This document shows positions 1-56,561 of a stretch of DNA of 56,561 nt, in pieces. The position numbers and the translations under genes are program-made. Source of the DNA: Sphingobacteriales bacterium (lineage in GTDB: Bacteria > Bacteroidota > Bacteroidia > CAILMK01 > JAAYUY01); assembly GCA_012517435.1 (NCBI GenBank), contig JAAYUY010000058.1, positions 1-56,561 on the forward strand, in the 5' to 3' direction. Position 1 is the first letter of the stretch, and every line of letters begins with the position of its first letter. The notes under the pieces were generated by a model, which saw nothing but the letters and a program-made list of their open reading frames with translations, had not been told where the DNA came from and did not search any database.

Positions 1-1
1 A

Positions 2-190
2 TAACGATTGGATATACGCAATATAGCGTATATTTTTACTTTACTTGAATACGCCTCCTCCATAAAAATTATGTTCACTTACATTTGATGGCAAAATTAA
101 TATTTTTTTTCAGATACAAAAGCAACAAAGTTTTATACAATAAAAAAAATGTTTTGTTATCCAAGGCGGAATTCTTCCATCTTTCAGGCA
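2..190. repeat. Left copy of the island-flanking direct repeat
   Basis: This stretch reappears in diverged form at 9393-9584 in the same orientation. Shared blocks include TAACGATTGGATAT, TTTTTACTTTAC, GAATACGCCTC, GGCAAAATTAAT, CAGATACAAAAGCAACAAAG and CCAAGGCGGAATTCTTCCAT. Near its start is a perfect 8-bp inverted repeat (ATATACGC 12-19, GCGTATAT 26-33, loop AATATA) followed by a T run. The right copy keeps this hairpin through G-T wobble pairs. No protein in it is recognised. It may be the left edge of the restriction/antiporter island, but the left flank lies outside the window. Confidence 0.8.
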
Positions 191-454
191 TGGACAGGAA
201 CAGGTACTCAATTAACCACTTCACTTATGCCAAACGCCTGTTACCACCGGTGCTTCCTTGTCTGCCGGGGATAGTCTGTCTATTTCTTGCAGTCATCTTC
301 ATTGTCTTTTGTCGTGAGTCGGGCATTTTTTAAAATTTCTTTTCTTTTGGTTTGGCTTTGCAATCTCTTTTAACAGTATTGGTTTAAGCGTTGGCTTCCT
401 TCGACAAGTTCCGGACAAGTGTGCAGTTTTTACATGTGCTTGCAAATGCGTGGG
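191..454. other. Non-coding stretch downstream of hsdM
   Basis: No gene is recognised. The only notable element is CTTCGACAAGTTCCG at 399-413, which matches 13 of 15 bases of the palindromic-type element found twice, in the opposite orientation, inside hsdR (5353-5367 and 5571-5585). No convincing terminator for the minus-strand hsd operon was seen here. Confidence 0.5.
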
Positions 455-1951
455 CTATTTCCCGTTTATTGTTCCCATTATTTCTTCAAAACTTTCTATG
501 CCTGCTCTCAGGTTTTCGATGATGTCGCTGGCTAATACATCCGGGTCGGGTAAATTGTCAAGGTCTGTAAGGCTTTTGTCTTTTATCCAGGTAATGTCGA
601 GGCTGGTTTTGTCCCGTTCAATAATTTCATTATAGGTGAATTTGCGCCAACGGCCTTCGGGATTGGTTTCGGGATGGTAGGTTTCTTTGCGCTGGTGTAT
701 GTTGGATGGATTATAGCATTTAATGAAATCCTGCAAATCTTCGTAACGCAAAGGATTCTTCTTGAGCGAAAATTTGATATTGGTTCTGAAATCGTAAAAC
801 CAAATTTCTTTAGTCCAGGGTTCTTTGGCTGCAGGCTTATTGTCGAAAAACAACACGTTGGCTTTTACGCCTTGCTTGTAAAAAATTCCTGTCGGTAAGC
901 GGAGTATGGTATGCAGGTTGGTGGTTTCCAGCAATTTCTTTCGGATGGTTTCACCTGCACCGCCTTCAAACAATACGTTGTCGGGCAAAACTACAGCGGC
1001 TCGTCCGTTCGATTTGAGCATGGTGCGGATGTGCTGCAAAAAGTTCAATTGTTTGTTGCTGGTGGTTACCCAAAAGTCCTGACGGTTGTAGGTGAGATCT
1101 TCGCTGTCCTGTTCTCCTTCTTCGTTGGTGAAGGTCATGCTGCTTTTTTTGCCGAAAGGCGGATTGGTCAGTACATAATCTACCCGCAAACCTGTGTCGG
1201 AAATGAGGGCATCGGCCGGAGAGATAAAATTGTCGCTGTCAAAATCGCCTATGTTGTGCAGGAATAGGTTCATCAGCGCCAGCCTTCGGGTATTCTGAAC
1301 AATTTCGTTTCCGAAAAAAGTGTTGAGCTTGAGAAATTCCTTTTCTTCGCGGGTGAGTGAGTAGTTGGCCGGGTTGGCAATAAAATCATAAGCGGCCAGA
1401 AAGAAACCGCCCGTTCCGCAAGCAGGGTCGGCTATGGTTTTCATGGGTTCTGGTCTAACACATTCCACCATGGCACGGATTAAGGCTCTGGGGGTGAAAT
1501 ACTGACCGGCACCGCTTTTGGTGTCTTCTGCGTTTTTCTCCAGCAAGCCTTCGTAAATCTTGCCTTTTACATCGGCTCCCATGGTACTCCATTGCTCTTT
1601 GTCAATCATATCAATGAGTTTGGAGAGTTTGGCAGGGTCTTGTATTTTATTTTGGCTCTTGATAAAGATTTGCCCCAGAATACCTTTTGATTGTGATAAT
1701 TCTCTCAACAAATTGGTATAATGATTTTCTAACTCCGCGCCACGTTTAGCCGTAAGGCTTTCCCAGTTGTATTCTTTTGGAATGGGTAGTTTACGGTTGT
1801 AAGGCGGTCTGCTGAACTCGTCTGCCATTTTCAGGAACAGCAGGTAGGTGATTTGTTCGAGGTAATCGCCATAGCCTACACCATCGTCACGCAATACGGT
1901 GGCAAAACTCCATACTTTGCTGATGATGCTGGAAGTGTTGTTTTCTGTCAT
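455..1951 (-). CDS. hsdM: Type I restriction-modification DNA methyltransferase subunit HsdM
   Basis: Adenine-N6 methyltransferase subunit of a type I restriction system; with HsdS it methylates the recognition sequence, and with HsdR it forms the cutting complex. About 498 residues. The N-terminal HsdM_N helical region has the usual start (SKVWSFATVLRDDGVGYGDY). The SAM-binding motif DPACGTGGFF is near residue 172 and the catalytic NPPFGKK near residue 262, so the active site looks intact. The ATG at 1951 is preferred over an in-frame TTG at 1960, because the TTG lies inside an AT-rich tandem repeat. hsdM is the last gene of the minus-strand operon, with rhuM and a four-helix-bundle gene separating it from hsdS. 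The repeat array touching its start could affect expression, but that is inference. Confidence 0.95.
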   Translation of the reverse strand: MTENNTSSIISKVWSFATVLRDDGVGYGDYLEQITYLLFLKMADEFSRPPYNRKLPIPKEYNWESLTAKRGAELENHYTNLLRELSQSKGILGQIFIKSQNKIQDPAKLSKLIDMIDKEQWSTMGADVKGKIYEGLLEKNAEDTKSGAGQYFTPRALIRAMVECVRPEPMKTIADPACGTGGFFLAAYDFIANPANYSLTREEKEFLKLNTFFGNEIVQNTRRLALMNLFLHNIGDFDSDNFISPADALISDTGLRVDYVLTNPPFGKKSSMTFTNEEGEQDSEDLTYNRQDFWVTTSNKQLNFLQHIRTMLKSNGRAAVVLPDNVLFEGGAGETIRKKLLETTNLHTILRLPTGIFYKQGVKANVLFFDNKPAAKEPWTKEIWFYDFRTNIKFSLKKNPLRYEDLQDFIKCYNPSNIHQRKETYHPETNPEGRWRKFTYNEIIERDKTSLDITWIKDKSLTDLDNLPDPDVLASDIIENLRAGIESFEEIMGTINGK

Positions 1952-1954
1952 AGT

Positions 1955-2082
1955 TTTCAATTTTCAATTTTCAATTTTCAATTTTCAATCTTCAATTTTC
2001 AATTACGAATCTTCAATCTTCAATTACGAGTTTTCAATTTTCAATTGTCAATTTTCAATTACGAATTGTCAATTTTCAATTG
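1955..2082. repeat. AT-rich tandem array of TTTTCAAT units upstream of hsdM
   Basis: About sixteen imperfect units of TTTTCAAT / CTTCAAT, some carrying the longer variant TTTTCAATTACGAA. The array fills the whole gap between the four-helix-bundle gene and hsdM and overlaps both edges: it supplies the TGA stop of the former and ends four bases before the hsdM ATG. Length variation here would change the spacing between the two genes. Confidence 0.85.
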
Positions 2083-2432
2083 CGGTTTTTGATGGTGGTT
2101 TGTATTTTTCCGATTATTTTACATATTTCTTCAATGTCATTTAAAAGGGTGTCAGCAACTGGTTCGGTCAGATATCCGGTAGCTTTCAGCAACTTTAACC
2201 AGTATTTACTCTCCCTTGCTTCCTTATATGCAATGCTGATTTTTGAAAGAAAATCTCTTTCCGATTGTCCTCCGATAGATTCTTCAATATTAGCACCGAT
2301 AGAAGTTCCGGACCGTAGTAGCTGCTTTGCCAGTATAAATTCTTTTTTTTCTATGGTTAAATGTTTATACACATTCACCATTTTGATGGCAAACTCAAAC
2401 GATTTTTGCTGAATGACATTATTTTGTTTCAT
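2076..2432 (-). CDS. Four helix bundle protein (S23/TIGR02436-like)
   Basis: 118-residue small helical protein of the four-helix-bundle family once labelled 'S23 ribosomal protein'. The family core is visible: SFEFAIKMVNVYKHL near the start, then LLRSGTSIGANIEES around residues 40-54 and KISIAYKEARESKYWLKLL around residues 64-82. Molecular function is not established for this family. In Bacteroidota these genes are often found embedded in repeat-rich or restriction loci, as here between rhuM and hsdM. The ATG at 2432 follows an A-rich region without a clear Shine-Dalgarno sequence. It is probably an inserted passenger rather than a subunit of the restriction enzyme; that is inference. Confidence 0.85.
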   Translation of the reverse strand: MKQNNVIQQKSFEFAIKMVNVYKHLTIEKKEFILAKQLLRSGTSIGANIEESIGGQSERDFLSKISIAYKEARESKYWLKLLKATGYLTEPVADTLLNDIEEICKIIGKIQTTIKNRN

Positions 2433-2452
2433 TTCTTTTCCCTTTCATTTAT

Positions 2453-3112
2453 TCATAACAGATTATTCATTATTGCTGATTCGTAATTGACGATTCGTAA
2501 TTGATAATTCGTAATTGATAATTCGTAATTGATAATTCGTAATTGATAATTCGTAATTGATGATTCGTAATTGATAATTCGTAATTGATGATTCGTAATT
2601 GACGATTCGTAATTGATGATTCGTAATTGACGATTCGTAATTGATGATTCGTAATTGATAATTCGTAATTGATGATTCGTAATTGATAATTCGTAATTGA
2701 TGAGTTCTTCCACCTGCATTTGCTTCTCAGCAAGCAGCTTTTCGTTGATGGCGTAGCCCTGCACCAGATAATCTTTTAAACGCTGTGTAGCCCACTGGCG
2801 AAACTGGGTGCCACGAATAGACTTTACACGGTAGCCAACAGATATGATTACATCAAGATTGTAGTATTCAATGTTACGGGATACTTTTCTTTTTCCTTCG
2901 GTTTGAACTGTCAAGTATTTCTTGACAGTTGAATTTTTATCGAGTTCGCCTTCTTTAAAACAATTGTTGATATGCAAGCTGATGTTTTGTTTTGTTTGCC
3001 CGAAAAGCAATGCCATTTGTTGTTGCGAAAGCCAGACAGTATCGGTATCGAACCTGACTTCTACTACTGTTTGATTATCGGAAGTTTGGTATATTTCAAT
3101 CCTGCTATCCAT
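2453..3112 (-). CDS. RhuM-family protein, C-terminus replaced by 14-residue repeats
   Basis: The N-terminal part, about residues 1-160, matches the RhuM/virulence-protein family, with TVWLSQQQMALLFGQTKQNI (helix-turn-helix-like), YYNLDVIISVGYRV and the QFRQWATQRL motif. Family members usually run well beyond 300 residues. Here the reading frame leaves the conserved domain near residue 162 and continues only through the 14-bp tandem array at 2478-2700, giving repeats of the type NYESSITNHQLRII before stopping. The gene is therefore either truncated or has a repeat-encoded tail. RhuM genes are common passengers of type I restriction operons; function is unknown. The ATG at 3112 is preceded by the recurrent TGTCTGAA element. 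Confidence 0.8.
   Translation of the reverse strand: MDSRIEIYQTSDNQTVVEVRFDTDTVWLSQQQMALLFGQTKQNISLHINNCFKEGELDKNSTVKKYLTVQTEGKRKVSRNIEYYNLDVIISVGYRVKSIRGTQFRQWATQRLKDYLVQGYAINEKLLAEKQMQVEELINYELSITNHQLRIINYESSITNRQLRIINYESSITNHQLRIINYESSITNYQLRIINYELSITNYQLRIVNYESAIMNNLL
2478..2700. repeat. 14-bp tandem array, about 16 units
   Basis: Units of the type GATAATTCGTAATT / GATGATTCGTAATT / GACGATTCGTAATT are repeated head to tail without spacers. On the minus strand the unit has no stop codon in any frame. Because 14 is not divisible by three, every frame cycles through the same 14-residue peptide period. The array makes up the 3' end of the rhuM-like gene. Variation is restricted to one position (A, G or C after GAT/GA), which suggests recent expansion by slippage or unequal crossover. 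Confidence 0.95.
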
Positions 3113-3136
3113 TGTCTGAACTGTGATTTATATGAT
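3113..3136. repeat. Copy of the TGTCTGAAC intergenic element
   Basis: TGTCTGAACTGTGATTTAT lies between hsdS and rhuM and resembles the copies that bracket the GxxExxY gene (4541-4558, and inverted at 4981-5001). It is followed by ATGATT-rich sequence. This type of short repeat appears at junctions of the accessory genes in this operon. Confidence 0.65.
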
Positions 3137-3138
3137 TT

Positions 3139-4425
3139 TTATGATTGACTTGATTTTTTAGATGCCTTTTCAGATTTATTTTTTCCCCTTTCTGCTTTTT
3201 TTATGCTGAGCTTTGCCGAAGCAATTCGTTCCAGTAAAACCGAAGCCGGCTCCCAGTTGGGTTCGTTGCGGCACTCCTCTAATTCAGCTTCGCTCAATAA
3301 TTTGCCTTCGAAGGCTTTTTTCAAAATGCTCTGGCGCAGGGCTTCGGCTTGTTGCAGGGCAGTGGCAATGCTTTCTTCCAGCTTATCGGCTACCGACAGG
3401 CGCTTTTCGATTTCGGAGACGATGAGTTGTTGTTCGGATTTGTTTTTTGGATAAGAAATTTCAATAGGATATAATTTTCCTTGAGAAATAACTGGTTGTG
3501 CGGTGGAACTTGCGTATTTATTTAAATTGCAAACTTTCAGTAAATGATGTAGAAACTTCAAATCAATACTTTCTTCATCAAAAGACACTACAAAAGCATT
3601 ATCAGTAATCCAACTTTTAGGTTTTGTAATATGGATATTTCCGCAATGAACACCCACTCTGCCAATTATCACTTTTTCTTCTTCGAATAGATATTCCTTA
3701 TGCTTTCCGGTAATCCCATTACCACCGTAAACAAGATATTCGCCTTCATCACTACGATTAGCTTTAGTTAAACCTGTACCGCTACTGATAGAAATAATAT
3801 CACCAAGTGTTGTGGAAATCCACCCCTCCGGCAATTCGCCTTCTTTTACATTCGGGTGGGTGAAACGCCCCTCAAACGCCCATTTCAATACCGCCTGCCG
3901 ATATACTTTGAGCTGCTGCTGTGCGGTTTTCAGGCTTTCAATGCCTTTATCCAAACTGCTGAACAACTCCTCTATTTTGGCTACAATGCGGTGCTGCTCG
4001 GGAAGGGGGGGGATTGGGAATTCCGCTTTTCCTAAAAATTGATAATGTCTTGCATAACCTTTATCAGGAAGATTTATACAATGTAAAAAATAAAAAAATA
4101 GTTTAGGATTTAAAAATTCAAAAGGCTTTAAAACCTTTACTCCATCAGCACCCGCAATGAATTTAAAATTGACGAATTTCATAACCTTTGTATGGTCTCC
4201 AAAAATTATGAATGGTGGGTCGCCTTCAACTACTAACTCATCTTTATCAAAGTAACCACCAATTAATTCTTGCCCTTGGTCAATAACAGGATATTTCCCT
4301 TTTTGCTGATAATCCTTCTGTTTGATTTTAATCCCATTCAAGGAAATACTATCACAAGTCTCAGAAAAATTTATGAGTGCCCAACCAGTGGGTAATTCTG
4401 CTTTATATAAAATATTTTCACTCAT
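3139..4425 (-). CDS. hsdS: Type I restriction-modification specificity subunit HsdS
   Basis: 428 residues, full length for a two-domain HsdS that reads a bipartite DNA target and bridges HsdM and HsdR. Target-recognition domain 1 covers roughly residues 10-145. The central coiled-coil spacer begins with the typical IPPLPEQHRIVAKIEELFSS and contains QAVLKWAFEGRF. Target-recognition domain 2 covers roughly 205-340, and the distal conserved helix has SEQQLIVSEIEKRLSVADKL and RQSILKKAFEGKLL. The tail is lysine/serine rich. The ATG at 4425 overlaps the stop codon of an hsdR remnant (TAATG), so hsdS was originally translationally coupled to an hsdR 3' end. No partial hsdS copies or recombinase are present, so target shuffling is not indicated. 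Confidence 0.95.
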   Translation of the reverse strand: MSENILYKAELPTGWALINFSETCDSISLNGIKIKQKDYQQKGKYPVIDQGQELIGGYFDKDELVVEGDPPFIIFGDHTKVMKFVNFKFIAGADGVKVLKPFEFLNPKLFFYFLHCINLPDKGYARHYQFLGKAEFPIPPLPEQHRIVAKIEELFSSLDKGIESLKTAQQQLKVYRQAVLKWAFEGRFTHPNVKEGELPEGWISTTLGDIISISSGTGLTKANRSDEGEYLVYGGNGITGKHKEYLFEEEKVIIGRVGVHCGNIHITKPKSWITDNAFVVSFDEESIDLKFLHHLLKVCNLNKYASSTAQPVISQGKLYPIEISYPKNKSEQQLIVSEIEKRLSVADKLEESIATALQQAEALRQSILKKAFEGKLLSEAELEECRNEPNWEPASVLLERIASAKLSIKKAERGKNKSEKASKKSSQS

Positions 4426-4508
4426 TACGCTGCTAGTACTTGGTTTTGTTTATAAATAATTGTTTCCATATCATCGGCAAAGGTTTTTTGTTCTCCACCC
4501 TTTCGGTA
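4425..4508 (-). pseudogene. Remnant of a second hsdR 3' end
   Basis: Read on the minus strand this encodes KGGEQKTFADDMETIIYK followed by QNQVLAA and a TAA stop. The intact hsdR ends in KGGRGKMWQLFGDEMENIIY then ELNEALAA. The two are clearly homologous but diverged, and the remnant stop overlaps the hsdS start. Upstream of about 4508 the similarity fades before the inverted repeat at 4541. The remnant shows that an older hsdR once abutted hsdS and that the GxxExxY gene and the present hsdR arrived by recombination or duplication. Confidence 0.75.
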
Positions 4509-4540
4509 ATATATTATTTTCGTTCATATTGCTGCTCAAT

Positions 4541-4558
4541 TGTCTGAACCATGATTAT
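4541..4558. repeat. Left inverted repeat bracketing the GxxExxY gene
   Basis: TGTCTGAACCATGATTAT. Its reverse complement, with one extra T, is found at 4981-5001 on the other side of the GxxExxY gene. It overlaps the 3' end of that gene. Confidence 0.8.
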
Positions 4559-4959
4559 GCCTGATGGCCATGATTGCTTGATTTATTAATAAGATTATTG
4601 TTATGAACACGTTTGAATTGCAAGCTTTTTGAACCGAAATTCAGCAACAGACCTATTTCCATGTTGTAGGCTTCTACATAGTTCATGGCCTGTGCCAGGT
4701 GAACATCTTCAAGATTAATGATGGCTTTGATTTCTACCATTATTTTTTCCTCCACAAAAAAGTCAACCCTGCGGGTGCCAATATCATAACCTTTGTATTG
4801 CAATGGCATCTCCTTTTCTCGTTCGTGTGCTATGCCCTGTAAGTTCATTTCAATGGAAAGTGCTCTTTGATACACCACTTCCTGAAATCCATTTCCGAGA
4901 TGTTTATGCACCTCCATGGCAGCACCAATAATTTTTCGTGTCAATTCTTCATATTTCAT
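4555..4959 (-). CDS. GxxExxY family protein (putative PD-(D/E)XK-like nuclease fold)
   Basis: 134 residues from the ATG at 4959; an upstream in-frame TTG at 4965 is less likely. The family signature is visible: KIIGAAMEVHKHLGNGFQE then VVYQRAL (the GxxExxY motif), GYDIGTRRVDFFVEEKIMVE then IKA (acidic and lysine residues in a nuclease-like arrangement), and a C-terminal NYVEAYNMEIGLLLNFGS. These small proteins are abundant in Bacteroidota and other phyla, and their function is not established. The gene sits between hsdR and hsdS, is bracketed by an inverted repeat (4541-4558 and 4981-5001), and separates hsdR from the remnant of another hsdR end. It is most likely a mobile passenger. Confidence 0.9.
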   Translation of the reverse strand: MKYEELTRKIIGAAMEVHKHLGNGFQEVVYQRALSIEMNLQGIAHEREKEMPLQYKGYDIGTRRVDFFVEEKIMVEIKAIINLEDVHLAQAMNYVEAYNMEIGLLLNFGSKSLQFKRVHNNNLINKSSNHGHQA

Positions 4960-4980
4960 AATCAAGTAATCAATTAATCC

Positions 4981-5001
4981 TTATAATCATGGTTCAAGAC
5001 A
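4981..5001. repeat. Right inverted repeat bracketing the GxxExxY gene
   Basis: The reverse complement reads TGTCTTGAACCATGATTAT, matching TGTCTGAACCATGATTAT at 4541-4558 with one inserted T. It lies directly against the hsdR stop codon at 5002-5004. With its partner it delimits a segment of about 460 bp holding one gene. Confidence 0.8.
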
Positions 5002-7827
5002 TTATGCTGCCAGTGCTTCGTTGAGTTCGTAAATAATGTTTTCCATTTCATCGCCAAAGAGTTGCCACATTTTGCCCCTTCCACCTTTGGCATCAAAGGG
5101 TGTGTAATCAAGGTCGTCCATATCAACATGAACCGAAGTGGCAATTTGCTCTTTCAGCATATACAGCCATTCCATCTGTTCTTTGGTAAACTTGATGCCG
5201 GCACCTTGTTGTTTTTTCCACACCCAGTCGGCAAAGTTTTTATCTACGGTTTTGTCGTAAGGGGTTAAAACATTATCAATTCCCATCACTCTTCTGATTA
5301 AAGAAACCAATGCAACCAGTTCGTTTTTAGGACTGCCAATGGGTGCTGAGCCCTGAGCCTGTCGAAGAGTCGAAGCATCCAGTTGCTCATAAGCCCGCCA
5401 CACACTCATAGGAGCAAGAGAGGGTTTGTCCATTTTGATTTTTTCCGACAAATCTTTAATCATGGCATAGGTAAGTTCACGCCTGCGGTAGGGTTGGCTG
5501 TAAAAAATCTGCAAAGCTACCATTTCATCTTTGTGGCTCTCTATCCATGCTTTAAAGTCAGCTACTAATGCTGAGCTTGTCGAAGTATTGTCTTTGTCCC
5601 AGCCTGCGTTTATCAGTTCATCGGGGTTAAGGAGGTCAATTTTTTGTTCGTGGGCTTTGCGAACATTTTCAATAAATTCGTTCAGCTCTCCGGTAAATAC
5701 TTTGGCGGCTTCATGGCGTAGTTGCTCTAATCGTTGATTGATTTCTGCTTCAATTAGGGCAGGTGCTTCGCCAGGTTTTTCCTCTCTTACTTTTTGCTCA
5801 ATGGCTTCAACGGTATCGGGGTTGTAGGCATTCAGCAGGTCTTTTACTACCTGTGTAAGCGATTTGCCGCCTGATTTTTCTTCAAACTGCTTTTTTTCTT
5901 TTTCGGTAATCTGTTTGTCTAATCGGGTCAGGCGGTTTGCCAAAGAGGTAAATAAATCTTCATCCCGAGCACCCACAGCCACAGCACCCAGTAAATCTTT
6001 CAAAGGCACACCGGGCTTTTTCTCCAGCGGACGGCTGTCGGTTTTCAGGCTTTTGGTAACACCAATGGCATCCACTATCACAAAATGGTCTTTAGCCATT
6101 TTGGCGCAGGGCGATACTTTTTTCAAATCGTCAAAATTGATTACCCGTGTGCCGCGTCCTTTCATTTGCTCAAAGTAGTTGCGGCTTTTCACATCGCGCA
6201 TAAAGAGCAGACATTCAAGCGGTTTCACGTCTGTGCCAGTGGCAATCATGTCCACCGTTACGGCAATACGCGGGTAATAATCATTGCGAAACTGAGCCAG
6301 CACCGATTTGGGGTCTTCTTCGGCACGGTAGGTTACTTTTTTGCAAAAGCGGTTTTCTTCGTTAAACTCTTCTCTTACAATCTGAATAATATCATCAGCG
6401 TGGCTGTCGGTTTTGGCAAAAATCAGTGTCTTGGGAACTTCAAAATTGCCGTCATTGTCGTAGCGGTCAGGGAACATTTGTGGCAGATGCTCTTTGAAGG
6501 TGCGAATAACCATACGGATTTGGTTGGGGTTTACGATGTCTTTATCCAACTGCTGTGCAGAATAGCTTTCGTCCTCGTCCTGCAGTTCATAACGTTTTTT
6601 TCTTGTGAGCTTTTCGCGTGTTTCAATGTATTGACCTTTCCAAAGTGTAGCCCCTTTTTTGGATATTTTAGTTTCAATCAGGTACACATCATAACCCACA
6701 TTTACGCCATCGGCTACGGCCATTTCGTGTGAATATTCCGAAACGATATTTTGCTGAAAATAGGCATAAGTGCGGGCATCGGGCGTTGCTGTGAGTCCAA
6801 TCTGAAAAGCATCAAAGTAATCCAGTACCTGCATCCACAGGTTGTAAATACTGCGGTGGCATTCGTCAATAAAAATGAAGTCGAAAAATTCAACCGGCAG
6901 TTTTTCGTTGTATTCTACGGGTGGCACTTCTTTGGGTTGCCACTTTTCGTGTGGATTATCTTCTTCGGCACTTTCGTCAAGGTCCTGTCCTTTCAACACG
7001 GCATACAGGCGTTGGATGGTGCTGATGTACACATGGTTATCGTCAGGAATATATCCTGATTTAAGCCTGTGAACACTATACAATTCGGTGAACTTACGGT
7101 TATCGTCATTGGGCAGGTAGCTCATAAATTCCTGCTCAGCCTGTTCGCCCAGGTTTTTGGTGTCCACCAAAAAAAGAATACGCCTTACTACATTATTGTT
7201 GTTATCGTCTTTCAGTTTTAGCAGACGATATACAGAAGTAATTGCGGTAAAAGTCTTTCCCGAACCGGTTGCCATCTGAATTAAGGCTCTCGGCTTATTT
7301 TGCCTGAACGATTTTTCGAGGTTGGTGATGGCATTTATCTGGCAATCGCGTAATCCCCGGGTGGGCAAATTGTTAAGGTCTTGCAGGGCTGCCCGCAGCG
7401 ATTTGGTTTTCTTCAGCCAGTTCCGCAGCGTTTCGGGCCGATGAAAAGTAAATACATTTCTGGCTCTTGGTTTAGGGTCTCTAAAGTCGGTAAACAAAGT
7501 TACTTCGCCTGTGCTTACATACACAAAGGGTAGTTTTTCGTTGTTCAGGTATTTGAGTTTAGCGGCAGCATAATCTTCTGCCTGCCCTTCATGTACGGTG
7601 AGTTTATGCCCTTCTTCTTCACGTTTTGCCTCAATAATTCCAACCGGTTTTCTGTCAACAAACAGCACATAGTCGGCAGGTCCGACATCCGTCTGATATT
7701 CACGAACAGCCACACCAATACCGACACTAAAATTAATTTTGGATTTGGATTGAACCACCCAACCGCAGGCATTCAGTTGCCTGTCGATGTTATCTCTTGC
7801 TGTTTGTTCCGGGTTCTGATTGGTCAT
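5002..7827 (-). CDS. hsdR: Type I restriction endonuclease subunit HsdR
   Basis: 941-residue ATP-dependent motor and nuclease subunit. An N-terminal PD-(D/E)XK nuclease site is visible (Asp52, then Glu66-x-Lys68 in GIIEAKR). The superfamily 2 helicase core follows: Walker A MATGSGKT with Lys191, DEAD-type box DECH at 321-324, motif III GLTATP, then a helicase C lobe with GTDVKPLECLLF and QMKGRGTRV. The EcoEI-type C-terminal helical region follows. Two short palindromic-type elements are inserted in frame in the C-terminal third (near residues 748-752 and 819-829) without breaking the frame. The start at 7827 agrees with a TAACTTTG promoter box 24 bp upstream. It is the first gene of the hsd operon. 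Confidence 0.96.
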   Translation of the reverse strand: MTNQNPEQTARDNIDRQLNACGWVVQSKSKINFSVGIGVAVREYQTDVGPADYVLFVDRKPVGIIEAKREEEGHKLTVHEGQAEDYAAAKLKYLNNEKLPFVYVSTGEVTLFTDFRDPKPRARNVFTFHRPETLRNWLKKTKSLRAALQDLNNLPTRGLRDCQINAITNLEKSFRQNKPRALIQMATGSGKTFTAITSVYRLLKLKDDNNNNVVRRILFLVDTKNLGEQAEQEFMSYLPNDDNRKFTELYSVHRLKSGYIPDDNHVYISTIQRLYAVLKGQDLDESAEEDNPHEKWQPKEVPPVEYNEKLPVEFFDFIFIDECHRSIYNLWMQVLDYFDAFQIGLTATPDARTYAYFQQNIVSEYSHEMAVADGVNVGYDVYLIETKISKKGATLWKGQYIETREKLTRKKRYELQDEDESYSAQQLDKDIVNPNQIRMVIRTFKEHLPQMFPDRYDNDGNFEVPKTLIFAKTDSHADDIIQIVREEFNEENRFCKKVTYRAEEDPKSVLAQFRNDYYPRIAVTVDMIATGTDVKPLECLLFMRDVKSRNYFEQMKGRGTRVINFDDLKKVSPCAKMAKDHFVIVDAIGVTKSLKTDSRPLEKKPGVPLKDLLGAVAVGARDEDLFTSLANRLTRLDKQITEKEKKQFEEKSGGKSLTQVVKDLLNAYNPDTVEAIEQKVREEKPGEAPALIEAEINQRLEQLRHEAAKVFTGELNEFIENVRKAHEQKIDLLNPDELINAGWDKDNTSTSSALVADFKAWIESHKDEMVALQIFYSQPYRRRELTYAMIKDLSEKIKMDKPSLAPMSVWRAYEQLDASTLRQAQGSAPIGSPKNELVALVSLIRRVMGIDNVLTPYDKTVDKNFADWVWKKQQGAGIKFTKEQMEWLYMLKEQIATSVHVDMDDLDYTPFDAKGGRGKMWQLFGDEMENIIYELNEALAA
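5353..5367. repeat. REP-like element inserted in hsdR, copy 1
   Basis: CTGAGCCTGTCGAAG on the plus strand. It is read by hsdR as STLRQAQGSAP, a low-complexity peptide not expected in the HsdR fold. A second half-copy (GTCGAAG) follows immediately. The same element, read in a different frame, occurs at 5571-5585. Confidence 0.8.
5571..5585. repeat. REP-like element inserted in hsdR, copy 2
   Basis: CTGAGCTTGTCGAAG, one base different from copy 1. Here hsdR reads it in another frame as TSTSSA. A related sequence in the opposite orientation, CTTCGACAAGTTCCG, lies at 399-413 in non-coding DNA. Confidence 0.8.
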
Positions 7828-7850
7828 TATTTACTCAAATATCATAAGTG

Positions 7851-7858
7851 CAAAGTTA
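7851..7858 (-). promoter_or_regulatory. Putative -7 box of the hsd operon
   Basis: On the minus strand this reads TAACTTTG, the Bacteroidota TAnnTTTG box, 24 bp upstream of the hsdR ATG. It predicts a short leader, and it is the only clear promoter seen for the hsdR-hsdS-hsdM operon. Confidence 0.6.
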
Positions 7859-7922
7859 TTATTATTCATTGGTGTGTGGACAAAAAAATGGCACTTTTGG
7901 TTTTGCGAAGCGTGGGCTTGTG

Positions 7923-7940
7923 TCCCGATAGCTATCGGGA
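7923..7940. repeat. Perfect 18-bp palindrome
   Basis: TCCCGATAGCTATCGGGA is identical to its own reverse complement. It lies between hsdR and the antiporter gene, outside coding sequence. Palindromes of this kind recur in Bacteroidota intergenic DNA; its role is unknown. Confidence 0.85.
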
Positions 7941-7978
7941 TGCGGCTGGCTTTTTTTAGCATGACCGTTAATGTTCGA

Positions 7979-8085
7979 GTGTAGCAGTAGTAAGGGATTA
8001 CGGGCTTCATCACTATCAACCTACACGAAACTTTATGCGAGTTAGAACGCTTAAATACCCTCTAAAACCCTTATTACTGCTACAC
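7979..8085. repeat. Long hairpin with 18-bp arms
   Basis: The left arm GTGTAGCAGTAGTAAGGG (7979-7996) pairs with CCCTTATTACTGCTACAC (8068-8085), with one wobble position and a loop of about 71 bases. It sits beside the inverted repeat at 8089-8103, just downstream of the minus-strand antiporter gene. There is no T run, so it is not a standard terminator. It could be a recombination site or a structured element. Confidence 0.75.
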
Positions 8086-8088
8086 TTT

Positions 8089-8103
8089 GTTACCAACTGT
8101 GCG
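8089..8103. repeat. Left inverted repeat bracketing the antiporter gene
   Basis: GTTACCAACTGTGCG. Its partner CGCATTGTTGGTAAC at 9382-9396 is the reverse complement at 13 of 15 positions. Together they enclose about 1.3 kb with a single gene. Confidence 0.75.
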
Positions 8104-8106
8104 TTT

Positions 8107-9321
8107 TCATTCATGTCTAAATGCTCTTTTTAATAAGATTGGCGTTGTTAAGGTTGTAAGAATTCCCATAATCACAAGTATTGAAAAAATCTCTGTACTT
8201 ATAAGTCCTGCATTATAAGCAATATTGGCAATAACTAATTCCATTATTCCTCTAGCATTAAGTCCTATTCCAAGTGTTAAAGAAGTTTTTCCATTAAGTC
8301 CTGCAAATCTTCCACCGAAATAACCCCCCAAAATTTTTGAAAAATATGCAACAAAAATAACTGCTAATAAAAGTCCAATATTACTTATAGACAAAAAATT
8401 AAACTCAAGACCAATGCCTGCAAAAAAGATAGGGGCTAAAAAACCCATTGAAATATTACCTGTAGTTTTTTCTATTGCTTTCAAATTGTCTTTTCCTATT
8501 AATTGCTCACTTATAAGCATCGAACCAAAAAAAGCACCAACGATGAAATGTAACCCTAATGTCTCTGTAAATGTTGAGAACAATAAAATAAATACAAAAA
8601 ATAAAGCAAACAATGGCTCTTTACCTTTTAGTGATGATGTGAGTTTATTCAATGAATTCTCAATATAATCGCCCCTACGAAGAATTTTTTTTATTAAAAT
8701 ATATACAAAACTTAAAATTACAATAAACACTACTAACTTGAGTAAGGAAAATGAACCTGCTTTTAAAATTGTAAAGAAGGAAAAATCAGTATTTTTTATA
8801 TTAATTAAAACACCAAGTATGGTCAGTGCTAAAACATCGTCAAAAATTGCCACTGAAATTATTTTTTGTCCAATATCGGTATTTATTTTACCCAAATCCA
8901 TTAAAATTCTTATACTTACAGGAAGTGCAGTTATTGCAACACAAAGTCCTATAAATAAAGATGTCATAATACTTTGATTGAATATAAAACCAATACTTGT
9001 ACCACAGAATATGGGAATAAAGAAAGCCATTAATGAAATAATCAGATTTCTTCCTTTTAAAGATTTTAGAATTGAATTAATATTTATTTCTAAACCAATC
9101 ATAATTACTAAAAGGAATATTCCAAGTTCAGAAATAACCTTTATGTCTTCTGTTCTATGGATTAAATTAAATAAACTAGGTCCTAAAATTATTCCTGCTA
9201 ATATTTCTCCAATCATTGAAGGTTGTTTAAAACGCTCAAACAATTCACCTAATAATTTTGCAGCAACTAATATAATTAATAGATTAGTAAAGAAAGGAAG
9301 TTCAAAAAATGCTTCATTCAT
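8107..9321 (-). CDS. Cation:proton antiporter, CPA2 family (membrane domain only)
   Basis: 404-residue hydrophobic protein with about 12 predicted membrane segments, matching the Na+/H+ exchanger domain of the CPA2 (KefB/NapA-like) family. Visible family features are AAKLLGELFERFKQPSMIGE then ILAGIILGPSL near the N-terminus, a central AIFDDVLALTILG segment with the paired Asp residues of CPA2 transporters, and GIGLNARGIMELVIANIAYN near the C-terminus. It has no C-terminal TrkA/KTN nucleotide-binding domain, so it is the short type. It would exchange Na+ or K+ for H+ across the inner membrane; the ion is not predictable. Base composition looks more AT-rich than its neighbours. No TAnnTTTG box was seen upstream. 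The bracketing inverted repeats suggest a mobile cassette. Confidence 0.92.
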   Translation of the reverse strand: MNEAFFELPFFTNLLIILVAAKLLGELFERFKQPSMIGEILAGIILGPSLFNLIHRTEDIKVISELGIFLLVIMIGLEININSILKSLKGRNLIISLMAFFIPIFCGTSIGFIFNQSIMTSLFIGLCVAITALPVSIRILMDLGKINTDIGQKIISVAIFDDVLALTILGVLINIKNTDFSFFTILKAGSFSLLKLVVFIVILSFVYILIKKILRRGDYIENSLNKLTSSLKGKEPLFALFFVFILLFSTFTETLGLHFIVGAFFGSMLISEQLIGKDNLKAIEKTTGNISMGFLAPIFFAGIGLEFNFLSISNIGLLLAVIFVAYFSKILGGYFGGRFAGLNGKTSLTLGIGLNARGIMELVIANIAYNAGLISTEIFSILVIMGILTTLTTPILLKRAFRHE

Positions 9322-9381
9322 ATTTTATTCACATTTAGTAGATTTGTAATTAAAAATTATTATCATTGTCTTTAGTTTTTT

Positions 9382-9396
9382 CGCATTGTTGGTAAC
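9382..9396. repeat. Right inverted repeat bracketing the antiporter gene
   Basis: CGCATTGTTGGTAAC, partner of 8089-8103. Its last four bases overlap the start of the right copy of the large direct repeat (TAACGATTGGATAT). The element therefore joins the antiporter cassette to the island edge. Confidence 0.75.
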
Positions 9397-9584
9397 GATT
9401 GGATATATGCAATATTGTGTATTTTTTTACTTTACCTGAATACGCCTCAGCCATGAAAATCATTTTAGACTTAAATTCTGAAGGCAAAATTAATGTTTTT
9501 GTTCAGATACAAAAGCAACAAAGTTTTATACAATTAAAAAAAATTTTTTGTTGTCCAAGGCGGAATTCTTCCATATTTCTGGCA
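9393..9584. repeat. Right copy of the island-flanking direct repeat
   Basis: Diverged copy of 2-190 in the same orientation, with the same block order and near-equal length. Small indels and scattered substitutions show that the duplication is not recent. No gene is recognised inside it. Confidence 0.8.
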
Positions 9585-9760
9585 CGGGCAAACCCATCAC
9601 CCATCACTCATCACCTTCCCTGACCAACAGCAATATCAGAATGGAATTAATGATAAAGAATTGAAAAACAATGCGACAGGAGTTTATCCGGAAAATATTC
9701 ATGGTTACAAATAAGCAGGGGAGATATTATTAATTGAACCAGAATGCTGTTCGTTTTTTT
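9585..9760. other. Non-coding stretch with short ATCACCC-type repeats
   Basis: With the direct repeat, this fills the 439-bp gap between the antiporter and the next gene. It contains CCCATCACCCATCACTCATC near 9593, a short repeat tract resembling the reverse complement of GTGATGAGTAATGAGTGATT near 32046. Nothing else was recognised. Confidence 0.5.
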
Positions 9761-10780
9761 CTATTCCTTTCTCTTATTTACATTTACGATATAATCCCAG
9801 TTATAAAATGCTTTGTCAAATTCGGCAGGGAATTTTTCACGGAGTTCGGCAGCATCTTCTATGTATATTTCCCGCTTTTCTTCATTTAAAGAATAACAGA
9901 AATAACCGATGGAATGTGCATTGTAACTGGAATCCTGCAGGTAATTAGCCAGTTCGCTGGGCCATCCGTGTCGCGGAAAAATGAAAATATATGGTTTTTT
10001 TTCATCAAATTTAGGTTTAACTTTTTTCCAATCCTCTGATGAAGTAGTGTCAGAATCTGTAACAGTATCAGCAGAGGCAGTGGTCTTTCCTGAAAATGAG
10101 GCCACATTTTTATCTTTCAGATCTTTTTCATAATACTCTCTGACCCCTTCCTCAAGCTTATGAATTTCAACAGCCAGTTGCTCCAGTTCTGCTTTCAGCT
10201 CGGCTATCTTTGCGGTATTTTTTGCTGAGTCACCCATTTCGACTGCAATTTTCTGCGCCCGCCTGACTTTTGCTGCCAGTTCACATTTCTTTTTACGTAT
10301 ATCTTCATAAATATTTTCCATCCGGTAAGTATAGCGGGTATCATATTCAAACTGACGGTTGTGTTTATTATAAGTGATTCTGCCCATGGCTTCATTCATA
10401 ATGGTGCCTTCCATGCTGTCGTTTTCACAATTCTTTTTTAACAGGAATTCAATGTTGACGGTCATATTGGGCAAGATGTCCTTTTTGCCGATGGTGGTTT
10501 CAACATGAATGGCTTTTTTATAAAAACCCGGATAGGAAACTTCGATGACGTAAAGGGTGTTAAAACTAAGATAAAGCCGGGCAAGGCCATTGGTAGTCTT
10601 TGTTCCTTTTGCCTCCATGGTATTCAGGTTGGTGCAGGCTATTCTGGCACCGGAGATTTTTGGTTTTTCCCAACTGTCAACGGTAATGAGGGCAAGAATA
10701 GCATTGGTATCTTCCTGGGCAGAAAGATATTCTGAAAATAAGACAATCGACAGAAATAAAAAATATTTAAATGCCCTCAC
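9761..10780 (-). CDS. Unknown secreted protein with peptidase-regulatory-like domain and coiled coil
   Basis: 339 residues. The N-terminal signal peptide (hydrophobic core FLFLSIVLFSEYLSA, then Gln-Glu) predicts export. Residues about 25-110 look like a beta-sandwich of the carboxypeptidase regulatory-like type (ITVDSWEKPKISGARIACTN, YVIEVSYPGFYKKAIHVET), common in Bacteroidota envelope proteins. Residues about 150-225 are strongly helical and charged, likely a coiled coil. A Thr/Ser/Asp-rich linker and a C-terminal region rich in aromatic residues follow. No catalytic motif was recognised. The start is the GTG at 10780, only 16 bases after the tmRNA 3' end, so it may be transcribed by readthrough from ssrA. 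Its function is unknown. Confidence 0.75.
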   Translation of the reverse strand: MRAFKYFLFLSIVLFSEYLSAQEDTNAILALITVDSWEKPKISGARIACTNLNTMEAKGTKTTNGLARLYLSFNTLYVIEVSYPGFYKKAIHVETTIGKKDILPNMTVNIEFLLKKNCENDSMEGTIMNEAMGRITYNKHNRQFEYDTRYTYRMENIYEDIRKKKCELAAKVRRAQKIAVEMGDSAKNTAKIAELKAELEQLAVEIHKLEEGVREYYEKDLKDKNVASFSGKTTASADTVTDSDTTSSEDWKKVKPKFDEKKPYIFIFPRHGWPSELANYLQDSSYNAHSIGYFCYSLNEEKREIYIEDAAELREKFPAEFDKAFYNWDYIVNVNKRKE

Positions 10781-10795
10781 AGGTGGTTTTGTTAG

Positions 10796-11160
10796 TGGAG
10801 CCGGGGAGAATCGAACTCCCGTCCAGAGAAAGCGTCCTATATGCTTTCTACATGCTTAGTTTCAGTTTATGTCTGCAGCAGCAGGCCTGAAACACGACTG
10901 TTTGCTGCACAAGTCTCTGAGTTTGTCGGCAGGCTGACGAGACCCTTCACCCGCTTATTCTGCTTTGCGATCCTCCCTGATGGCTCTCCGGCAGAAATCG
11001 GAGTGCCGGGAAGACTGGCTTATTTAATCGGTAAAGATTAAGCAGCCAGAGAATAAGAAACGTTGCCGTTTAATTGTTTGCGACCGCTGTTGAGGTTTCT
11101 ATCGCGTGAACCTGCATGCTTACATATACAACTGCTAACCTGTCTATTCCGGTCGGCCCC
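10796..11160 (-). ncRNA. ssrA: Transfer-messenger RNA (tmRNA)
   Basis: Rescues stalled ribosomes by trans-translation. The 5' end GGGGCCG (11160-11154) pairs with CGGCTCC (10803-10797) to form the 7-bp acceptor stem, including the G3-U70 wobble that specifies alanine. The T arm GGGAGTTCGATTCTCCC is intact near the 3' end. The discriminator A is at 10796; CCA is not encoded (the genome reads CTA), so it must be added. The tag reading frame at 11067-11038 encodes GNVSYSLAA and then TAA, the usual nine-residue length with the Leu-Ala-Ala end recognised by ClpXP-type proteases. Length is about 365 nt. A TATTTTTG box lies at 11199-11192. Confidence 0.96.
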
Positions 11161-11191
11161 AGTAAATTAAGAACAAAACGCGTGAATGCTG

Positions 11192-11199
11192 CAAAAATA
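11192..11199 (-). promoter_or_regulatory. Putative -7 box of ssrA
   Basis: Minus-strand TATTTTTG matches TAnnTTTG and lies 32 bp upstream of the mature tmRNA 5' end. That leaves a leader of about 25 nt for RNase P to remove. Confidence 0.6.
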
Positions 11200-11247
11200 A
11201 GGCAAATTAATGTATTATTTTGCTGTCTGATTGAAATTTCCTTATTT

Positions 11248-11946
11248 TCAGGGCAATAAATAAACTTTTTGCATGCGTATCGAAAATGTTGAGGTTCCAT
11301 GTCCCTGAGCAATCATTTCCAGCAGTTGGGCATCGTTTTTTCTGAATACCGCACCGAACAATTGCCTGATGTTTCTGTAGCGAAACATATCCCTGTCGAG
11401 CAATGTGCTTGGCCCCAGCGTAAAAATATCACAGATTTCCTTGCTTTGGCTGATGATGTCATAAAATGTATTGTTCATCACCGAGGTTGATGTCAGGATA
11501 ATGGCATCTGCCTGCTGCAGCTTTTCATTCATCTGTTTTGCCGGACAAATTGTTTCATCCTCCTGATCCATATCAAAAATACTCAGTTCTGCCCGCGTCT
11601 GACCTATTTTTTCTGCTAAGGTTCTGAACCAGCCTATCATGACAATTTTTTGATAACGGCCAAATACTATTTTTCCTGAAATATCGGAAGTTTCAGTGTA
11701 GTGATTGTTGTAGTTCAGGATGGCATTCAGGTAAGCCTGATAAAAAATTCTATCAGAAATTCTGGTAAGTTCAATTGTTTCAGGAATATCGGTAAGCTGA
11801 GGGTGGTTGAGTGTGGCACAAACGCCAATATTGCCGTTTTTCAGTAAAATTGCCCCGTATTTTTCTCCCGGAACCCATTTCCTGATGTTCAAGCGGTTAA
11901 AGCCTTCCTTTTTAAGGAAATAGGATAGGGGTTCTTCATTTATCAT
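11248..11946 (-). CDS. DUF364-like protein (putative heavy-metal chelation domain)
   Basis: 232 residues, no signal peptide, presumably cytoplasmic. The C-terminal half has a Rossmann-like layout: IVMIGWFRTLAEKI, then AELSIFDMD, then QQADAIILTSTSVMNNT and IFTLGPSTLLDRDMF. This fits the DUF364/DUF4213 family, structurally related to enolase-like plus Rossmann proteins and sometimes annotated as heavy-metal chelators. The N-terminal part (KYGAILLKNGNIGVCATLNH) fits the DUF4213 portion. Its ATG overlaps the stop of the upstream small secreted protein by 4 bp, so it is the third gene of a minus-strand operon with a methyltransferase first. The biological substrate is unknown. Confidence 0.7.
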   Translation of the reverse strand: MINEEPLSYFLKKEGFNRLNIRKWVPGEKYGAILLKNGNIGVCATLNHPQLTDIPETIELTRISDRIFYQAYLNAILNYNNHYTETSDISGKIVFGRYQKIVMIGWFRTLAEKIGQTRAELSIFDMDQEDETICPAKQMNEKLQQADAIILTSTSVMNNTFYDIISQSKEICDIFTLGPSTLLDRDMFRYRNIRQLFGAVFRKNDAQLLEMIAQGHGTSTFSIRMQKVYLLP

Positions 11947-12440
11947 CGGTTGAAATAATAACGTTTGAAAATTTCATAGCTAAGCAGGATTTCATTCAGA
12001 TAAAAGGTGGTTTCATATCTGACAAGACTGAAGGAAAACACTACCTCATCCCGTCCGCCATATTTGTATTTAATCTCAGCACTGAACATTTTCCCGTCCG
12101 GTGAATCATTCAGTTTATAGCTGACATACTGAAGTCCTGCCAGATTGACTTTTTCCTGTTTGGCCGATTCAATGATATTGTTGTAATCTTCAATGGTCTT
12201 CTCATTTTTGTTGATGTTGCTGATGATATCTTCATCCTTCAATTTCCGGGTTTCTGCAGGATAGAGTTTTCTCCATATTTCAGGTGTGGGTTTGAGGGCA
12301 ATCAATGAATCTACCTGCTGAGCCATCAATGCTTTTTTGAATTTCTCTGCAAATCTGACCATTTCAGGATCAACAAACTGAGCCTTTACAGTCGAAAAAT
12401 AAAAGATGGTTAAAATTGCCGGAATAAAACGTGCTCTCAT
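11943..12440 (-). CDS. Small secreted protein of unknown function
   Basis: 165 residues with a signal peptide (FIPAILTIFYFSTVKA, then Gln-Phe). The mature part begins with a helical region (MVRFAEKFKKALMAQQVDSL) and ends with a beta-rich region (SAEIKYKYGGRDEVVFSFSL, RYETTFYLNEILLSYEIF). No known domain was recognised; the layout vaguely recalls small Bacteroidota periplasmic proteins of the DUF3887/SnoaL type. It overlaps the genes on both sides by 4 bp, so it is translationally coupled within the methyltransferase operon. Confidence 0.75.
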   Translation of the reverse strand: MRARFIPAILTIFYFSTVKAQFVDPEMVRFAEKFKKALMAQQVDSLIALKPTPEIWRKLYPAETRKLKDEDIISNINKNEKTIEDYNNIIESAKQEKVNLAGLQYVSYKLNDSPDGKMFSAEIKYKYGGRDEVVFSFSLVRYETTFYLNEILLSYEIFKRYYFNR

Positions 12441-13048
12441 ATTGCATCACTTTTTTGAGCCAAAAACAAAATATTTTCCGACCAGCCGGAATGAAGATTA
12501 CCTTCATCGAGCTGAATCTTTTTCTGAACCAGTTCGAGTATATGCAGGGTGTTGAAGTCTTCACGAATTTCCTCCACATGATACAGCATTTCGATGTCTT
12601 TCGGTCCCCCTGTGTTGAGCGGCAGTTGCTCTTTGGCGAAGGCATTCAGGACAATAAAGCCTCCGTCTTTGATTAAGCCGCTGAAATAACGGTGAACTCT
12701 TCTTCTGTTTGATGAATGAAGATGGGCAAATATCAGGGCAACTGCATCATAATCAGCCTCAAAGCCATTGGTATCAAAAACATCGTGCAGGAAATAGTTG
12801 ATTTCAACGCCTTTTTCGGCAGCAAGTTTCAATGCTTTTTTTCTGCCTTCGGTGCTGGTATCAAAAGCATCAACCTGCCAGCCTCTGAGGGCTGCATAGA
12901 CTGCATTTCTGCCTTCTCCTTCGCAGGGAAGCAGGATTTTACCCGGTTCATGCCGGTCGATAAAGTTTTTGAAATAAAAATTTGGTTCTGTTCCGTAAAT
13001 ATATTCAGTGGTAGCATACCGAATGTCCCAGTGGTTGCCCATTTTCAT
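12437..13048 (-). CDS. Class I SAM-dependent methyltransferase (TehB-like)
   Basis: 203 residues from the ATG at 13048 (MKMGNHWDIRYATTEYIYGT). SAM-binding motif I is LLPCEGEGRNAVYAALRGW; motif post I is VDAFDTSTEG; acidic motif II is YDAVALIFAHLH; then YFSGLIKDGGFIVLNAFAKE. This is the TehB/thiopurine-methyltransferase-like subgroup, which begins with W[DN]xRY and YGTEPN. The substrate is not predictable. A longer frame to 13132 exists, but the promoter box TATATTTG at 13094-13087 lies inside it, which favours 13048. First gene of the three-gene minus-strand operon. Confidence 0.88.
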   Translation of the reverse strand: MKMGNHWDIRYATTEYIYGTEPNFYFKNFIDRHEPGKILLPCEGEGRNAVYAALRGWQVDAFDTSTEGRKKALKLAAEKGVEINYFLHDVFDTNGFEADYDAVALIFAHLHSSNRRRVHRYFSGLIKDGGFIVLNAFAKEQLPLNTGGPKDIEMLYHVEEIREDFNTLHILELVQKKIQLDEGNLHSGWSENILFLAQKSDAI

Positions 13049-13086
13049 TATTTTCTGCCTGAACATGCAAAATCCGGGCAGTTGTA

Positions 13087-13094
13087 CAAATATA
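13087..13094 (-). promoter_or_regulatory. Putative -7 box of the methyltransferase operon
   Basis: Minus-strand TATATTTG, 39 bp upstream of the chosen ATG at 13048. It overlaps the same intergenic space as the divergent pssA promoter. Confidence 0.6.
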
Positions 13095-13117
13095 TTTTCT
13101 AAATGAAAGAGGCTTAT

Positions 13118-13125
13118 TAACTTTG
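13118..13125 (+). promoter_or_regulatory. Putative -7 box of pssA
   Basis: TAACTTTG ends 11 bp before the pssA ATG at 13137. If transcription starts about 7 bases after the box, the leader is only about five nucleotides, so the mRNA would be nearly leaderless. Confidence 0.6.
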
Positions 13126-13136
13126 CCTCCATTCAG

Positions 13137-13883
13137 ATGAATTTTATTTTAAGAAATACTGCCAATATTTTTACCCTGCTCAATCTTTTCTGCGGATTTT
13201 CAGGAATAGTAAATGCCCTTTACGGGGATGTATTCACTGCTTCGTGGTTTGTCATCTGGGCCTGTATTTTTGACTTTCTGGATGGCTTTACCGCCAGAAA
13301 GTTCAATCTTATGTCCGATATCGGCAAACAACTCGACTCTTTCAGCGATTTGGTCAGTTTCGGACTTTTGCCGGCATTTATCCTCCATGTTCTCCTGCTG
13401 CGGGCACACGCAAACTGGATTGAAACGCTTTATTTTACAGAAATACCTGCAGTTACTTTTATCCCCTTTATTCTGCCTGCTGCTGCTGCTATCCGGCTTG
13501 CCCGTTTCAATCTTGATCAGCAACAAACGGCCATATTCAAAGGTTTACCTACTCCTGCCTCTGCTTTGGTGGTGGCCTCTCTGCCGCTTATTTTACGTTA
13601 CGACCTTTATATTTTTAACCTGGAATCCATTTATTTCAAGGATTTTATTCTGAATCCATGGCTTCTGCTGTTTATTTCTCTCCTGCTTTCTTTTTTAATG
13701 TTGAGCAGGCTGAAATTATTCAGTTTTAAAATGAAAGGTTGGTCTTTTGCCGAAAATAAGCTCCAGTATTTACTGGTAGCTTTGTTTGTGGTCATGTTTA
13801 TCATTTTTCTTTTTCTTGCAATACCTCTCATTATATTGATTTACATTATTTTATCACTGATCTTTTTAAAAACTGAATCATGA
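13137..13883 (+). CDS. pssA: CDP-diacylglycerol--serine O-phosphatidyltransferase
   Basis: 248-residue integral inner-membrane enzyme that makes phosphatidylserine from CDP-diacylglycerol and serine, the precursor of phosphatidylethanolamine. The CDP-alcohol phosphotransferase motif D-x2-DG-x2-AR-x8-G-x3-D-x3-D is complete in DFLDGFTARKFNLMSDIGKQ and the following LDSFSD. The early RNTANIFTLLNLFCGFSGIV segment is typical of PssA. Several hydrophobic segments follow, ending in a long double membrane segment. Its stop overlaps the start of the M28 peptidase gene by 4 bp (ATGA). The promoter box TAACTTTG is immediately upstream. Confidence 0.95.
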   Translation: MNFILRNTANIFTLLNLFCGFSGIVNALYGDVFTASWFVIWACIFDFLDGFTARKFNLMSDIGKQLDSFSDLVSFGLLPAFILHVLLLRAHANWIETLYFTEIPAVTFIPFILPAAAAIRLARFNLDQQQTAIFKGLPTPASALVVASLPLILRYDLYIFNLESIYFKDFILNPWLLLFISLLLSFLMLSRLKLFSFKMKGWSFAENKLQYLLVALFVVMFIIFLFLAIPLIILIYIILSLIFLKTES

Positions 13884-15193
13884 AAAGACTGATATTTGTT
13901 TTTGTAAGTATTTTATTTTCCCTGTTTGTTTTTGCACAAGACCTTGATTATGCAAAAACAGTGATGGAAAAGCTGTGTGCAGCCGACATGTTTGGCAGGG
14001 GATACATCAGTGCCGGAGATAAAAAGGCAGCATATTTTATTGAAAATGAGTTTATTAAATTTGGCTTGCTCCCATTTGATACCGTTGTGGCAACTTCAGG
14101 CAGCAGGGTCGGGCAACCTATAAAGACCTATCAGCAGGAGTTTTCGATGAAGGTAAACACGTTTCCTGAAACGGTAAAACTCATGATTGATAAAACCGAG
14201 CTAAAACCGGGAATAGATTTTCTGGTGTCGCCATCATCAGGGCCTACCCCTTTAAAGGAACTCGACATTTATTATCTGGCTCCCCGTCATATCAAAGATG
14301 ACGCTGCTTTTGAAAACTTTATGGCTGAAGATTTTACAGGTTATTGTATGGTGATTGATGTCGCGACTTTTGAGAAAGAGCCTTACAATAAATACATTAA
14401 AAAAATCATTGCCAACGAGATGAAAGCCGATGCCATCATGTTGCTGACAAACGACCTGATGTGGGGAGTTTCCACTTACTTTGAAAAATTTCCGACAGTC
14501 ATCGTGAAAAAAGAAGTTTTCCCGAAGAAAGCCGAAATGGTTACACTCAAAATAGATACAAAATTCTATTACGACTATAAAACACAGAATGTAATCGGGA
14601 TGGTGAAAGGGAAAAAATATCCCAATAAGTATATCATAATAGGGGCACATTACGACCATCTGGGATGCATGGGGAAAAACCTGTATTTTCCGGGGGCCAA
14701 CGACAATGCCAGCGGAGTAGCTATGATGCTTGATCTGGCACGTCATTATGCCGATGTGTTTAATCAGCCGGATTATTCAATGATTTTTATCGGTTTCGGG
14801 GCTGAAGAGGCCGGCTTTATCGGATCAAAATATTTTACTGAGCATTCAAAAATTTCACTGGCTGATATCCGCCTGATGATCAACCTCGACATGATGTCAA
14901 CTGGAGAAACCGGCCTGATGGTGATGAACGGTAAATCTGAATTTACAAAAATGAAAAGTATCAATACTTCAAAGAAGTATCTCGTTGATATTCAGTCGCG
15001 TCAGAATTCTCCGATCAGCGACCATTATCCGTTTACAGAGAAAAAAGTAAATGCCATATACCTCTATCTGATGGGTGATCCGCAGAAAAACTATCATTAT
15101 CATGGGATTGGCGATGTCCCTTCAAACGTTTCGATGAAAGGTTATGAAGGAGCTTTCCGGCTGATTACTGATTATCTGTCAGCTTTAGATTAA
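13880..15193 (+). CDS. M28 family zinc aminopeptidase, secreted
   Basis: 437 residues with signal peptide LIFVFVSILFSLFVFA then Gln-Asp. The peptidase domain, about residues 240-435, shows the M28 metal ligands in order: His in GAHYDHLG, Asp in GANDNASGVAMML, the Glu-Glu pair in GFGAEEAGFIGSKYF, Asp in INLDMMSTG and His in ISDHYPF. The region before it probably holds a PA-like insert (DFTGYCMVIDVATFE). The protein would act on peptides in the periplasm or outside the cell. It overlaps pssA by 4 bp, so the two are co-transcribed, although no functional link is evident. Confidence 0.93.
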   Translation: MKRLIFVFVSILFSLFVFAQDLDYAKTVMEKLCAADMFGRGYISAGDKKAAYFIENEFIKFGLLPFDTVVATSGSRVGQPIKTYQQEFSMKVNTFPETVKLMIDKTELKPGIDFLVSPSSGPTPLKELDIYYLAPRHIKDDAAFENFMAEDFTGYCMVIDVATFEKEPYNKYIKKIIANEMKADAIMLLTNDLMWGVSTYFEKFPTVIVKKEVFPKKAEMVTLKIDTKFYYDYKTQNVIGMVKGKKYPNKYIIIGAHYDHLGCMGKNLYFPGANDNASGVAMMLDLARHYADVFNQPDYSMIFIGFGAEEAGFIGSKYFTEHSKISLADIRLMINLDMMSTGETGLMVMNGKSEFTKMKSINTSKKYLVDIQSRQNSPISDHYPFTEKKVNAIYLYLMGDPQKNYHYHGIGDVPSNVSMKGYEGAFRLITDYLSALD

Positions 15194-15231
15194 GAGATTG
15201 TATCTGTTATCAAATTGAAAATCATTGATTT

Positions 15232-18021
15232 ATGAAAAAAATGATTGCATTGTTGTGTTTAGTATTGGCTTTTTATTTTAACAAAGCACAGGACATTCAG
15301 CAAAATGAGCCGTTTATCAGATGGAAACAGATAAAAACAGACCATTACAAAATCATTTATCCGGAAGAATTATCAGCTGAGGCCCGGCGGGTAGCCAATA
15401 CGCTGGAATATGTAAGGGAGCCTTTGCAGAAAACATTAAAACCACGTAAGTTCGGCAAATGGACATTAATGCTGACCAACCGTGGAGCAATGGCCAACGG
15501 ATATGTCGGTCTGGCACCCCGCAGAAGTGAATGGTATTCAGCTCCTCCGCAAGGCTCACTGGTCGGAACTGGCGAATGGTACCGGCTGCTTTCGGTTCAT
15601 GAAGGTCGTCACATGGTTCAGTACGATAAATTTAATCACGGATTGACACGTATCGCTTCTCTGTTTTTCGGACAGACAGGTGTAAATGCTTTATCAGTCA
15701 TCTCTGTCCCAATGTGGTTCTGGGAAGGGGATGCGGTTGGCACCGAAACTTCCCTCACCGCCACCGGACGTGGTCGTATTCCTGACTTTGACCTGCATGT
15801 CAGAGCCTTGTTGCTGGCAGGGAAAAGATACAGCTATTACAAAGCTTATATGCTATCTTATAAAGATTATTATCCCAACTGGTACACCCTTGGCTATCTG
15901 ATGAACTGCTATGTCAGGCGACACAACCCGCCCGATACATGGGATAAAATTCACAATCGGGTGTCGTGGTTTTCTGTCAGTCCTTTCCGGTTTTCACGAA
16001 TGATGAAAAAATATACGGGTTTAAATGCCAGAAAAACCTACAATGCTGCCATGGATGAACTGGATTCAATTTATCGCTGGCAGGTCAGTGGTCTTCAGTT
16101 TACTGAATCAAAAATCATTAATAAGAGAAACAATAAAATCTGGACGAATTTTGAAAATCCGGTTTATTCCGCGGATGGAAAAATCATTGCCTTACAATAT
16201 GGCCTTGCTGACGATATTCATCTGGTCTCTGTAAATCCTGAAGATGGTAGTGTAAAGAAAATCAAACAGTTGCCTGTTTACGAGAAGCCATCTATTGCCG
16301 GAGATTATATCTGCTATAATGAATATTGTTACGACAAGCGTTATCTGAATCAAAATTACTCAGACATTGTACTTTTTAATTTCAAAACAGGGCAGACCAG
16401 ATATTTAACCACCAAAGGCAGGTTTTTTGTGCCTGAAATTTCTCCTGATTTTACAAAAATTGTTGCAGTAGAATTCACCACCGACCGGAGATGCAATCTG
16501 GTCATTTTTGATTTTAAAACGGGAGCAATTCTTGAGCGTATTCCTGAAAAAGACAATGCCTTTATTCAGACCCCTTCATGGTCGGAAGATGGTAAAAAGC
16601 TGGTTTTCACCCGTCAGAAGTTTAACGGTAAATCTCTGGTCATCCTTGATCTGGAGACAAAAGCATATCAGGTAGTTATTCCGGAGACATGGGAAAACAT
16701 TGCCAATCCTGTTTTTTACCGGAATTATATCATTTATGAATCCCCTTATTCAGGAGTTGACAACCTCTATGCTATTGATATTCAGACAGGAAAACGTTAT
16801 CAGATTACCAATTGCATGCTGGCCGGAGTTAATGCCTCACTGTCTGATGATGAAAGCAAAATGCTTTTCCTTGAGTATTCCGAATATGGATACAATATTG
16901 CAGAAATAGCTGTCAATCCTGCAACATGGAAACCCATCGAAGATGTGCAGGTCAGAGAAACCCGCTATTTTGAGCCAATGATTGAGCAGGAACAGGGCAG
17001 GAACATTTTCGAAGGAGAAACAGGTATTCCTGAAACCGTTTATCCCGAAACAGACTATCATCAGTCTGCTCATTTGCTGAATGTCCATTCATGGACTTTT
17101 TTGCCCTCTGTCAAATCAGGAAGCTTCAGCCTCACTTCCAATGACCTGCTGAATACGACAGGTATAAATTTATTTGCAAATTACAACAGGGATAAAACAT
17201 GGAGCACCGGTTTTTCATTGAGCTACAATCGTTTTTATCCATTATTTACCCTGTCTGCAGAAAGAAACAGAAGGAATAGCAATGGCAATTTATGGAATGA
17301 AAAAGATCTGACAGCCGGTGTGGATATACCCTTGTTTAATAATCGCGGAGCCTGGCAGCGTTTTGCCATGCTGAGCCTTTCTTCGGGTGTTCGTCAGGTA
17401 GATGGCCGGACCGATGTCGATAGCTTTGACGCTTTTAACGGCAGGTTTATTCCCTTAAATGCCTCCTTTCAGATTTCAAACACAAAATCGTCTGCCCAAC
17501 GTGATGTGGATTCGAGATGGTCGCAGTCGTTAACAATTCATTACAGCCGCTCATTGTTTTCAGACCAGTTGGTAGGCAATATTTTTTCACTTCAGTCTGC
17601 GTTTAACTTTCCCGGAATGGCTAAAAGCCATGTGATCACCATTGAGGCTGATTTTGAAAAACATCATCATGAAACCTATTGGTTTGCAAGCAATGTAAAT
17701 TTTGTCAGAGGTTACACTTATGAGCGACAGGATAATTTCAGGCGGTTCTCAGTCAATTATCATTTTCCGGTGCTTTATCCCGATCTGCCCATCGGAGCTT
17801 TATTTTACCTGAAACGGGTCAGGTCAGCAGTGTTCTATGACCATGGTGCCGGAAGTTTTCAGGGAAATTCAACTCTTTACAGGTCAGCAGGTTTTGATAT
17901 CAACTTCGATTTCAATATTCTGAATCTGCCGTTTGAGTTTAATGCCGGTATCAGGGTGCCTTATCTGTTTGATGAAAATCAATGGACACTCCGGTTACTT
18001 TTCCTTGGAATGGAGTTGTAG
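15232..18021 (+). CDS. Envelope protein with HExxH peptidase-like domain, TolB-type propeller and C-terminal barrel
   Basis: 929 residues with a signal peptide. Domains in order: a gluzincin-like zinc-peptidase region with SVHEGRHMVQYDKF near residue 122 (HExxH) and the downstream ligand helix FWEGDAVGTETSL near residue 164; a TolB/WD40-like beta-propeller, about 300-570, with repeated blocks such as PVYSADGKIIALQYG, PEISPDFTKIVAVEF, PSWSEDGKKLVFTRQ and SLSDDESKMLFLEY; then an outer-membrane beta-barrel-like region from about 620 to the end with aromatic-terminated strands, closing in LRLLFLGMEL. It is probably anchored in the outer membrane. Whether the metal site is catalytic, and on what substrate, is unknown. 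It is 38 bp downstream of the M28 peptidase gene, likely the same unit. Confidence 0.85.
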   Translation: MKKMIALLCLVLAFYFNKAQDIQQNEPFIRWKQIKTDHYKIIYPEELSAEARRVANTLEYVREPLQKTLKPRKFGKWTLMLTNRGAMANGYVGLAPRRSEWYSAPPQGSLVGTGEWYRLLSVHEGRHMVQYDKFNHGLTRIASLFFGQTGVNALSVISVPMWFWEGDAVGTETSLTATGRGRIPDFDLHVRALLLAGKRYSYYKAYMLSYKDYYPNWYTLGYLMNCYVRRHNPPDTWDKIHNRVSWFSVSPFRFSRMMKKYTGLNARKTYNAAMDELDSIYRWQVSGLQFTESKIINKRNNKIWTNFENPVYSADGKIIALQYGLADDIHLVSVNPEDGSVKKIKQLPVYEKPSIAGDYICYNEYCYDKRYLNQNYSDIVLFNFKTGQTRYLTTKGRFFVPEISPDFTKIVAVEFTTDRRCNLVIFDFKTGAILERIPEKDNAFIQTPSWSEDGKKLVFTRQKFNGKSLVILDLETKAYQVVIPETWENIANPVFYRNYIIYESPYSGVDNLYAIDIQTGKRYQITNCMLAGVNASLSDDESKMLFLEYSEYGYNIAEIAVNPATWKPIEDVQVRETRYFEPMIEQEQGRNIFEGETGIPETVYPETDYHQSAHLLNVHSWTFLPSVKSGSFSLTSNDLLNTTGINLFANYNRDKTWSTGFSLSYNRFYPLFTLSAERNRRNSNGNLWNEKDLTAGVDIPLFNNRGAWQRFAMLSLSSGVRQVDGRTDVDSFDAFNGRFIPLNASFQISNTKSSAQRDVDSRWSQSLTIHYSRSLFSDQLVGNIFSLQSAFNFPGMAKSHVITIEADFEKHHHETYWFASNVNFVRGYTYERQDNFRRFSVNYHFPVLYPDLPIGALFYLKRVRSAVFYDHGAGSFQGNSTLYRSAGFDINFDFNILNLPFEFNAGIRVPYLFDENQWTLRLLFLGMEL

Positions 18022-18069
18022 GCGTGCCGGATGTGAATAATTTCTGACAATTCCCAACTGCTGAACGGG

Positions 18070-18077
18070 TATCTTTG
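18070..18077 (+). promoter_or_regulatory. Putative -7 box of the 18095 gene
   Basis: TATCTTTG, 17 bp before the ATG at 18095. A TTCTGACA-like sequence about 20 bp upstream could serve as the -33 element. Confidence 0.6.
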
Positions 18078-18094
18078 CACAAAAAATCAAAGAT

Positions 18095-18622
18095 ATGCGT
18101 AAGGTATTGATAATGATATTGTTTTGTGGACTAATCGCACAGGTTTCCTATTCACAGAAATACATCAAATATGTTTTCCTCGACAATAAAGTAAAAATAA
18201 CTATTCCAGTTCAGCTGGAAAAAAAGGATGTCAAAGATTTTCAGGACAGGGAAGTACTGAAATTACTGAAGGTCTGGCAAACCAAAAAGGCAGAAACCAC
18301 CCTTTGGGCATTTCTGGTCGATACAAAACCCGCCAATGCCTCCTGCGATCTGATTAAATCTTATCTTGACCAGATTTCGGTATTTACCGAAAACAAATCG
18401 GTCAGAAGCAGCAAAACCCAACTGATAAACAACCGTCAGGAGGTATGTGTCATGGAAATTTCTGAATCAGGCGAAAATACTTCGGGACAATTTATGAGTA
18501 TTTTCGGAGGAAAAATAAATGATAACCAAACCATTATATTTGTCTTCCAATGCCCTGAGCAGAAGAAAAAACACTACCAGCCCGTAGTCAACGGGATTAT
18601 AAAAAGTCTGACGCTAAACTAA
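18095..18622 (+). CDS. Small secreted protein of unknown function
   Basis: 175 residues with a clear signal peptide (VLIMILFCGLIAQVSYS, then Gln-Lys). The mature part looks like a mixed alpha/beta domain: IKYVFLDNKVKITIPVQLEK, TTLWAFLVDTKPANASCDLI, then NRQEVCVMEISESGENTSGQ and NQTIIFVFQCPEQKK. The layout recalls PsbP/DUF1795-like periplasmic proteins, but no family could be assigned with confidence. It has its own promoter box and ends 8 bp from the convergent RRM gene. Confidence 0.75.
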   Translation: MRKVLIMILFCGLIAQVSYSQKYIKYVFLDNKVKITIPVQLEKKDVKDFQDREVLKLLKVWQTKKAETTLWAFLVDTKPANASCDLIKSYLDQISVFTENKSVRSSKTQLINNRQEVCVMEISESGENTSGQFMSIFGGKINDNQTIIFVFQCPEQKKKHYQPVVNGIIKSLTLN

Positions 18623-18630
18623 AGGAAGTA

Positions 18631-18930
18631 TTAATAGTTCCGTCTGCCCGACTGAAACCTGTTGTTGGGATTGAATGACCTCTGAGAGGTATTTTCCCTG
18701 GCTTCAACGACCTTGATTTTTCTTCCGAAAAACTCTTTCTGGTCTAATGCAGCAATGGCATCTTTGGCTTCGTCTTCATTGGGCATGGTGATAAAAGCAA
18801 ATCCTTTTGACCTGCCGGTATCGCGGTCGGTGATGATTTTAACTGATTCAACCAGTCCGTAAGCTCCAAAAATCTTTGAAATTTCGTCTTCTCTTGCGGT
18901 GTAACTTAGATTACCGATGTAAATGTTCAT
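18631..18930 (-). CDS. RRM-domain RNA-binding protein
   Basis: 99 residues: a single RNA-recognition motif with RNP2 IYIGNL (residues 3-8) and RNP1 KGFAFITM (near residue 43), then a short basic tail (FNPNNRFQSGRRN). It matches the bacterial glycine-poor RRM proteins of cyanobacteria and Bacteroidota that bind single-stranded RNA and are often cold-responsive; direct regulation is not shown here. The promoter box TACCTTTG at 19035-19028 gives an unusually long 5' leader of about 90 nt, which may carry regulation. Confidence 0.95.
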   Translation of the reverse strand: MNIYIGNLSYTAREDEISKIFGAYGLVESVKIITDRDTGRSKGFAFITMPNEDEAKDAIAALDQKEFFGRKIKVVEARENTSQRSFNPNNRFQSGRRNY

Positions 18931-19027
18931 TATAAATACTTTAAAAATTATTCCTGCTTTGGGCCGGTAATCTAAATCTTGTCAAAATGAATTGATAAAA
19001 TTCAAATAACCAGAACAAAACACTGCG

Positions 19028-19035
19028 CAAAGGTA
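19028..19035 (-). promoter_or_regulatory. Putative -7 box of the RRM gene
   Basis: Minus-strand TACCTTTG, 98 bp upstream of the ATG at 18930. The implied leader of about 90 nt is AT-rich, and no clear fold was recognised. Confidence 0.55.
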
Positions 19036-19107
19036 ATAGCAGAATTCAGACACGACAAATTAATTATTGGTTTAATTTTTGAATTTTTTGTGCCCAAAAA
19101 ATTTTTT

Positions 19108-19689
19108 ATGGGATACACACTTCAGATTGGGGAAAGTGCCCCTGATTTTCACCTTCCTGCTACGGACGGTAAAGTTTACAGCCTCTCAGATTTTGCAGAT
19201 GCAAAGGTTCTTGTGGTCTTTTTTACCTGTAATCATTGTCCTTATGTGATTGGTTCCGATGAGTCAACCCGGCAAACGGTGCTTAAATACCGGGAAAGAG
19301 GAGTGGCTTTTGCCGGCATAAATGCCAACAGTCCGCTTACTTATCCGGAAGATAGTTTTGAAAATATGGTTAAAAGAATGGCGGAAAAGAAGTTTCCCTG
19401 GGTTTACCTGTTTGACGAAAGCCAGCAATCTGCCCTGCATTACGGAGCATTGAAAACTCCTCATTTCTTTGTATTTGACCAAAACCGCAGGCTGGTTTAT
19501 ACCGGCAGGGCATTGGATAACCCGCGTGAGGCACACCTCAGCACTGTCAACGATCTTGAAAATGCCCTGGAGGATGTGTTAAACGGCAGGCCGGTCAGGA
19601 AATCCGTAACTAATCCGATAGGCTGCAATATCAAGTGGCATGGAAAAGACCCGAAGTGGATGCCACCCGAAGCCTGCGATCTGGTTTAA
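19108..19689 (+). CDS. Thioredoxin-like (AhpC/TSA fold) protein
   Basis: 193 residues from the ATG at 19108; an in-frame GTG at 19090 would add six residues of poor quality. The opening [20 protein letters not shown] is typical of the AhpC/TSA-redoxin fold, and [17 protein letters not shown] carries a CxxC (Cys-Asn-His-Cys) redox pair. The rest follows the peroxiredoxin-like family that ends with [15 protein letters not shown]. No signal peptide, so probably cytoplasmic thiol chemistry. It has no obvious operon partner. Confidence 0.9.
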
Positions 19690-19708
19690 TTTTCAATCTT
19701 TTTCATAA

Positions 19709-19746
19709 AAAAAAAGCTACAGGCCCAAAATTTATGAACCTGCAGC
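19709..19746 (-). terminator. Possible terminator of the glycosyltransferase gene
   Basis: On the minus strand an imperfect stem GCTGCAGG ... CCTGTAGC (one mismatch) is followed by nine T. It lies about 100 bp downstream of the end of the minus-strand gene at 19846. Confidence 0.5.
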
Positions 19747-19845
19747 CACTGGTAGAAATGAAAAGAATCTGCTTTTACATTCCCTGCCATGGCAAAATGT
19801 TACTTTTGTCTTTTTAAATGATTGATTTATAATGATTTAATTATT

Positions 19846-20598
19846 TTATTGATTGGTTCTTCTGAATAAGCTGAAACTAAAGCCAAGTCTTTTCTGAAGG
19901 AAATAGAGGATGGAAATTTTAATGACCCCTAAGCCGTAAATCAGACTTCGTCTGAAATTGATAGAGGATGCTTCCTTAAAATATCTGGTAGGGCAGGTAA
20001 TTTCAGCAATTTCATAACCGGAATAAAGAATCTGGGCAGTCAGCTCATTGTCAAAAATAAAATCGTCAGAATTCTTTTGAAAATCAATTTTTTCAAATAC
20101 TTCCCGACAAAAAGCACGATATCCTGTATGATATTCCGACAGCTTTGCCCCGGTCATCAGGTTTTGAAAAAGGGTGAGAATCCTGTTTGCAATGTATTTA
20201 TAAAGTGGCATTCCTCCCTTCAGTGCACCTCTCCCCAAAATCCTTGAGGCATAAACTACTTTGTAGAGTCCACTGGATAAAATTTCTGCCATTGCCGGAA
20301 TTAATCTGGGAGTGTATTGATAATCAGGATGAAGCATGATAATAATATCTCCGCCAAGTTCGAGTGCTTTTTTATAACAGCTCTTCTGATTTCCACCATA
20401 TCCGAGGTTTTTCTGATGTTCAATGATATGCCTGATACCTAATTTTCTGGCAATACTGATGGTTTGATCGGTACTTTTATCATCCACCAGCACCACCTCA
20501 TCCACCAATGGAAAAGGTATTTCTGAAAATGTAGATACCAGTGTTTTTTCTGCATTGAAAGCAGGAAGGACAACAATGATTTTCTGGTGGTTCAGCAT
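19846..20598 (-). CDS. Family 2 glycosyltransferase (dolichyl-phosphate mannosyltransferase-like)
   Basis: 250 residues from the ATG at 20598. GT2 features: KIIVVLPAFNAEKTLVSTFS at the N-terminus, VDEVVLVDDKSTDQTISIAR, KNLGYGGNQKSCYKKALELG and the DxD-like IIIMLHPDYQYTP. Later, TGAKLSEYHTGYRAFCREVF and DDFIFDNELTAQILYSGYEI fit polyprenyl-phosphate glycosyltransferases. No C-terminal membrane segments are evident. It would transfer a sugar from a nucleotide sugar to a lipid carrier or glycan. A TTG-started extension is excluded because the promoter box TACCTTTG at 20621-20614 covers it. It diverges from the ATP-grasp operon. Confidence 0.92.
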   Translation of the reverse strand: MLNHQKIIVVLPAFNAEKTLVSTFSEIPFPLVDEVVLVDDKSTDQTISIARKLGIRHIIEHQKNLGYGGNQKSCYKKALELGGDIIIMLHPDYQYTPRLIPAMAEILSSGLYKVVYASRILGRGALKGGMPLYKYIANRILTLFQNLMTGAKLSEYHTGYRAFCREVFEKIDFQKNSDDFIFDNELTAQILYSGYEIAEITCPTRYFKEASSINFRRSLIYGLGVIKISILYFLQKRLGFSFSLFRRTNQ

Positions 20599-20613
20599 GA
20601 CAACTAAAACATG

Positions 20614-20621
20614 CAAAGGTA
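20614..20621 (-). promoter_or_regulatory. Putative -7 box of the glycosyltransferase gene
   Basis: Minus-strand TACCTTTG, 15 bp from the ATG at 20598. It fixes the start codon choice and implies a very short leader. Confidence 0.6.
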
Positions 20622-20712
20622 CCCCGAAAATGAATATTTTTGCCTGAAAATAATTACTGTTTAAAAAAGCTTTGTAAAATTGTAGAAATTCTCACAAACA
20701 GTTTAAATCAAA

Positions 20713-23700
20713 ATGACAAAGATGGCAGATACCAATAAAGCATTTAACGAGGAAAATATACTGGAACATGCCCACCGGGAGAGATTAAAGGAACTGGCAG
20801 CCATCAACCGGACTTCAGGTTTGCTGAAAGAAGGAAGACCTTTGGATGATACATTTCAGCAATTGTGTTTTTTCCTGCCTGAAGCATGGCAATATCCCGA
20901 ATTTACCTGCATAAGAATACGATACAATGGGAAAGTTTATACCAGCCAGGGATTTCTGGAAACAAAATGGTCGCAGATGGCTGGATTTGAATCTTTTGAC
21001 GGGAAAAAGGGGAGCATTGAGGTTTTTTATACCCGTGAGTTTATGGAGATTGATGAAGGTCCTTTCATGAAAGAAGAACGTGACCTTATTAATAATTTAG
21101 CCGGTTTGATTACAGGCTACCTCAATTCCATGCTGGCCAGGGAGGTCTTCAAAATCAAGGAAGAAAAAGCTGAAAGCTGTATTGTGCCGGGAACATTGAA
21201 ACCCGGACGTAAGCTTCTTCATCAGTTTTTAAATAAAAACAATTACGACAGAGATATTTATCACGACCTGATGCCATATAAGGTTCGGGAAATTCTCCTT
21301 GTGGCTACCCTTTATGATGCTTACAGCATTGAACGTGAAGGGCGATTCTCTGAATATGTACTTGGCGAATATCATCAGCTCAACCTGACTTCACTTCCAC
21401 GGATAACCGGTGTTTCTTCAGAGGAAGAGGTTTTTGAACAACTTTATTCAAAACATTACGATCTGATTATCTTTATGGTTGGTGTGGATAAAAAATTACC
21501 CGTTCGCATCAGTCATCAGGTTCGTGAAAAATTTCCCTACATCCCGATTTTCTTCCTGCTCAACAACAACCAGGATGTTTCCTTGTTTCATGATAAGTCA
21601 TACCCGTTTATTGACCGTCTTTTTGTGTGGAACGGGGATTCGAAGGTGTTTTTTTCCATGATCAAGCATCTGGAGGACAAAATAAACGCTGAAAATGATA
21701 CACGGATTGGGATGGTCAGGGTGATTCTGCTGGTGGAAGACTCCCCGATTTATTATACCCGCTATCTTCCTATGCTTTATTCTGTGGTAATGGAACAAAC
21801 CAAACGTATTATTGATGATGTAACAACAGATGAGCTTTACCGCGTATTGAAACTCAGGGCGCGGCCAAAGATTTTGCTTGCTACCAATTATGAAGAGGCC
21901 ATTGAGATTACTGAAAAATATAAGGATTATCTGCTGTGTCTGATTTCCGACATGAGCTTCAGGAAAAACGGTGTTGATCATCCGATGGCAGGTTACGAAC
22001 TGGTCAGCCATGTGAAAAGCCGGTTTAAAGACCTTCCTGTCATACTTCAATCTTCTGATCCTGAAAACGCCAGGTTAGCCTTCGAACTAAAATCAACTTT
22101 TATAGATAAAAATTCCGACAGCCTTCTGCAGGATTTCAGAAGTTTTATTACCCATTATCTGGGTTTTGGTAATTTTGTTTACCGCAACAGCAAAGGGGTT
22201 CAGATTGCGGTGGCTCATTCCCTGAAGGAATTTGAAAAACAATTAAGAGTGATCCCTGACGATTCTTTGCTTTACCATGCAAGACGCAATCATTTTTCGC
22301 TCTGGCTGATGGCAAGAGGCGAAATACAGGTAGCAAAAATTATCAATCCTGCTAAAGTTTCTGATTTTAAGAGTCCTCAGGAATTGCGTGAATATCTGAT
22401 TGACGTGATTCAGAAATTCCGTAATGAGCAGAATCAGGGAAAAGTGATTCCGTTCGAAGAATCAGCTATCAATGACGAGAGCAATATTCTGCTGTTGACA
22501 GAAGGAGCATTGGGAGGAAAAGGACGAGGCCTTGCTTTTGTCAATACGCTTATCTATAATTTTGATTTTCATCAGCTTATACCTAACATTAATATACGAA
22601 CCCCGAAAACTTCCATCATTGGTGCCGATGAATTCGAGTATTTTCTTGATCGCAACAATCTCAGAGAGGTGCTCGATGAACACATTACTGAATATGAATT
22701 CATCAGGGAAAATTTTGCTAAAGGACATCTCTCGGAAGGTCTGATAAAAAAACTGAAACTTATCCTGAAAAACATTACAAAACCGCTGGCAATACGTTCT
22801 TCCGGACTATTTGAAGACTCCCTGGCTCAACCTTTTGCCGGAATTTTCGAAACCTATATATTGCCCAACAATCATCCCGACCTGAATGTCAGGCTGGAAC
22901 AGTGTATGTCAGCCATCAAGCTGGTTTATGCTTCTGTTTATTCTCCTGTAGCCCGTGCCTATATCGAAGCAGTTCATTATAAAATCGAAGAGGAGAAAAT
23001 GGCAGTTGTAATTCAGGAACTTGTTGGGAATCAGTTTGATGAATATTATTATCCGCATATCAGCGGAGTCGCCCAGTCGTACAATTTTTATCCGTTCGGG
23101 CACATGAATCCGGAAGATGGATTTGCAGTTGCAGCTCTTGGGTTGGGAACCTATGTCGTTCAGGGCGAAAAAGCCTATCGCTTTTGTCCGAAATATCCGA
23201 CCCTCGACATCAACACCCCTAAAGATCAGTATAAAAACTCCCAGGTTTATTTTTATGCTGTAAACCTGAAAAACAAAGATATTAACCTGATGGAAGGAGA
23301 GGATGCCGGACTTATAAAACTTGATATTGATGTAGCTGAAACGCATGGTAGCATTAAACATCTTGCTTCTGTTTACGACCGCGACAACGAGCGTATAGTC
23401 CCCGGCTTGTCTGAATATGGTCCAAGGATTATCAACTTTGCAGATATACTTAAATATCAGTATATTCCGCTTGCCGAAACCATTGCAGATATTCTGGAAA
23501 TTGTTCAGGAAGCGCTGGGCTCACCGGTCGAAATTGAATTCGCTGTGGATTTGACAAAAGACAATAAAAACAGGGCTTCCTTTTATCTGCTTCAGATCAA
23601 ACCGCTTTTCGGCAGTGCTCAGGATTTCGAATTTGAGGCAGACAACATCCCAAAAGATGAAATCATTCTTTATACGGTTAAAGGGATGGGAAATGGAATG

Positions 23701-24162
23701 ATTGACAATTTGACTGATGTTATTTATGTGGATTATCAGGACTTTGATAAATCAAAAACACGGGAAATGGCAGCCGAAATTGATAAAATAAACAGCAGGA
23801 TGGTCGAACAGAATAAAAATTATATTCTGATAGGCCCTGGACGTTGGGGAACACGCGATCAATGGATTGGAATTCCGGTTGCATGGCCTCAGATTTCCAA
23901 TGCCAAAGTGATTGTTGAAACAAGTTTTGAAGACTTTCCTCTTGATGCTTCTTCCGGTTCCCATTTCTTTCATAATGTAACTTCAATGAATGTGGGTTAT
24001 TTTACTATTCAGCAGGAATATGAAAATCAATGGATTAACTGGGATTTACTGAAAAAAGGAAAACTGGTCAGTAAGTATAATTTCTTTACCCATGTCTGTT
24101 TCGAACAACCACTCAAGGTGATGATGGATGGTAAAAAAAGAATTGCTGTCATAAAAGTGTAA
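20713..24162 (+). CDS. Receiver/ATP-grasp fusion protein with PPDK_N domain, GAF-like N-terminus
   Basis: 1149 residues. Domains in order: a sensor-like domain (about 20-150) also found in the next gene; a degenerate receiver (about 190-325); a receiver (about 335-485) with acidic LLVEDSP, candidate phosphoacceptor Asp near 412 in LISDMSF and Lys in FIDKNSD; then a PEP-synthase-type ATP-grasp domain (about 590-970) with GGKGRGLAF, AIRSSGLFEDSLAQPFAGIF, GLGTYVVQG and EIEFAVD ... LLQIKPL, so the ATP-binding residues look intact. The C-terminal 170 residues contain the distinctive GPGRWGTRDQWIGIPVAWPQ. The phosphohistidine and PEP/pyruvate TIM-barrel domains of PEP synthase are absent, so it cannot be a PEP synthase. 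First gene of a four-gene operon. It probably transfers phosphate from ATP to an unknown acceptor under receiver control; this is inference. Confidence 0.85.
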   Translation: MTKMADTNKAFNEENILEHAHRERLKELAAINRTSGLLKEGRPLDDTFQQLCFFLPEAWQYPEFTCIRIRYNGKVYTSQGFLETKWSQMAGFESFDGKKGSIEVFYTREFMEIDEGPFMKEERDLINNLAGLITGYLNSMLAREVFKIKEEKAESCIVPGTLKPGRKLLHQFLNKNNYDRDIYHDLMPYKVREILLVATLYDAYSIEREGRFSEYVLGEYHQLNLTSLPRITGVSSEEEVFEQLYSKHYDLIIFMVGVDKKLPVRISHQVREKFPYIPIFFLLNNNQDVSLFHDKSYPFIDRLFVWNGDSKVFFSMIKHLEDKINAENDTRIGMVRVILLVEDSPIYYTRYLPMLYSVVMEQTKRIIDDVTTDELYRVLKLRARPKILLATNYEEAIEITEKYKDYLLCLISDMSFRKNGVDHPMAGYELVSHVKSRFKDLPVILQSSDPENARLAFELKSTFIDKNSDSLLQDFRSFITHYLGFGNFVYRNSKGVQIAVAHSLKEFEKQLRVIPDDSLLYHARRNHFSLWLMARGEIQVAKIINPAKVSDFKSPQELREYLIDVIQKFRNEQNQGKVIPFEESAINDESNILLLTEGALGGKGRGLAFVNTLIYNFDFHQLIPNINIRTPKTSIIGADEFEYFLDRNNLREVLDEHITEYEFIRENFAKGHLSEGLIKKLKLILKNITKPLAIRSSGLFEDSLAQPFAGIFETYILPNNHPDLNVRLEQCMSAIKLVYASVYSPVARAYIEAVHYKIEEEKMAVVIQELVGNQFDEYYYPHISGVAQSYNFYPFGHMNPEDGFAVAALGLGTYVVQGEKAYRFCPKYPTLDINTPKDQYKNSQVYFYAVNLKNKDINLMEGEDAGLIKLDIDVAETHGSIKHLASVYDRDNERIVPGLSEYGPRIINFADILKYQYIPLAETIADILEIVQEALGSPVEIEFAVDLTKDNKNRASFYLLQIKPLFGSAQDFEFEADNIPKDEIILYTVKGMGNGMIDNLTDVIYVDYQDFDKSKTREMAAEIDKINSRMVEQNKNYILIGPGRWGTRDQWIGIPVAWPQISNAKVIVETSFEDFPLDASSGSHFFHNVTSMNVGYFTIQQEYENQWINWDLLKKGKLVSKYNFFTHVCFEQPLKVMMDGKKRIAVIKV

Positions 24163-24171
24163 AAATTTCCT

Positions 24172-25023
24172 ATGAAAGATATTATTAAAGACAGGCTGAA
24201 TGAAAGGGCAAAAGAACTGAATTGCCTGTATCAGGTGATTGATTTGCTACGCCATGAGAATTCATCATTAAACTATGTTTTTCAACAACTTGTAAAAATT
24301 ATTCCTCCTGCATGGCAATATCCTTCCGTTTGTTGTGTACGAATTACCTATGAAGATGAAGTGTTTAAATCCGAAGAATTTCTGGAAACTTTATGGGTGC
24401 AGTCTGCTGATATAGTAGTGGACGACAAGGTAATGGGGAAAATAGAGGTTTTTTATATGCAGTTCATCCGCCTTATCAATGGCAGCCAGTTTTTGCCTGA
24501 AGAACAGAAGTTGTTGAATGTCATTGCTTTAAAGATAAGTGAATACTTGTTTTCCCGTAAATTGCAAAAAACGATTGAGCTTTTGCAAAAAGAGAGTCAT
24601 CTGTTGACGCATGAAATGGAAAGCAATGAGATATTGCCTGTTTTTCACGACCAGCATTGGAAATGGCGATACAGAATGGTTGAAAAACTGGTCGGAAAAC
24701 TGGACAGGGAAAAAACCGGAGTTGTTGCCTGTTATGTAATTGGAAGTACAAAAAACGCAACGGCAGGGCCAAAAAGCGATATTGATCTCCTGATTCATTT
24801 CAGGGGAAATGACCTGCAACGAAATGCACTTTTGGCTTATATCTCTGGTTGGAGTCATGCCCTCGCTGAATACAATTATGAAAAAACCGGTTGCCTGTCG
24901 GAAGACGGATTGATTGATTTACATATCATTACAGATGAAGATATTGAGAAGAAGACATCTTATGCCATCATGATAGGATCAACCGAAAATTCGGCACGAA
25001 AAATTCCATTTGCAGGAGAATAA
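24172..25023 (+). CDS. Nucleotidyltransferase-domain protein with shared sensor-like N-terminus
   Basis: 283 residues. Residues about 5-140 are homologous to the N-terminus of the preceding ATP-grasp protein: PPAWQYPSVCCVRITYEDEV and then SEEFLETLWVQSA here, against PEAWQYPEFTCIRIRYNGKV and TSQGFLETKWSQMA there. The C-terminal part is a Pol-beta-type nucleotidyltransferase domain, with CYVIGSTKNATAGPKSDIDL giving the GS motif and D-x-D near residues 190-208, and a possible third Asp in DGLIDLHIITDED. The domain is of the minimal (MNT-like) type. It lies 9 bp after the first ATP-grasp gene. The shared N-terminal domain suggests both proteins respond to the same signal or partner. The target of nucleotidyl transfer is unknown. 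Confidence 0.85.
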   Translation: MKDIIKDRLNERAKELNCLYQVIDLLRHENSSLNYVFQQLVKIIPPAWQYPSVCCVRITYEDEVFKSEEFLETLWVQSADIVVDDKVMGKIEVFYMQFIRLINGSQFLPEEQKLLNVIALKISEYLFSRKLQKTIELLQKESHLLTHEMESNEILPVFHDQHWKWRYRMVEKLVGKLDREKTGVVACYVIGSTKNATAGPKSDIDLLIHFRGNDLQRNALLAYISGWSHALAEYNYEKTGCLSEDGLIDLHIITDEDIEKKTSYAIMIGSTENSARKIPFAGE

Positions 25024-25027
25024 GCTC

Positions 25028-25870
25028 ATGATAATTCTTTTTACATCGGATCTCCACGGAAAAATTCAGCGCTATAACGAATTGTTCAGGCAGGTTGAAA
25101 ATATCAGGCCTGATGTGGTTTTGCTGGGCGGTGATTTGCTTCCTCATGTCAGAAAGATTGATTTTCATGAGTTTGTTGAGGATTTTCTGATAAAAAATTT
25201 TGACAGTCTGAGATCAGGGATGAAAGATGAATATCCTTTTGTGGGCCTGATTTTGGGAAATGATGACCCGGGGATTGCTGAATCCATTTTTATAGATGCC
25301 CAGAAAAGCGGAATATGGACCTATCTTCACATGAAAATGGTTCATTTCAAAGGAATTGATTTCTACGGATATTCTTTTGTTCCGCCAACGCCCTTTTTGC
25401 TGAAAGACTGGGAAAAATACGATGTTTCGCGCTATGTTGATCCGGGTTGTGTTCCTCCTGATGAGGGGTTCAGAACCAAAGAGCCTGATTACGACACCGA
25501 ATTTGCTACCATAGCAGACGACCTTGAACGACTCTCCGGCCATGCTGATGTTTCTCAGGCTGTTTTTTTATTTCATTCGCCTCCATACCAGACAAAACTC
25601 GACCGGGCTGCCTTCGATGGAAAAATGATAGATCATATTCCGCTGGATGTCCATGTCGGAAGTATAGCTATCCGAAGGTTTATCGAAAGCAGGCAACCAT
25701 TTCTGACTTTGCATGGCCATATTCATGAATCTACCTTTCTGACGGGTCATTTTTCCGACAAACTGGGAAAAACATGGATGTTTAACGGAGCAAACCATAC
25801 CCATGAACTTCCCCTTATTGTGATTGATACGGATTCCCCGGAAAATACAAAACGTTTGTTGTACCCATAA
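25028..25870 (+). CDS. Calcineurin-like metallophosphoesterase
   Basis: 280 residues from the ATG at 25028, preceded by CAGGAG at good spacing; an upstream TTG would overlap the previous gene. The metal-binding motifs appear in order: FTSDLHGKIQRY (D-x-H), VLLGGDLLPH (GD), LILGNDDPG (a GND variant of GNH), FLFHSPPY (H) and LTLHGHIHES (GHxH), then GANHTHELPLIVID. The chemistry is hydrolysis of a phosphoester; the substrate may be a nucleotide, a cyclic nucleotide or a phosphorylated product of its neighbours. It lies 4 bp after the nucleotidyltransferase gene and 10 bp before the second ATP-grasp gene, so it is firmly part of the operon. Confidence 0.9.
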   Translation: MIILFTSDLHGKIQRYNELFRQVENIRPDVVLLGGDLLPHVRKIDFHEFVEDFLIKNFDSLRSGMKDEYPFVGLILGNDDPGIAESIFIDAQKSGIWTYLHMKMVHFKGIDFYGYSFVPPTPFLLKDWEKYDVSRYVDPGCVPPDEGFRTKEPDYDTEFATIADDLERLSGHADVSQAVFLFHSPPYQTKLDRAAFDGKMIDHIPLDVHVGSIAIRRFIESRQPFLTLHGHIHESTFLTGHFSDKLGKTWMFNGANHTHELPLIVIDTDSPENTKRLLYP

Positions 25871-25880
25871 TAAATTTAAA

Positions 25881-28874
25881 ATGCCATTTTCAAAGTATTA
25901 CCGATTTTCAAGCAAAATTGACGAAACTTCATTTCACCTCCTGATGAAAAAACGCATTCATCAGGTGTTACTTATTTCAAGTGCTTACGATTCCTTTATG
26001 CTTGAAGAAGATGGTCGCATTGACGAGCAGATTTTCAATGAATATACTTCACTTAGCCTGCGTTATCCACCGACTTTCATCCATGCCACCTCTGCCGAAT
26101 CGGCTTTTCAAATCCTTGCTTCAGAAAAAATAGATCTGATTATCAATATGTTAAGTATTGAAGACATGGATCCGTTTGAGCTGGCAAAAAATATAAAAGG
26201 TAAATATTCATGGATTCCCATTGTCGTACTGACACCTTTTTCACGTGAGGTTTCGCTTAAGCTCACCAATGAAGACCTTAGTGCGGTCGATTATGTGTTT
26301 TCCTGGCTTGGTAATGCTGATTTGCTGCTTGCTATCATCAAACTTATCGAAGACAAGATGAATGTCGAAGATGATGTGATTAATGTGGGAGTTCAGACCA
26401 TTATTCTGGTGGAAGATTCCATTCGTTTTTACAGCAGCTATTTGCCTTTGCTTTATAAAATTATTTTCCGTCAGAGCAGGGAGTTTATCACCGAAGCCCT
26501 GAACGAACACCAAAAAATGCTACGACTGAGAGGGAGGCCAAAGGTTCTGCTGGCCACCAACTACGAGGAAGCCATCACTTTTTATGAGAAATATAAAAAC
26601 AATCTGCTGGGAGTCATAACCGACATTAGTTATAAAAGGAATAATGAGACTGATAAGCTGGCGGGTGTAAAACTATGCAGAAAATTGAAGGAAGAGGATT
26701 TGTACCTGCCGGTATTACTTCAGTCGTCTGAACTTGAAAATGAAAAATATGCCAGAGAGCTTGATGTCAAGTTTTTGTATAAGGAATCGAAAACACTGCC
26801 ACTCGAATTACGCGATTATATCAATGAATATCTGGCTTTCGGCCCTTTTATATTCAGAGATCCCAAGACAAAGGAAGAAATAGGAAGAGCCATTGACCTT
26901 CAGGATCTGCAGCATAAACTGTTTGACATTCCGGATGATAGTTTCATTTATCATATTGAAAGAAATCATTTTTCCAAATGGTTGAATGCCAGGGCATTGT
27001 TCCCGATTGCTGACAAGCTGAAGTACATGACCATGGAAGATTTCAACAAAGACCTCGATCAGATCAGGCGATACATTTATGATGCTATTGTAGCTTACAG
27101 ATTAAACAAAGGGAGGGGTATTATTGCCGATTTTGACAGGACCAGGTTTGATGAATTTACTATTTTTTCCCGCATCGGAGAAGGAAGTATTGGTGGTAAA
27201 GCCCGCGGCCTTGCCTTTATTGATTCAATGATTAAAAAACATGACATTATTGATAAATTTCAGGATGTTATTATCACCATTCCCCGGACAGTGGTCATTT
27301 CCACTGATATTTTTGATGAGTTTCTCGAAATCAATAATTTATGGGAAATTGCCTTGTCCGATTTACCTGATGAGGCAATATTGTCTCATTTTTTAAATGC
27401 CCACCTGCCTGTAAAAATCCATGCCGACCTGCTGGCATTTTTGTCTGTTATTAAAAACCCTATAGCCGTTCGTTCCTCAAGTTTGCTCGAAGATAGCCAT
27501 TATCAGCCTTTTGCAGGGGTTTATTCCACTTATATGGTCCCCAATGTTAAAACCGATGAAAGAACTTTTCTCGAACTGGTCAGTAATGCCATCAAAGCCG
27601 TCTATGCCTCCGTGTTTTACAAATCAAGCAAAGCCTATATGCAAGCCACTTCGAATGTGATTGATGCCGAAAAGATGGCTATTGTTTTACAGGAAGTGTG
27701 TGGTAATCAATATAATGGAAAATTTTATCCAACTCTTTCGGGGGTGGCTCGCTCCATCAATTTCTACCCCATAGATCCTGAAAAATCAAAAGACGGAGTG
27801 GCCAATGTTGCCTTTGGACTTGGAAAATATATTGTGGATGGAGGGGTTTCTCTAAGATTTAGCCCGAAACACCCCAAACGGATTATTCAGCTGTCTTCTA
27901 CTGAAAATGCACTCAGGGAAACGCAAAAATATTTTTATGCCCTTGACATGGAAAATACCCGCTTTATTCCCTCCACTGATGATAGCTGCAATATGTTGAA
28001 ACTTAAAATTTCAGAAGCTGAAGCGCATGGTTCTCTTAAATATGTGGTTTCTACCTATGATTTTCAAAATGATATCATTCGCGATGGTTATTTTCAGAAT
28101 GGGAAAATCATCGTAACTTTTTCACCTATATTGAATCATCATCTCTTCCCTTTGTCTGATATTCTGAGCTATTTACTGGAAATAGGGCAAAAAGAGATGA
28201 ACAAACCCATTGAGATTGAGTTTGCCGTCAACCTCAATGTCCCGAAAGACAGCCCCAAAATATTCAACTATCTCCAGATCCGGCCTATCGTTCAGACAGA
28301 CGAAAAACTGAACTGCAAAATAGAAGATATTGAACCCAACGAGTGTATTATTTATTCAAACTCAGCATTGGGAAACGGGATTATTAACGACATTTACGAT
28401 TTTATTTATGTAAAACCTGATACTTTCAAATCATCAGCAACCAAACAAATTGCCGAAGAAATAGAAAAACTGAATGCGAAAATGGCAGATGAAAAAAGGT
28501 ATTTTGTGCTGGTTGGTCCGGGCCGCTGGGGCAGCAGCGATCCATGGCTGGGTATTCCGGTCAAGTGGGCTCAGATTTGTCAGGCAAGAATTATAGTCGA
28601 ATCTGGCCTGTCAAGTTTTCGTATCGATCCAAGCCAGGGGACCCATTTCTTTCAGAACCTGACTTCTTTCAGGGTGGGATATTTTACCATTAATCCGTTT
28701 ATCAATGATGGTTATTTTGACCTTGATTATCTGAAAAGTAAAGAATGTGTTTTTGAAAATCAGTATCTGAAGCACATTCGTTTTCAGAATCCGATTAAAA
28801 TAAAAATTGACGGACAAAAAAATATTGGCGTAGTTTTAAAGGAAGAATACATTGATCCTCAGAATGTTATTTAG
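25881..28874 (+). CDS. Second receiver/ATP-grasp (PPDK_N) fusion protein
   Basis: 997 residues from the ATG at 25881 (MPFSKYYRF), just after the stop of the metallophosphoesterase gene. Paralogue of the 20713 protein without its N-terminal sensor-like domain. A degenerate receiver (about 30-165) is followed by a receiver with ILVEDSI near 178, candidate Asp in VITDISYK near 246 and Lys in LYKESK near 300. The ATP-grasp domain, about 430-810, has GGKARGLAF, AVRSSSLLEDSHYQPFAGVY, GLGKYIVDGG and EIEFAVN ... YLQIRPI. The C-terminal module has GPGRWGSSDPWLGIPVKWAQ near 879. As in its paralogue, no phosphohistidine or PEP domain follows. Two paralogues in one operon may form a heteromer; this is inference. 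Confidence 0.85.
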   Translation: MPFSKYYRFSSKIDETSFHLLMKKRIHQVLLISSAYDSFMLEEDGRIDEQIFNEYTSLSLRYPPTFIHATSAESAFQILASEKIDLIINMLSIEDMDPFELAKNIKGKYSWIPIVVLTPFSREVSLKLTNEDLSAVDYVFSWLGNADLLLAIIKLIEDKMNVEDDVINVGVQTIILVEDSIRFYSSYLPLLYKIIFRQSREFITEALNEHQKMLRLRGRPKVLLATNYEEAITFYEKYKNNLLGVITDISYKRNNETDKLAGVKLCRKLKEEDLYLPVLLQSSELENEKYARELDVKFLYKESKTLPLELRDYINEYLAFGPFIFRDPKTKEEIGRAIDLQDLQHKLFDIPDDSFIYHIERNHFSKWLNARALFPIADKLKYMTMEDFNKDLDQIRRYIYDAIVAYRLNKGRGIIADFDRTRFDEFTIFSRIGEGSIGGKARGLAFIDSMIKKHDIIDKFQDVIITIPRTVVISTDIFDEFLEINNLWEIALSDLPDEAILSHFLNAHLPVKIHADLLAFLSVIKNPIAVRSSSLLEDSHYQPFAGVYSTYMVPNVKTDERTFLELVSNAIKAVYASVFYKSSKAYMQATSNVIDAEKMAIVLQEVCGNQYNGKFYPTLSGVARSINFYPIDPEKSKDGVANVAFGLGKYIVDGGVSLRFSPKHPKRIIQLSSTENALRETQKYFYALDMENTRFIPSTDDSCNMLKLKISEAEAHGSLKYVVSTYDFQNDIIRDGYFQNGKIIVTFSPILNHHLFPLSDILSYLLEIGQKEMNKPIEIEFAVNLNVPKDSPKIFNYLQIRPIVQTDEKLNCKIEDIEPNECIIYSNSALGNGIINDIYDFIYVKPDTFKSSATKQIAEEIEKLNAKMADEKRYFVLVGPGRWGSSDPWLGIPVKWAQICQARIIVESGLSSFRIDPSQGTHFFQNLTSFRVGYFTINPFINDGYFDLDYLKSKECVFENQYLKHIRFQNPIKIKIDGQKNIGVVLKEEYIDPQNVI

Positions 28875-28936
28875 ACTTTCATCTGATGTATTCAGACAAA
28901 TTCTGAATTAATCTTATTTCCAATAACCAGAAGTTT

Positions 28937-28944
28937 TATTTTTG
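28937..28944 (+). promoter_or_regulatory. Putative -7 box of the pnt operon
   Basis: TATTTTTG, 36 bp before the pntAA ATG. It gives the transhydrogenase genes their own promoter, separate from the upstream ATP-grasp operon. Confidence 0.6.
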
Positions 28945-28980
28945 CCTCTTTAATTTTTTGATAACTAAAAGGAAATAAAC

Positions 28981-30108
28981 ATGATTCTGGGAATACTCAA
29001 AGAAAAAGAGCCTGAAAAAAGAGTGGCATTGCTGCCCGAAGATGCCGCTACGCTGGTTAAAATGAAAGTTCATGTCAGAATAGAATCAGGGGCGGGAGAA
29101 ACAGCTTTTGCCAGCGACAACGACTATGTAGCTCAGGGCGTTGAAATAACTGACAGAAACACCATTTTGACACAAAGCGATATAGTCATCTGTATCAATA
29201 CGCCCGAAAAATCGGAAATGGACAAAATCGGAGAGCAAAAAACCATCATGTCGGTGTTCAATCCCCTGTCAGATGTCGAAACGGTTAAATACCTGAAAAA
29301 CAAAAACCTGACAGCATTCAGTTTTGACATTATTCCGCGTACAACCCGTGCTCAGGCCATGGATATCTTATCATCAATGGCAACTGTTTCAGGATACAGG
29401 GCTGTGCTCGATGCTGCCCGCTTTTTACCGACTTTCTTCCCTATGTTTATGACCGCTGCCGGTACCATCAAACCTGCAAAGGTGCTGATACTCGGAGCCG
29501 GTGTGGCAGGCCTGCAGGCACTTGCTACTGCCCGTAAACTGGGCGCCCAGGTTGAAGTATTCGATGTCAGGTCGGCTGTCAGGGAAGAAGTGAAAAGCCT
29601 TGGCGGAAAATTCGTGGAGGTTGAAGGGGCAGTTGAAGATAAAGCAGCCGGAGGTTATGCGGTTGAGCAAACGGAAGAATATAAAAGAAAACAGCAGGAA
29701 GCTATTCATAATCATGCAGTTAAATCGGATGTCATCATTGCCACTGCTCAGATTCCCGGTAAAAGAGCCCCTATACTGCTGAAGAAAGAAACGGTTGAAG
29801 CCATGAAACCCGGTAGTGTGATTATTGACCTCGCTGCTTCGACAGGTGGTAACTGCGAACTGACCGAAAATGCCAGTACAGTTGTGAAAAATGGTGTAAC
29901 CATTATTGGCAAATCAGATTACCCTGCCACCATGCCTGTTGATGCCAGCCGTATGTTCGGGAAAAACATTATTAATTTCCTGAAACTGCTGATCGATAAG
30001 GAAGGAAATTATAACATTAATCTGGAAGATGATATTGTTAAAGGCACCTGTGTTACTCATTCGGGAAATATCATCAGCGAAAGAATAAAATCAGTTGTTG
30101 AACCTTAA
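28981..30108 (+). CDS. pntAA: NAD(P) transhydrogenase alpha subunit, part 1 (NAD-binding)
   Basis: 375 residues: the soluble domain I of proton-translocating transhydrogenase, which binds NAD(H) and exchanges hydride with NADP bound to PntB. The N-terminal alanine-dehydrogenase-like fold opens with LGILKEKEPEKRVALLPEDA. The Rossmann fingerprint VLILGAGVAGLQALATARKL is near residue 170, followed by VEVFDVRSAVREEVKSLGG. Later blocks TAQIPGKRAPILL and MKPGSVIIDLAASTGGNCEL are typical. It stops before the membrane part, which is a separate gene 12 bp downstream, so the alpha subunit is split as in many bacteria. Confidence 0.97.
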   Translation: MILGILKEKEPEKRVALLPEDAATLVKMKVHVRIESGAGETAFASDNDYVAQGVEITDRNTILTQSDIVICINTPEKSEMDKIGEQKTIMSVFNPLSDVETVKYLKNKNLTAFSFDIIPRTTRAQAMDILSSMATVSGYRAVLDAARFLPTFFPMFMTAAGTIKPAKVLILGAGVAGLQALATARKLGAQVEVFDVRSAVREEVKSLGGKFVEVEGAVEDKAAGGYAVEQTEEYKRKQQEAIHNHAVKSDVIIATAQIPGKRAPILLKKETVEAMKPGSVIIDLAASTGGNCELTENASTVVKNGVTIIGKSDYPATMPVDASRMFGKNIINFLKLLIDKEGNYNINLEDDIVKGTCVTHSGNIISERIKSVVEP

Positions 30109-30119
30109 TTATTAAAGCC

Positions 30120-30431
30120 ATGCAGGAGATATTTCAGTTTTTATACGTTAACAAAGAGATGTTGTTCATCATCGCCCTGTCCATTTTACTGGGCGTTGAG
30201 GTTATTTCACATGTTCCGGCTATCTTGCACACCCCGTTGATGTCGGGAGCAAATGCCATTCATGGAGTCGTTATCATCGGAGCCATTATTGTGATGGGAC
30301 ATGCCGAAACAACTGCCTCTATCATCCTTGGATTTTTTGCAGTCATCCTTGGAACACTCAATGTGGTTGGCGGTTTTGTGGTTACAGACCGTATGCTTGA
30401 GATGTTTAAGAAAAAACCTAAAAAAGACTAA
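30120..30431 (+). CDS. pntAB: NAD(P) transhydrogenase alpha subunit, part 2 (membrane)
   Basis: 103 residues with three to four membrane segments: the N-terminal part of the proton channel domain II. The family block SHVPAILHTPLMSGANAIHG then VVIIGA is present, with TLNVVGGFVVTDRMLEMFKK at the end. It is encoded between pntAA (12-bp gap) and pntB (4-bp gap). With PntAA it forms the functional alpha subunit. Confidence 0.97.
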   Translation: MQEIFQFLYVNKEMLFIIALSILLGVEVISHVPAILHTPLMSGANAIHGVVIIGAIIVMGHAETTASIILGFFAVILGTLNVVGGFVVTDRMLEMFKKKPKKD

Positions 30432-30434
30432 GTT

Positions 30435-31895
30435 ATGAACGAGATAATAAATTTTACTAAAGAACTGTCGTTTTCTTCCGGACAGTCTTTGCTCGAAATG
30501 ATTTACCTGATTGCTTCTGTATTGTTTGTATTCGGACTTAAAATGCTCAGCCATCCTGAAACAGCGAGGAAAGGAAATTTATGGGCTGCGTTCGGGATGA
30601 CGCTTGCAATTGCAGGAACTATTTTATTCCATAAAAAAGACGGTCAGGGTATTCACAACATAGGATGGATTATTGGTGGCATTGTTATCGGAACTTTAAT
30701 CGGATGGATAGTGGCCAAACGTGTTAAAATGACCGCCATGCCACAGCTGGTTTCTTTATTTAACGGAATGGGAGGTGCATGTGCTGCTTTGATTTCGCTG
30801 ATGGAATATCCTCATCTTCATGTGGTGGGAGGGCACTACCAGGCAGGTATTGTCATCACCATCGTTTTAGGTGCTATGATTGGAACAGTTTCATTTACTG
30901 GAAGCATGATAGCTTTCGGAAAACTGAATGGAAATCTGGGCGATATCAGAAATAAAATCATGAGGCCCATTAACATTCTGATCCTGCTCGTTTTACTTGC
31001 CCTGATTATTGCCATCGTGTTTTTCCCGAAATATGTTGATCACGAAGGTTATCAGAGCCTCGATATGACGCTTCTGTGGGTATTATTCGGACTTTCTTTT
31101 GTCTATGGAATTTTGTTTGTCAGCCCGATAGGAGGAGCAGATATGCCTGTGGTTATTTCACTGCTGAACTCATTTACAGGACTTGCTGCTGCTTTTGGTG
31201 GGTTTCTGTATCACAACCAGGCTATGCTTACAGGAGGTATTCTGGTCGGATCCTCAGGAACCATTCTGACCATTCTCATGTGCAATGCGATGAACCGTTC
31301 CCTTATCAATGTCATTGCTGGCGCTTTTGGGGGTGGAGGCAGTGCAGCTAATCAGGAAACCGGTACCGTTAAGGAAATTACTCTTTCGGATGCCGCTGTA
31401 TTACTGAGTTATTCACAGAAAGTGGCAATTGTTCCCGGCTATGGACTGGCAGTAGCTCAGGCTCAGCATATCTGCCACGAACTTGATAAAATGCTGGAAG
31501 AGAAAGGAGTGGAAGTCAGATATGCCATTCATCCGGTAGCAGGACGTATGCCCGGACACATGAATGTCTTGCTGGCTGAAGCTGATGTTCCCTATGAAAA
31601 ACTGATTGAAATGGATGATATCAATCCGGATATGCCTAATATTGATGTTGTGGTAATTGTAGGAGCCAATGATGTGGTCAATCCGGCTGCCGAAGACGAT
31701 CCTTCTTCTCCTATTTATGGCATGCCTATTATCAAGGCAAGAGAAGCTAAAAATGTCATTGTGATGAAAAGAGGAATGGGAAAAGGCTACGCTGCTATTG
31801 AAAATATGCTGTTTTTTCATCCAAAAACAAGGATGTTGTTTGGCGATGCTAAATCTACCATCCAAAAACTGATTGAGGAAATAAAGAATCTTTAG
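30435..31895 (+). CDS. pntB: NAD(P) transhydrogenase beta subunit
   Basis: 486 residues: eight or nine membrane segments of the proton channel, followed by the soluble NADP-binding domain III. The membrane part has FNGMGGACAALISLMEYPHL and SLLNSFTGLAAAFGGFLYHN. The NADP domain has VAIVPGYGLAVAQAQH, HPVAGRMPGHMNVLLAEADV, VIVGANDVVNPAAEDDPSSP then IYGMPI, and VMKRGMGKGYAAIENMLFF. The enzyme uses the proton motive force to make NADPH from NADH. Last gene of the operon; no strong terminator was seen after it. Confidence 0.97.
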   Translation: MNEIINFTKELSFSSGQSLLEMIYLIASVLFVFGLKMLSHPETARKGNLWAAFGMTLAIAGTILFHKKDGQGIHNIGWIIGGIVIGTLIGWIVAKRVKMTAMPQLVSLFNGMGGACAALISLMEYPHLHVVGGHYQAGIVITIVLGAMIGTVSFTGSMIAFGKLNGNLGDIRNKIMRPINILILLVLLALIIAIVFFPKYVDHEGYQSLDMTLLWVLFGLSFVYGILFVSPIGGADMPVVISLLNSFTGLAAAFGGFLYHNQAMLTGGILVGSSGTILTILMCNAMNRSLINVIAGAFGGGGSAANQETGTVKEITLSDAAVLLSYSQKVAIVPGYGLAVAQAQHICHELDKMLEEKGVEVRYAIHPVAGRMPGHMNVLLAEADVPYEKLIEMDDINPDMPNIDVVVIVGANDVVNPAAEDDPSSPIYGMPIIKAREAKNVIVMKRGMGKGYAAIENMLFFHPKTRMLFGDAKSTIQKLIEEIKNL

Positions 31896-32183
31896 AGTAT
31901 ATCAGATGGGTTTAAGCTGATTCAGCCTGATCAGACCTATTCTGTTCATGACTTCCTGCTTGTGGATTGTTGCAATTTTCATATTTTAGTATCATGATTT
32001 TGTGAATAACCAGAATAAGTTGCGGGGTACCTGTTAAGAGTAAAGGGTGATGAGTAATGAGTGATTAGTAATGGGTTACTGGTTTTTTGTGCCAACTGAA
32101 AACTGCCTATTGCCTACTTACAGAAATTTATCTCATCAGCAACACCGTTCCGCTCACCAGCCTGCGTTACTGAAGTTTTCTCC

Positions 32184-33089
32184 TTATTTAAGAAGTGAAT
32201 CTGGCTCAATGGTTTCAGTTTCTTCACCTATATTTTCAATCACCTCTCCTGGTAAAACCGGACTTTCATCCAGAAATTCTTCAGGTTTTTCATCCATCGG
32301 GTCCGGCTCTGAAGGAGGTTCAGGACGGCTTTTATATTGTTTAATAAATTGTTTTTCAGTTTCTTTTCTCTTTTTCTTATCGAATTCGACAGGATAAAAA
32401 TAATTTATCTGACGCATAGCCCATGATAATCGCCTGAGACGATAACCGGTTAATTTGTTTGGCTTCATTTTCAGCGGGTTAGGTAAACAAACTGCTATCA
32501 GTGCAGCCTCTCTTTTGGTTAAAGTTCCGGCATTTTTGTGAAAGTAATACTGAGCTGCCTTTTCTACCCCATAAATACCATCTCCGGTTTCAATGACATT
32601 CAGGTAAACCTCCATTATCCGTTTCTTCCCCCAGATTCCTTCTATCAACAAAGTAAAATAAACTTCCATTCCTTTACGAAACCAGGATCGTTTTGGCCAG
32701 AGAAATACATTTTTTGCTGTTTGCTGTGAAATGGTACTCGCGCCCCTTTTCTTTTTGCTTCGCGCATTGTGTTGCTGTGCCTTTTTGATGGCTTTAATGT
32801 CAAAACCATGATGAGTCAGAAAATGTTGATCTTCGCAGGTGATAACTGCAGCGGGCATATATCCTGAAATATTTTTCAGGCTTACCCATTTCTTTTGAAG
32901 TGTCAGGGGTTTTCCTGCTTTTTTTTGTTCAAAAAGCCGGATTATCATCAGGGGAGTTACTGGTGGTGGTACAAACTTGTACAACAAGGTGAAAAATAGG
33001 GTTGAGCCAAAAAATACAATAAGAATCCAAAGTATGATTTTTCTGATGATGTGCGAAAATGAATTTGACTTATTCCTGGCTTTTATCAT
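32184..33089 (-). CDS. mtgA: Monofunctional biosynthetic peptidoglycan transglycosylase
   Basis: 301 residues from the ATG at 33089. One N-terminal membrane anchor (IILWILIVFFGSTLFFTLLY), then a family GT51 domain: CEDQHFLTHHGFDIKAIKKA with the catalytic Glu, KKRGASTISQQTAKNVFLWP, RSWFRKGMEVYFTLLIEGIW, KKRIMEVYLNVIETGDGIYG and REAALIAVCLPNP. It polymerises glycan strands from lipid II at the inner membrane. The C-terminal tail of about 60 residues is rich in Pro and Glu (PEPPSEPDPMDEKPEEFLDE), longer than usual for MtgA. The start is supported by a TAAGTTTG box at 33138-33131, which rules out the longer frame to 33164. Confidence 0.95.
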   Translation of the reverse strand: MIKARNKSNSFSHIIRKIILWILIVFFGSTLFFTLLYKFVPPPVTPLMIIRLFEQKKAGKPLTLQKKWVSLKNISGYMPAAVITCEDQHFLTHHGFDIKAIKKAQQHNARSKKKRGASTISQQTAKNVFLWPKRSWFRKGMEVYFTLLIEGIWGKKRIMEVYLNVIETGDGIYGVEKAAQYYFHKNAGTLTKREAALIAVCLPNPLKMKPNKLTGYRLRRLSWAMRQINYFYPVEFDKKKRKETEKQFIKQYKSRPEPPSEPDPMDEKPEEFLDESPVLPGEVIENIGEETETIEPDSLLK

Positions 33090-33130
33090 TTGCTCATTTA
33101 AAACGTTGAAAACTAATGAATAATGTCCGG

Positions 33131-33138
33131 CAAACTTA
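33131..33138 (-). promoter_or_regulatory. Putative -7 box of mtgA
   Basis: Minus-strand TAAGTTTG, 42 bp upstream of the mtgA ATG. It is back to back with the box at 33180-33187 for the divergent cluster. Confidence 0.55.
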
Positions 33139-33179
33139 CATTTAAGCAGGGAAACGATAATCAATCAGGTGGATAATTT

Positions 33180-33187
33180 TATCTTTG
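33180..33187 (+). promoter_or_regulatory. Putative -7 box of the DUF3857-ftsY-rimO-tilS cluster
   Basis: TATCTTTG, 35 bp before the ATG at 33223. It is the only clear box ahead of the six closely spaced plus-strand genes ending at 41587. Confidence 0.6.
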
Positions 33188-33222
33188 TACCCTCAATATA
33201 ACTCATTAAACATTTTATTTCA

Positions 33223-35181
33223 ATGATTTTCAGGCAAATTACTGTTTTTTTTGTGCTTTTTTTCACCCTTTTACTCCAGCTGTCAGCTGCCGATTATTCC
33301 GACCTGATCAAAACTGCCGGAGATGCCTCGAAATATCCTAATTCTCCTGTTTTAGTCATTTTTGACAGCACAAGGGTGGAAGTAATGGAATCAGGACTGA
33401 GCCATTTTCATTTGCATTTACTATACAAAGCATTGACTGAAAAAGGAGCTTTCGACCTGAGTATTCAAAAGTTTGGCTATGAGCCAATGAGCATGTTTAT
33501 GTCGGTAAAAAAGGTGAAGATTTACAGGAATGACGGACATATTGAAGAGCTTGCCAAAGACAGGATTTTCGATTATCCGGCACCAGCTTCCCTGATCCTT
33601 TGGGGTGCACGCGAGCAAATGATTGCCATAGGCAGACTGGAACCGGGAGAAGCCGTTGAAATTGAGATTTATAAAAAAGGTTACACTTATGCCCTACTTG
33701 AGGAAGATGAGGATAAATATATTCCTCCTATGCGCGGGCATTATTACGATATAGTTCCTTTCTGGAGCAGCTGGCAGACTCTTGAAAAGGTTTATCAAAC
33801 AATCCTTCCTTCGGCCAAACTGCTTCAATATTCATTTTACAATGGCGAAATTACTCCAGTTGTCAGGAATCTGGATGGAAAAATCTGCTATTCATTTTGC
33901 AAGAAAAACATTTCTCCTCTTGAAAGGGAACCCAATATGGTTGATCCTTTCGATGTGGCACCAAAACTCATTCTGACAACCGCTCCCGATTGGCCTTCAA
34001 AGTCGAGATGGTTTTACAAAGTGAATGAAGACTACGGGAGTTTTCAATGGACACCGGATATTAAAGCCAAAACTGACGAAATTTTGAAAGGAGCCAAAGA
34101 TGAGTTAGACTCTGTTTCAAGACTGACGCATTGGGTTGCCGACAATATCAGGTATTTCGGGCTTAACATGGGTTGCGGAGAAGGATATACCCTCCATAAA
34201 GCGGAAATGACCTTTGAAGACCGCTGCGGGGTTTGCAAAGATAAGGCTGGCATGCTCGTTACCATGCTTCGTGCAGCCGGATTTGAAGCTTATGCCGCCA
34301 TGACCATGGCAGGATCACGTATTGAAAATATTCCTGCCGACCATTTCAATCATTCCGTTACTGCGGTCAGGTTGTCAGACGGCCAGCTTCATATGCTCGA
34401 TCCTACCTGGGTACCTTTTGTCAGGGAGCTTTGGTCGAGCCGTGAACAACAACAAAACTATATTATCGGAACCCCAAAAGGCGAACAGCTGCAGGAAATT
34501 CCTGTTTCTCCGGCTAAAAACCATTATTTTAACCTGACAGTTGAATCAAAACTCCATGAAGACGGCAGTCTCAGCGGTAAACTTTTCCTGATTGCTGAAG
34601 GGCAAAGCGATGCCGCATTCCGCTCTTCTCTTACAAGGACTTTCCGCAACAATTGGGAAAGATTGATGGAAACAGAGTTATTATCAGTCTTTCCTCAGAT
34701 GACTATTGAAAAGATTTCATTTTCAGATGCTTATGATTATAGTGAGCCTTTCAGGCTGGAAGCTGTTTTCCACATTGGTAATTTTGCAAATGTTGTTGAT
34801 AACCAGTTCATTTTTACCCCATTTTCAGCAACTGCCATTTTTAAAAATTTTCATCCACACCTGAAAATTAATCTGCAGTCTGAAAAAAAGAAATATGGCT
34901 TTCGGGATGCCTGCTCAAAATGGATTGAAATTTATGAAACCATGGAGCTGCCTTTTTCTATGAACGCTGTTTTTATTCCTCAGGTAAAAGACATTGAGGG
35001 AACCCCTGCTTCATTCTTTTCATCCTTTCAGATTAAAGATAAGACACTGATCTTCAAGGAAAATGTTTCCTTAAATAAACGGGTATATGAAAAAGAAGAC
35101 TGGCCTGTATTCAGGCAGGTGGTAAACAATCAGGTCAGGCTTGCTGCTTCAAAAATTATTTTAAATAAAATAACTTTCTGA
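33223..35181 (+). CDS. Secreted DUF3857 / transglutaminase-like protein
   Basis: 652 residues with a signal peptide (ITVFFVLFFTLLLQLSAADY). An N-terminal DUF3857 beta domain (about 40-270) is followed by a transglutaminase-like cysteine domain (about 280-400). The Cys-His-Asp triad is visible: CGVCKDKAGMLVTMLRAAGF (Cys near 337), DHFNHSVTAVRL (His) and HMLDPTWVPF (Asp). The C-terminal region is beta-rich (DUF2569/DUF3858-like). Such proteins act in the periplasm or at the surface, and their substrates are mostly unknown. It is followed after 2 bp by a second DUF3857 gene and then ftsY. Confidence 0.88.
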   Translation: MIFRQITVFFVLFFTLLLQLSAADYSDLIKTAGDASKYPNSPVLVIFDSTRVEVMESGLSHFHLHLLYKALTEKGAFDLSIQKFGYEPMSMFMSVKKVKIYRNDGHIEELAKDRIFDYPAPASLILWGAREQMIAIGRLEPGEAVEIEIYKKGYTYALLEEDEDKYIPPMRGHYYDIVPFWSSWQTLEKVYQTILPSAKLLQYSFYNGEITPVVRNLDGKICYSFCKKNISPLEREPNMVDPFDVAPKLILTTAPDWPSKSRWFYKVNEDYGSFQWTPDIKAKTDEILKGAKDELDSVSRLTHWVADNIRYFGLNMGCGEGYTLHKAEMTFEDRCGVCKDKAGMLVTMLRAAGFEAYAAMTMAGSRIENIPADHFNHSVTAVRLSDGQLHMLDPTWVPFVRELWSSREQQQNYIIGTPKGEQLQEIPVSPAKNHYFNLTVESKLHEDGSLSGKLFLIAEGQSDAAFRSSLTRTFRNNWERLMETELLSVFPQMTIEKISFSDAYDYSEPFRLEAVFHIGNFANVVDNQFIFTPFSATAIFKNFHPHLKINLQSEKKKYGFRDACSKWIEIYETMELPFSMNAVFIPQVKDIEGTPASFFSSFQIKDKTLIFKENVSLNKRVYEKEDWPVFRQVVNNQVRLAASKIILNKITF

Positions 35182-35183
35182 TA

Positions 35184-36863
35184 ATGAAAAAGTTAATCAT
35201 AATCTTGTTGACAGTTGCCTCTTTCAGGCTGTTTGCCGGAAATGAAGATGCTGTTTATCTAAAGATGGAAAAAACATTTATTCTTCATCAGGATGGTACC
35301 ATTGAACAACGTTATAGTCATGACCTGAAAATCTTATCATATTATGCTATTCACCGGAAGTACGGGGAAACAGTTATCAATTACAATCCTCGTTATCAGG
35401 AAATAAAAATTCACGAAGTATTTACGCGGCTTGAAAACGGAAAAATTGTCAGATTGCCTGCAAATGCTATTAATGAAGTGTTGCCTGCTGAAGCTGCCGA
35501 TGCCCCTGCTTACAATTTTCTCAGGAGGTTAGTCATTACTCATACAGGGATTGAACCCAATTGTATTATTCATGTGGATTATTCACTGATTACAAAAAAT
35601 GGCTTTTTCCCTTGCCTGATGGGCAATGAACGCATTCAGCAAAGTTCACCGGTTGGCGAGTTGAATATCAAAGTTATTGTCCCTGAGCAGACTGACTTGA
35701 AATATGATTTACTAAATATTCAGGCTCAGCCGGAAATAGTTTCTGAAAAAGGAACGCGGCAATATGAATGGAAGTTTTCTCAACTGAAAGCAATTTCGGA
35801 AGAGTTTTGGCAACCGGCACCTCAGGTTTTTGAACCCTATCTGATATTCACCACCAAAGATTTGAAAGTGGTTTACAATGAGTTTTTAAATCAACCGGCC
35901 ATGAGTTTTTATCTTTCTGAAAAAGCACGCCAGTGGGTTGAAAAGACAAAATCTGCTTCAAAAGACAATCTGGATTTTATTTCCAAAGTTCATCAATACA
36001 TTACTGATTATATCCGGACTTACCCATTGCCGCTAAACCTGACAGGTTATAAAATTCAGACTCCGGATGAGGTTTTTCAGAATTGCGGAGGGACCAGAAT
36101 AGAAAAGCTTACCCTGATGAATGCCATTTTACAGAGTGTTGGAATTAAACCTGTTCTGAAGTTGATCGCCCCGGGAATTACAAAATCAATATCTTCATTG
36201 AATATTGATGCTTTTTCCGACTGTATGATTGAGATAATGCTCAGAGGAGAAGAGAGCAGGGATTTGACTTATTATGCTGATCAGAAAGATGAATTATCTG
36301 TTAATCAAAATTATTGGAGAGTAGTTTACGCCACCTATCTTCCTCTTTATTCAGGAATGTCAACTTACGATCCGACAAGCTGCTCCGATTGTATATCGAT
36401 TGATTTTCAAAGTGTTAATTATGTAAAAATGGATGAAAAGGGTTACATTTTTTCGGTGACCTCTCCTGAAAATAAAAAACTGGCAGTTGTACAGGATACG
36501 GTTTTCAAAATCATTCGCATTCCATGGTCGGAATCGGGTATGGAAATGTGGCACCTTCCTGCTTTTGTCAGCAAAAGGGAAACACCAGTCTTTTTACCGG
36601 CAATCAGATCCGACAATCGTAAAATAGTCATGGAATATCCTTCAAAATTACGTTTTATAGGGAATAATACCCATTTTTTCATTGAAAATGAGGCAGGTAG
36701 TTTTTTCTTTGACATCAGCAAAAAAGGGAAAAAACTTATTATTCAGAGAAAAATCCAGTTTAACAAACAGATAATTGAACCAGACAGTTATCAGAAATTA
36801 AAAGAGCTGATTGCATTTTGGCAATCTGAAAAATTCAATACACTTTATTTTACAGGTAAATAA
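35184..36863 (+). CDS. Secreted DUF3857 protein with degenerate transglutaminase domain
   Basis: 559 residues with a signal peptide (KLIIILLTVASFRLFA). The DUF3857 domain, about 25-240, is recognisable (MEKTFILHQDGTIEQRYSHD, FTRLENGKIVRLPANAINEV). The transglutaminase-like domain keeps a cysteine in FQNCGGTRIEKLTLMNAILQ, but no His and Asp are seen at the expected places (the matching region reads NIDAFSDCMIEIMLRGEE). It is probably a non-catalytic partner of the 33223 protein. It is 2 bp downstream of that gene, and ftsY starts 7 bp after its stop. The function is unknown. Confidence 0.83.
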   Translation: MKKLIIILLTVASFRLFAGNEDAVYLKMEKTFILHQDGTIEQRYSHDLKILSYYAIHRKYGETVINYNPRYQEIKIHEVFTRLENGKIVRLPANAINEVLPAEAADAPAYNFLRRLVITHTGIEPNCIIHVDYSLITKNGFFPCLMGNERIQQSSPVGELNIKVIVPEQTDLKYDLLNIQAQPEIVSEKGTRQYEWKFSQLKAISEEFWQPAPQVFEPYLIFTTKDLKVVYNEFLNQPAMSFYLSEKARQWVEKTKSASKDNLDFISKVHQYITDYIRTYPLPLNLTGYKIQTPDEVFQNCGGTRIEKLTLMNAILQSVGIKPVLKLIAPGITKSISSLNIDAFSDCMIEIMLRGEESRDLTYYADQKDELSVNQNYWRVVYATYLPLYSGMSTYDPTSCSDCISIDFQSVNYVKMDEKGYIFSVTSPENKKLAVVQDTVFKIIRIPWSESGMEMWHLPAFVSKRETPVFLPAIRSDNRKIVMEYPSKLRFIGNNTHFFIENEAGSFFFDISKKGKKLIIQRKIQFNKQIIEPDSYQKLKELIAFWQSEKFNTLYFTGK

Positions 36864-36870
36864 TAACAAA

Positions 36871-37842
36871 ATGGGAATTTTCGGTATTTTCAGAAATAAG
36901 GAAAAAGAAATTGAACAGGAACAAAAACTTGAAGCAAGCCTTGAAAAGACAAAAACTTCGTTTTTCAGTAAAATAACAAAAGCTCTTGTCGGGAAGTCAA
37001 CTGTTGATGACAGTTTTCTTGACGAGCTTGAAGAAATATTGTTATCCTCAGATGTGGGTATCGAAACAACCGTAAAAATCATTGACAGGCTGGAAAAACG
37101 GGTGAGCAGGGAAAAGTATTTCAACACCGATGAGGTAATAGGTATTCTTAAGGAAGAGATCATCAAAATGCTTTCAGAGCATGAGGGTACAATGGATGTG
37201 AGCTTTGATTTTCCTGAAAATATTAAACCTTACATCATCATGGTAGTTGGTGTAAATGGGGTAGGGAAGACAACAACCATCGGAAAACTTGCATATCAGT
37301 TCAGACTGATGGAAAAAGAAGTTTTTGTTGGTGCAGGCGATACATTCCGTGCCGCAGCAGTTGACCAGTTGAAAATCTGGGGTGAACGTGCCGGAGTCCA
37401 GGTTATCAGCAGGGGAATGGGCAGCGATCCGGCTTCTGTTGCGTATGATACTGTTAAGTCGGCTGTTACAAAAAATGCAGATGTAGTTATTCTGGATACA
37501 GCTGGCAGGCTTCATAATAAAATTAATCTGATGGCTGAACTTGAAAAAGTGGACAGGGTCATTAAGAAAGTAGTGCCTGATGCACCACACGAAACAGTGC
37601 TCATTCTGGATGCCTCCACCGGCCAGAATGCTATTGAACAGGCAAGACAATTTATCAAAGCAACAAAAGTCAATACTTTGGCTATTACAAAACTGGATGG
37701 CACGGCAAAAGGCGGAGTGATTCTGGGAATTGTCGATCAGTTTAAAATCCCTGTAAAATATATTGGTGTAGGTGAAAAAATTGAAGACCTGCAACTCTTT
37801 GATAAGCGAAAATTCGTGGAATCGCTTTTTAAGACCTCATAA
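36871..37842 (+). CDS. ftsY: Signal recognition particle receptor FtsY
   Basis: 323 residues from the ATG at 36871 (MGIFGIFRNKEKEIEQEQ). The N-terminal charged helix and the SRP54 helical-bundle N domain precede the NG GTPase: G1 GVNGVGKTTTIGKLAYQF near 128, DTFRAAAVDQLKIWGERAGV, DTAGRLHNKINLMAELEKVD (G3), TKLDGTAKGGVILGI (G4) and IGVGEKIEDLQLF. It docks ribosome-SRP complexes at the inner membrane. The acidic A domain is short, as in many Bacteroidota. An upstream extension of the frame overlaps the previous gene and is rejected. 16 bp separate it from rimO. Confidence 0.97.
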   Translation: MGIFGIFRNKEKEIEQEQKLEASLEKTKTSFFSKITKALVGKSTVDDSFLDELEEILLSSDVGIETTVKIIDRLEKRVSREKYFNTDEVIGILKEEIIKMLSEHEGTMDVSFDFPENIKPYIIMVVGVNGVGKTTTIGKLAYQFRLMEKEVFVGAGDTFRAAAVDQLKIWGERAGVQVISRGMGSDPASVAYDTVKSAVTKNADVVILDTAGRLHNKINLMAELEKVDRVIKKVVPDAPHETVLILDASTGQNAIEQARQFIKATKVNTLAITKLDGTAKGGVILGIVDQFKIPVKYIGVGEKIEDLQLFDKRKFVESLFKTS

Positions 37843-37858
37843 TTTGTAATCATTTCAG

Positions 37859-39154
37859 ATGAAGAGAATTAATGTTTTTACGTTTGGATGTGCTAAAAAT
37901 CTCTATGATTCTGAGGTTTTAATGGGGAAACTCAGTCAGATTGGCTATGAGGTGGTTCATGAAAAGGAGCTTGAGGAAGAGGATATAGTCATTGTCAATA
38001 CCTGTGGTTTTATCAATGATGCCAAACAGGAATCTGTCAATGCCATATTTGAATTTATTGAAAAAAGAAACAGGGGACTGATAAAAGATATTTTTGTATT
38101 TGGCTGTCTTTCAGAAAGATATAAAGTCGAGTTACAGAAAGAAATACCTGAAATAAAAAATTTTTTCGGGGTTTTCAGTTTTGATGAAATTATTAAAGCC
38201 ATTGAACCCGGCTTGCTGGTGCCAAAAGGATATTCGAGAAAACTATCAACACCGGGACATTATGCATATCTGAAAATTTCGGATGGATGCGATCAGAAAT
38301 GCTCGTTTTGTGCCATACCGCTTATTAAAGGAAAACACAAATCGACTCCCATTGATACCTTGATCGAAGAAGCTAACTGGCTTGCACAGAAAGGAGTCAA
38401 AGAACTGATATTGGTTTCGCAGGACAGCTCTGCCTACGGACTCGACCTTTACGGTCAGCGAAAGCTCGTAGAATTAGTATCACAGCTTGCAGAAATAAAT
38501 GAATTTGAATGGATTAGATTACATTACCTGTATCCTTCAGGACTTCCGCTCAGACTGATAGATTTGATGGCTGCTAATGAAAGAATCTGCCAATATGTTG
38601 ACCTGCCTGTTCAACATATTTCTGATAATGTGCTCAGGGCAATGAAAAGAGGGTTTACTTCTGTTAAAACCTACAGGCTGCTCGAAGAAATAAAAAAACG
38701 TGCACCTCAGGCTGCGCTCCGTACGACATTGCTTGTCGGACATCCGGGAGAAAGCGATGATGATTTTGAAGAGTTGTGTGATTTTGTGAAAGAGGTAGAA
38801 TTCGACAGACTCGGTGTTTTCGAATATTCAGATGAAGAAGGCACTGCAGCCTACCGGCTTAAAAATAAAATCGACAGGTATCAGAAACAGGAAAGGGCTT
38901 CCGTCATCATGGCTATCCAGCAGTCTGTTTCGCTTAAAAAGAATGAATCTTTTGTCGGGAAAAACATTAAAGTATTGATTGACAGGCTTGAAAACAATCA
39001 TTACATCGGAAGAACTGAATTTGATTCCCCTGAAATTGACCATGAAGTCTTGGTCAAAAGCCGTAAAAAACTCTTGACGGGAGAATTTTATCAGGTCAGA
39101 ATTACAGGATTTTCTTATCATGATTTAATGGCTAAATATCCTGCAAATGATTGA
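37859..39154 (+). CDS. rimO: Ribosomal protein S12 methylthiotransferase RimO
   Basis: 431 residues: radical-SAM methylthiotransferase that modifies the conserved Asp of ribosomal protein S12. The UPF0004 N-terminal domain has three cysteines for the auxiliary cluster (FTFGCAKNLYDSEVLMGKL, VNTCGFINDAK, FGCLSERY). The radical-SAM motif CxxxCxxC is in SDGCDQKCSFCAIPLIKGKH near residues 143-150. A C-terminal TRAM domain follows (about 365-430). The protein is of normal length. Its stop overlaps the tilS start by 8 bp. Confidence 0.97.
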   Translation: MKRINVFTFGCAKNLYDSEVLMGKLSQIGYEVVHEKELEEEDIVIVNTCGFINDAKQESVNAIFEFIEKRNRGLIKDIFVFGCLSERYKVELQKEIPEIKNFFGVFSFDEIIKAIEPGLLVPKGYSRKLSTPGHYAYLKISDGCDQKCSFCAIPLIKGKHKSTPIDTLIEEANWLAQKGVKELILVSQDSSAYGLDLYGQRKLVELVSQLAEINEFEWIRLHYLYPSGLPLRLIDLMAANERICQYVDLPVQHISDNVLRAMKRGFTSVKTYRLLEEIKKRAPQAALRTTLLVGHPGESDDDFEELCDFVKEVEFDRLGVFEYSDEEGTAAYRLKNKIDRYQKQERASVIMAIQQSVSLKKNESFVGKNIKVLIDRLENNHYIGRTEFDSPEIDHEVLVKSRKKLLTGEFYQVRITGFSYHDLMAKYPAND

Positions 39155-40505
39155 TAATCAGTCGGATATATTTGAAAATCGATTTCTCGGGTTTATTGAA
39201 GCAAACCATTTGTGTCAAAAATCTGATAATTTGCTATTAGGTGTCAGCGGTGGGGTGGATTCGATGGTGATGATGCATTTGTTTCAAAAATATGGCTTCA
39301 GGATAAATGTCGGCCATGTCAATTTTTTGTTGCGCGGTGAAGAATCCGACAAGGAAGAACTTTTTGTAAAAGAATATTGTAACAAACACAAAATCAATTT
39401 TTTTTCAGTAAAATTTGAAACAGCTGCCTTTGCCGGGAAGCATCATCTTTCCATCGAAATGGCAGCAAGAAAGCTTAGATATGATTGGTTTTCGGAGATT
39501 TGTAAAAAAAATAGTTTTGATAAAATTGCCGTTGCCCACAATAAAAATGACCATGTCGAAACAGTTTTGCTAAACCTTTGCAGGGGGACTTCTTTAAAGG
39601 GTCTCAGAGGAATCTTGCCTTCCGTTAATAAAATCATACGCCCCATGTTATCTTTCTCAAGAAGTGAAATTGAAGCCTATGCACAGAAGGAAAATATTCT
39701 GTATTCAGTTGATTCTTCAAATAAAAATATCAGTTTTCACCGCAACAGAATTCGCCTGAAGATTATTCCTGAACTTGAAAAAATTAATCCTTCACTGACC
39801 GAAACGGTTTATCGGAATTCGCTGATATTGTCTAAAATAAACCATTTTCTGGAAGAAAAAATGGGAGAGGCCTCAGAAAAAATTGTTTCCTCCAGGGATC
39901 AGACAATCAGAATAGATTTGATTGAATTAAACAAAACCGGCCATTCCGAAATTTTGCTTTATAAAATCCTTGAAGCTTATGAGCTGAATTTCAGTCAGTT
40001 TGAGCAAATTATCAAGCTGACCTCCGCACAAACAGGTAAACAAGTCTGTTTTAACAATTTCCTTTTTTGCAAAGACAGAAATTCTCTGACAGTAAGTCCG
40101 TACGTTCCTGATAATGAAGAGATTAATGAAATATATTTTAATTTCACACAACAATCTGAAGATTTTGGCAATCTGAGAATTGAATTGCTTGATTTTCACC
40201 CCGGAGAAGATTTGAAAAACAGCAAGGTGGCTTATGTAGATGCCGATAAAGTTGTATTTCCATTAATCCTCCGCAACTGGGCTTCTTCTGACCGTTTTAT
40301 TCCTTATGGAATGAATGTTGAAAAGAAAGTCAGTGATTTTCTGACAGATATAAAAATTCCGGTACATGAGCGGAAAAAGATAAAAGTTTTAATTTCCGGT
40401 AAAAATATCATCTGGATTGCAGGGATTCGGATTGCTGATCCCGTTAAAATTTCTGAAGAAACGAAAAAAATTTTAAAGATAAGCCTCAAAAACAATAACT
40501 TATGA
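39147..40505 (+). CDS. tilS: tRNA(Ile)-lysidine synthase
   Basis: 452 residues. An N-type ATP pyrophosphatase that converts C34 of tRNA-Ile(CAU) to lysidine; normally essential. The PP-loop LLGVSGGVDSMVMMHLF is near residue 32, followed by NVGHVNFLLRGEESDKEELF, AHNKNDHVETVLLNLCRGTS then LKGLRGI, and NRIRLKIIPELEKINPS. The C-terminal substrate-binding domain ends with KVSDFLTDIKIPVHERKKIK and ISGKNIIWIAGIRIADPVKI, typical of TilS. It overlaps rimO by 8 bp and the C1 peptidase gene by 4 bp. Confidence 0.96.
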   Translation: MIDNQSDIFENRFLGFIEANHLCQKSDNLLLGVSGGVDSMVMMHLFQKYGFRINVGHVNFLLRGEESDKEELFVKEYCNKHKINFFSVKFETAAFAGKHHLSIEMAARKLRYDWFSEICKKNSFDKIAVAHNKNDHVETVLLNLCRGTSLKGLRGILPSVNKIIRPMLSFSRSEIEAYAQKENILYSVDSSNKNISFHRNRIRLKIIPELEKINPSLTETVYRNSLILSKINHFLEEKMGEASEKIVSSRDQTIRIDLIELNKTGHSEILLYKILEAYELNFSQFEQIIKLTSAQTGKQVCFNNFLFCKDRNSLTVSPYVPDNEEINEIYFNFTQQSEDFGNLRIELLDFHPGEDLKNSKVAYVDADKVVFPLILRNWASSDRFIPYGMNVEKKVSDFLTDIKIPVHERKKIKVLISGKNIIWIAGIRIADPVKISEETKKILKISLKNNNL

Positions 40506-41587
40506 AAAACAATTTAGTCTTATTGCTTGTGTTGTTACTGCCTTTTTACGGCTCAGCACAAAACCTGTTTAACGGAGAGCCTGTTTTTCAAACAGATATT
40601 GAAGTGAAGTCCACAAGTGTGAAAGATCAGGCAAATTCCGGTACCTGCTGGGCTTTTGCAACAATCTCATTCATTGAATCAGAACTTCTTAGGATGGGAA
40701 AAGGTGAATATGACCTATCTGAAATGTATATTGTCAGGAATACTTACCCGGTAAAATGTGAAAATTATCTTCGCTTACACAAGACTGCCAACCTTGGCAG
40801 AGGAGGACAGGCTCATGATGTTTTGAATGCCATTAAAAGAGATGGATTAGTTCCGGAAGAAGTTTTTAAAGGAATACAGTATCCGTCTGCAGGACATAAT
40901 CATGAGGAACTGGATGCGGTTTTGAAAGCTGTCAGTGATGTTCTTTTTTCTCAGAAGAAAAATGATGCTACTTTAGGTATTAATCTGATAAACAATATAT
41001 TGGATCTTTACCTGGGGAAGAAACCGGAGACTTTTATGTTTAAAAACAAAGCATATTCACCAAAATCATTTTGGGAATCGTTCGGAATAGATGTAAACGA
41101 TTATGTAGAATTCACCTCCTATTCCTGCTATCCGTTTAATTCTTTTATCGATCTTCAGATTCCTGATAACTGGTCACACGATAAATACTATAATATTCCG
41201 ATCGATGACCTGATGGCTGTCATTGATTTAGCCCTGCAGAAAGGGTATTCTGTCTGTTGGGATGGTGATGTTTCAGGAAGTGATTTTTCATCAAAAAAGG
41301 GAATTGCCACTTTAGATATTTCAGTTTATCCGAAAGTTACTCAGGAAAACAGGCAGGCTTCTTTTGATCATCTTTCAACTACTGATGACCATTTGATGCA
41401 TATTGTAGGCATTGCTCACGATCAATATGGTAATAAATATTACAAAGTGAAAAATTCGTGGGGAACAGATAATAAATACAATGGATTCTGGTATTTAAGC
41501 GAGTTTTATGTCAGATTAAATACTGTTGCTGTGATGGTCAATAAAAATGCTTTGCCTGAGAAAATAAATAAAATAATTGATAAATGA
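40502..41587 (+). CDS. C1 family cysteine peptidase (bleomycin hydrolase/PepC-like), exported
   Basis: 361 residues with a signal peptide (LVLLLVLLLPFYGSA, then Gln-Asn). The papain-like catalytic site is complete: SVKDQANSGTCWAFATISFI (Cys near 49), DDHLMHIVGIAHDQYGNKYY (His) and KVKNSWGTDNKYNGFWYLSE (Asn). It is most similar in layout to Bacteroidota secreted aminopeptidase C-type proteins, with a long insert between Cys and His. It would cleave peptides in the periplasm or outside. Its ATG overlaps the tilS stop by 4 bp; this is the end of the cluster that began at 33223. Confidence 0.92.
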   Translation: MKNNLVLLLVLLLPFYGSAQNLFNGEPVFQTDIEVKSTSVKDQANSGTCWAFATISFIESELLRMGKGEYDLSEMYIVRNTYPVKCENYLRLHKTANLGRGGQAHDVLNAIKRDGLVPEEVFKGIQYPSAGHNHEELDAVLKAVSDVLFSQKKNDATLGINLINNILDLYLGKKPETFMFKNKAYSPKSFWESFGIDVNDYVEFTSYSCYPFNSFIDLQIPDNWSHDKYYNIPIDDLMAVIDLALQKGYSVCWDGDVSGSDFSSKKGIATLDISVYPKVTQENRQASFDHLSTTDDHLMHIVGIAHDQYGNKYYKVKNSWGTDNKYNGFWYLSEFYVRLNTVAVMVNKNALPEKINKIIDK

Positions 41588-41641
41588 TTTTGAATTTGCA
41601 ATCCCTTGATTGCTGAGATTTCGTAAGAACGGGTTTGTTCT

Positions 41642-41674
41642 CAAAACTCATCAGAGTTTTGTTTCTTCATTTTT
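41642..41674 (+). terminator. Possible terminator of the ftsY-rimO-tilS cluster
   Basis: CAAAACTC - ATCA - GAGTTTTG forms a perfect 8-bp stem with a 4-base loop, followed by the T-rich TTTCTTCATTTTT. It is AT-rich, so only moderately stable. Confidence 0.5.
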
Positions 41675-41804
41675 AAAATTAATTCCCAATTTGAATTTTG
41701 CTGTTTCAATTTAGTTTTCTTAATATGTTGAAAATCAATCACTTTTCTTATGGCATATTTATTAATTAATGTATAGTCCATTTATCATCATTTAACATTG
41801 TACT

Positions 41805-44708
41805 ATGCGAAGTTTACTTTTATTGCCTGCATTAGTTATAATTGTAATTAATTTAGCATTTTCCCAGTCTCCGGCTTCAAATCCTTATGGCGTTGATTTG
41901 GACAATTCAAATGATTATGTATCAATACCTCATGATAACAGCCTGAGCCTAACCAATACATTTACCATTAGTTTCTGGGTCTATCCAAGAAATGTTTCTG
42001 CAAATGTTCCTTTTATCCGTAAAAGGCAAAGCTCAGGATATACACCCACAAATTATGCTATTGACCTGGGAAGTAGCGGACAACTCAGGTTTTTTCTGTA
42101 CGATAATACAAATACTGCCAGAGGAATTCTGACAGGTGGACCAACACTCACTGCAAATACATGGTATCACATTACAGGTGTTTTTGACAAAAACTTAGGG
42201 AGTGATAATTTTAAGCTTTATCTGAATGGAGAACTGGTCAAAACGGCAACATGGACAGGAACGGTATTAACTGATACCTATCCCCTGATTATCGGATATA
42301 ACCACAGCCATGCTACCAATGCAATTATCGATGAAGTATCAATTTGGAAAATTGCTTTAACTCAAACCCAGATACAGGCAAGAATGTATCAGATACTTGA
42401 TCAGGATGACCCTCAATACCCGAACCTTGTAGGGTACTGGCGTTTCGATGAAGGAACCGGTACGACTACAGATGATGTCGTAAATGGACTGGATGGCACA
42501 TTAATGAACGGTGCCACATGGAACAATAACGTTGCACCTGTTGCTTATACCGATCACGCTTTGTATTTTAACGGAGTTAATCAGTACGTTGATTTTTCTT
42601 CACCTGCTTCATTAAATATTACTTCCGCCATTACACTTGAAGCATGGATTAAACCCCGTTCTTTCGGTAACAATGAAGCCATTATTGATAAACTGAAAGA
42701 CATCAGCCCTCAGGGAGGCTATAATCTGAGTGTCATGGGCACTAAAAAAGTATCATTTAAAATGCATCTTGCTTCCGGTGCATTTGAACTCCAAAGTATT
42801 TCTACACTTGATACGGGTATTTGGTATCATATTTCTGCTACTTATGATGGAACAACAGCTAAAATTTATATAAACGGAGTACTTGATAATTCATCTTCTG
42901 TTTCTTCATCAATCGCTTCAAATACTGAAAAGATTTATGTTGGTTATGATGATGCTGATACCAGTCGCCATTTTCATGGTTACATATCAGAGGTAAGAAT
43001 CTGGAACACTGCCCTTACGGCTGATGACATATCTAACCGTATGGTAATTAAATGGATAAATGAAACTGATGCCAAGTGGAGTTTTCTGCAAGCCTACTGG
43101 AAATTTGATACGGGCAAAGGGATAAAAGCCTATGATGGTAGTAAAAACGAAAATACGGGTACTCTTATTAATTCACCGGTATGGGTTCCTGTGAATATTT
43201 CGTTTGATTTGACATGGCAGGGTTATTCTGAGGAATTTCATGATCCGAATAACTGGTTACCCAAAATGGTTCCTAATGCTTTGACAAACTGTATCGTTCC
43301 TGCAAGAAACTTTGATCCTGAAGTTACCGTCAATTCAACATGCCGGAACCTTATTATCCAGCCGGATGCTGCTGTGGTAATTAAAATAAATAAAACCTTA
43401 ACTGTAAAAGGTGATGTAACTATTAATTCAAGCACAAACTATACGGGTTATCTGGTTGCTTATGGTACTTTACAGGTAGATGGAGTCTGTTATTTCAACA
43501 GGTATTTAACCGCAAATGGATGGCATTATGTTTCATCCCCGGTAAATAACGGTAATTCAAATACTTTTCTGGGCAGTGCACTTTATACCTATAATGAACC
43601 AACTGCCTCTTGGACTAAAATTGGGAGCAATACAACGCTGACTAATTTCAAAGGATATGATGTCTATTACAAAAACACGAATAAAACAGTTACTTTTTCA
43701 GGTACATTTAATTCCGGAAGCTATTCTGCATCCTTAACCAGAGTAACCGATGGGTTCAATTTTATGGGAAATCCTTATCCTGCTACCATCGACTGGGATG
43801 CTACCCAGGGTTGGACAAAGATAAATGTCAATAATGCCATTTATATTTGGGATGCTTCCATCAATAATTATTGTGAATATGTAAACGGTGTCAATAATAA
43901 TTGTGTCGGTCGTTATATACCACCAACAATGGCCTTTTGGGTACAATGTAATAATGCTGGAGGAGGGACACTTGGTATTTCACCCACTGTTCAGCATAAT
44001 TCTGCTGCTTCTTTCAGAAATGATGGAAATGATAAAGAAAAAGAGTATTTGAAAATAAAAGTGATAGGCACTGATTATTCAGATGAAACCTCTATTGTAC
44101 TCGACAACAGTGCAAGTACAGATTTTGATGGCGAATTCGATGCTTTAAAAATCATGAACCCGGTTTTGAATATGCCGGATGTCTATACGCTGTCGACCGA
44201 TAACAAAGAAATTTCCATTAACTCTTTACCTTTTAATCAAACAATGACATTACCTCTCTATGTCAAAATTGGTATTTCCGGCCCTGTCACTATCAGGGCT
44301 GATGTACAGAAATTATTGACAGACAAGTATGTTTTACTTGAAGATTTATTCCTGAATAAAATTCACGATTTCCGTACCGGTGATTATCTTTTTGAAGGAA
44401 ATATTGGAGATAACCCTAACCGGTTTAAAATACATATCCTTCAAAATCAGTCTATTAATGACAATACTACAGGATTTAAAGAACAAAAAGATTTACCGGT
44501 TGTTTATGCACACCAATCGGCAATTTATGTGAATACCAATGATGAAAACTACCATGTGTCGGTGATTGACCTGAATGGTAAAACTATTTTAAACAAAAAT
44601 AATCTTAACGGATTTTCTGTAATTCACACCGATTTGCCTCAAGGTATTTATTTTGTAACTATTAACAATAACAATGGAAATTATACCTCAAAAGTTCTTT
44701 TAAAATAA
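41805..44708 (+). CDS. Secreted LamG-domain protein with T9SS type A sorting domain
   Basis: 967 residues with a signal peptide (LLLLPALVIIVINLAFS, then Gln-Ser). Two concanavalin A/LamG-like domains lie at about 25-235 (YGVDLDNSNDYVSIPHDNSL ... IDEVSIWKIAL) and 245-455 (ALYFNGVNQYVDFSSPASLN ... SEVRIWNTAL). A middle region with WQGYSEEFHDPNNWLPKMVP and a later beta region (FNFMGNPYPATIDWDATQGW) are typical of Bacteroidota surface proteins. The last 80 residues form a T9SS type A domain (INDNTTGFKEQKDLPVVYAH ... LPQGIYFVTINNNN ... SKVLLK). Exported by Sec, then T9SS. It may bind glycans; there is no catalytic motif. No exact TAnnTTTG box precedes it (TAACATTG is close). Confidence 0.92.
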   Translation: MRSLLLLPALVIIVINLAFSQSPASNPYGVDLDNSNDYVSIPHDNSLSLTNTFTISFWVYPRNVSANVPFIRKRQSSGYTPTNYAIDLGSSGQLRFFLYDNTNTARGILTGGPTLTANTWYHITGVFDKNLGSDNFKLYLNGELVKTATWTGTVLTDTYPLIIGYNHSHATNAIIDEVSIWKIALTQTQIQARMYQILDQDDPQYPNLVGYWRFDEGTGTTTDDVVNGLDGTLMNGATWNNNVAPVAYTDHALYFNGVNQYVDFSSPASLNITSAITLEAWIKPRSFGNNEAIIDKLKDISPQGGYNLSVMGTKKVSFKMHLASGAFELQSISTLDTGIWYHISATYDGTTAKIYINGVLDNSSSVSSSIASNTEKIYVGYDDADTSRHFHGYISEVRIWNTALTADDISNRMVIKWINETDAKWSFLQAYWKFDTGKGIKAYDGSKNENTGTLINSPVWVPVNISFDLTWQGYSEEFHDPNNWLPKMVPNALTNCIVPARNFDPEVTVNSTCRNLIIQPDAAVVIKINKTLTVKGDVTINSSTNYTGYLVAYGTLQVDGVCYFNRYLTANGWHYVSSPVNNGNSNTFLGSALYTYNEPTASWTKIGSNTTLTNFKGYDVYYKNTNKTVTFSGTFNSGSYSASLTRVTDGFNFMGNPYPATIDWDATQGWTKINVNNAIYIWDASINNYCEYVNGVNNNCVGRYIPPTMAFWVQCNNAGGGTLGISPTVQHNSAASFRNDGNDKEKEYLKIKVIGTDYSDETSIVLDNSASTDFDGEFDALKIMNPVLNMPDVYTLSTDNKEISINSLPFNQTMTLPLYVKIGISGPVTIRADVQKLLTDKYVLLEDLFLNKIHDFRTGDYLFEGNIGDNPNRFKIHILQNQSINDNTTGFKEQKDLPVVYAHQSAIYVNTNDENYHVSVIDLNGKTILNKNNLNGFSVIHTDLPQGIYFVTINNNNGNYTSKVLLK

Positions 44709-44737
44709 TTTTTTATTTCGCATCAGTACTATTTTGA

Positions 44738-44780
44738 AAATCCCGGACATTTGTTAATTTTGTCTGGGATTTTTTTATTA
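44738..44780 (+). terminator. Terminator of the LamG gene
   Basis: AAATCCCGGACA (44738-44749) pairs with TGTCTGGGATTT (44761-44772) with one wobble, followed by a run of T. The 11-base loop and the edge of the right arm contain the TAATTTTG box proposed for the next gene. Confidence 0.8.
44755..44762 (+). promoter_or_regulatory. Putative -7 box of the ICMT-like gene
   Basis: TAATTTTG, 25 bp before the ATG at 44788. It lies inside the hairpin of the upstream terminator. Confidence 0.5.
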
Positions 44781-44787
44781 TTTATTG

Positions 44788-45804
44788 ATGCTTTTACTCA
44801 AAAAACAAGATCATCAAAGGGCAGCCATTTATTTGGCTGAGTTTATCGTCATAGTTTTTCTTTTAGGATTTTACCTGAAAGGCTTTTATTATGGCAATTT
44901 TCTGATAAAGCAAGCCAAGCTGGTTTTAATCATTTTAGGTGCTGTATATCTGATTATCGTTCTACCTATTAACCTTTTAAAGGATAATCATGAAACACTC
45001 TTTAAGGGCAATGTTGTATTATCAGTTTCATTAAGGTTTTTAAAATTTCTCTTTAACAAAAATTATTTTTCATCAAAATACAGATTTTTTGAATCTCAGG
45101 AGGAAAAACAAAAGTTTTTATTTTTCCTGGTTAAGATTATTTTTATTCCCATCATGTTGAATTATTTCATTATGTATGTTGTTGACCTGTATGATTTTTT
45201 TACAAACCTGACAGATTTCAGCATCATTTTTACTCAATTCACATGGTTCTTTCTCCTGACCTATATTATTTTCAGTATTGATACGCTTTTCTTTAGTTTT
45301 GGCTATATTGTCGAAAGCAAAAAACTTAATAATGTGGTAAAATCGGTTGACCCTTCTATACTTGGTTGGCTATCCGCTTTGTCTTGTTACAAACCATTTA
45401 ATAGTGTTACTTACCATCTTTTCCCTTTGTTTACAAATGAGAATATTTTTTGGATAAATAATACTGTTACAACCTTAATTTACCTCATGGTTTTGGTCTT
45501 CTACTTGATTTTCGTTTGGTCCACCATAGCGCTTGGATATAAATGCAGTAATTTAACCAACAGAGGGATTGTTTCAAGAGGCCCTTATCGTTTTGTCAGG
45601 CATCCTGCCTACATATCGAAAGTGCTGGCATGGTGGATATTTTGTATCCCGATTTTTAATTTAAAAGTATTAATAAGCATGATAATCTGGTCATTGATTT
45701 ATTTTATTCGGGCATATACTGAAGAAAGACATCTTTCTGCCGACCCGGATTATATTAATTACTGTGGAAAAGTTAAATTTCGATTTATTCCTTATGTATA
45801 TTAA
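44788..45804 (+). CDS. Membrane methyltransferase, isoprenylcysteine carboxyl methyltransferase-like
   Basis: 338 residues from the ATG at 44788; the TTG one codon earlier is less likely. At least seven membrane segments. The C-terminal block is characteristic of the ICMT/PEMT membrane methyltransferases: NLTNRGIVSRGPYRFVRHPA then YISKVLAWW with the R-H-P motif that binds SAM, and RAYTEERHLSADPDYINYCG containing the EE-x-x-L motif. The long N-terminal half with about four membrane segments is not shared with small ICMTs and was not recognised. The substrate is unknown; lipids or membrane thiols are possible. It stands alone, with a promoter box inside the upstream terminator. Confidence 0.88.
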   Translation: MLLLKKQDHQRAAIYLAEFIVIVFLLGFYLKGFYYGNFLIKQAKLVLIILGAVYLIIVLPINLLKDNHETLFKGNVVLSVSLRFLKFLFNKNYFSSKYRFFESQEEKQKFLFFLVKIIFIPIMLNYFIMYVVDLYDFFTNLTDFSIIFTQFTWFFLLTYIIFSIDTLFFSFGYIVESKKLNNVVKSVDPSILGWLSALSCYKPFNSVTYHLFPLFTNENIFWINNTVTTLIYLMVLVFYLIFVWSTIALGYKCSNLTNRGIVSRGPYRFVRHPAYISKVLAWWIFCIPIFNLKVLISMIIWSLIYFIRAYTEERHLSADPDYINYCGKVKFRFIPYVY

Positions 45805-45968
45805 TTTTGCAACAAATAGTATATGCTTCTTTCTCAAAATGAAAAATAATTTTCATTGATAAAAAGGTTAATATAATTTGGCACAGTTTTATCATAAATA
45901 CAGCGGAAAAATTCATTGCATGAAATTTGAATTTTTAAAATTGATGAATTTTGAAACAAATTTTTTAT

Positions 45969-45976
45969 TACCTTTG
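45969..45976 (+). promoter_or_regulatory. Putative -7 box of the 68-residue gene
   Basis: TACCTTTG, 19 bp before the ATG at 45996. It supports the reality of this small gene. Confidence 0.6.
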
Positions 45977-45995
45977 TTACGGGATGCAGTAAGCT

Positions 45996-46202
45996 ATGAA
46001 TAAGATAAAAACAATAATTACTATCATATTTTTTGTTGCGGCAACAAGCTTTTTATCCTACGCCCCACCTTCAGGAAGTTGGAATCCGGGACAAACTGAG
46101 CCAACAGTACCACTTCATGGTGGTATTTTTTTCCTTCTTGGGATGCTTATAGCTTATTTTGGAAGAAAATTATTTGCTCAGAAAAAAGATGACCCATCTT
46201 AA
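45996..46202 (+). CDS. Small membrane protein with a CTERM-like sorting signal
   Basis: 68 residues: a signal peptide (MNKIKTIITIIFFVAATSFL then SYA), a Pro/Gly-rich spacer (PPSGSWNPGQTEPTVPLHGG), one membrane segment (IFFLLGMLIAYFGRKL) and a basic/acidic tail. The plan of motif PLHGG, hydrophobic helix and Arg/Lys cluster resembles the PID-CTERM (P-[IL]-D-GG) sorting signals of Bacteroidota, with His in place of Asp. Nearly the whole mature protein is the signal. No exosortase or archaeosortase gene is in the window. It has its own promoter box. The function is unknown. Confidence 0.75.
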   Translation: MNKIKTIITIIFFVAATSFLSYAPPSGSWNPGQTEPTVPLHGGIFFLLGMLIAYFGRKLFAQKKDDPS

Positions 46203-46243
46203 AAAATTATTTTTTAATCTCTTTGTTATTTCTCAAATCCCCT

Positions 46244-46251
46244 TACCTTTG
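46244..46251 (+). promoter_or_regulatory. Putative -7 box of tRNA-Phe
   Basis: TACCTTTG, 17 bp before the tRNA 5' end at 46269. Confidence 0.6.
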
Positions 46252-46268
46252 CATCTTCAAAAAATGCC

Positions 46269-46341
<73 letters not shown>

Positions 46342-46346
46342 CATCA

Positions 46347-46372
46347 GGCCCCTTGCGGGGGCTTTTTTATTA
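46347..46372 (+). terminator. Terminator of tRNA-Phe
   Basis: GCCCC - TTGC - GGGGC stem followed by TTTTTT, six bases after the tRNA 3' end. Confidence 0.88.
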
Positions 46373-46432
46373 ATTTTGAATGAAGTCATGAAAAAAATTT
46401 TTTACTGATAACTCCTTGTAAATAAGCAAAAT

Positions 46433-48637
46433 ATGAAATTTTATCAGACAAAAGACATTAGAAATATTTCATTGCTGGGCGGCCCGGCTACCGGAAAAAC
46501 TACGCTTGCCGAGTGTATGTTATTTGAAGGTAAAGTAATAGACAGAAGAGGTACTATAGAAGCAAAAAATACTGTATCCGATTATCGTCCCATTGAGCAT
46601 GAACGTTTAAATTCTGTTGTGGCTTCTATTCTGTTTACAGAATTTAACAATAAAAAGATAAATATTATTGATGCTCCTGGTTTTGATGATTTTATAGGAG
46701 AAACCATTACAGCCATGCGGGTTTCTGACGTAAGCCTGATTTTAATTCATGGTAATAATGGAATAGAAGTCGGGACTGAACTAGCCTGGCGAAATAGTTC
46801 AAATGCCGGACAGCCTGTTGTATTTGTCATCAACCATCTTGACCACGAAAAGGCCGATTTTGATGAAATAATGCGTCAGGCAAAAGATTATTTCGGCAGT
46901 AAAGTCGCACAGATTCAATATCCGGTGAATGCAGGAAAAGATTTCAATGCTATCATTGATGTCTTATCCCAAAAATTATATAAGTATCCGGCAACGGGTG
47001 GAAAGCCTGAGATCACAGCCCTCCCTGAATCTGAGAAAGCAAAAGTAGAAGAAATCAGAAACAATCTGATTGAAGCAGCTGCAGAAAACGATGAAGAATT
47101 GATGGAAATCTTCTTTGAAAAAGGCACTCTTACAGATGAAGAGCTTTTCAAAGGGATAACAAATGGAATTATTAAACGGGAGTTGTTCCCGGTTTTCTGT
47201 ACTGCTGCCAAAAATAATATAGGTGTTTATCGTTTGCTGGAGTTTATCACTGAAGTTTTTCCTTCACCGGAATTATTGCCATTAAAAAGTTCATCAGGGA
47301 AAATTATTCCTTGTAATGCAGCCGGTCCTTTTGCAGGTTTCGTGTTCAAAACAACTTATGAAGAACATTTGGGAGAAATGATATTCTTACGTGTGGCCAG
47401 TGGCGAAATTACAGAATCCTATGATTGTGAAAACCTGAACAATGGTACCAAGGAACGTGTCAGTCAGTTATTTGCTGTAGCTGGGAAAAAGCGGGAGAAA
47501 ATCGAGAAAGCAGTTGCCGGTGATATTATTGCTACTATTAAATTAAAAAATACAGGCACAGGACACACCCTTGCCGACAAATCTGTTTCAGAACCTGTTG
47601 AAAAAACAGCTTATCCGGAACCAAGATACAGGGTAGCTATTAAATCAGTCAATACTGCAGATGATGAAAAGCTGGCATCTGTTCTTCAGCGAATGAATGC
47701 ATCTGACCCCACTTTGATTTTTGAATATAGTAAAGAACTGAAACAAATGCTGTTGCATGGTCAGGGGGAACAACACATAAATATTGCTAAATGGCATCTT
47801 GATAATGAATTTAAAATTCCAACTGAATTTTTAGTGCCCAAAATACCTTACAGAGAAACCATTACTTCTGTGTCGCAAGCTACTTACCAGCATAAAAAAC
47901 AATCAGGAGGGGCAGGTCAGTTTGGGCAGGTCAGTCTCATCATTGAACCCTATGAACCATCCAAACCCAAACCTTCGACTTTCAAATTAAAACAAACCAT
48001 TTATCATTCTTCAGTTACCCAGATGCAGATTAATAAAGCAGAAACTGAAGTCTCAGTCAACATCAGGGGAGAGGAAGAAATGGATCTGCCATGGGGAGGA
48101 AAACTTGTTTACTACAATGCCATCGTGGGTGGTGTCATTGATGCAAGGTTTTTACCTGCCATTTTAAAGGGAATTATGGAGAAAATGGAAGAAGGGCCGC
48201 TTACAGGTTCTTATGCACGTGATATTCGGGTTACTGTTTACGATGGGAAAATGCATCCGGTAGATTCCAATGAAATTTCTTTCAAACTTGCAGGTCGAAC
48301 CGCCTTTTCCTATGCATTTAAACATGCCAATCCAAAATTGCTTGAACCTATTTACAGGGTTGAAGTCTTTTTACCGGAAGAAAGAATGGGTGACATCATG
48401 ACCGATCTTCAGGGCAGACGTGCATTAATACTGGGAATGGAGCGTGAAGGACATTATCAGAAAATTATTGCTAAAGTTCCATTGGCAGAAATGAATAAAT
48501 ATTCCACTGCCTTAAGTTCTCTGTCGAACGGAAGAGCTACCTATACCATGAAATTTGAAGAATATGCACAGGTGCCACCGGATATTCAGGAAAAATTGCT
48601 GAAAGAATACGAAGAAAGCAAGAAAGAAGAAGAATAA
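46433..48637 (+). CDS. EF-G-like translational GTPase (second, divergent EF-G)
   Basis: 734 residues with EF-G layout: a G domain (P-loop GGPATGKT, residues 16-23), domains II-V, and EF-G domain IV block GGGKxVYYNAIVGGVIDARF-like near 560 (GGKLVYYNAIVGGVIDARFL), then ALILGMEREGHYQKI. Switch II reads DAPGFDDF (about 80-87) where canonical EF-G has DTPGHxDF, so the catalytic His is replaced by Phe. The G4 motif reads NHLD rather than NKxD. These changes suggest altered GTP hydrolysis or nucleotide specificity. It is unlikely to be the main elongation factor, and no rpsL/rpsG/tuf neighbours are present. Possible roles are ribosome rescue, recycling or stress translation. It stands alone, with a strong terminator after it. 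Confidence 0.9.
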   Translation: MKFYQTKDIRNISLLGGPATGKTTLAECMLFEGKVIDRRGTIEAKNTVSDYRPIEHERLNSVVASILFTEFNNKKINIIDAPGFDDFIGETITAMRVSDVSLILIHGNNGIEVGTELAWRNSSNAGQPVVFVINHLDHEKADFDEIMRQAKDYFGSKVAQIQYPVNAGKDFNAIIDVLSQKLYKYPATGGKPEITALPESEKAKVEEIRNNLIEAAAENDEELMEIFFEKGTLTDEELFKGITNGIIKRELFPVFCTAAKNNIGVYRLLEFITEVFPSPELLPLKSSSGKIIPCNAAGPFAGFVFKTTYEEHLGEMIFLRVASGEITESYDCENLNNGTKERVSQLFAVAGKKREKIEKAVAGDIIATIKLKNTGTGHTLADKSVSEPVEKTAYPEPRYRVAIKSVNTADDEKLASVLQRMNASDPTLIFEYSKELKQMLLHGQGEQHINIAKWHLDNEFKIPTEFLVPKIPYRETITSVSQATYQHKKQSGGAGQFGQVSLIIEPYEPSKPKPSTFKLKQTIYHSSVTQMQINKAETEVSVNIRGEEEMDLPWGGKLVYYNAIVGGVIDARFLPAILKGIMEKMEEGPLTGSYARDIRVTVYDGKMHPVDSNEISFKLAGRTAFSYAFKHANPKLLEPIYRVEVFLPEERMGDIMTDLQGRRALILGMEREGHYQKIIAKVPLAEMNKYSTALSSLSNGRATYTMKFEEYAQVPPDIQEKLLKEYEESKKEEE

Positions 48638-48660
48638 GCATAATAAATTCTCACTACTAA

Positions 48661-48697
48661 AGCTCATTGGATATCCTTTTTCAATGAGCTTTTTTTA
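48661..48697 (+). terminator. Terminator of the EF-G-like gene
   Basis: AGCTCATTG (48661-48669) pairs perfectly with CAATGAGCT (48682-48690) and is followed by TTTTTTT. The loop is 12 bases. Confidence 0.9.
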
Positions 48698-48722
48698 TTT
48701 TCATACAGACAACCATTAATAT

Positions 48723-48730
48723 TACTTTTG
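48723..48730 (+). promoter_or_regulatory. Putative -7 box of the ECF sigma operon
   Basis: TACTTTTG, 22 bp before the sigma factor ATG at 48753. It matches the housekeeping Bacteroidota box, so basal transcription may not need the ECF factor itself. Confidence 0.6.
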
Positions 48731-48752
48731 CGTCAAAAAAGACAAATGCCAG

Positions 48753-49301
48753 ATGGACAATGAAAAAGTCAATAAAGAGGAGTTTCAGTTGGTGCAGCAA
48801 TGTATCAAGGGAAATCATCTGGCACAACAAAAACTTTTTAAAAAATACTACAGTCTGATGTTAGGTGTTTGTCTCAGATATGCCAATAATCGCGAGGATG
48901 CAAAGGAAATCCTTCAGGAAGGTTTTATTAAAATCTTCAGGCATCTTGAGACATTTAAATTTGAAGGAACACTCATCAGCTGGATGAAAAAAATCATGGT
49001 TAATACAGCCATTGATAAATACAGAAAAAAAATCACGGAACCTGAGCAGATCTCACTTGAAAATACAAATGAAAGCGATCCGGCTGAAGATATGTTATCC
49101 CGGTTAACGACTGAAGACCTCCTGAATTGTATCAATCAGTTGCCATTAGGATACCGTACCATCTTCAATCTGTATGTCATCGAAGGTTATTCTCACAAAG
49201 AAATTGGAGAAAAGCTTGGCATATCTGAAGGAACCTCCAAATCACAACTTTTCAAAGCCAAACAAAGCCTGCAGGAAATGATAAAAAAGATGTTTTCGTA
49301 A
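48753..49301 (+). CDS. ECF-type RNA polymerase sigma factor
   Basis: 182 residues. Region 2 is seen in YYSLMLGVCLRYANNREDAK then EILQEGFIKIFRHLETFKFE, including the -10-binding helix. Region 4 is seen in LLNCINQLPLGYRTIFNLYV then IEGYSHKEIGEKLGISEGTS, a helix-turn-helix for the -35 element. No region 3 is present, as expected for ECF factors. It is directly followed, with no spacer, by a membrane-anchored PKD protein whose cytoplasmic N-terminus resembles anti-sigma partners; the pair is probably a sigma/anti-sigma unit. Confidence 0.95.
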   Translation: MDNEKVNKEEFQLVQQCIKGNHLAQQKLFKKYYSLMLGVCLRYANNREDAKEILQEGFIKIFRHLETFKFEGTLISWMKKIMVNTAIDKYRKKITEPEQISLENTNESDPAEDMLSRLTTEDLLNCINQLPLGYRTIFNLYVIEGYSHKEIGEKLGISEGTSKSQLFKAKQSLQEMIKKMFS

Positions 49302-50573
49302 ATGTCAGATAAAAACTTACATATTGATAATTTTTTAGGCCACTTCAGGGAAAAGCTGGATAATTATTCACCGGAAGTTCCTGAAAATGAAATCCTTCAG
49401 ATGTGGGATAGTGTCAGTAACCAAATTTCTGTCAACCCTGCAACATCTTCAAGCCCCTTTTCAAAACATTTGAACATTAAATCTTTGGGAATCATTAGTG
49501 CCGGAATAACTATTACAGTTACTGCCCTTTTGATTATCAGCAATATTGACAAAAATAACGGGATTAACAATTCAACTCAAAATAATGACGAGATAGTTGT
49601 TCATACTGATTCTTTCTCAAGTCAAAATTCAGATGAAAACAAAAAAGCTGACGAAATAGAAAAAAAAGCTCATGTTTTGACAATTCCTGAGTTTAAAACT
49701 GACAATAGTCAGACAGGCAGAAATGAATTTGAAAATAACTCAATTTCAGATCAAAGCTCTGTACTGGATTATACGAAGAATACAACTACCCAATCATCAT
49801 TTCCAGAGGTAATATTTTCAGACACAATACTTTGTGAAGGTGATAATCTGAGGATTTCGTTCAATCCTGTTTCAAAATTTGATGATATTGACATCACGTT
49901 GATTCTACCAGATCAGCAAATAAATAGTTTCAGAGGAGTAAAAAATTACAGGTTTGATAAACCCGGGACTTACTATATTTACATTATCTGTTCCATGGAT
50001 AATCAGATAATAAAGAAGATACAGAAAATTTATATTCAACCTAAGTCATTTGCACAGTTTGGATTTGATAACACAAACGAAAGAGAAGTTAAGTTTTCAA
50101 ATCTTACTACAAATGCCGATCATTATTTATGGGATTTTGGCGATGGAACTTCTTCGGCACTGACTCACCCCAGACATATTTACCAATACGGTGGAACCTT
50201 TACAGTCAGATTAGTGGCTGAAAATAAATTCGGATGTAAATCAGAGATCACAAAAGATATTTTAGTCAGGGCAAATTCTGTATTGAAAGAACCATATATC
50301 CCCAATTATTTTTCACCGGATGGAGATGGAGTTGATGATTATTATTATATTACTATTGAAGGCGAGACCTTTTTTGAACTGGAAATTACAGACAGATATG
50401 GGAATAAGGTATTTTCTTCAAAATCAAAAGACAAGAAATGGGATGGGACAAATGAGGTAACAGGGAAAATATGTGATGAAGGGCAATACTTTTACTTTTT
50501 GCAGTATAAAACTGCTGAAGCAAACTCAATTGAAAAAAAATCAGGAACAATCTATTTGAAAAGAATAAAATAA
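49302..50573 (+). CDS. Membrane-anchored PKD protein with gliding-motility C-terminal domain, putative anti-sigma
   Basis: 423 residues. The N-terminal ~60 residues (DNFLGHFREKLDNYSPEVPE then NEILQMWDSV) look like the short cytoplasmic domain of Bacteroidota anti-sigma-like proteins. One membrane helix follows at about 65-85 (GIISAGITITVTALLIIS), then an Asn/Ser/Asp/Lys-rich linker, an Ig-like region, a PKD domain (YLWDFGDGTSSALTHPRHIY) and a C-terminal gliding-motility-associated domain (IPNYFSPDGDGVDDYYYITI ... YFYFLQYKTAEANS ... GTIYLKRIK). It starts immediately after the sigma factor stop codon. A T9SS type B domain on a protein held by an internal inner-membrane helix is unusual; it may sense T9SS or envelope state rather than be exported. 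This is inference. Confidence 0.85.
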   Translation: MSDKNLHIDNFLGHFREKLDNYSPEVPENEILQMWDSVSNQISVNPATSSSPFSKHLNIKSLGIISAGITITVTALLIISNIDKNNGINNSTQNNDEIVVHTDSFSSQNSDENKKADEIEKKAHVLTIPEFKTDNSQTGRNEFENNSISDQSSVLDYTKNTTTQSSFPEVIFSDTILCEGDNLRISFNPVSKFDDIDITLILPDQQINSFRGVKNYRFDKPGTYYIYIICSMDNQIIKKIQKIYIQPKSFAQFGFDNTNEREVKFSNLTTNADHYLWDFGDGTSSALTHPRHIYQYGGTFTVRLVAENKFGCKSEITKDILVRANSVLKEPYIPNYFSPDGDGVDDYYYITIEGETFFELEITDRYGNKVFSSKSKDKKWDGTNEVTGKICDEGQYFYFLQYKTAEANSIEKKSGTIYLKRIK

Positions 50574-50575
50574 TT

Positions 50576-50583
50576 TAGTTTTG
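50576..50583 (+). promoter_or_regulatory. Putative -7 box of the large PKD gene
   Basis: TAGTTTTG, 20 bp before the ATG at 50604. It argues against the ATG at 50586, which would lie at or before the predicted transcription start. Confidence 0.5.
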
Positions 50584-50603
50584 TAATGTTAAAATTAATA
50601 GCC

Positions 50604-53600
50604 ATGGAAAATTTTAAAAAGCTTCGGAATGTTGTTTTTATTGTGATGACGCTGCTTTTGCTTGGCAATTGGGCGTATTCACAGTGTACACTGACGGCTT
50701 CGCAAACAAAAGTTTGCCGGGGAACTTCAGTGCTTTTCTCTTTTCCGTCCACCATCAGTTATGACCATCTGTTGTGGGACTTTGGTGATGGTTCAACCAG
50801 TATTCAGAAACAGAATTCAATATCCTACATTTACGACACTTTTGGTACTTTTACCGCATGCATTACTTTGTACAATGCAGACAATTCAGTAAAATGCGGA
50901 CCAAGTTGTGTTACGATAACAGTGTTTGATAAGCCCGATGCTGATCTGATACTCCCTTCAGTGACTACAATGTGTTTTGAGACAAACCATTTTTGTTTCA
51001 CTGATAACTCCAAACCCGGGAAGAGCAATACTCCTATTGCTACTTATTTATGGGACTTTGGAAATGGTGATACCAACACCGCAAAAAATCCATGTTATTC
51101 TTATCCGCAGTCCGGGGTTTATTCTATTATCCTGACCGTTACAGATACCAATAAATGTTGGGATACTGCTTCAAAAGTTACCAGTATTGTGGTCTTACCC
51201 AAACTGAACCCACGTTTTTCGACACAGTTTAAAATCGGATGTCCCGAAACACCTGTTAAATTTACCAACCAGACAGATACTACGGGGAAATGTATTACCG
51301 AATGGATATGGGATTATGGAGACGGAACACGCGATACACAGACAACATTTGATCCTACACCATGGACACATGTATATAAGAAAGACGGGACATTTAATCC
51401 AAGACTCATTGTTAAAACCTGCCATGGCTGTATTGACAGTTTAATTAAATTTTCCGGAGCTAAAAATATTTTCTATTATTTCGACATTAAAAAATCTGAA
51501 AGCGGACCCATTTGCTGGCAAGACAATAACCTTTGTTTTGCCCAGAAACCACGTCCAAATGCTTATTATTGGTTATGGAATTTTGATGATCCGCCTTCCC
51601 AGTTGTTGAATACCAATGATGAAGACTGGGAACCATGCCATCATTATACCGCACCGGGCGTTTATCACATTACATTGAAAATATGGGAACCAAACTGTAT
51701 CAGAGATACTGTTTTCTGTACCTATATTCCACTAAAAGGTCCCCAGGCAATTATCAATATGCCTTCCCCTCCATTCCCACCAAATAATCAGAATCAGGCT
51801 AAACCAATTCCTGTAAGTTTCTGGCATGCAGCAAGTACCCGGTGCTGGAATCCAAACCTTGATCCTGTTGATTATGTTACAAGAACCCAGGTGGCTAAAT
51901 ATCAGGTTGGGAAAATTGATTATTATTGCAATAGTTTACTGGATTCCGCCAATTTTGATACGGTATATAAACCATATCCCTGTCCGTTAGGCAATACCAT
52001 TGCTACACGAATAAACTATCCATTGCTTTCCAATCCGGTTAAAACAGATATTCTTTATGACAGTATTCAGGAAACTCCGGGAAAATGGACACCCGGTACC
52101 CCTTTGCCTCCTGGTATTCTGAACGGTACTGTCTATTTCCCAAAAAGCGGAAGTGTCAACCTGCAAACCATGCACGATACTGATCTGAACATCCACAACT
52201 GTACAGCGCCCAACTATGTGAGATTTACGAACAATTCTTACAAATACAGGATGTATTATGCGATTGACAATTCACCATTTGATTATTTCCAGTATCCTAA
52301 TAAGCAAAAGGAAATAAAATTTGATGAATGTTACAATCCTTCCTATCCGTGGGCCAGCGATAGTATGCTCTATTTCTGGGATTTTGCTGACGGAACAGCC
52401 AAACCATGTACTTCAACCGTTCAGAAACCGGATATAAATTGTCAGTATTCAACGGAAGTAGCTCCCTGGCACTTGTATAAAGAACCAGGTTGCTATTCTG
52501 TAACATTGACTGTCATTGACACAGTAACAGCCTGTTCTAGTGAAGCCAGTGTGAATATTGTCATGGAACCACCCTGGTCAGGATGGGACACTACATCTTA
52601 TGGTGCCATGGAGAGGGCTCTGAATAAAATACTTCCCGAACGTATCGCTGATCCTACCAAAAGAAGATACAATGGTATGTGGAATGGAAGTAGCCCTTAC
52701 ATTGATTATAATAACCAGTTGATTTCTCCCAGAACATTTACTGATACTACTGTTAATCCGAACAAAACCTATGACATCAGACGTGGTGTCAGATTGAATG
52801 GAGTCCCTTGTGTGGGCCAAAACTATCCGCAAATACCAAATTTCCAGGAAACACGACCTACCTGTGACCGCCAGTTCTGGTGGATGGTATTCGACTCTGC
52901 TTCCAGAGGTTTCGGTACATGCGATACGCCTACCGTAAAATGCACCGAAACTACTTATCTTGACTTCGATCTTGACAATATTAAAGAAAGTGTTCAGAAA
53001 CACCAGACTATCAGTTGTCAGTGGGTAGATATGATTACCTTCATGATGATGGGTAATCAATGGATATACGGAAAGGGAGGATGGAAAACCCTTGGGCTGA
53101 TTCTGAAAACAGGAGATTGTTTCGATACTTTCTGGTATCATAACTATAAGTATATTGCCGACCTCAATTATGGATTCAATTTAAATGATCCCAACAAATA
53201 TGGTTTCATGAGGGCACCTAATAATCAACTATTCCCCGTTCCCGGTAAATACCCAAGAATGAATTATCAGGCTCAGGAGCATTACAAGATTTGTCCGAAT
53301 TCTCAGGCTATTTTAACTGTTAATGATACAAACCAGGTGGGTATTACTGAGTTTAAATTCTTTATCGACAAGTTTTTCCCTCCAACCACGCCCCAGTGGC
53401 CTGATGTACACATGGAAGACAGTTGTCAGAAAACCGTTGATACGGTTTGGAAAAAAGTTGGTAATAACTGGGTAATCGATACGATTTATAAACGTGATAC
53501 CATTTATTATATGTGCCATAAGGACTCCTTTACCATCGATCCGTTTACCAATAAAAAGGTTTACACCATGTGTTTCACCTATCCTGATTTTACCAAAGGA

Positions 53601-55727
53601 GGAAAATGGGTCAAATCTGAATGGCAGCTTATTACTTCGATGGGCTTCATACCAATTGATACTTTCCCGCAGCTAACCTTGCGCGACTCATTCTTTATGA
53701 AACAGGCCGGTGCTCCCCGTAAACAAAGGATTGAACCAGACTGGAGTCTGACCGTCCCTGGGAAATACTACGTTACTGCTACTATTCGGAATGTTTATGG
53801 TTGTGCTTCAGGTGGTTCTGCACAGATTATCGTGGGACATTATGCTGACTTCGAAGCAGACGACCGTATTATCTGCTATGAGGGAGGTGGCGATACCGTT
53901 ACATTCACTCACATGGTACGTTATTTCTGGATTAAAGTATTTCCATTTGACCCGGATTTGAATCCCAATGAATACTGGGTCGATCCGACCAACTTCCTTG
54001 GAACTTTTGACCCGGCATTCGGTACCCGTAATGGGGCCCCTGCTCCTCCATCCTTCATCGAAAAAGTTGAATGGGACTTCGGTGATGGCACAGGTTGGCA
54101 CCGCAATCCTAACCTGACTGATAAGATTCAATGGGTATTTAATAAACCTCAGGATTATACCATTAAAATGAGGACAACAGACAGCAATGGTTGTGTGCAA
54201 ATTCTTGAACGTAAAAATTACATCAAGGTGATTGGTGTAATTGCTGAATTTGATACGGCAGCTTCTCCGGAGGTTTGTGCCCCTCAACCGGTTAAATTCC
54301 TTGACAAATCTATTGGTTTGAATATTTACAAATACATTTATGACAAAAACGGGCAGGTTATGGATTCTACCAAGGTGGACAGTGTGGTGAACTGGAGATG
54401 GGATTTCTATGATGGTGTTTATGCCTCACAATATAGTTATTTAAAAGATCCGGTTCATACCTATACTAAAAACGGGACCTATAATGTCAGATTGATTGTC
54501 AAAATGAGTAACGGATGTGTGGATACCATTGAAAAACCTTCGTATATCAATATTTTAGGCCCGAAACCCAAATTCTGGCTTTACAAAAACGGTAACTTTG
54601 TTTATTCAGACACAATCTGTGAAGGGGAATATATCGTTGTTTATGACTCATCTGAAGAAGTTACTGAATGGCAGTTTAATAAAGGTGACGGGACATTCTT
54701 CTCCGATACATCAAGACCGGGGAACAGACAATGGGCAATTCAATATACAAAAGCCGGTGTTTACCACATTGTACTCAACGGTACGGCAAAAGTGTTCTTC
54801 CCTGTACCTTCACCCGGATATTGGGGCAATTGTACACAGATTTATGGAGATACCAATGTCCATCCTGACGATCCTTACTTTACCGTGGTTGTTAATGCCA
54901 TTCCACCAAGCAAATTCACCGGGGATACTATTATCTGCGATGGTACCGTTGCCAGATTTACCGATCAATCCGATAATGCTTATCCTTCGCTTACTTGGAA
55001 TTTTGGTGATGGAACAGGATATTTTAACCATCCACCGAAAGCAACTGTTACACATCAGTTTACAAGCGGTAATTCTTATGATACTATTTACACGGTTGAG
55101 CTGAATGGTTCAGGGGTAGCTTGCCCGGATAAAATCAAGTATATGGATATCAGGGTAATGAAAGCTGATGCCGTTCTTGATATTGCCGAAAATAAAATGC
55201 CTATCTACACCTTTGATAATAAATCTAAAGGTGGTAACAGGTATAAATGGACGGTAACAGGTACATCTGATGACGGTTCAAAAACCTATAATGAAGAATA
55301 CCTGACACAGAGCAAGGATAAATATGTATTCAACTTTGAGAACTATAAAGGGACATTCCAGGTTTGCCTGTGGACATGGATTGATGTTCCCGGACTGAAC
55401 GGATGTCAGGATACTCAATGTATTACGGTGAAAAACTTCTTTGAAGTTGAACTCGATATTCCTAACGTCTTTACTCCGGGTAATGCCGATGGTGTTAATG
55501 ATGTCTTCAAAATCAAGTCGAAGAGTGTTGAATACTGGGATCTCACCATTTACAACCGCTGGGGAGAAAAAATGTTCTGGACTGATGATCCTGAAAATCA
55601 TTGGGATGGCACAAATATGAATACAGGAAAACCTGCTCCGGGTGGCACCTACTACTATGTATTAAACTACCAGCTACGTGGTGAACCCAGAAAAGACATT
55701 TCTGGTACCGTTACCCTCTTTAGATAA
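50604..55727 (+). CDS. Giant secreted PKD-repeat protein with T9SS type B C-terminal domain
   Basis: About 1707 residues from the ATG at 50604 (MENFKKLRNVVFIVMTLLLL then GNWAYSQC, a clean signal peptide); the ATG at 50586 is an alternative. At least seven PKD-type repeats are visible by their WDFGDG-like cores: LLWDFGDGSTS, YLWDFGNGDTN, WIWDYGDGTRD, YFWDFADGTAK, VEWDFGDGTGW, WRWDFYDGVYA and LTWNFGDGTGY. A central region (about 390-1070) is rich in Cys, Trp, Tyr and Pro and has few PKD cores. The end is a gliding-motility-associated domain (IPNVFTPGNADGVNDVFKIK ... YNRWGEKMF ... WDGTNMNTGKPAPGGTYYYV ... SGTVTLFR). It is probably attached to the cell surface via T9SS and acts in adhesion or matrix. 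It is downstream of the sigma/anti-sigma pair. Confidence 0.9.
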   Translation: MENFKKLRNVVFIVMTLLLLGNWAYSQCTLTASQTKVCRGTSVLFSFPSTISYDHLLWDFGDGSTSIQKQNSISYIYDTFGTFTACITLYNADNSVKCGPSCVTITVFDKPDADLILPSVTTMCFETNHFCFTDNSKPGKSNTPIATYLWDFGNGDTNTAKNPCYSYPQSGVYSIILTVTDTNKCWDTASKVTSIVVLPKLNPRFSTQFKIGCPETPVKFTNQTDTTGKCITEWIWDYGDGTRDTQTTFDPTPWTHVYKKDGTFNPRLIVKTCHGCIDSLIKFSGAKNIFYYFDIKKSESGPICWQDNNLCFAQKPRPNAYYWLWNFDDPPSQLLNTNDEDWEPCHHYTAPGVYHITLKIWEPNCIRDTVFCTYIPLKGPQAIINMPSPPFPPNNQNQAKPIPVSFWHAASTRCWNPNLDPVDYVTRTQVAKYQVGKIDYYCNSLLDSANFDTVYKPYPCPLGNTIATRINYPLLSNPVKTDILYDSIQETPGKWTPGTPLPPGILNGTVYFPKSGSVNLQTMHDTDLNIHNCTAPNYVRFTNNSYKYRMYYAIDNSPFDYFQYPNKQKEIKFDECYNPSYPWASDSMLYFWDFADGTAKPCTSTVQKPDINCQYSTEVAPWHLYKEPGCYSVTLTVIDTVTACSSEASVNIVMEPPWSGWDTTSYGAMERALNKILPERIADPTKRRYNGMWNGSSPYIDYNNQLISPRTFTDTTVNPNKTYDIRRGVRLNGVPCVGQNYPQIPNFQETRPTCDRQFWWMVFDSASRGFGTCDTPTVKCTETTYLDFDLDNIKESVQKHQTISCQWVDMITFMMMGNQWIYGKGGWKTLGLILKTGDCFDTFWYHNYKYIADLNYGFNLNDPNKYGFMRAPNNQLFPVPGKYPRMNYQAQEHYKICPNSQAILTVNDTNQVGITEFKFFIDKFFPPTTPQWPDVHMEDSCQKTVDTVWKKVGNNWVIDTIYKRDTIYYMCHKDSFTIDPFTNKKVYTMCFTYPDFTKGGKWVKSEWQLITSMGFIPIDTFPQLTLRDSFFMKQAGAPRKQRIEPDWSLTVPGKYYVTATIRNVYGCASGGSAQIIVGHYADFEADDRIICYEGGGDTVTFTHMVRYFWIKVFPFDPDLNPNEYWVDPTNFLGTFDPAFGTRNGAPAPPSFIEKVEWDFGDGTGWHRNPNLTDKIQWVFNKPQDYTIKMRTTDSNGCVQILERKNYIKVIGVIAEFDTAASPEVCAPQPVKFLDKSIGLNIYKYIYDKNGQVMDSTKVDSVVNWRWDFYDGVYASQYSYLKDPVHTYTKNGTYNVRLIVKMSNGCVDTIEKPSYINILGPKPKFWLYKNGNFVYSDTICEGEYIVVYDSSEEVTEWQFNKGDGTFFSDTSRPGNRQWAIQYTKAGVYHIVLNGTAKVFFPVPSPGYWGNCTQIYGDTNVHPDDPYFTVVVNAIPPSKFTGDTIICDGTVARFTDQSDNAYPSLTWNFGDGTGYFNHPPKATVTHQFTSGNSYDTIYTVELNGSGVACPDKIKYMDIRVMKADAVLDIAENKMPIYTFDNKSKGGNRYKWTVTGTSDDGSKTYNEEYLTQSKDKYVFNFENYKGTFQVCLWTWIDVPGLNGCQDTQCITVKNFFEVELDIPNVFTPGNADGVNDVFKIKSKSVEYWDLTIYNRWGEKMFWTDDPENHWDGTNMNTGKPAPGGTYYYVLNYQLRGEPRKDISGTVTLFR

Positions 55728-55750
55728 TTTTTTCTGTCAGAATATCTTTA

Positions 55751-55780
55751 AAAGGGCTGATTTTTCAGCCCTTTTTTTTT
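55751..55780 (+). terminator. Terminator of the large PKD gene
   Basis: AAAGGGCTGA - TTTT - TCAGCCCTTT is a perfect 10-bp stem whose right arm runs into a T tract, 24 bp after the stop codon. Confidence 0.92.
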
Positions 55781-55843
55781 ATCTTTCAACTGGGATTTTT
55801 TCTTGCAAAATAATAATTTTTGAGGTTTTTTCAAGGTTTTAAG

Positions 55844-56561
55844 GTGGAACAAATCGTAAGTCCGTGGAAAAGAGTTCCTTTTACAAGATTAATTGTCCCT
55901 TTTCTGCTGGGAATTCTGATATTTTTCACGGGGCTTCGGATAAGCTATTTTTTTCTCCTGATTCCTTTGGCTATTCTTGTTTTCTGCATTTCTTTCGAAA
56001 AAGCGAGTATTTTCAAAATCTTTAAATACAGAAAACTCATTGGCTTTCTGATAAATATATCCATCATTTTTTCATCTTATTTTCTTGCTGCAATTTATGT
56101 CCAGATCTATAAGCCATATCATTTTTCAAATTTTCTATCTGATAAGGCTGTAATTATTTGCCATATCAAAGAAATGCCTGAAGAAAAAGAAAAAAATCTC
56201 AAAACGGTTCTTACGGTTGATTATATTAAATCAGGTAATAAGCTATACAATGTCAAAGGAAAGATTCTGGCTTATTTTAAAAAGTCTGAAAAATCAAAAG
56301 AACTTTCTTATGGGGATGTCATTGTATTAAAGGCGAAAGTTACTGAAATCCCTGAGCGCTTAAATCCGGCACAGTTTGATTATAAACGGTTTTTAGCGTA
56401 TAAAAGAATTTACCATCAGACGTTTTTGAAAGATTACGACTGGATTTATACAAAAGAAAATATCGCACCTGCACTGTTGAAGAAGCTTTCACTTCTTCGT
56501 GAAAAAATTATTGCTCAGATAAAAATGGCGGTAAAAACCCCTGATGAACAGTCCATAGCAC
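55844..56561 (+). CDS. comEC: ComEC/Rec2-family competence protein, partial (cut by window end)
   Basis: At least 239 residues, open to the window end. The GTG at 55844 is the likely start (VEQIVSPWKRVPFTRLIVPF); a TTG at 55820 is the alternative, with a stop just upstream of it. Two or three membrane segments (LLGILIFFTGLRISYFFLLI, LIGFLINISIIFSSYFLAAI) are followed by the DUF4131 soluble domain, with YGDVIVLKAKVTEIPERLNP then AQFDYKRFLAYKRIYHQTF, typical of ComEC N-termini. The competence membrane channel and the C-terminal metallo-beta-lactamase-like domain, if present, lie beyond the window. ComEC imports single-stranded DNA in competent bacteria. Confidence 0.85.
   Translation, partial: MEQIVSPWKRVPFTRLIVPFLLGILIFFTGLRISYFFLLIPLAILVFCISFEKASIFKIFKYRKLIGFLINISIIFSSYFLAAIYVQIYKPYHFSNFLSDKAVIICHIKEMPEEKEKNLKTVLTVDYIKSGNKLYNVKGKILAYFKKSEKSKELSYGDVIVLKAKVTEIPERLNPAQFDYKRFLAYKRIYHQTFLKDYDWIYTKENIAPALLKKLSLLREKIIAQIKMAVKTPDEQSIA

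Follow-up and report, generated by a model that had tools for sequence, protein, structure and literature searches.

A receiver, ATP-grasp, nucleotidyltransferase and phosphoesterase operon of Bacteroidota as a candidate control module at glutamate dehydrogenase

Many Bacteroidota, gut and environmental species included, have glutamate dehydrogenase (GDH) as one of their main routes for assimilating ammonia. In B. fragilis, the enzyme is reportedly inactivated in a reversible manner (work ascribed to Yamamoto et al., 1987), and Baggio and Morrison (1996) are said to have described, for B. thetaiotaomicron, a gene that lies downstream of gdhA and acts in trans. These reports concern an unexplained activity switch of GDH within the phylum of the module described here. 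Protein D of the present locus is not claimed to be gdhX of B. thetaiotaomicron; BT_1971 is annotated as a catalase and nothing was found under the name gdhX.

Among the described systems, the PII - GlnD - GlnE cascade ties a Pol-beta-type nucleotidyltransferase to the control of ammonia assimilation and is in this respect analogous to protein B. It differs in that the writer B and the eraser C would be separate proteins and in that the ATP-grasp and C-terminal domains have no counterpart. Neither PII (PF00543) nor GlnD_UR_UTase (PF08335) nor GlnE domains were detected in the genome that contains the operon (G000, 97% complete). In Actinobacteria, PknG is a Ser/Thr kinase and GarA a small protein that acts by binding. 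In this system, one regulator governs GDH as well as the 2-oxoglutarate dehydrogenase complex (PMC5448819). The present module is linked to GDH and to 2-oxoacid:ferredoxin oxidoreductase, a likeness to PknG - GarA that is an analogy only, and no homology to A-D is claimed. PEP synthase, PPDK and rifampin phosphotransferase share with A and D an ATP-grasp domain with its ATP-binding residues and are the nearest solved structures. In contrast to these enzymes, A and D have no detectable swivel domain or PEP/pyruvate barrel; they carry receivers in front of the ATP-grasp domain and a C-terminal domain (CTD) without known relatives behind it, and they stand in a GDH context.

The window, i.e. the whole analysed stretch of 56,561 nucleotides from a Sphingobacteriales bacterium, contains the four genes A, B, C and D on the + strand. 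Their ORF positions confirm the four genes and the gaps of 9, 4 and 10 bp given in the initial annotation. Gene A (20713..24162, 1149 aa) was delimited as an ORF and by homologue alignment and has the domain order sensor-like module, pseudo-receiver, receiver, PPDK_N ATP-grasp and CTD. Its N-terminal sensor-like module lies at 20722..21141 and its CTD, with the motif SSGSHFFHN, at 23626..24159. Gene B (24172..25023, 283 aa) encodes a sensor-like module and a Pol-beta-type nucleotidyltransferase with the residues G191S192...D203xD205 and D249, gene C (25028..25870, 280 aa) a calcineurin-like metallophosphoesterase. Gene D (25881..28874, 997 aa) encodes a pseudo-receiver, a receiver (26388..26834), a PPDK_N ATP-grasp domain (27186..28334) and a CTD (28290..28871). 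The domain calls that had been made from visible motifs were recovered by Pfam: PPDK_N in A (1.7e-41) and D (1.2e-40), the receiver in D (1.7e-9), NTP_transf_2 in B (2.1e-6) and Metallophos in C (4.7e-7). The receiver match of A (0.0071) was below the cut-off. Promoter and terminator signals scored only modestly higher than in shuffled sequence and are given no weight here. Directly 3' of the operon and outside the module, a complete NAD(P) transhydrogenase is encoded by PntAA, PntAB and PntB (28981..31895, + strand), a possible source of NADPH for GDH.

The anatomy initially assigned to the two large proteins was correct, but it missed the N-terminal module of A and B and the CTD of both large proteins. 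It had also named tandem receiver-like domains. Both are present, while only the second is canonical: receiver 1 is a pseudo-receiver with Met in place of the phospho-Asp in 80 of 86 D-type and 26 of 27 A-type homologues. Receiver 2 has the phosphorylatable Asp, acidic pair, Ser/Thr and Lys of a two-component receiver, and almost every A-type and D-type protein has the full set (E178, D179, D248, S282 and K301, with D248 of D encoded at 26622-26624). In one locus (L180:9322-11394), a PAS histidine kinase and a LuxR-type response regulator lie between two GDH-D pairs and are candidate partners of this receiver. The N-terminal module comprises approx. 140 residues, is common to A and B (residues 1-140) according to BLAST and is absent from D. 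It had no match in Pfam and appears GAF-like and sensor-like by its pattern alone. In the own genome, it occurs in only three ORFs, namely A, B and a Crp-type regulator (contig C35, L227:3880-6561) whose gene is divergent from a GDH gene by 192 bp. The same regulator adjoins GDH in G135 and G522 and lies behind D in G523.

A CTD profile matched 72 of 393 genomes of the phylum, and the D query found strong homologues in 5 of the 149 genomes sampled in the class, own genome aside. In a single scan, 80 loci were obtained from named genomes, almost all of them in Bacteroidales or Bacteroidetes; they were drawn from at least 529 confirmed stretches and many of them lie on short contigs. Three architectures occur: the A/D type with ~1000 aa, a short type S with ~585 aa (ATP-grasp and CTD) and a type F with ~1060 aa. 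Of 101 loci, 27 contain A and D in tandem. No description of an ATP-grasp-CTD family was found in the literature, and the module can be considered undescribed in the searchable part of it.

The link of this family to GDH across the phylum is strong. In the first set of 41 loci, picked only by the query protein or the CTD, GDH was the immediate neighbour in 32 and was found within three genes in 33. Among the 80 named loci, GDH was found within three genes in 24 and 2-oxoacid:ferredoxin oxidoreductase in 13, often directly upstream. With a few GDH genes in some 3000, chance proximity is expected at less than 1% per locus, which is a rough null that ignores relatedness; the related genomes in the linkage counts are not independent. 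The identities of GDH and oxidoreductase were checked with Pfam and NCBIfam, and the GDH genes at these loci include the NADP-type as well as another subfamily. NCBIfam does not decide the 2-oxoacid, which we infer to be 2-oxoglutarate. Several arrangements are repetitive, such as GDH-D-GDH-D (L190), D-GDH-D-GDH (L189) and GDH-S-F with overlaps of 4-7 bp between S and F. GDH proximity is common in the family, not universal. GDH is missing from the vicinity of many D-type loci, particularly in the named set, and also from that of the more divergent fusions in L181 and L183. In the window, no GDH lies within three genes and transhydrogenase genes follow the operon; the two GDH genes found in the own genome are located on the other contigs C35 and C209. 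The uncharacterised signalling system first suggested for the four genes is supported as far as a regulatory module is concerned, but the linkage to GDH and oxidoreductase, which gives its likely biology, had been missed.

Two further loci deserve mention. L093 joins the two architectures, with GDH, S-type, F-like and D-type genes and a 950-aa ORF in one locus. In L041 (3402-6268) and similar named loci, oxidoreductase genes immediately precede A or D, and at several loci they overlap with it or lie within 30 bp.

Type F, found in distant relatives, is a fusion of sensor-like module, ATP-grasp, CTD and nucleotidyltransferase. Both ends of B are homologous to it (33-43% at the N-terminus, 34% at the C-terminus), so that B looks like F without its middle and F like the ends of B around the A/D core. 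Full-length B was found within the order only in the window and in G135, while G522 contains A and D without B or C. Of 388 genomes, 18 contain an orthologue of C (E < 1e-25). Apart from the own genome, C adjoins the fusion gene F in 16 of 17, at a distance of 1.0-1.7 kb from the F CTD; the remaining genome has C close to the start of a contig and F on a different contig, at its end. The catalytic GS...DxD motif was kept in all nine fetched F loci with C compared to nine of 17 complete loci without C (one-sided Fisher about 0.016, calculated by hand with relatedness ignored). Therefore, C goes with an intact nucleotidyltransferase and seems to track this domain rather than the ATP-grasp proteins. 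F-type loci in which no nucleotidyltransferase motif was found are L181, L183, L184, L200, L203 and L209, most of them without adjoining GDH.

Since the domains of B are fused to the ATP-grasp/CTD core and C is encoded beside this fusion, A, B, C and D appear to form one module, although the operon of most relatives lacks B and C. The four-gene block as a conserved unit was rejected: A-D is the common pair, B is rare and C is tied to the fusion. The neighbourhood test proposed in the initial annotation had a divided outcome, with a widespread A-D pair and a four-gene block that is not conserved. Its idea of a single regulatory system that combines a nucleotidyl writer with a phosphoesterase gained support from the fusion and the place of C; the chemistry is putative.

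The domains and conserved residues, the A-D pairing, the fusion of the B domains, the association of C with the fusion and the GDH linkage, all taken from sequence, suggest that the module probably switches GDH or its pathway according to nitrogen supply. A-B-C-D may be a control module for nitrogen and carbon status at the glutamate/2-oxoglutarate node that most likely acts on GDH, a reading to which we give an even chance. Nitrogen and carbon signals would be received by the sensor-like module that A shares with B and, through phosphorylation, by receiver 2 in both large proteins. D, possibly with the altered A as its partner, would then use its PPDK-type ATP-grasp and ATP to phosphorylate an acceptor, perhaps the invariant CTD histidine. 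The A-D pair together with the B nucleotidyltransferase would alter GDH activity by covalent modification or binding and, in some species, 2-oxoacid:ferredoxin oxidoreductase activity likewise. B would modify GDH, A or D, and C would take off this modification, a role that is proposed for C from co-occurrence. GDH as the target, a post-translational effect, nucleotidylation of a protein by B and its reversal by C are thus putative steps. More tentatively, the module could represent a separate class of nitrogen control, in which receiver-gated PPDK-type ATP-grasp-CTD proteins, a nucleotidyltransferase and a dedicated phosphoesterase reversibly switch GDH and replace PII/GlnD/GlnE in many Bacteroidota. 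The family tied to GDH is a concrete candidate for how GDH is switched, with named residues in D248, H922, the Arg or Lys of the QxRP motif and D203/D205 of B.

The alternative that fares best is signalling by a small molecule only, which we consider unlikely but still the most serious competitor. The proteins would make or use a nucleotide or phosphorylated metabolite on a glutamate or 2-oxoglutarate cue and C would hydrolyse this molecule, while GDH itself would not be acted on. It would suit the nucleotidyltransferase domain of B, which has no evident protein-substrate partner, the metallophosphoesterase family to which C belongs and the Crp-type regulator encoded beside GDH, which combines a cNMP-binding domain with the module found in A and B. 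However, this regulator was not seen outside the family to which the window belongs, and GDH genes that are paired one to one with ATP-grasp-CTD genes suggest a partner at the protein level.

Less probable still is a divergent enzyme of the PEP synthase or rifampin phosphotransferase kind, whose CTD would be a diverged phosphohistidine swivel handing phosphate on to a glutamate-pathway metabolite, with GDH as a mere metabolic neighbour. The ATP-grasp domain is indeed closest to these enzymes. The AF2 model of the D domain matched rifampin phosphotransferase (1.2e-14) and PPDK (4.3e-8) in Foldseek, and the predicted structure of ATP-grasp and CTD together (pLDDT 89.9, pTM 0.87) had rifampin phosphotransferase as its best match. 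The ATP-binding residues, initially noted as kept, proved invariant in 113 homologues (G438, G439, K440, R531, E537, E780 and Q799, D numbering). The QxRP motif separates the two types, with Arg in 86 of 86 D-type and Lys (QxKP) in 27 of 27 A-type proteins; the Arg is at the position that we take to be R337 of PPDK. Pfam found neither a PEP-utilizers nor a PEP/pyruvate-barrel match in A or D, and both proteins end after the CTD. The absence of phosphohistidine and PEP domains claimed at the outset held up in Pfam, hhalign and Foldseek.

The CTD is a conserved domain of approx. 180 residues after the ATP-grasp in A and D. Its invariant features are GRWG, E907 and SxG[TS]HFF with its histidine (113-homologue comparison), in D together with D887 and as SQGTHFF with H922 (28644-28646). 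Both proteins have the arrangement that defines the family, an ATP-grasp followed by a CTD with GRWG and SxG[TS]HFF. The CTD was predicted with confidence (pLDDT 92.8, pTM 0.90), and in this model a helix that lies between two strands begins with the invariant His, an order that looks swivel-like by eye. The CTD was nevertheless rejected as a phosphohistidine domain (PF00391): suggestive as motif and strand order are, hhalign gave a probability of 0.1% with narrow and broad profiles, no better than for unrelated control domains. The CTD had no match in Pfam and its model no significant match to PDB and viral structures in Foldseek, with no swivel domain among the listed matches. The invariant His may still be analogous to that of a phosphohistidine domain. 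Receivers, nucleotidyltransferase fusion and sensor-like module also suggest regulation rather than a plain phosphotransferase.

A defence or toxin-antitoxin island of MNT-type nucleotidyltransferase and phosphoesterase is highly improbable and was rejected on genomic context, since weak matches to PADLOC candidate systems (B to PDC-S09, 1e-5; C to PDC-S10, 2.6e-11) and to the MntA antitoxin model (19.8 bits, below the cut-off of 60) are opposed by the recurrent association with core nitrogen metabolism genes, the lack of a toxin partner, with no match in the neighbours A and C to the HEPN toxin of a type VII (MntA) system, and the lack of any defence model match for A and D.

Upstream of A, the window contains a divergent glycosyltransferase gene (19846-20616), and L035 and L230 have a similar gene at the corresponding position.

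Follow-up and report, generated by a model that had tools for sequence, protein, structure and literature searches.

Pyruvate phosphate dikinase (PPDK) and PEP synthase join an ATP-grasp domain (PF01326) to a phosphohistidine domain of the swivelling type (PF00391) and a PEP/pyruvate TIM barrel (PF02896). Similar to these enzymes, the proteins studied here possess an ATP-grasp domain of the same family in which the key residues are retained, and after it comes a domain with a predicted swivel fold and an invariant His. In contrast, their swivel-like domain is unrecognisable by sequence, there is no PEP/pyruvate barrel, and sensor-like, pseudo-receiver and receiver domains are added, as is a linkage to glutamate dehydrogenase (GDH). 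Rifampin phosphotransferase (Rph) and the HpeHI two-component dikinase also combine an ATP-grasp domain with a phosphate-carrying His domain and act on a substrate other than pyruvate (PMC4844700, PMC12167813). Unlike them, the present family has no recognised substrate-binding domain (none of the Rph/HpeHI small-molecule-binding type was recognised by profile in either of our proteins, NF041857 RIF_Ptrans scoring 17-22 bits where its cut-off is 999), carries its swivel-like module C-terminally, right after the ATP-grasp domain, and includes a receiver. GlnE/GlnD-type control acts on glutamine synthetase and PII. There, as here, a nucleotidyltransferase is linked to an ammonia-assimilating enzyme; however, the enzyme here is GDH, and the nucleotidyltransferase occurs either as a fusion with an ATP-grasp/His protein or linked to one.

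In Bacteroidota, gut Bacteroides included, GDH is one of the chief routes by which ammonia is assimilated and glutamate broken down. Baggio and Morrison (1996, J Bacteriol 178:7212) reportedly described one or more trans-acting genes downstream of gdhA in Bacteroides thetaiotaomicron. In that system the activity of a Bacteroides GDH would depend on a nearby gene, and members of the present family adjoin or lie near GDH in most Bacteroides loci; our guess is that the trans-acting gene is a member of this ATP-grasp family. Reversible inactivation of GDH in B. fragilis is also said to have been reported in 1987, and our literature search, which left most subscription journals outside, returned no match for such inactivation in Bacteroides. 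Within the same limits, no mention of GPGRWG, DUF5752 or BT1970-BT1973 was found, nor any description of this protein family in titles and abstract openings.

The window, a stretch of 56,561 nucleotides from a Sphingobacteriales bacterium, encodes two such ATP-grasp paralogues together with a nucleotidyltransferase and a metallophosphoesterase:

20713..24162, + strand: member 1, 1149 aa, with sensor-like N-terminus, pseudo-receiver, receiver, ATP-grasp (PPDK_N) and C-terminal module
21268..21678, + strand: pseudo-receiver of member 1, residues ~186-322, approximate, from the conservation table of 107 members
21718..22152, + strand: receiver domain of member 1, residues ~336-480, with E342, D343, D413, S447 and K466
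22507..23613, + strand: PPDK_N ATP-grasp of member 1, residues 599-967 (PF01326, 1.7e-41)
23608..24159, + strand: C-terminal module of member 1, predicted divergent swivelling phosphohistidine-type domain (AlphaFold2 and fold comparison)
23833..23850, + strand: GPGRWG block of member 1, residues 1041-1046
23950..23970, + strand: SxG[S/T]HFF block of member 1, with invariant H1084 at 23962-23964, candidate phospho-histidine
24172..25023, + strand: nucleotidyltransferase (NTP_transf_2, GS..SDID; PF01909, 2.1e-6)
25010..25870, + strand: metallophosphoesterase (PF00149, 4.7e-7), ATG at 25028 the likelier start
25824..28874, + strand: member 2, 1016 aa as listed; 997 aa from the ATG at 25881, the usual length among relatives
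28284..28871, + strand: C-terminal module of member 2, with GPGRWG at 28515 and H941 of GTHFF at 28644-28646

The two members share 38% identity across 974 aligned residues, C-terminal module included. Both match PF01326 strongly (143 and 140.3 bits for members 1 and 2, against a Pfam cut-off of 27), the match in member 2 covering residues 455-837. The key ATP-grasp residues were invariant among 98 aligned sequences (GGK, RSS, EFA and Q-x-[KR]-P, with G21, G22, K23, R115, E362 and Q381), and we presume that these residues have the same ATP-binding roles as in PPDK. The receiver residues were likewise conserved among 107 members, with E342 in all 107, D343 in 98, D413 in 106, S447 in 105 and K466 in 106. 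PF00072 recognised member 2 (38.3 bits; cut-off 30.2) and remained below cut-off in member 1 (16.9 bits). The match in member 2 falls in the region equivalent to the pseudo-receiver of member 1, where the conservation table of 107 members showed no conserved phospho-acceptor Asp. Neither protein matched the PEP/pyruvate TIM barrel (PF02896), and both end after the module. An intact ATP-grasp domain, the lack of a pyruvate barrel and a receiver upstream together suggest a phosphohistidine enzyme that runs on ATP and has an acceptor other than pyruvate.

The original prediction was that both paralogues share a C-terminal module of about 170 residues, marked by GPGRWG and then by SGSHFFHN or QGTHFFQN, after the ATP-grasp fold. 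Such a module, of ~184 residues and with GPGRWG and SxG[S/T]HFF, was indeed found in both after the PPDK_N match. Its start had been placed at 23640, which is out of reading frame, and translation from there meets stops; the module begins at about 23608. The GPGRWG of member 2 is present as described, but at 28515 rather than 28516, and SGSHFF and QGTHFF begin at 23953 (member 1) and 28635 (member 2). The strong conservation claimed between the paralogues holds for short blocks (14 of 20 positions in the GPGRWG block, for example) but not for the module as a whole, which at 38-40% identity is hardly different from the full proteins at 38%. Similarly, of the HFFH histidines only the first is constant. 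It was H in 90/90 members found by profile; at the second position the same members had 71 Q, 18 H and 1 L. The equivalent of H1084 was also H in 188/188 sequences; many loci of this larger set had been retrieved using the motif as a pattern, and the invariance was therefore recounted on the profile-found members. The module occurs in 49 of 296 genomes drawn across the phylum, and at least 586 stretches in the genome collection encode relatives, which argues that it is not a product of chance. Within Bacteroides, 36 of the 41 genus genomes carry a member.

Sequence comparisons of the module returned no above-cut-off profile recognition in Pfam, NCBIfam or PDB sequences. PF00391 (PEP-utilizers) gave no match to the module alone at E<=10, and the best phmmer/hmmsearch matches among PDB sequences (E 0.16-0.76) were to unrelated proteins or involved the ATP-grasp part. 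One match, to WipA_Phos (E 0.0024), was below its own cut-off, covered only module residues 16-71 and was judged a chance match. The HMM-HMM search proposed with the original prediction was without significance when run with hhalign against swivel domains: the probability was 0.3% against 28 swivel sequences from phylum genomes (2 of 30 loci had stops and were dropped), and control alignments of ATP-grasp, GDH and N-terminal regions gave 0.1-0.3%. Known swivel domains carry a GGxTSH motif, which as such is absent from the module; SxG[S/T]HFF is present instead, and a low-threshold hhalign run, also without significance, placed the two motifs near each other.

Structure prediction, the other check proposed, was more informative. 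AlphaFold2 folded the module alone with high confidence (pLDDT 91.9, pTM 0.90). With VIA-align, the best 12 of the 50 matches listed for this model were all swivelling phosphohistidine-type domains (Z 6.0-6.9, 2.9-4.2 A). They included PPDK 370-510, Rph 756-865, the extra domain of pyruvate kinase (PK) 474-581 and the isolated PPDK phosphoryl-carrier domain 2fm4, of which 114/128 residues were aligned. The PPDK range corresponds to the central domain, which holds the catalytic H456 (PMC5371819), and the Rph range to the C-terminal domain, which holds His825 (PMC4844700). Foldseek returned no match for the module alone at E<=0.001. A model of the ATP-grasp domain and module together aligned with PEP synthase 2ols across the two domains (Z 26.4, 4.6 A for 366 residues; model 1..569, chain 4..465) and with Rph 5hv3 (Z 26.4, 3.6 A for 342 residues). 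In the module model the His (H119) opens helix 118-126, which lies between strands 99-105 and 130-134; the prediction is a swivel fold in which this residue starts a helix between two core strands. Judging from the model, then, the module looks like a heavily altered swinging phosphate-carrier domain. The earlier suggestion that it sits where PEP synthase has its swivelling His domain is favoured by the predicted fold, the two-domain match to 2ols and the invariant His at the helix start, but Z stays below 8 and sequence profiles are silent. Disorder or a known, unrelated domain would have counted against that suggestion; the module folds confidently and its top matches are swivel domains. Alternatively, as was also proposed, it may be a substrate domain.

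The family is linked to GDH. In the phylum-wide draw, 39 of 49 genomes had a GDH gene no more than 500 bp away from a member. This held for 54 of the 84 members, with GDH upstream and on the same strand in 44 of these 54 cases. The divergent branch and a 428-aa GDH type coincided without exception: 22 of the 296 genomes have both and none has just one, and the 22 include four in which the two genes are on different contigs (G340, G250, G214 and G163). All 40 genomes with a main-branch member carry a 446-aa GDH, which is found in 95 of the 296 genomes overall, 55 of them without such a member. Fisher values for these co-occurrences were 1e-33 and 2e-23, which overstate independence because the genomes are related. 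A first locus set (80 loci plus the window) had shown a GDH cluster in 32 of the 80 loci, and may overlap with the 296-genome draw since both were taken from species genomes. Subunits of 2-oxoacid:ferredoxin oxidoreductase were near members in 13-14 of these 80 loci. In 19 Bacteroides genomes, GDH was within 5 kb in 15, within 500 bp in 9 and absent from the vicinity in 4; this sample comprised 20 of the 36 matching genomes with L254 left out, whose member was lost to the ORF filter, and L259 and L261 seem to be in the 296-genome draw already. In many Bacteroides loci one gene separates GDH from the member, or GDH is encoded on the other strand. In the window itself, no GDH lies near either member, and the two GDHs of the source genome are on other contigs.

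A possible phospho-acceptor site in GDH was also sought by comparing 40 GDHs from member-bearing genomes (one row empty, one incomplete; the 428-aa type outside the comparison) with 21 from member-less genomes. Only three weak positions emerged, confounded by kinship, and none was retained. Tyr364 is one of them, being Phe in 16 of the 21 GDHs of member-less genomes.

Based on these observations, we consider it fairly likely that the module belongs, though strongly diverged, to the swivelling phosphohistidine-type domains and that through it phosphoryl groups pass from ATP to H1084 and on to an acceptor outside pyruvate metabolism, with GDH or its signal as the target. By analogy with PPDK, PEP synthase and rifampin phosphotransferase, the ATP-grasp domain would phosphorylate H1084 from ATP. 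The module would then swing and hand the phosphoryl group to its acceptor. Linkage and co-occurrence point to GDH, or to a metabolite or protein signal that sets GDH activity, as the target that would be acted upon. The receiver domain would gate the reaction or accept the phosphoryl group itself, and the linked nucleotidyltransferase and metallophosphoesterase would act in the same control circuit. Since the family travels with GDH genes, it is probably a previously unrecognised, ATP-driven control system for ammonia uptake and release via GDH. If so, the type-by-type pairing with GDH would make this phosphotransfer protein a concrete candidate for the post-translational setting of GDH activity. 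Current profiles would then be missing a swivel-His domain, and a new name would be needed for hundreds of proteins that their ATP-grasp domain would label PEP synthase-like.

Automatic annotation would call these proteins ordinary PEP synthases or PPDKs on the basis of the PPDK_N match and weak NCBIfam PEP synthase matches. This is hardly credible, as the PEP_synth model, with its cut-off at 740 bits, gave the two proteins scores of 41.3 and 31.9, neither protein matched PEP-utilizers or the TIM barrel, and a separate 912-aa PF00391 protein is encoded elsewhere in the source genome; the domain content rules out a classical PEP synthase. It is also rather unlikely that the module shares just the general swivelling beta/beta/alpha fold and serves in binding or docking, with a structural or metal-binding His and an ATP-grasp domain that works as a ligase or kinase elsewhere. 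Z values of 6-7 are in the chance range for common arrangements, the profile comparison was without significance, and the next matches (TRiC apical, glutamate carboxypeptidase, RraA and LD-carboxypeptidase, with Z up to 5.7 for TRiC and glutamate carboxypeptidase) are of proteins that we take to be classed in the same broad fold. Nevertheless, phosphohistidine domains rank first, the His is invariant, and the module directly follows PPDK_N, where PEP synthase and PPDK have their swivel domain.

In another reading the protein is a metabolic enzyme whose H1084 passes its phosphoryl group to a small molecule from the metabolism of glutamate or 2-oxoglutarate, with GDH as a pathway neighbour and not a regulated target. 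The swivel-domain dikinases Rph and HpeHI phosphorylate small molecules (PMC4844700, PMC12167813), and the oxidoreductase subunits near some loci would fit such a metabolic enzyme. However, a separate domain for substrate binding cannot be seen behind the module, the receiver and sensor-like N-terminus speak for signalling, and members pair with GDH types class by class, making this reading unlikely. That the genes are merely co-transcribed or share a regulator, with no direct action on GDH, appears improbable. The operon-like, same-strand layout of most adjacent pairs would agree with it, as would the Bacteroides arrangements, but the pairing persists in divergent and convergent orientations and in the four genomes with the genes on different contigs.

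Returning to control of GDH through H1084, a wider circuit can be proposed more tentatively, and we hold it as a possibility that is somewhat doubtful. Through the ATP-grasp domain and swivel-His module of a sensor/receiver protein, phosphoryl groups from ATP (to AMP) would pass to GDH, or to the protein's own receiver Asp and on to a signalling output, and the nucleotidyltransferase and metallophosphoesterase would oppose or complement this transfer. Such widespread covalent control, previously unrecognised, would do for GDH what the adenylylation cascade does for glutamine synthetase, and it would account for the reported need of Bacteroides GDH for a trans-acting gene. The nucleotidyltransferase and phosphoesterase of the window recur with the divergent branch, and the N-terminal domain of the nucleotidyltransferase (24172..25023) resembles that of member 1. 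Nucleotidyltransferase relatives are fused to 18 divergent-branch members, and a metallophosphoesterase homologue adjoins 11 of 17 such fused members.

The GPGRWG/HFF module that the original prediction placed at the C-terminus of both ATP-grasp paralogues was borne out by our analysis. Each paralogue carries two receiver-like units, a PPDK_N ATP-grasp domain (PF01326; 1.7e-41 in member 1 and 1.2e-40 in member 2) and the C-terminal module. The two proteins are 38% identical over 974 aligned residues, and a search of the window's genome returned these two copies only. The features are as follows.

20713-24162, same direction as member 2: member 1, 1149 aa
23833: start of GPGRWG in member 1
23953: start of the HFF block in member 1
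24172-25023: nucleotidyltransferase, between members 1 and 2
25010-25870: metallophosphoesterase, between members 1 and 2
25824-28874, same direction as member 1: member 2, 1016 aa as listed, 997 aa from ATG 25881
28515: start of GPGRWG in member 2
28635: start of the HFF block in member 2

Read from its listed TTG, member 2 overlaps the phosphoesterase gene (25824-25881), and starting at ATG 25881 gives the length usual among relatives. Directly downstream (28981-31895) are matches to the alpha (AlaDh_PNT) and beta subunits of NAD(P) transhydrogenase, a position often occupied by glutamate dehydrogenase (GDH) in relatives.

Structure prediction gave the module a confident fold. An AlphaFold2 model of the module alone (100 sequences) reached pLDDT 91.9 and pTM 0.90, and the first 12 VIA-align rows were all swivel phosphohistidine-type domains (Z 6.0-6.9), with TRiC following in row 13 (Z 5.7). 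The 12 comprised pyruvate phosphate dikinase (PPDK; 5jvn, 1vbg, 5jvj, 5lu4, 1kbl, 2x0s, 2r82 and the isolated carrier domain 2fm4), rifampin phosphotransferase (Rph; 5fbu, 5hv1) and the extra domain of pyruvate kinase (3t05, 2e28), which we take to be of the same swivel type. By ranges, the match covers the PPDK central domain and the Rph C-terminal phosphohistidine domain. The former is described as aa 380-515 with catalytic H456 in a helix (PMC5371819), and the latter contains His825 (PMC4844700). The invariant His of the module, residue 119 of the model, sits where helix 118-126 begins, with strand 99-105 before this helix and strand 130-134 after it, and swivel domains place their His in the same way. 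The ATP-grasp part and module modeled together (98 aligned sequences; pLDDT 90.1, pTM 0.87) matched PEP synthase 2ols (VIA-align 2; Z 26.4, 366 aligned, 4.6 Å, model 1..569, chain 4..465) and Rph 5hv3 (VIA-align 2; Z 26.4, 342 aligned, 3.6 Å, to chain residue 856), scores owed mainly to the ATP-grasp part.

The suggestion that the module carries phosphate thus gains swivel-type top rows and an invariant His; against it, Z to swivel domains stayed below 8, and HMM-HMM and other profile comparisons gave no significant tie to them. Foldseek with the module alone gave no match at E<=0.001. Since the module fails both the profile and motif tests of PF00391, we kept it out of that family. Nevertheless, structure and conservation give good support to the idea that it would work like a swivel domain, and a phosphate-carrier domain is our best reading.

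Searching 296 genomes of the phylum by profile turned up the module in 49. Scanning named genomes with the module motif as pattern gave at least 586 coding relatives. By their titles, the best 80 of these include Bacteroidales, Saprospiraceae, Chlorobiota/Ignavibacteriae, Cloacimonadota, Spirochaetes and one Bryobacterales bin. G1043, R1044, W1045, G1046, G1053, E1069, S1080, H1084, F1085, F1086 and Y1096 (member 1 numbering) are invariant in 188 aligned members. Since the scan had used the motif as its search pattern, we recounted 90 profile-found members, and the same residues were present in 90/90. Of the HFFH histidines, the first (H1084) is thus kept throughout, while the second position is mostly Q (Q 71, H 18, L 1). 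Key ATP-grasp residues (GGK, R of RSS, EFA, Q-x-[KR]-P) are invariant in the 98 ATP-grasp plus module sequences. In the 107 members that include the N-terminal part, the second receiver retains E342 (107), D343 (98), D413 (106), S447 (105) and K466 (106); no Asp of that kind is conserved in the first receiver-like unit. In the same 107, H522, S529 and W531 are invariant in the linker from receiver to ATP-grasp (window 22273-22305, member 1 residues about 521-531), which has a weak likeness to DUF5752.

The larger point of our finding is the pairing with GDH, which makes the old question of GDH control directly testable. Among the best 80 of at least 586 relatives, GDH (NF006929, 759.7 bits against a cut-off of 536) was the commonest outside neighbor cluster (32 loci). 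In 39 of the 49 module-bearing genomes a member has a GDH no more than 500 bp away, and in 40 a GDH occurs somewhere in the fetched stretch; by gene number and genome size, we estimate a chance expectation well under a few per cent. Of 84 members in these genomes, 54 had GDH within 500 bp, and for 44 of the 54 the GDH gene was upstream in the same orientation. Two GDH types are involved, one of 446 aa (NADP type) and one of 428 aa (PF00208, 242 bits). The family's divergent branch, which made up the low-scoring rows in the 296-genome search, occurs in 22 genomes, and the 428-aa GDH (E<=1e-130) in the same 22, in four of them on a separate contig from the member. The 40 main-branch genomes all fall inside the 95 with the 446-aa GDH (E<=1e-150). 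Fisher values, which ignore the kinship of genomes, were 1.1e-33 and 1.8e-23, respectively, and within families f59, f61 and f79 both pairings vary yet remain matched. Within the genus Bacteroides, a member is present in 36 of 41 genomes. Twenty of these loci were fetched and 19 yielded a member ORF, 15 with GDH within 5 kb and five with GDHs on both sides. No GDH is near either paralogue in the window, and two lie elsewhere in the same genome. A locus with the window's gene order (L104) has GDH on both flanks, and one of the same family (L040) has it 2.2 kb away. The activity of a Bacteroides GDH is reported to depend on trans-acting gene(s) downstream of gdhA in B. thetaiotaomicron (Baggio and Morrison 1996); such a gene may be a member of this family, possibly in a BT1970-BT1973 layout.

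The two intervening genes recur with the family as well. The N-terminal domain of the nucleotidyltransferase resembles that of member 1 (31.7% over 218 residues), and its catalytic part shares 32-53% identity with a C-terminal domain fused to 18 divergent-branch members. Of the 17 fused members counted, 11 have a phosphoesterase (43-53% identical) no more than 1.5 kb away. The window's gene set thus recurs in a different arrangement, fused or adjacent, beside GDH in the divergent branch, which argues for paralogues, nucleotidyltransferase and phosphoesterase forming one functional module.

As in PPDK and Rph, the ATP-grasp domain would most likely put the beta phosphate of ATP on H1084, the module would carry the phosphoryl group to an acceptor, and the output would most likely be GDH activity. 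Domain profile searches found no PEP/pyruvate TIM barrel in either member (PEP_synth, 41.3 and 31.9 bits against a cut-off of 740), so the group, if formed, must go somewhere other than pyruvate. Candidates for the acceptor are GDH, the D413 receiver of the same protein and a metabolite.

Other neighbors among the best 80 of at least 586 relatives are alpha and beta subunits of 2-oxoacid:ferredoxin oxidoreductase (13-14 loci, e.g. L079:2002-3846 and L126:1743-2768 from other genomes) and an NADPH-dependent glutamate synthase-like protein (14 loci). Position 364 of the 446-aa GDH (L121:4025-5362) is Tyr in 36 of 40 rows from member-bearing genomes and Phe in 16 of 21 from member-less ones, a weak difference confounded by kinship. 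A third, more distant branch is seen at L117:8609-11305 (898 aa) and L128:5993-8623 (876 aa), with module scores of 124 and 106 bits, and both genes directly follow a main-branch member.
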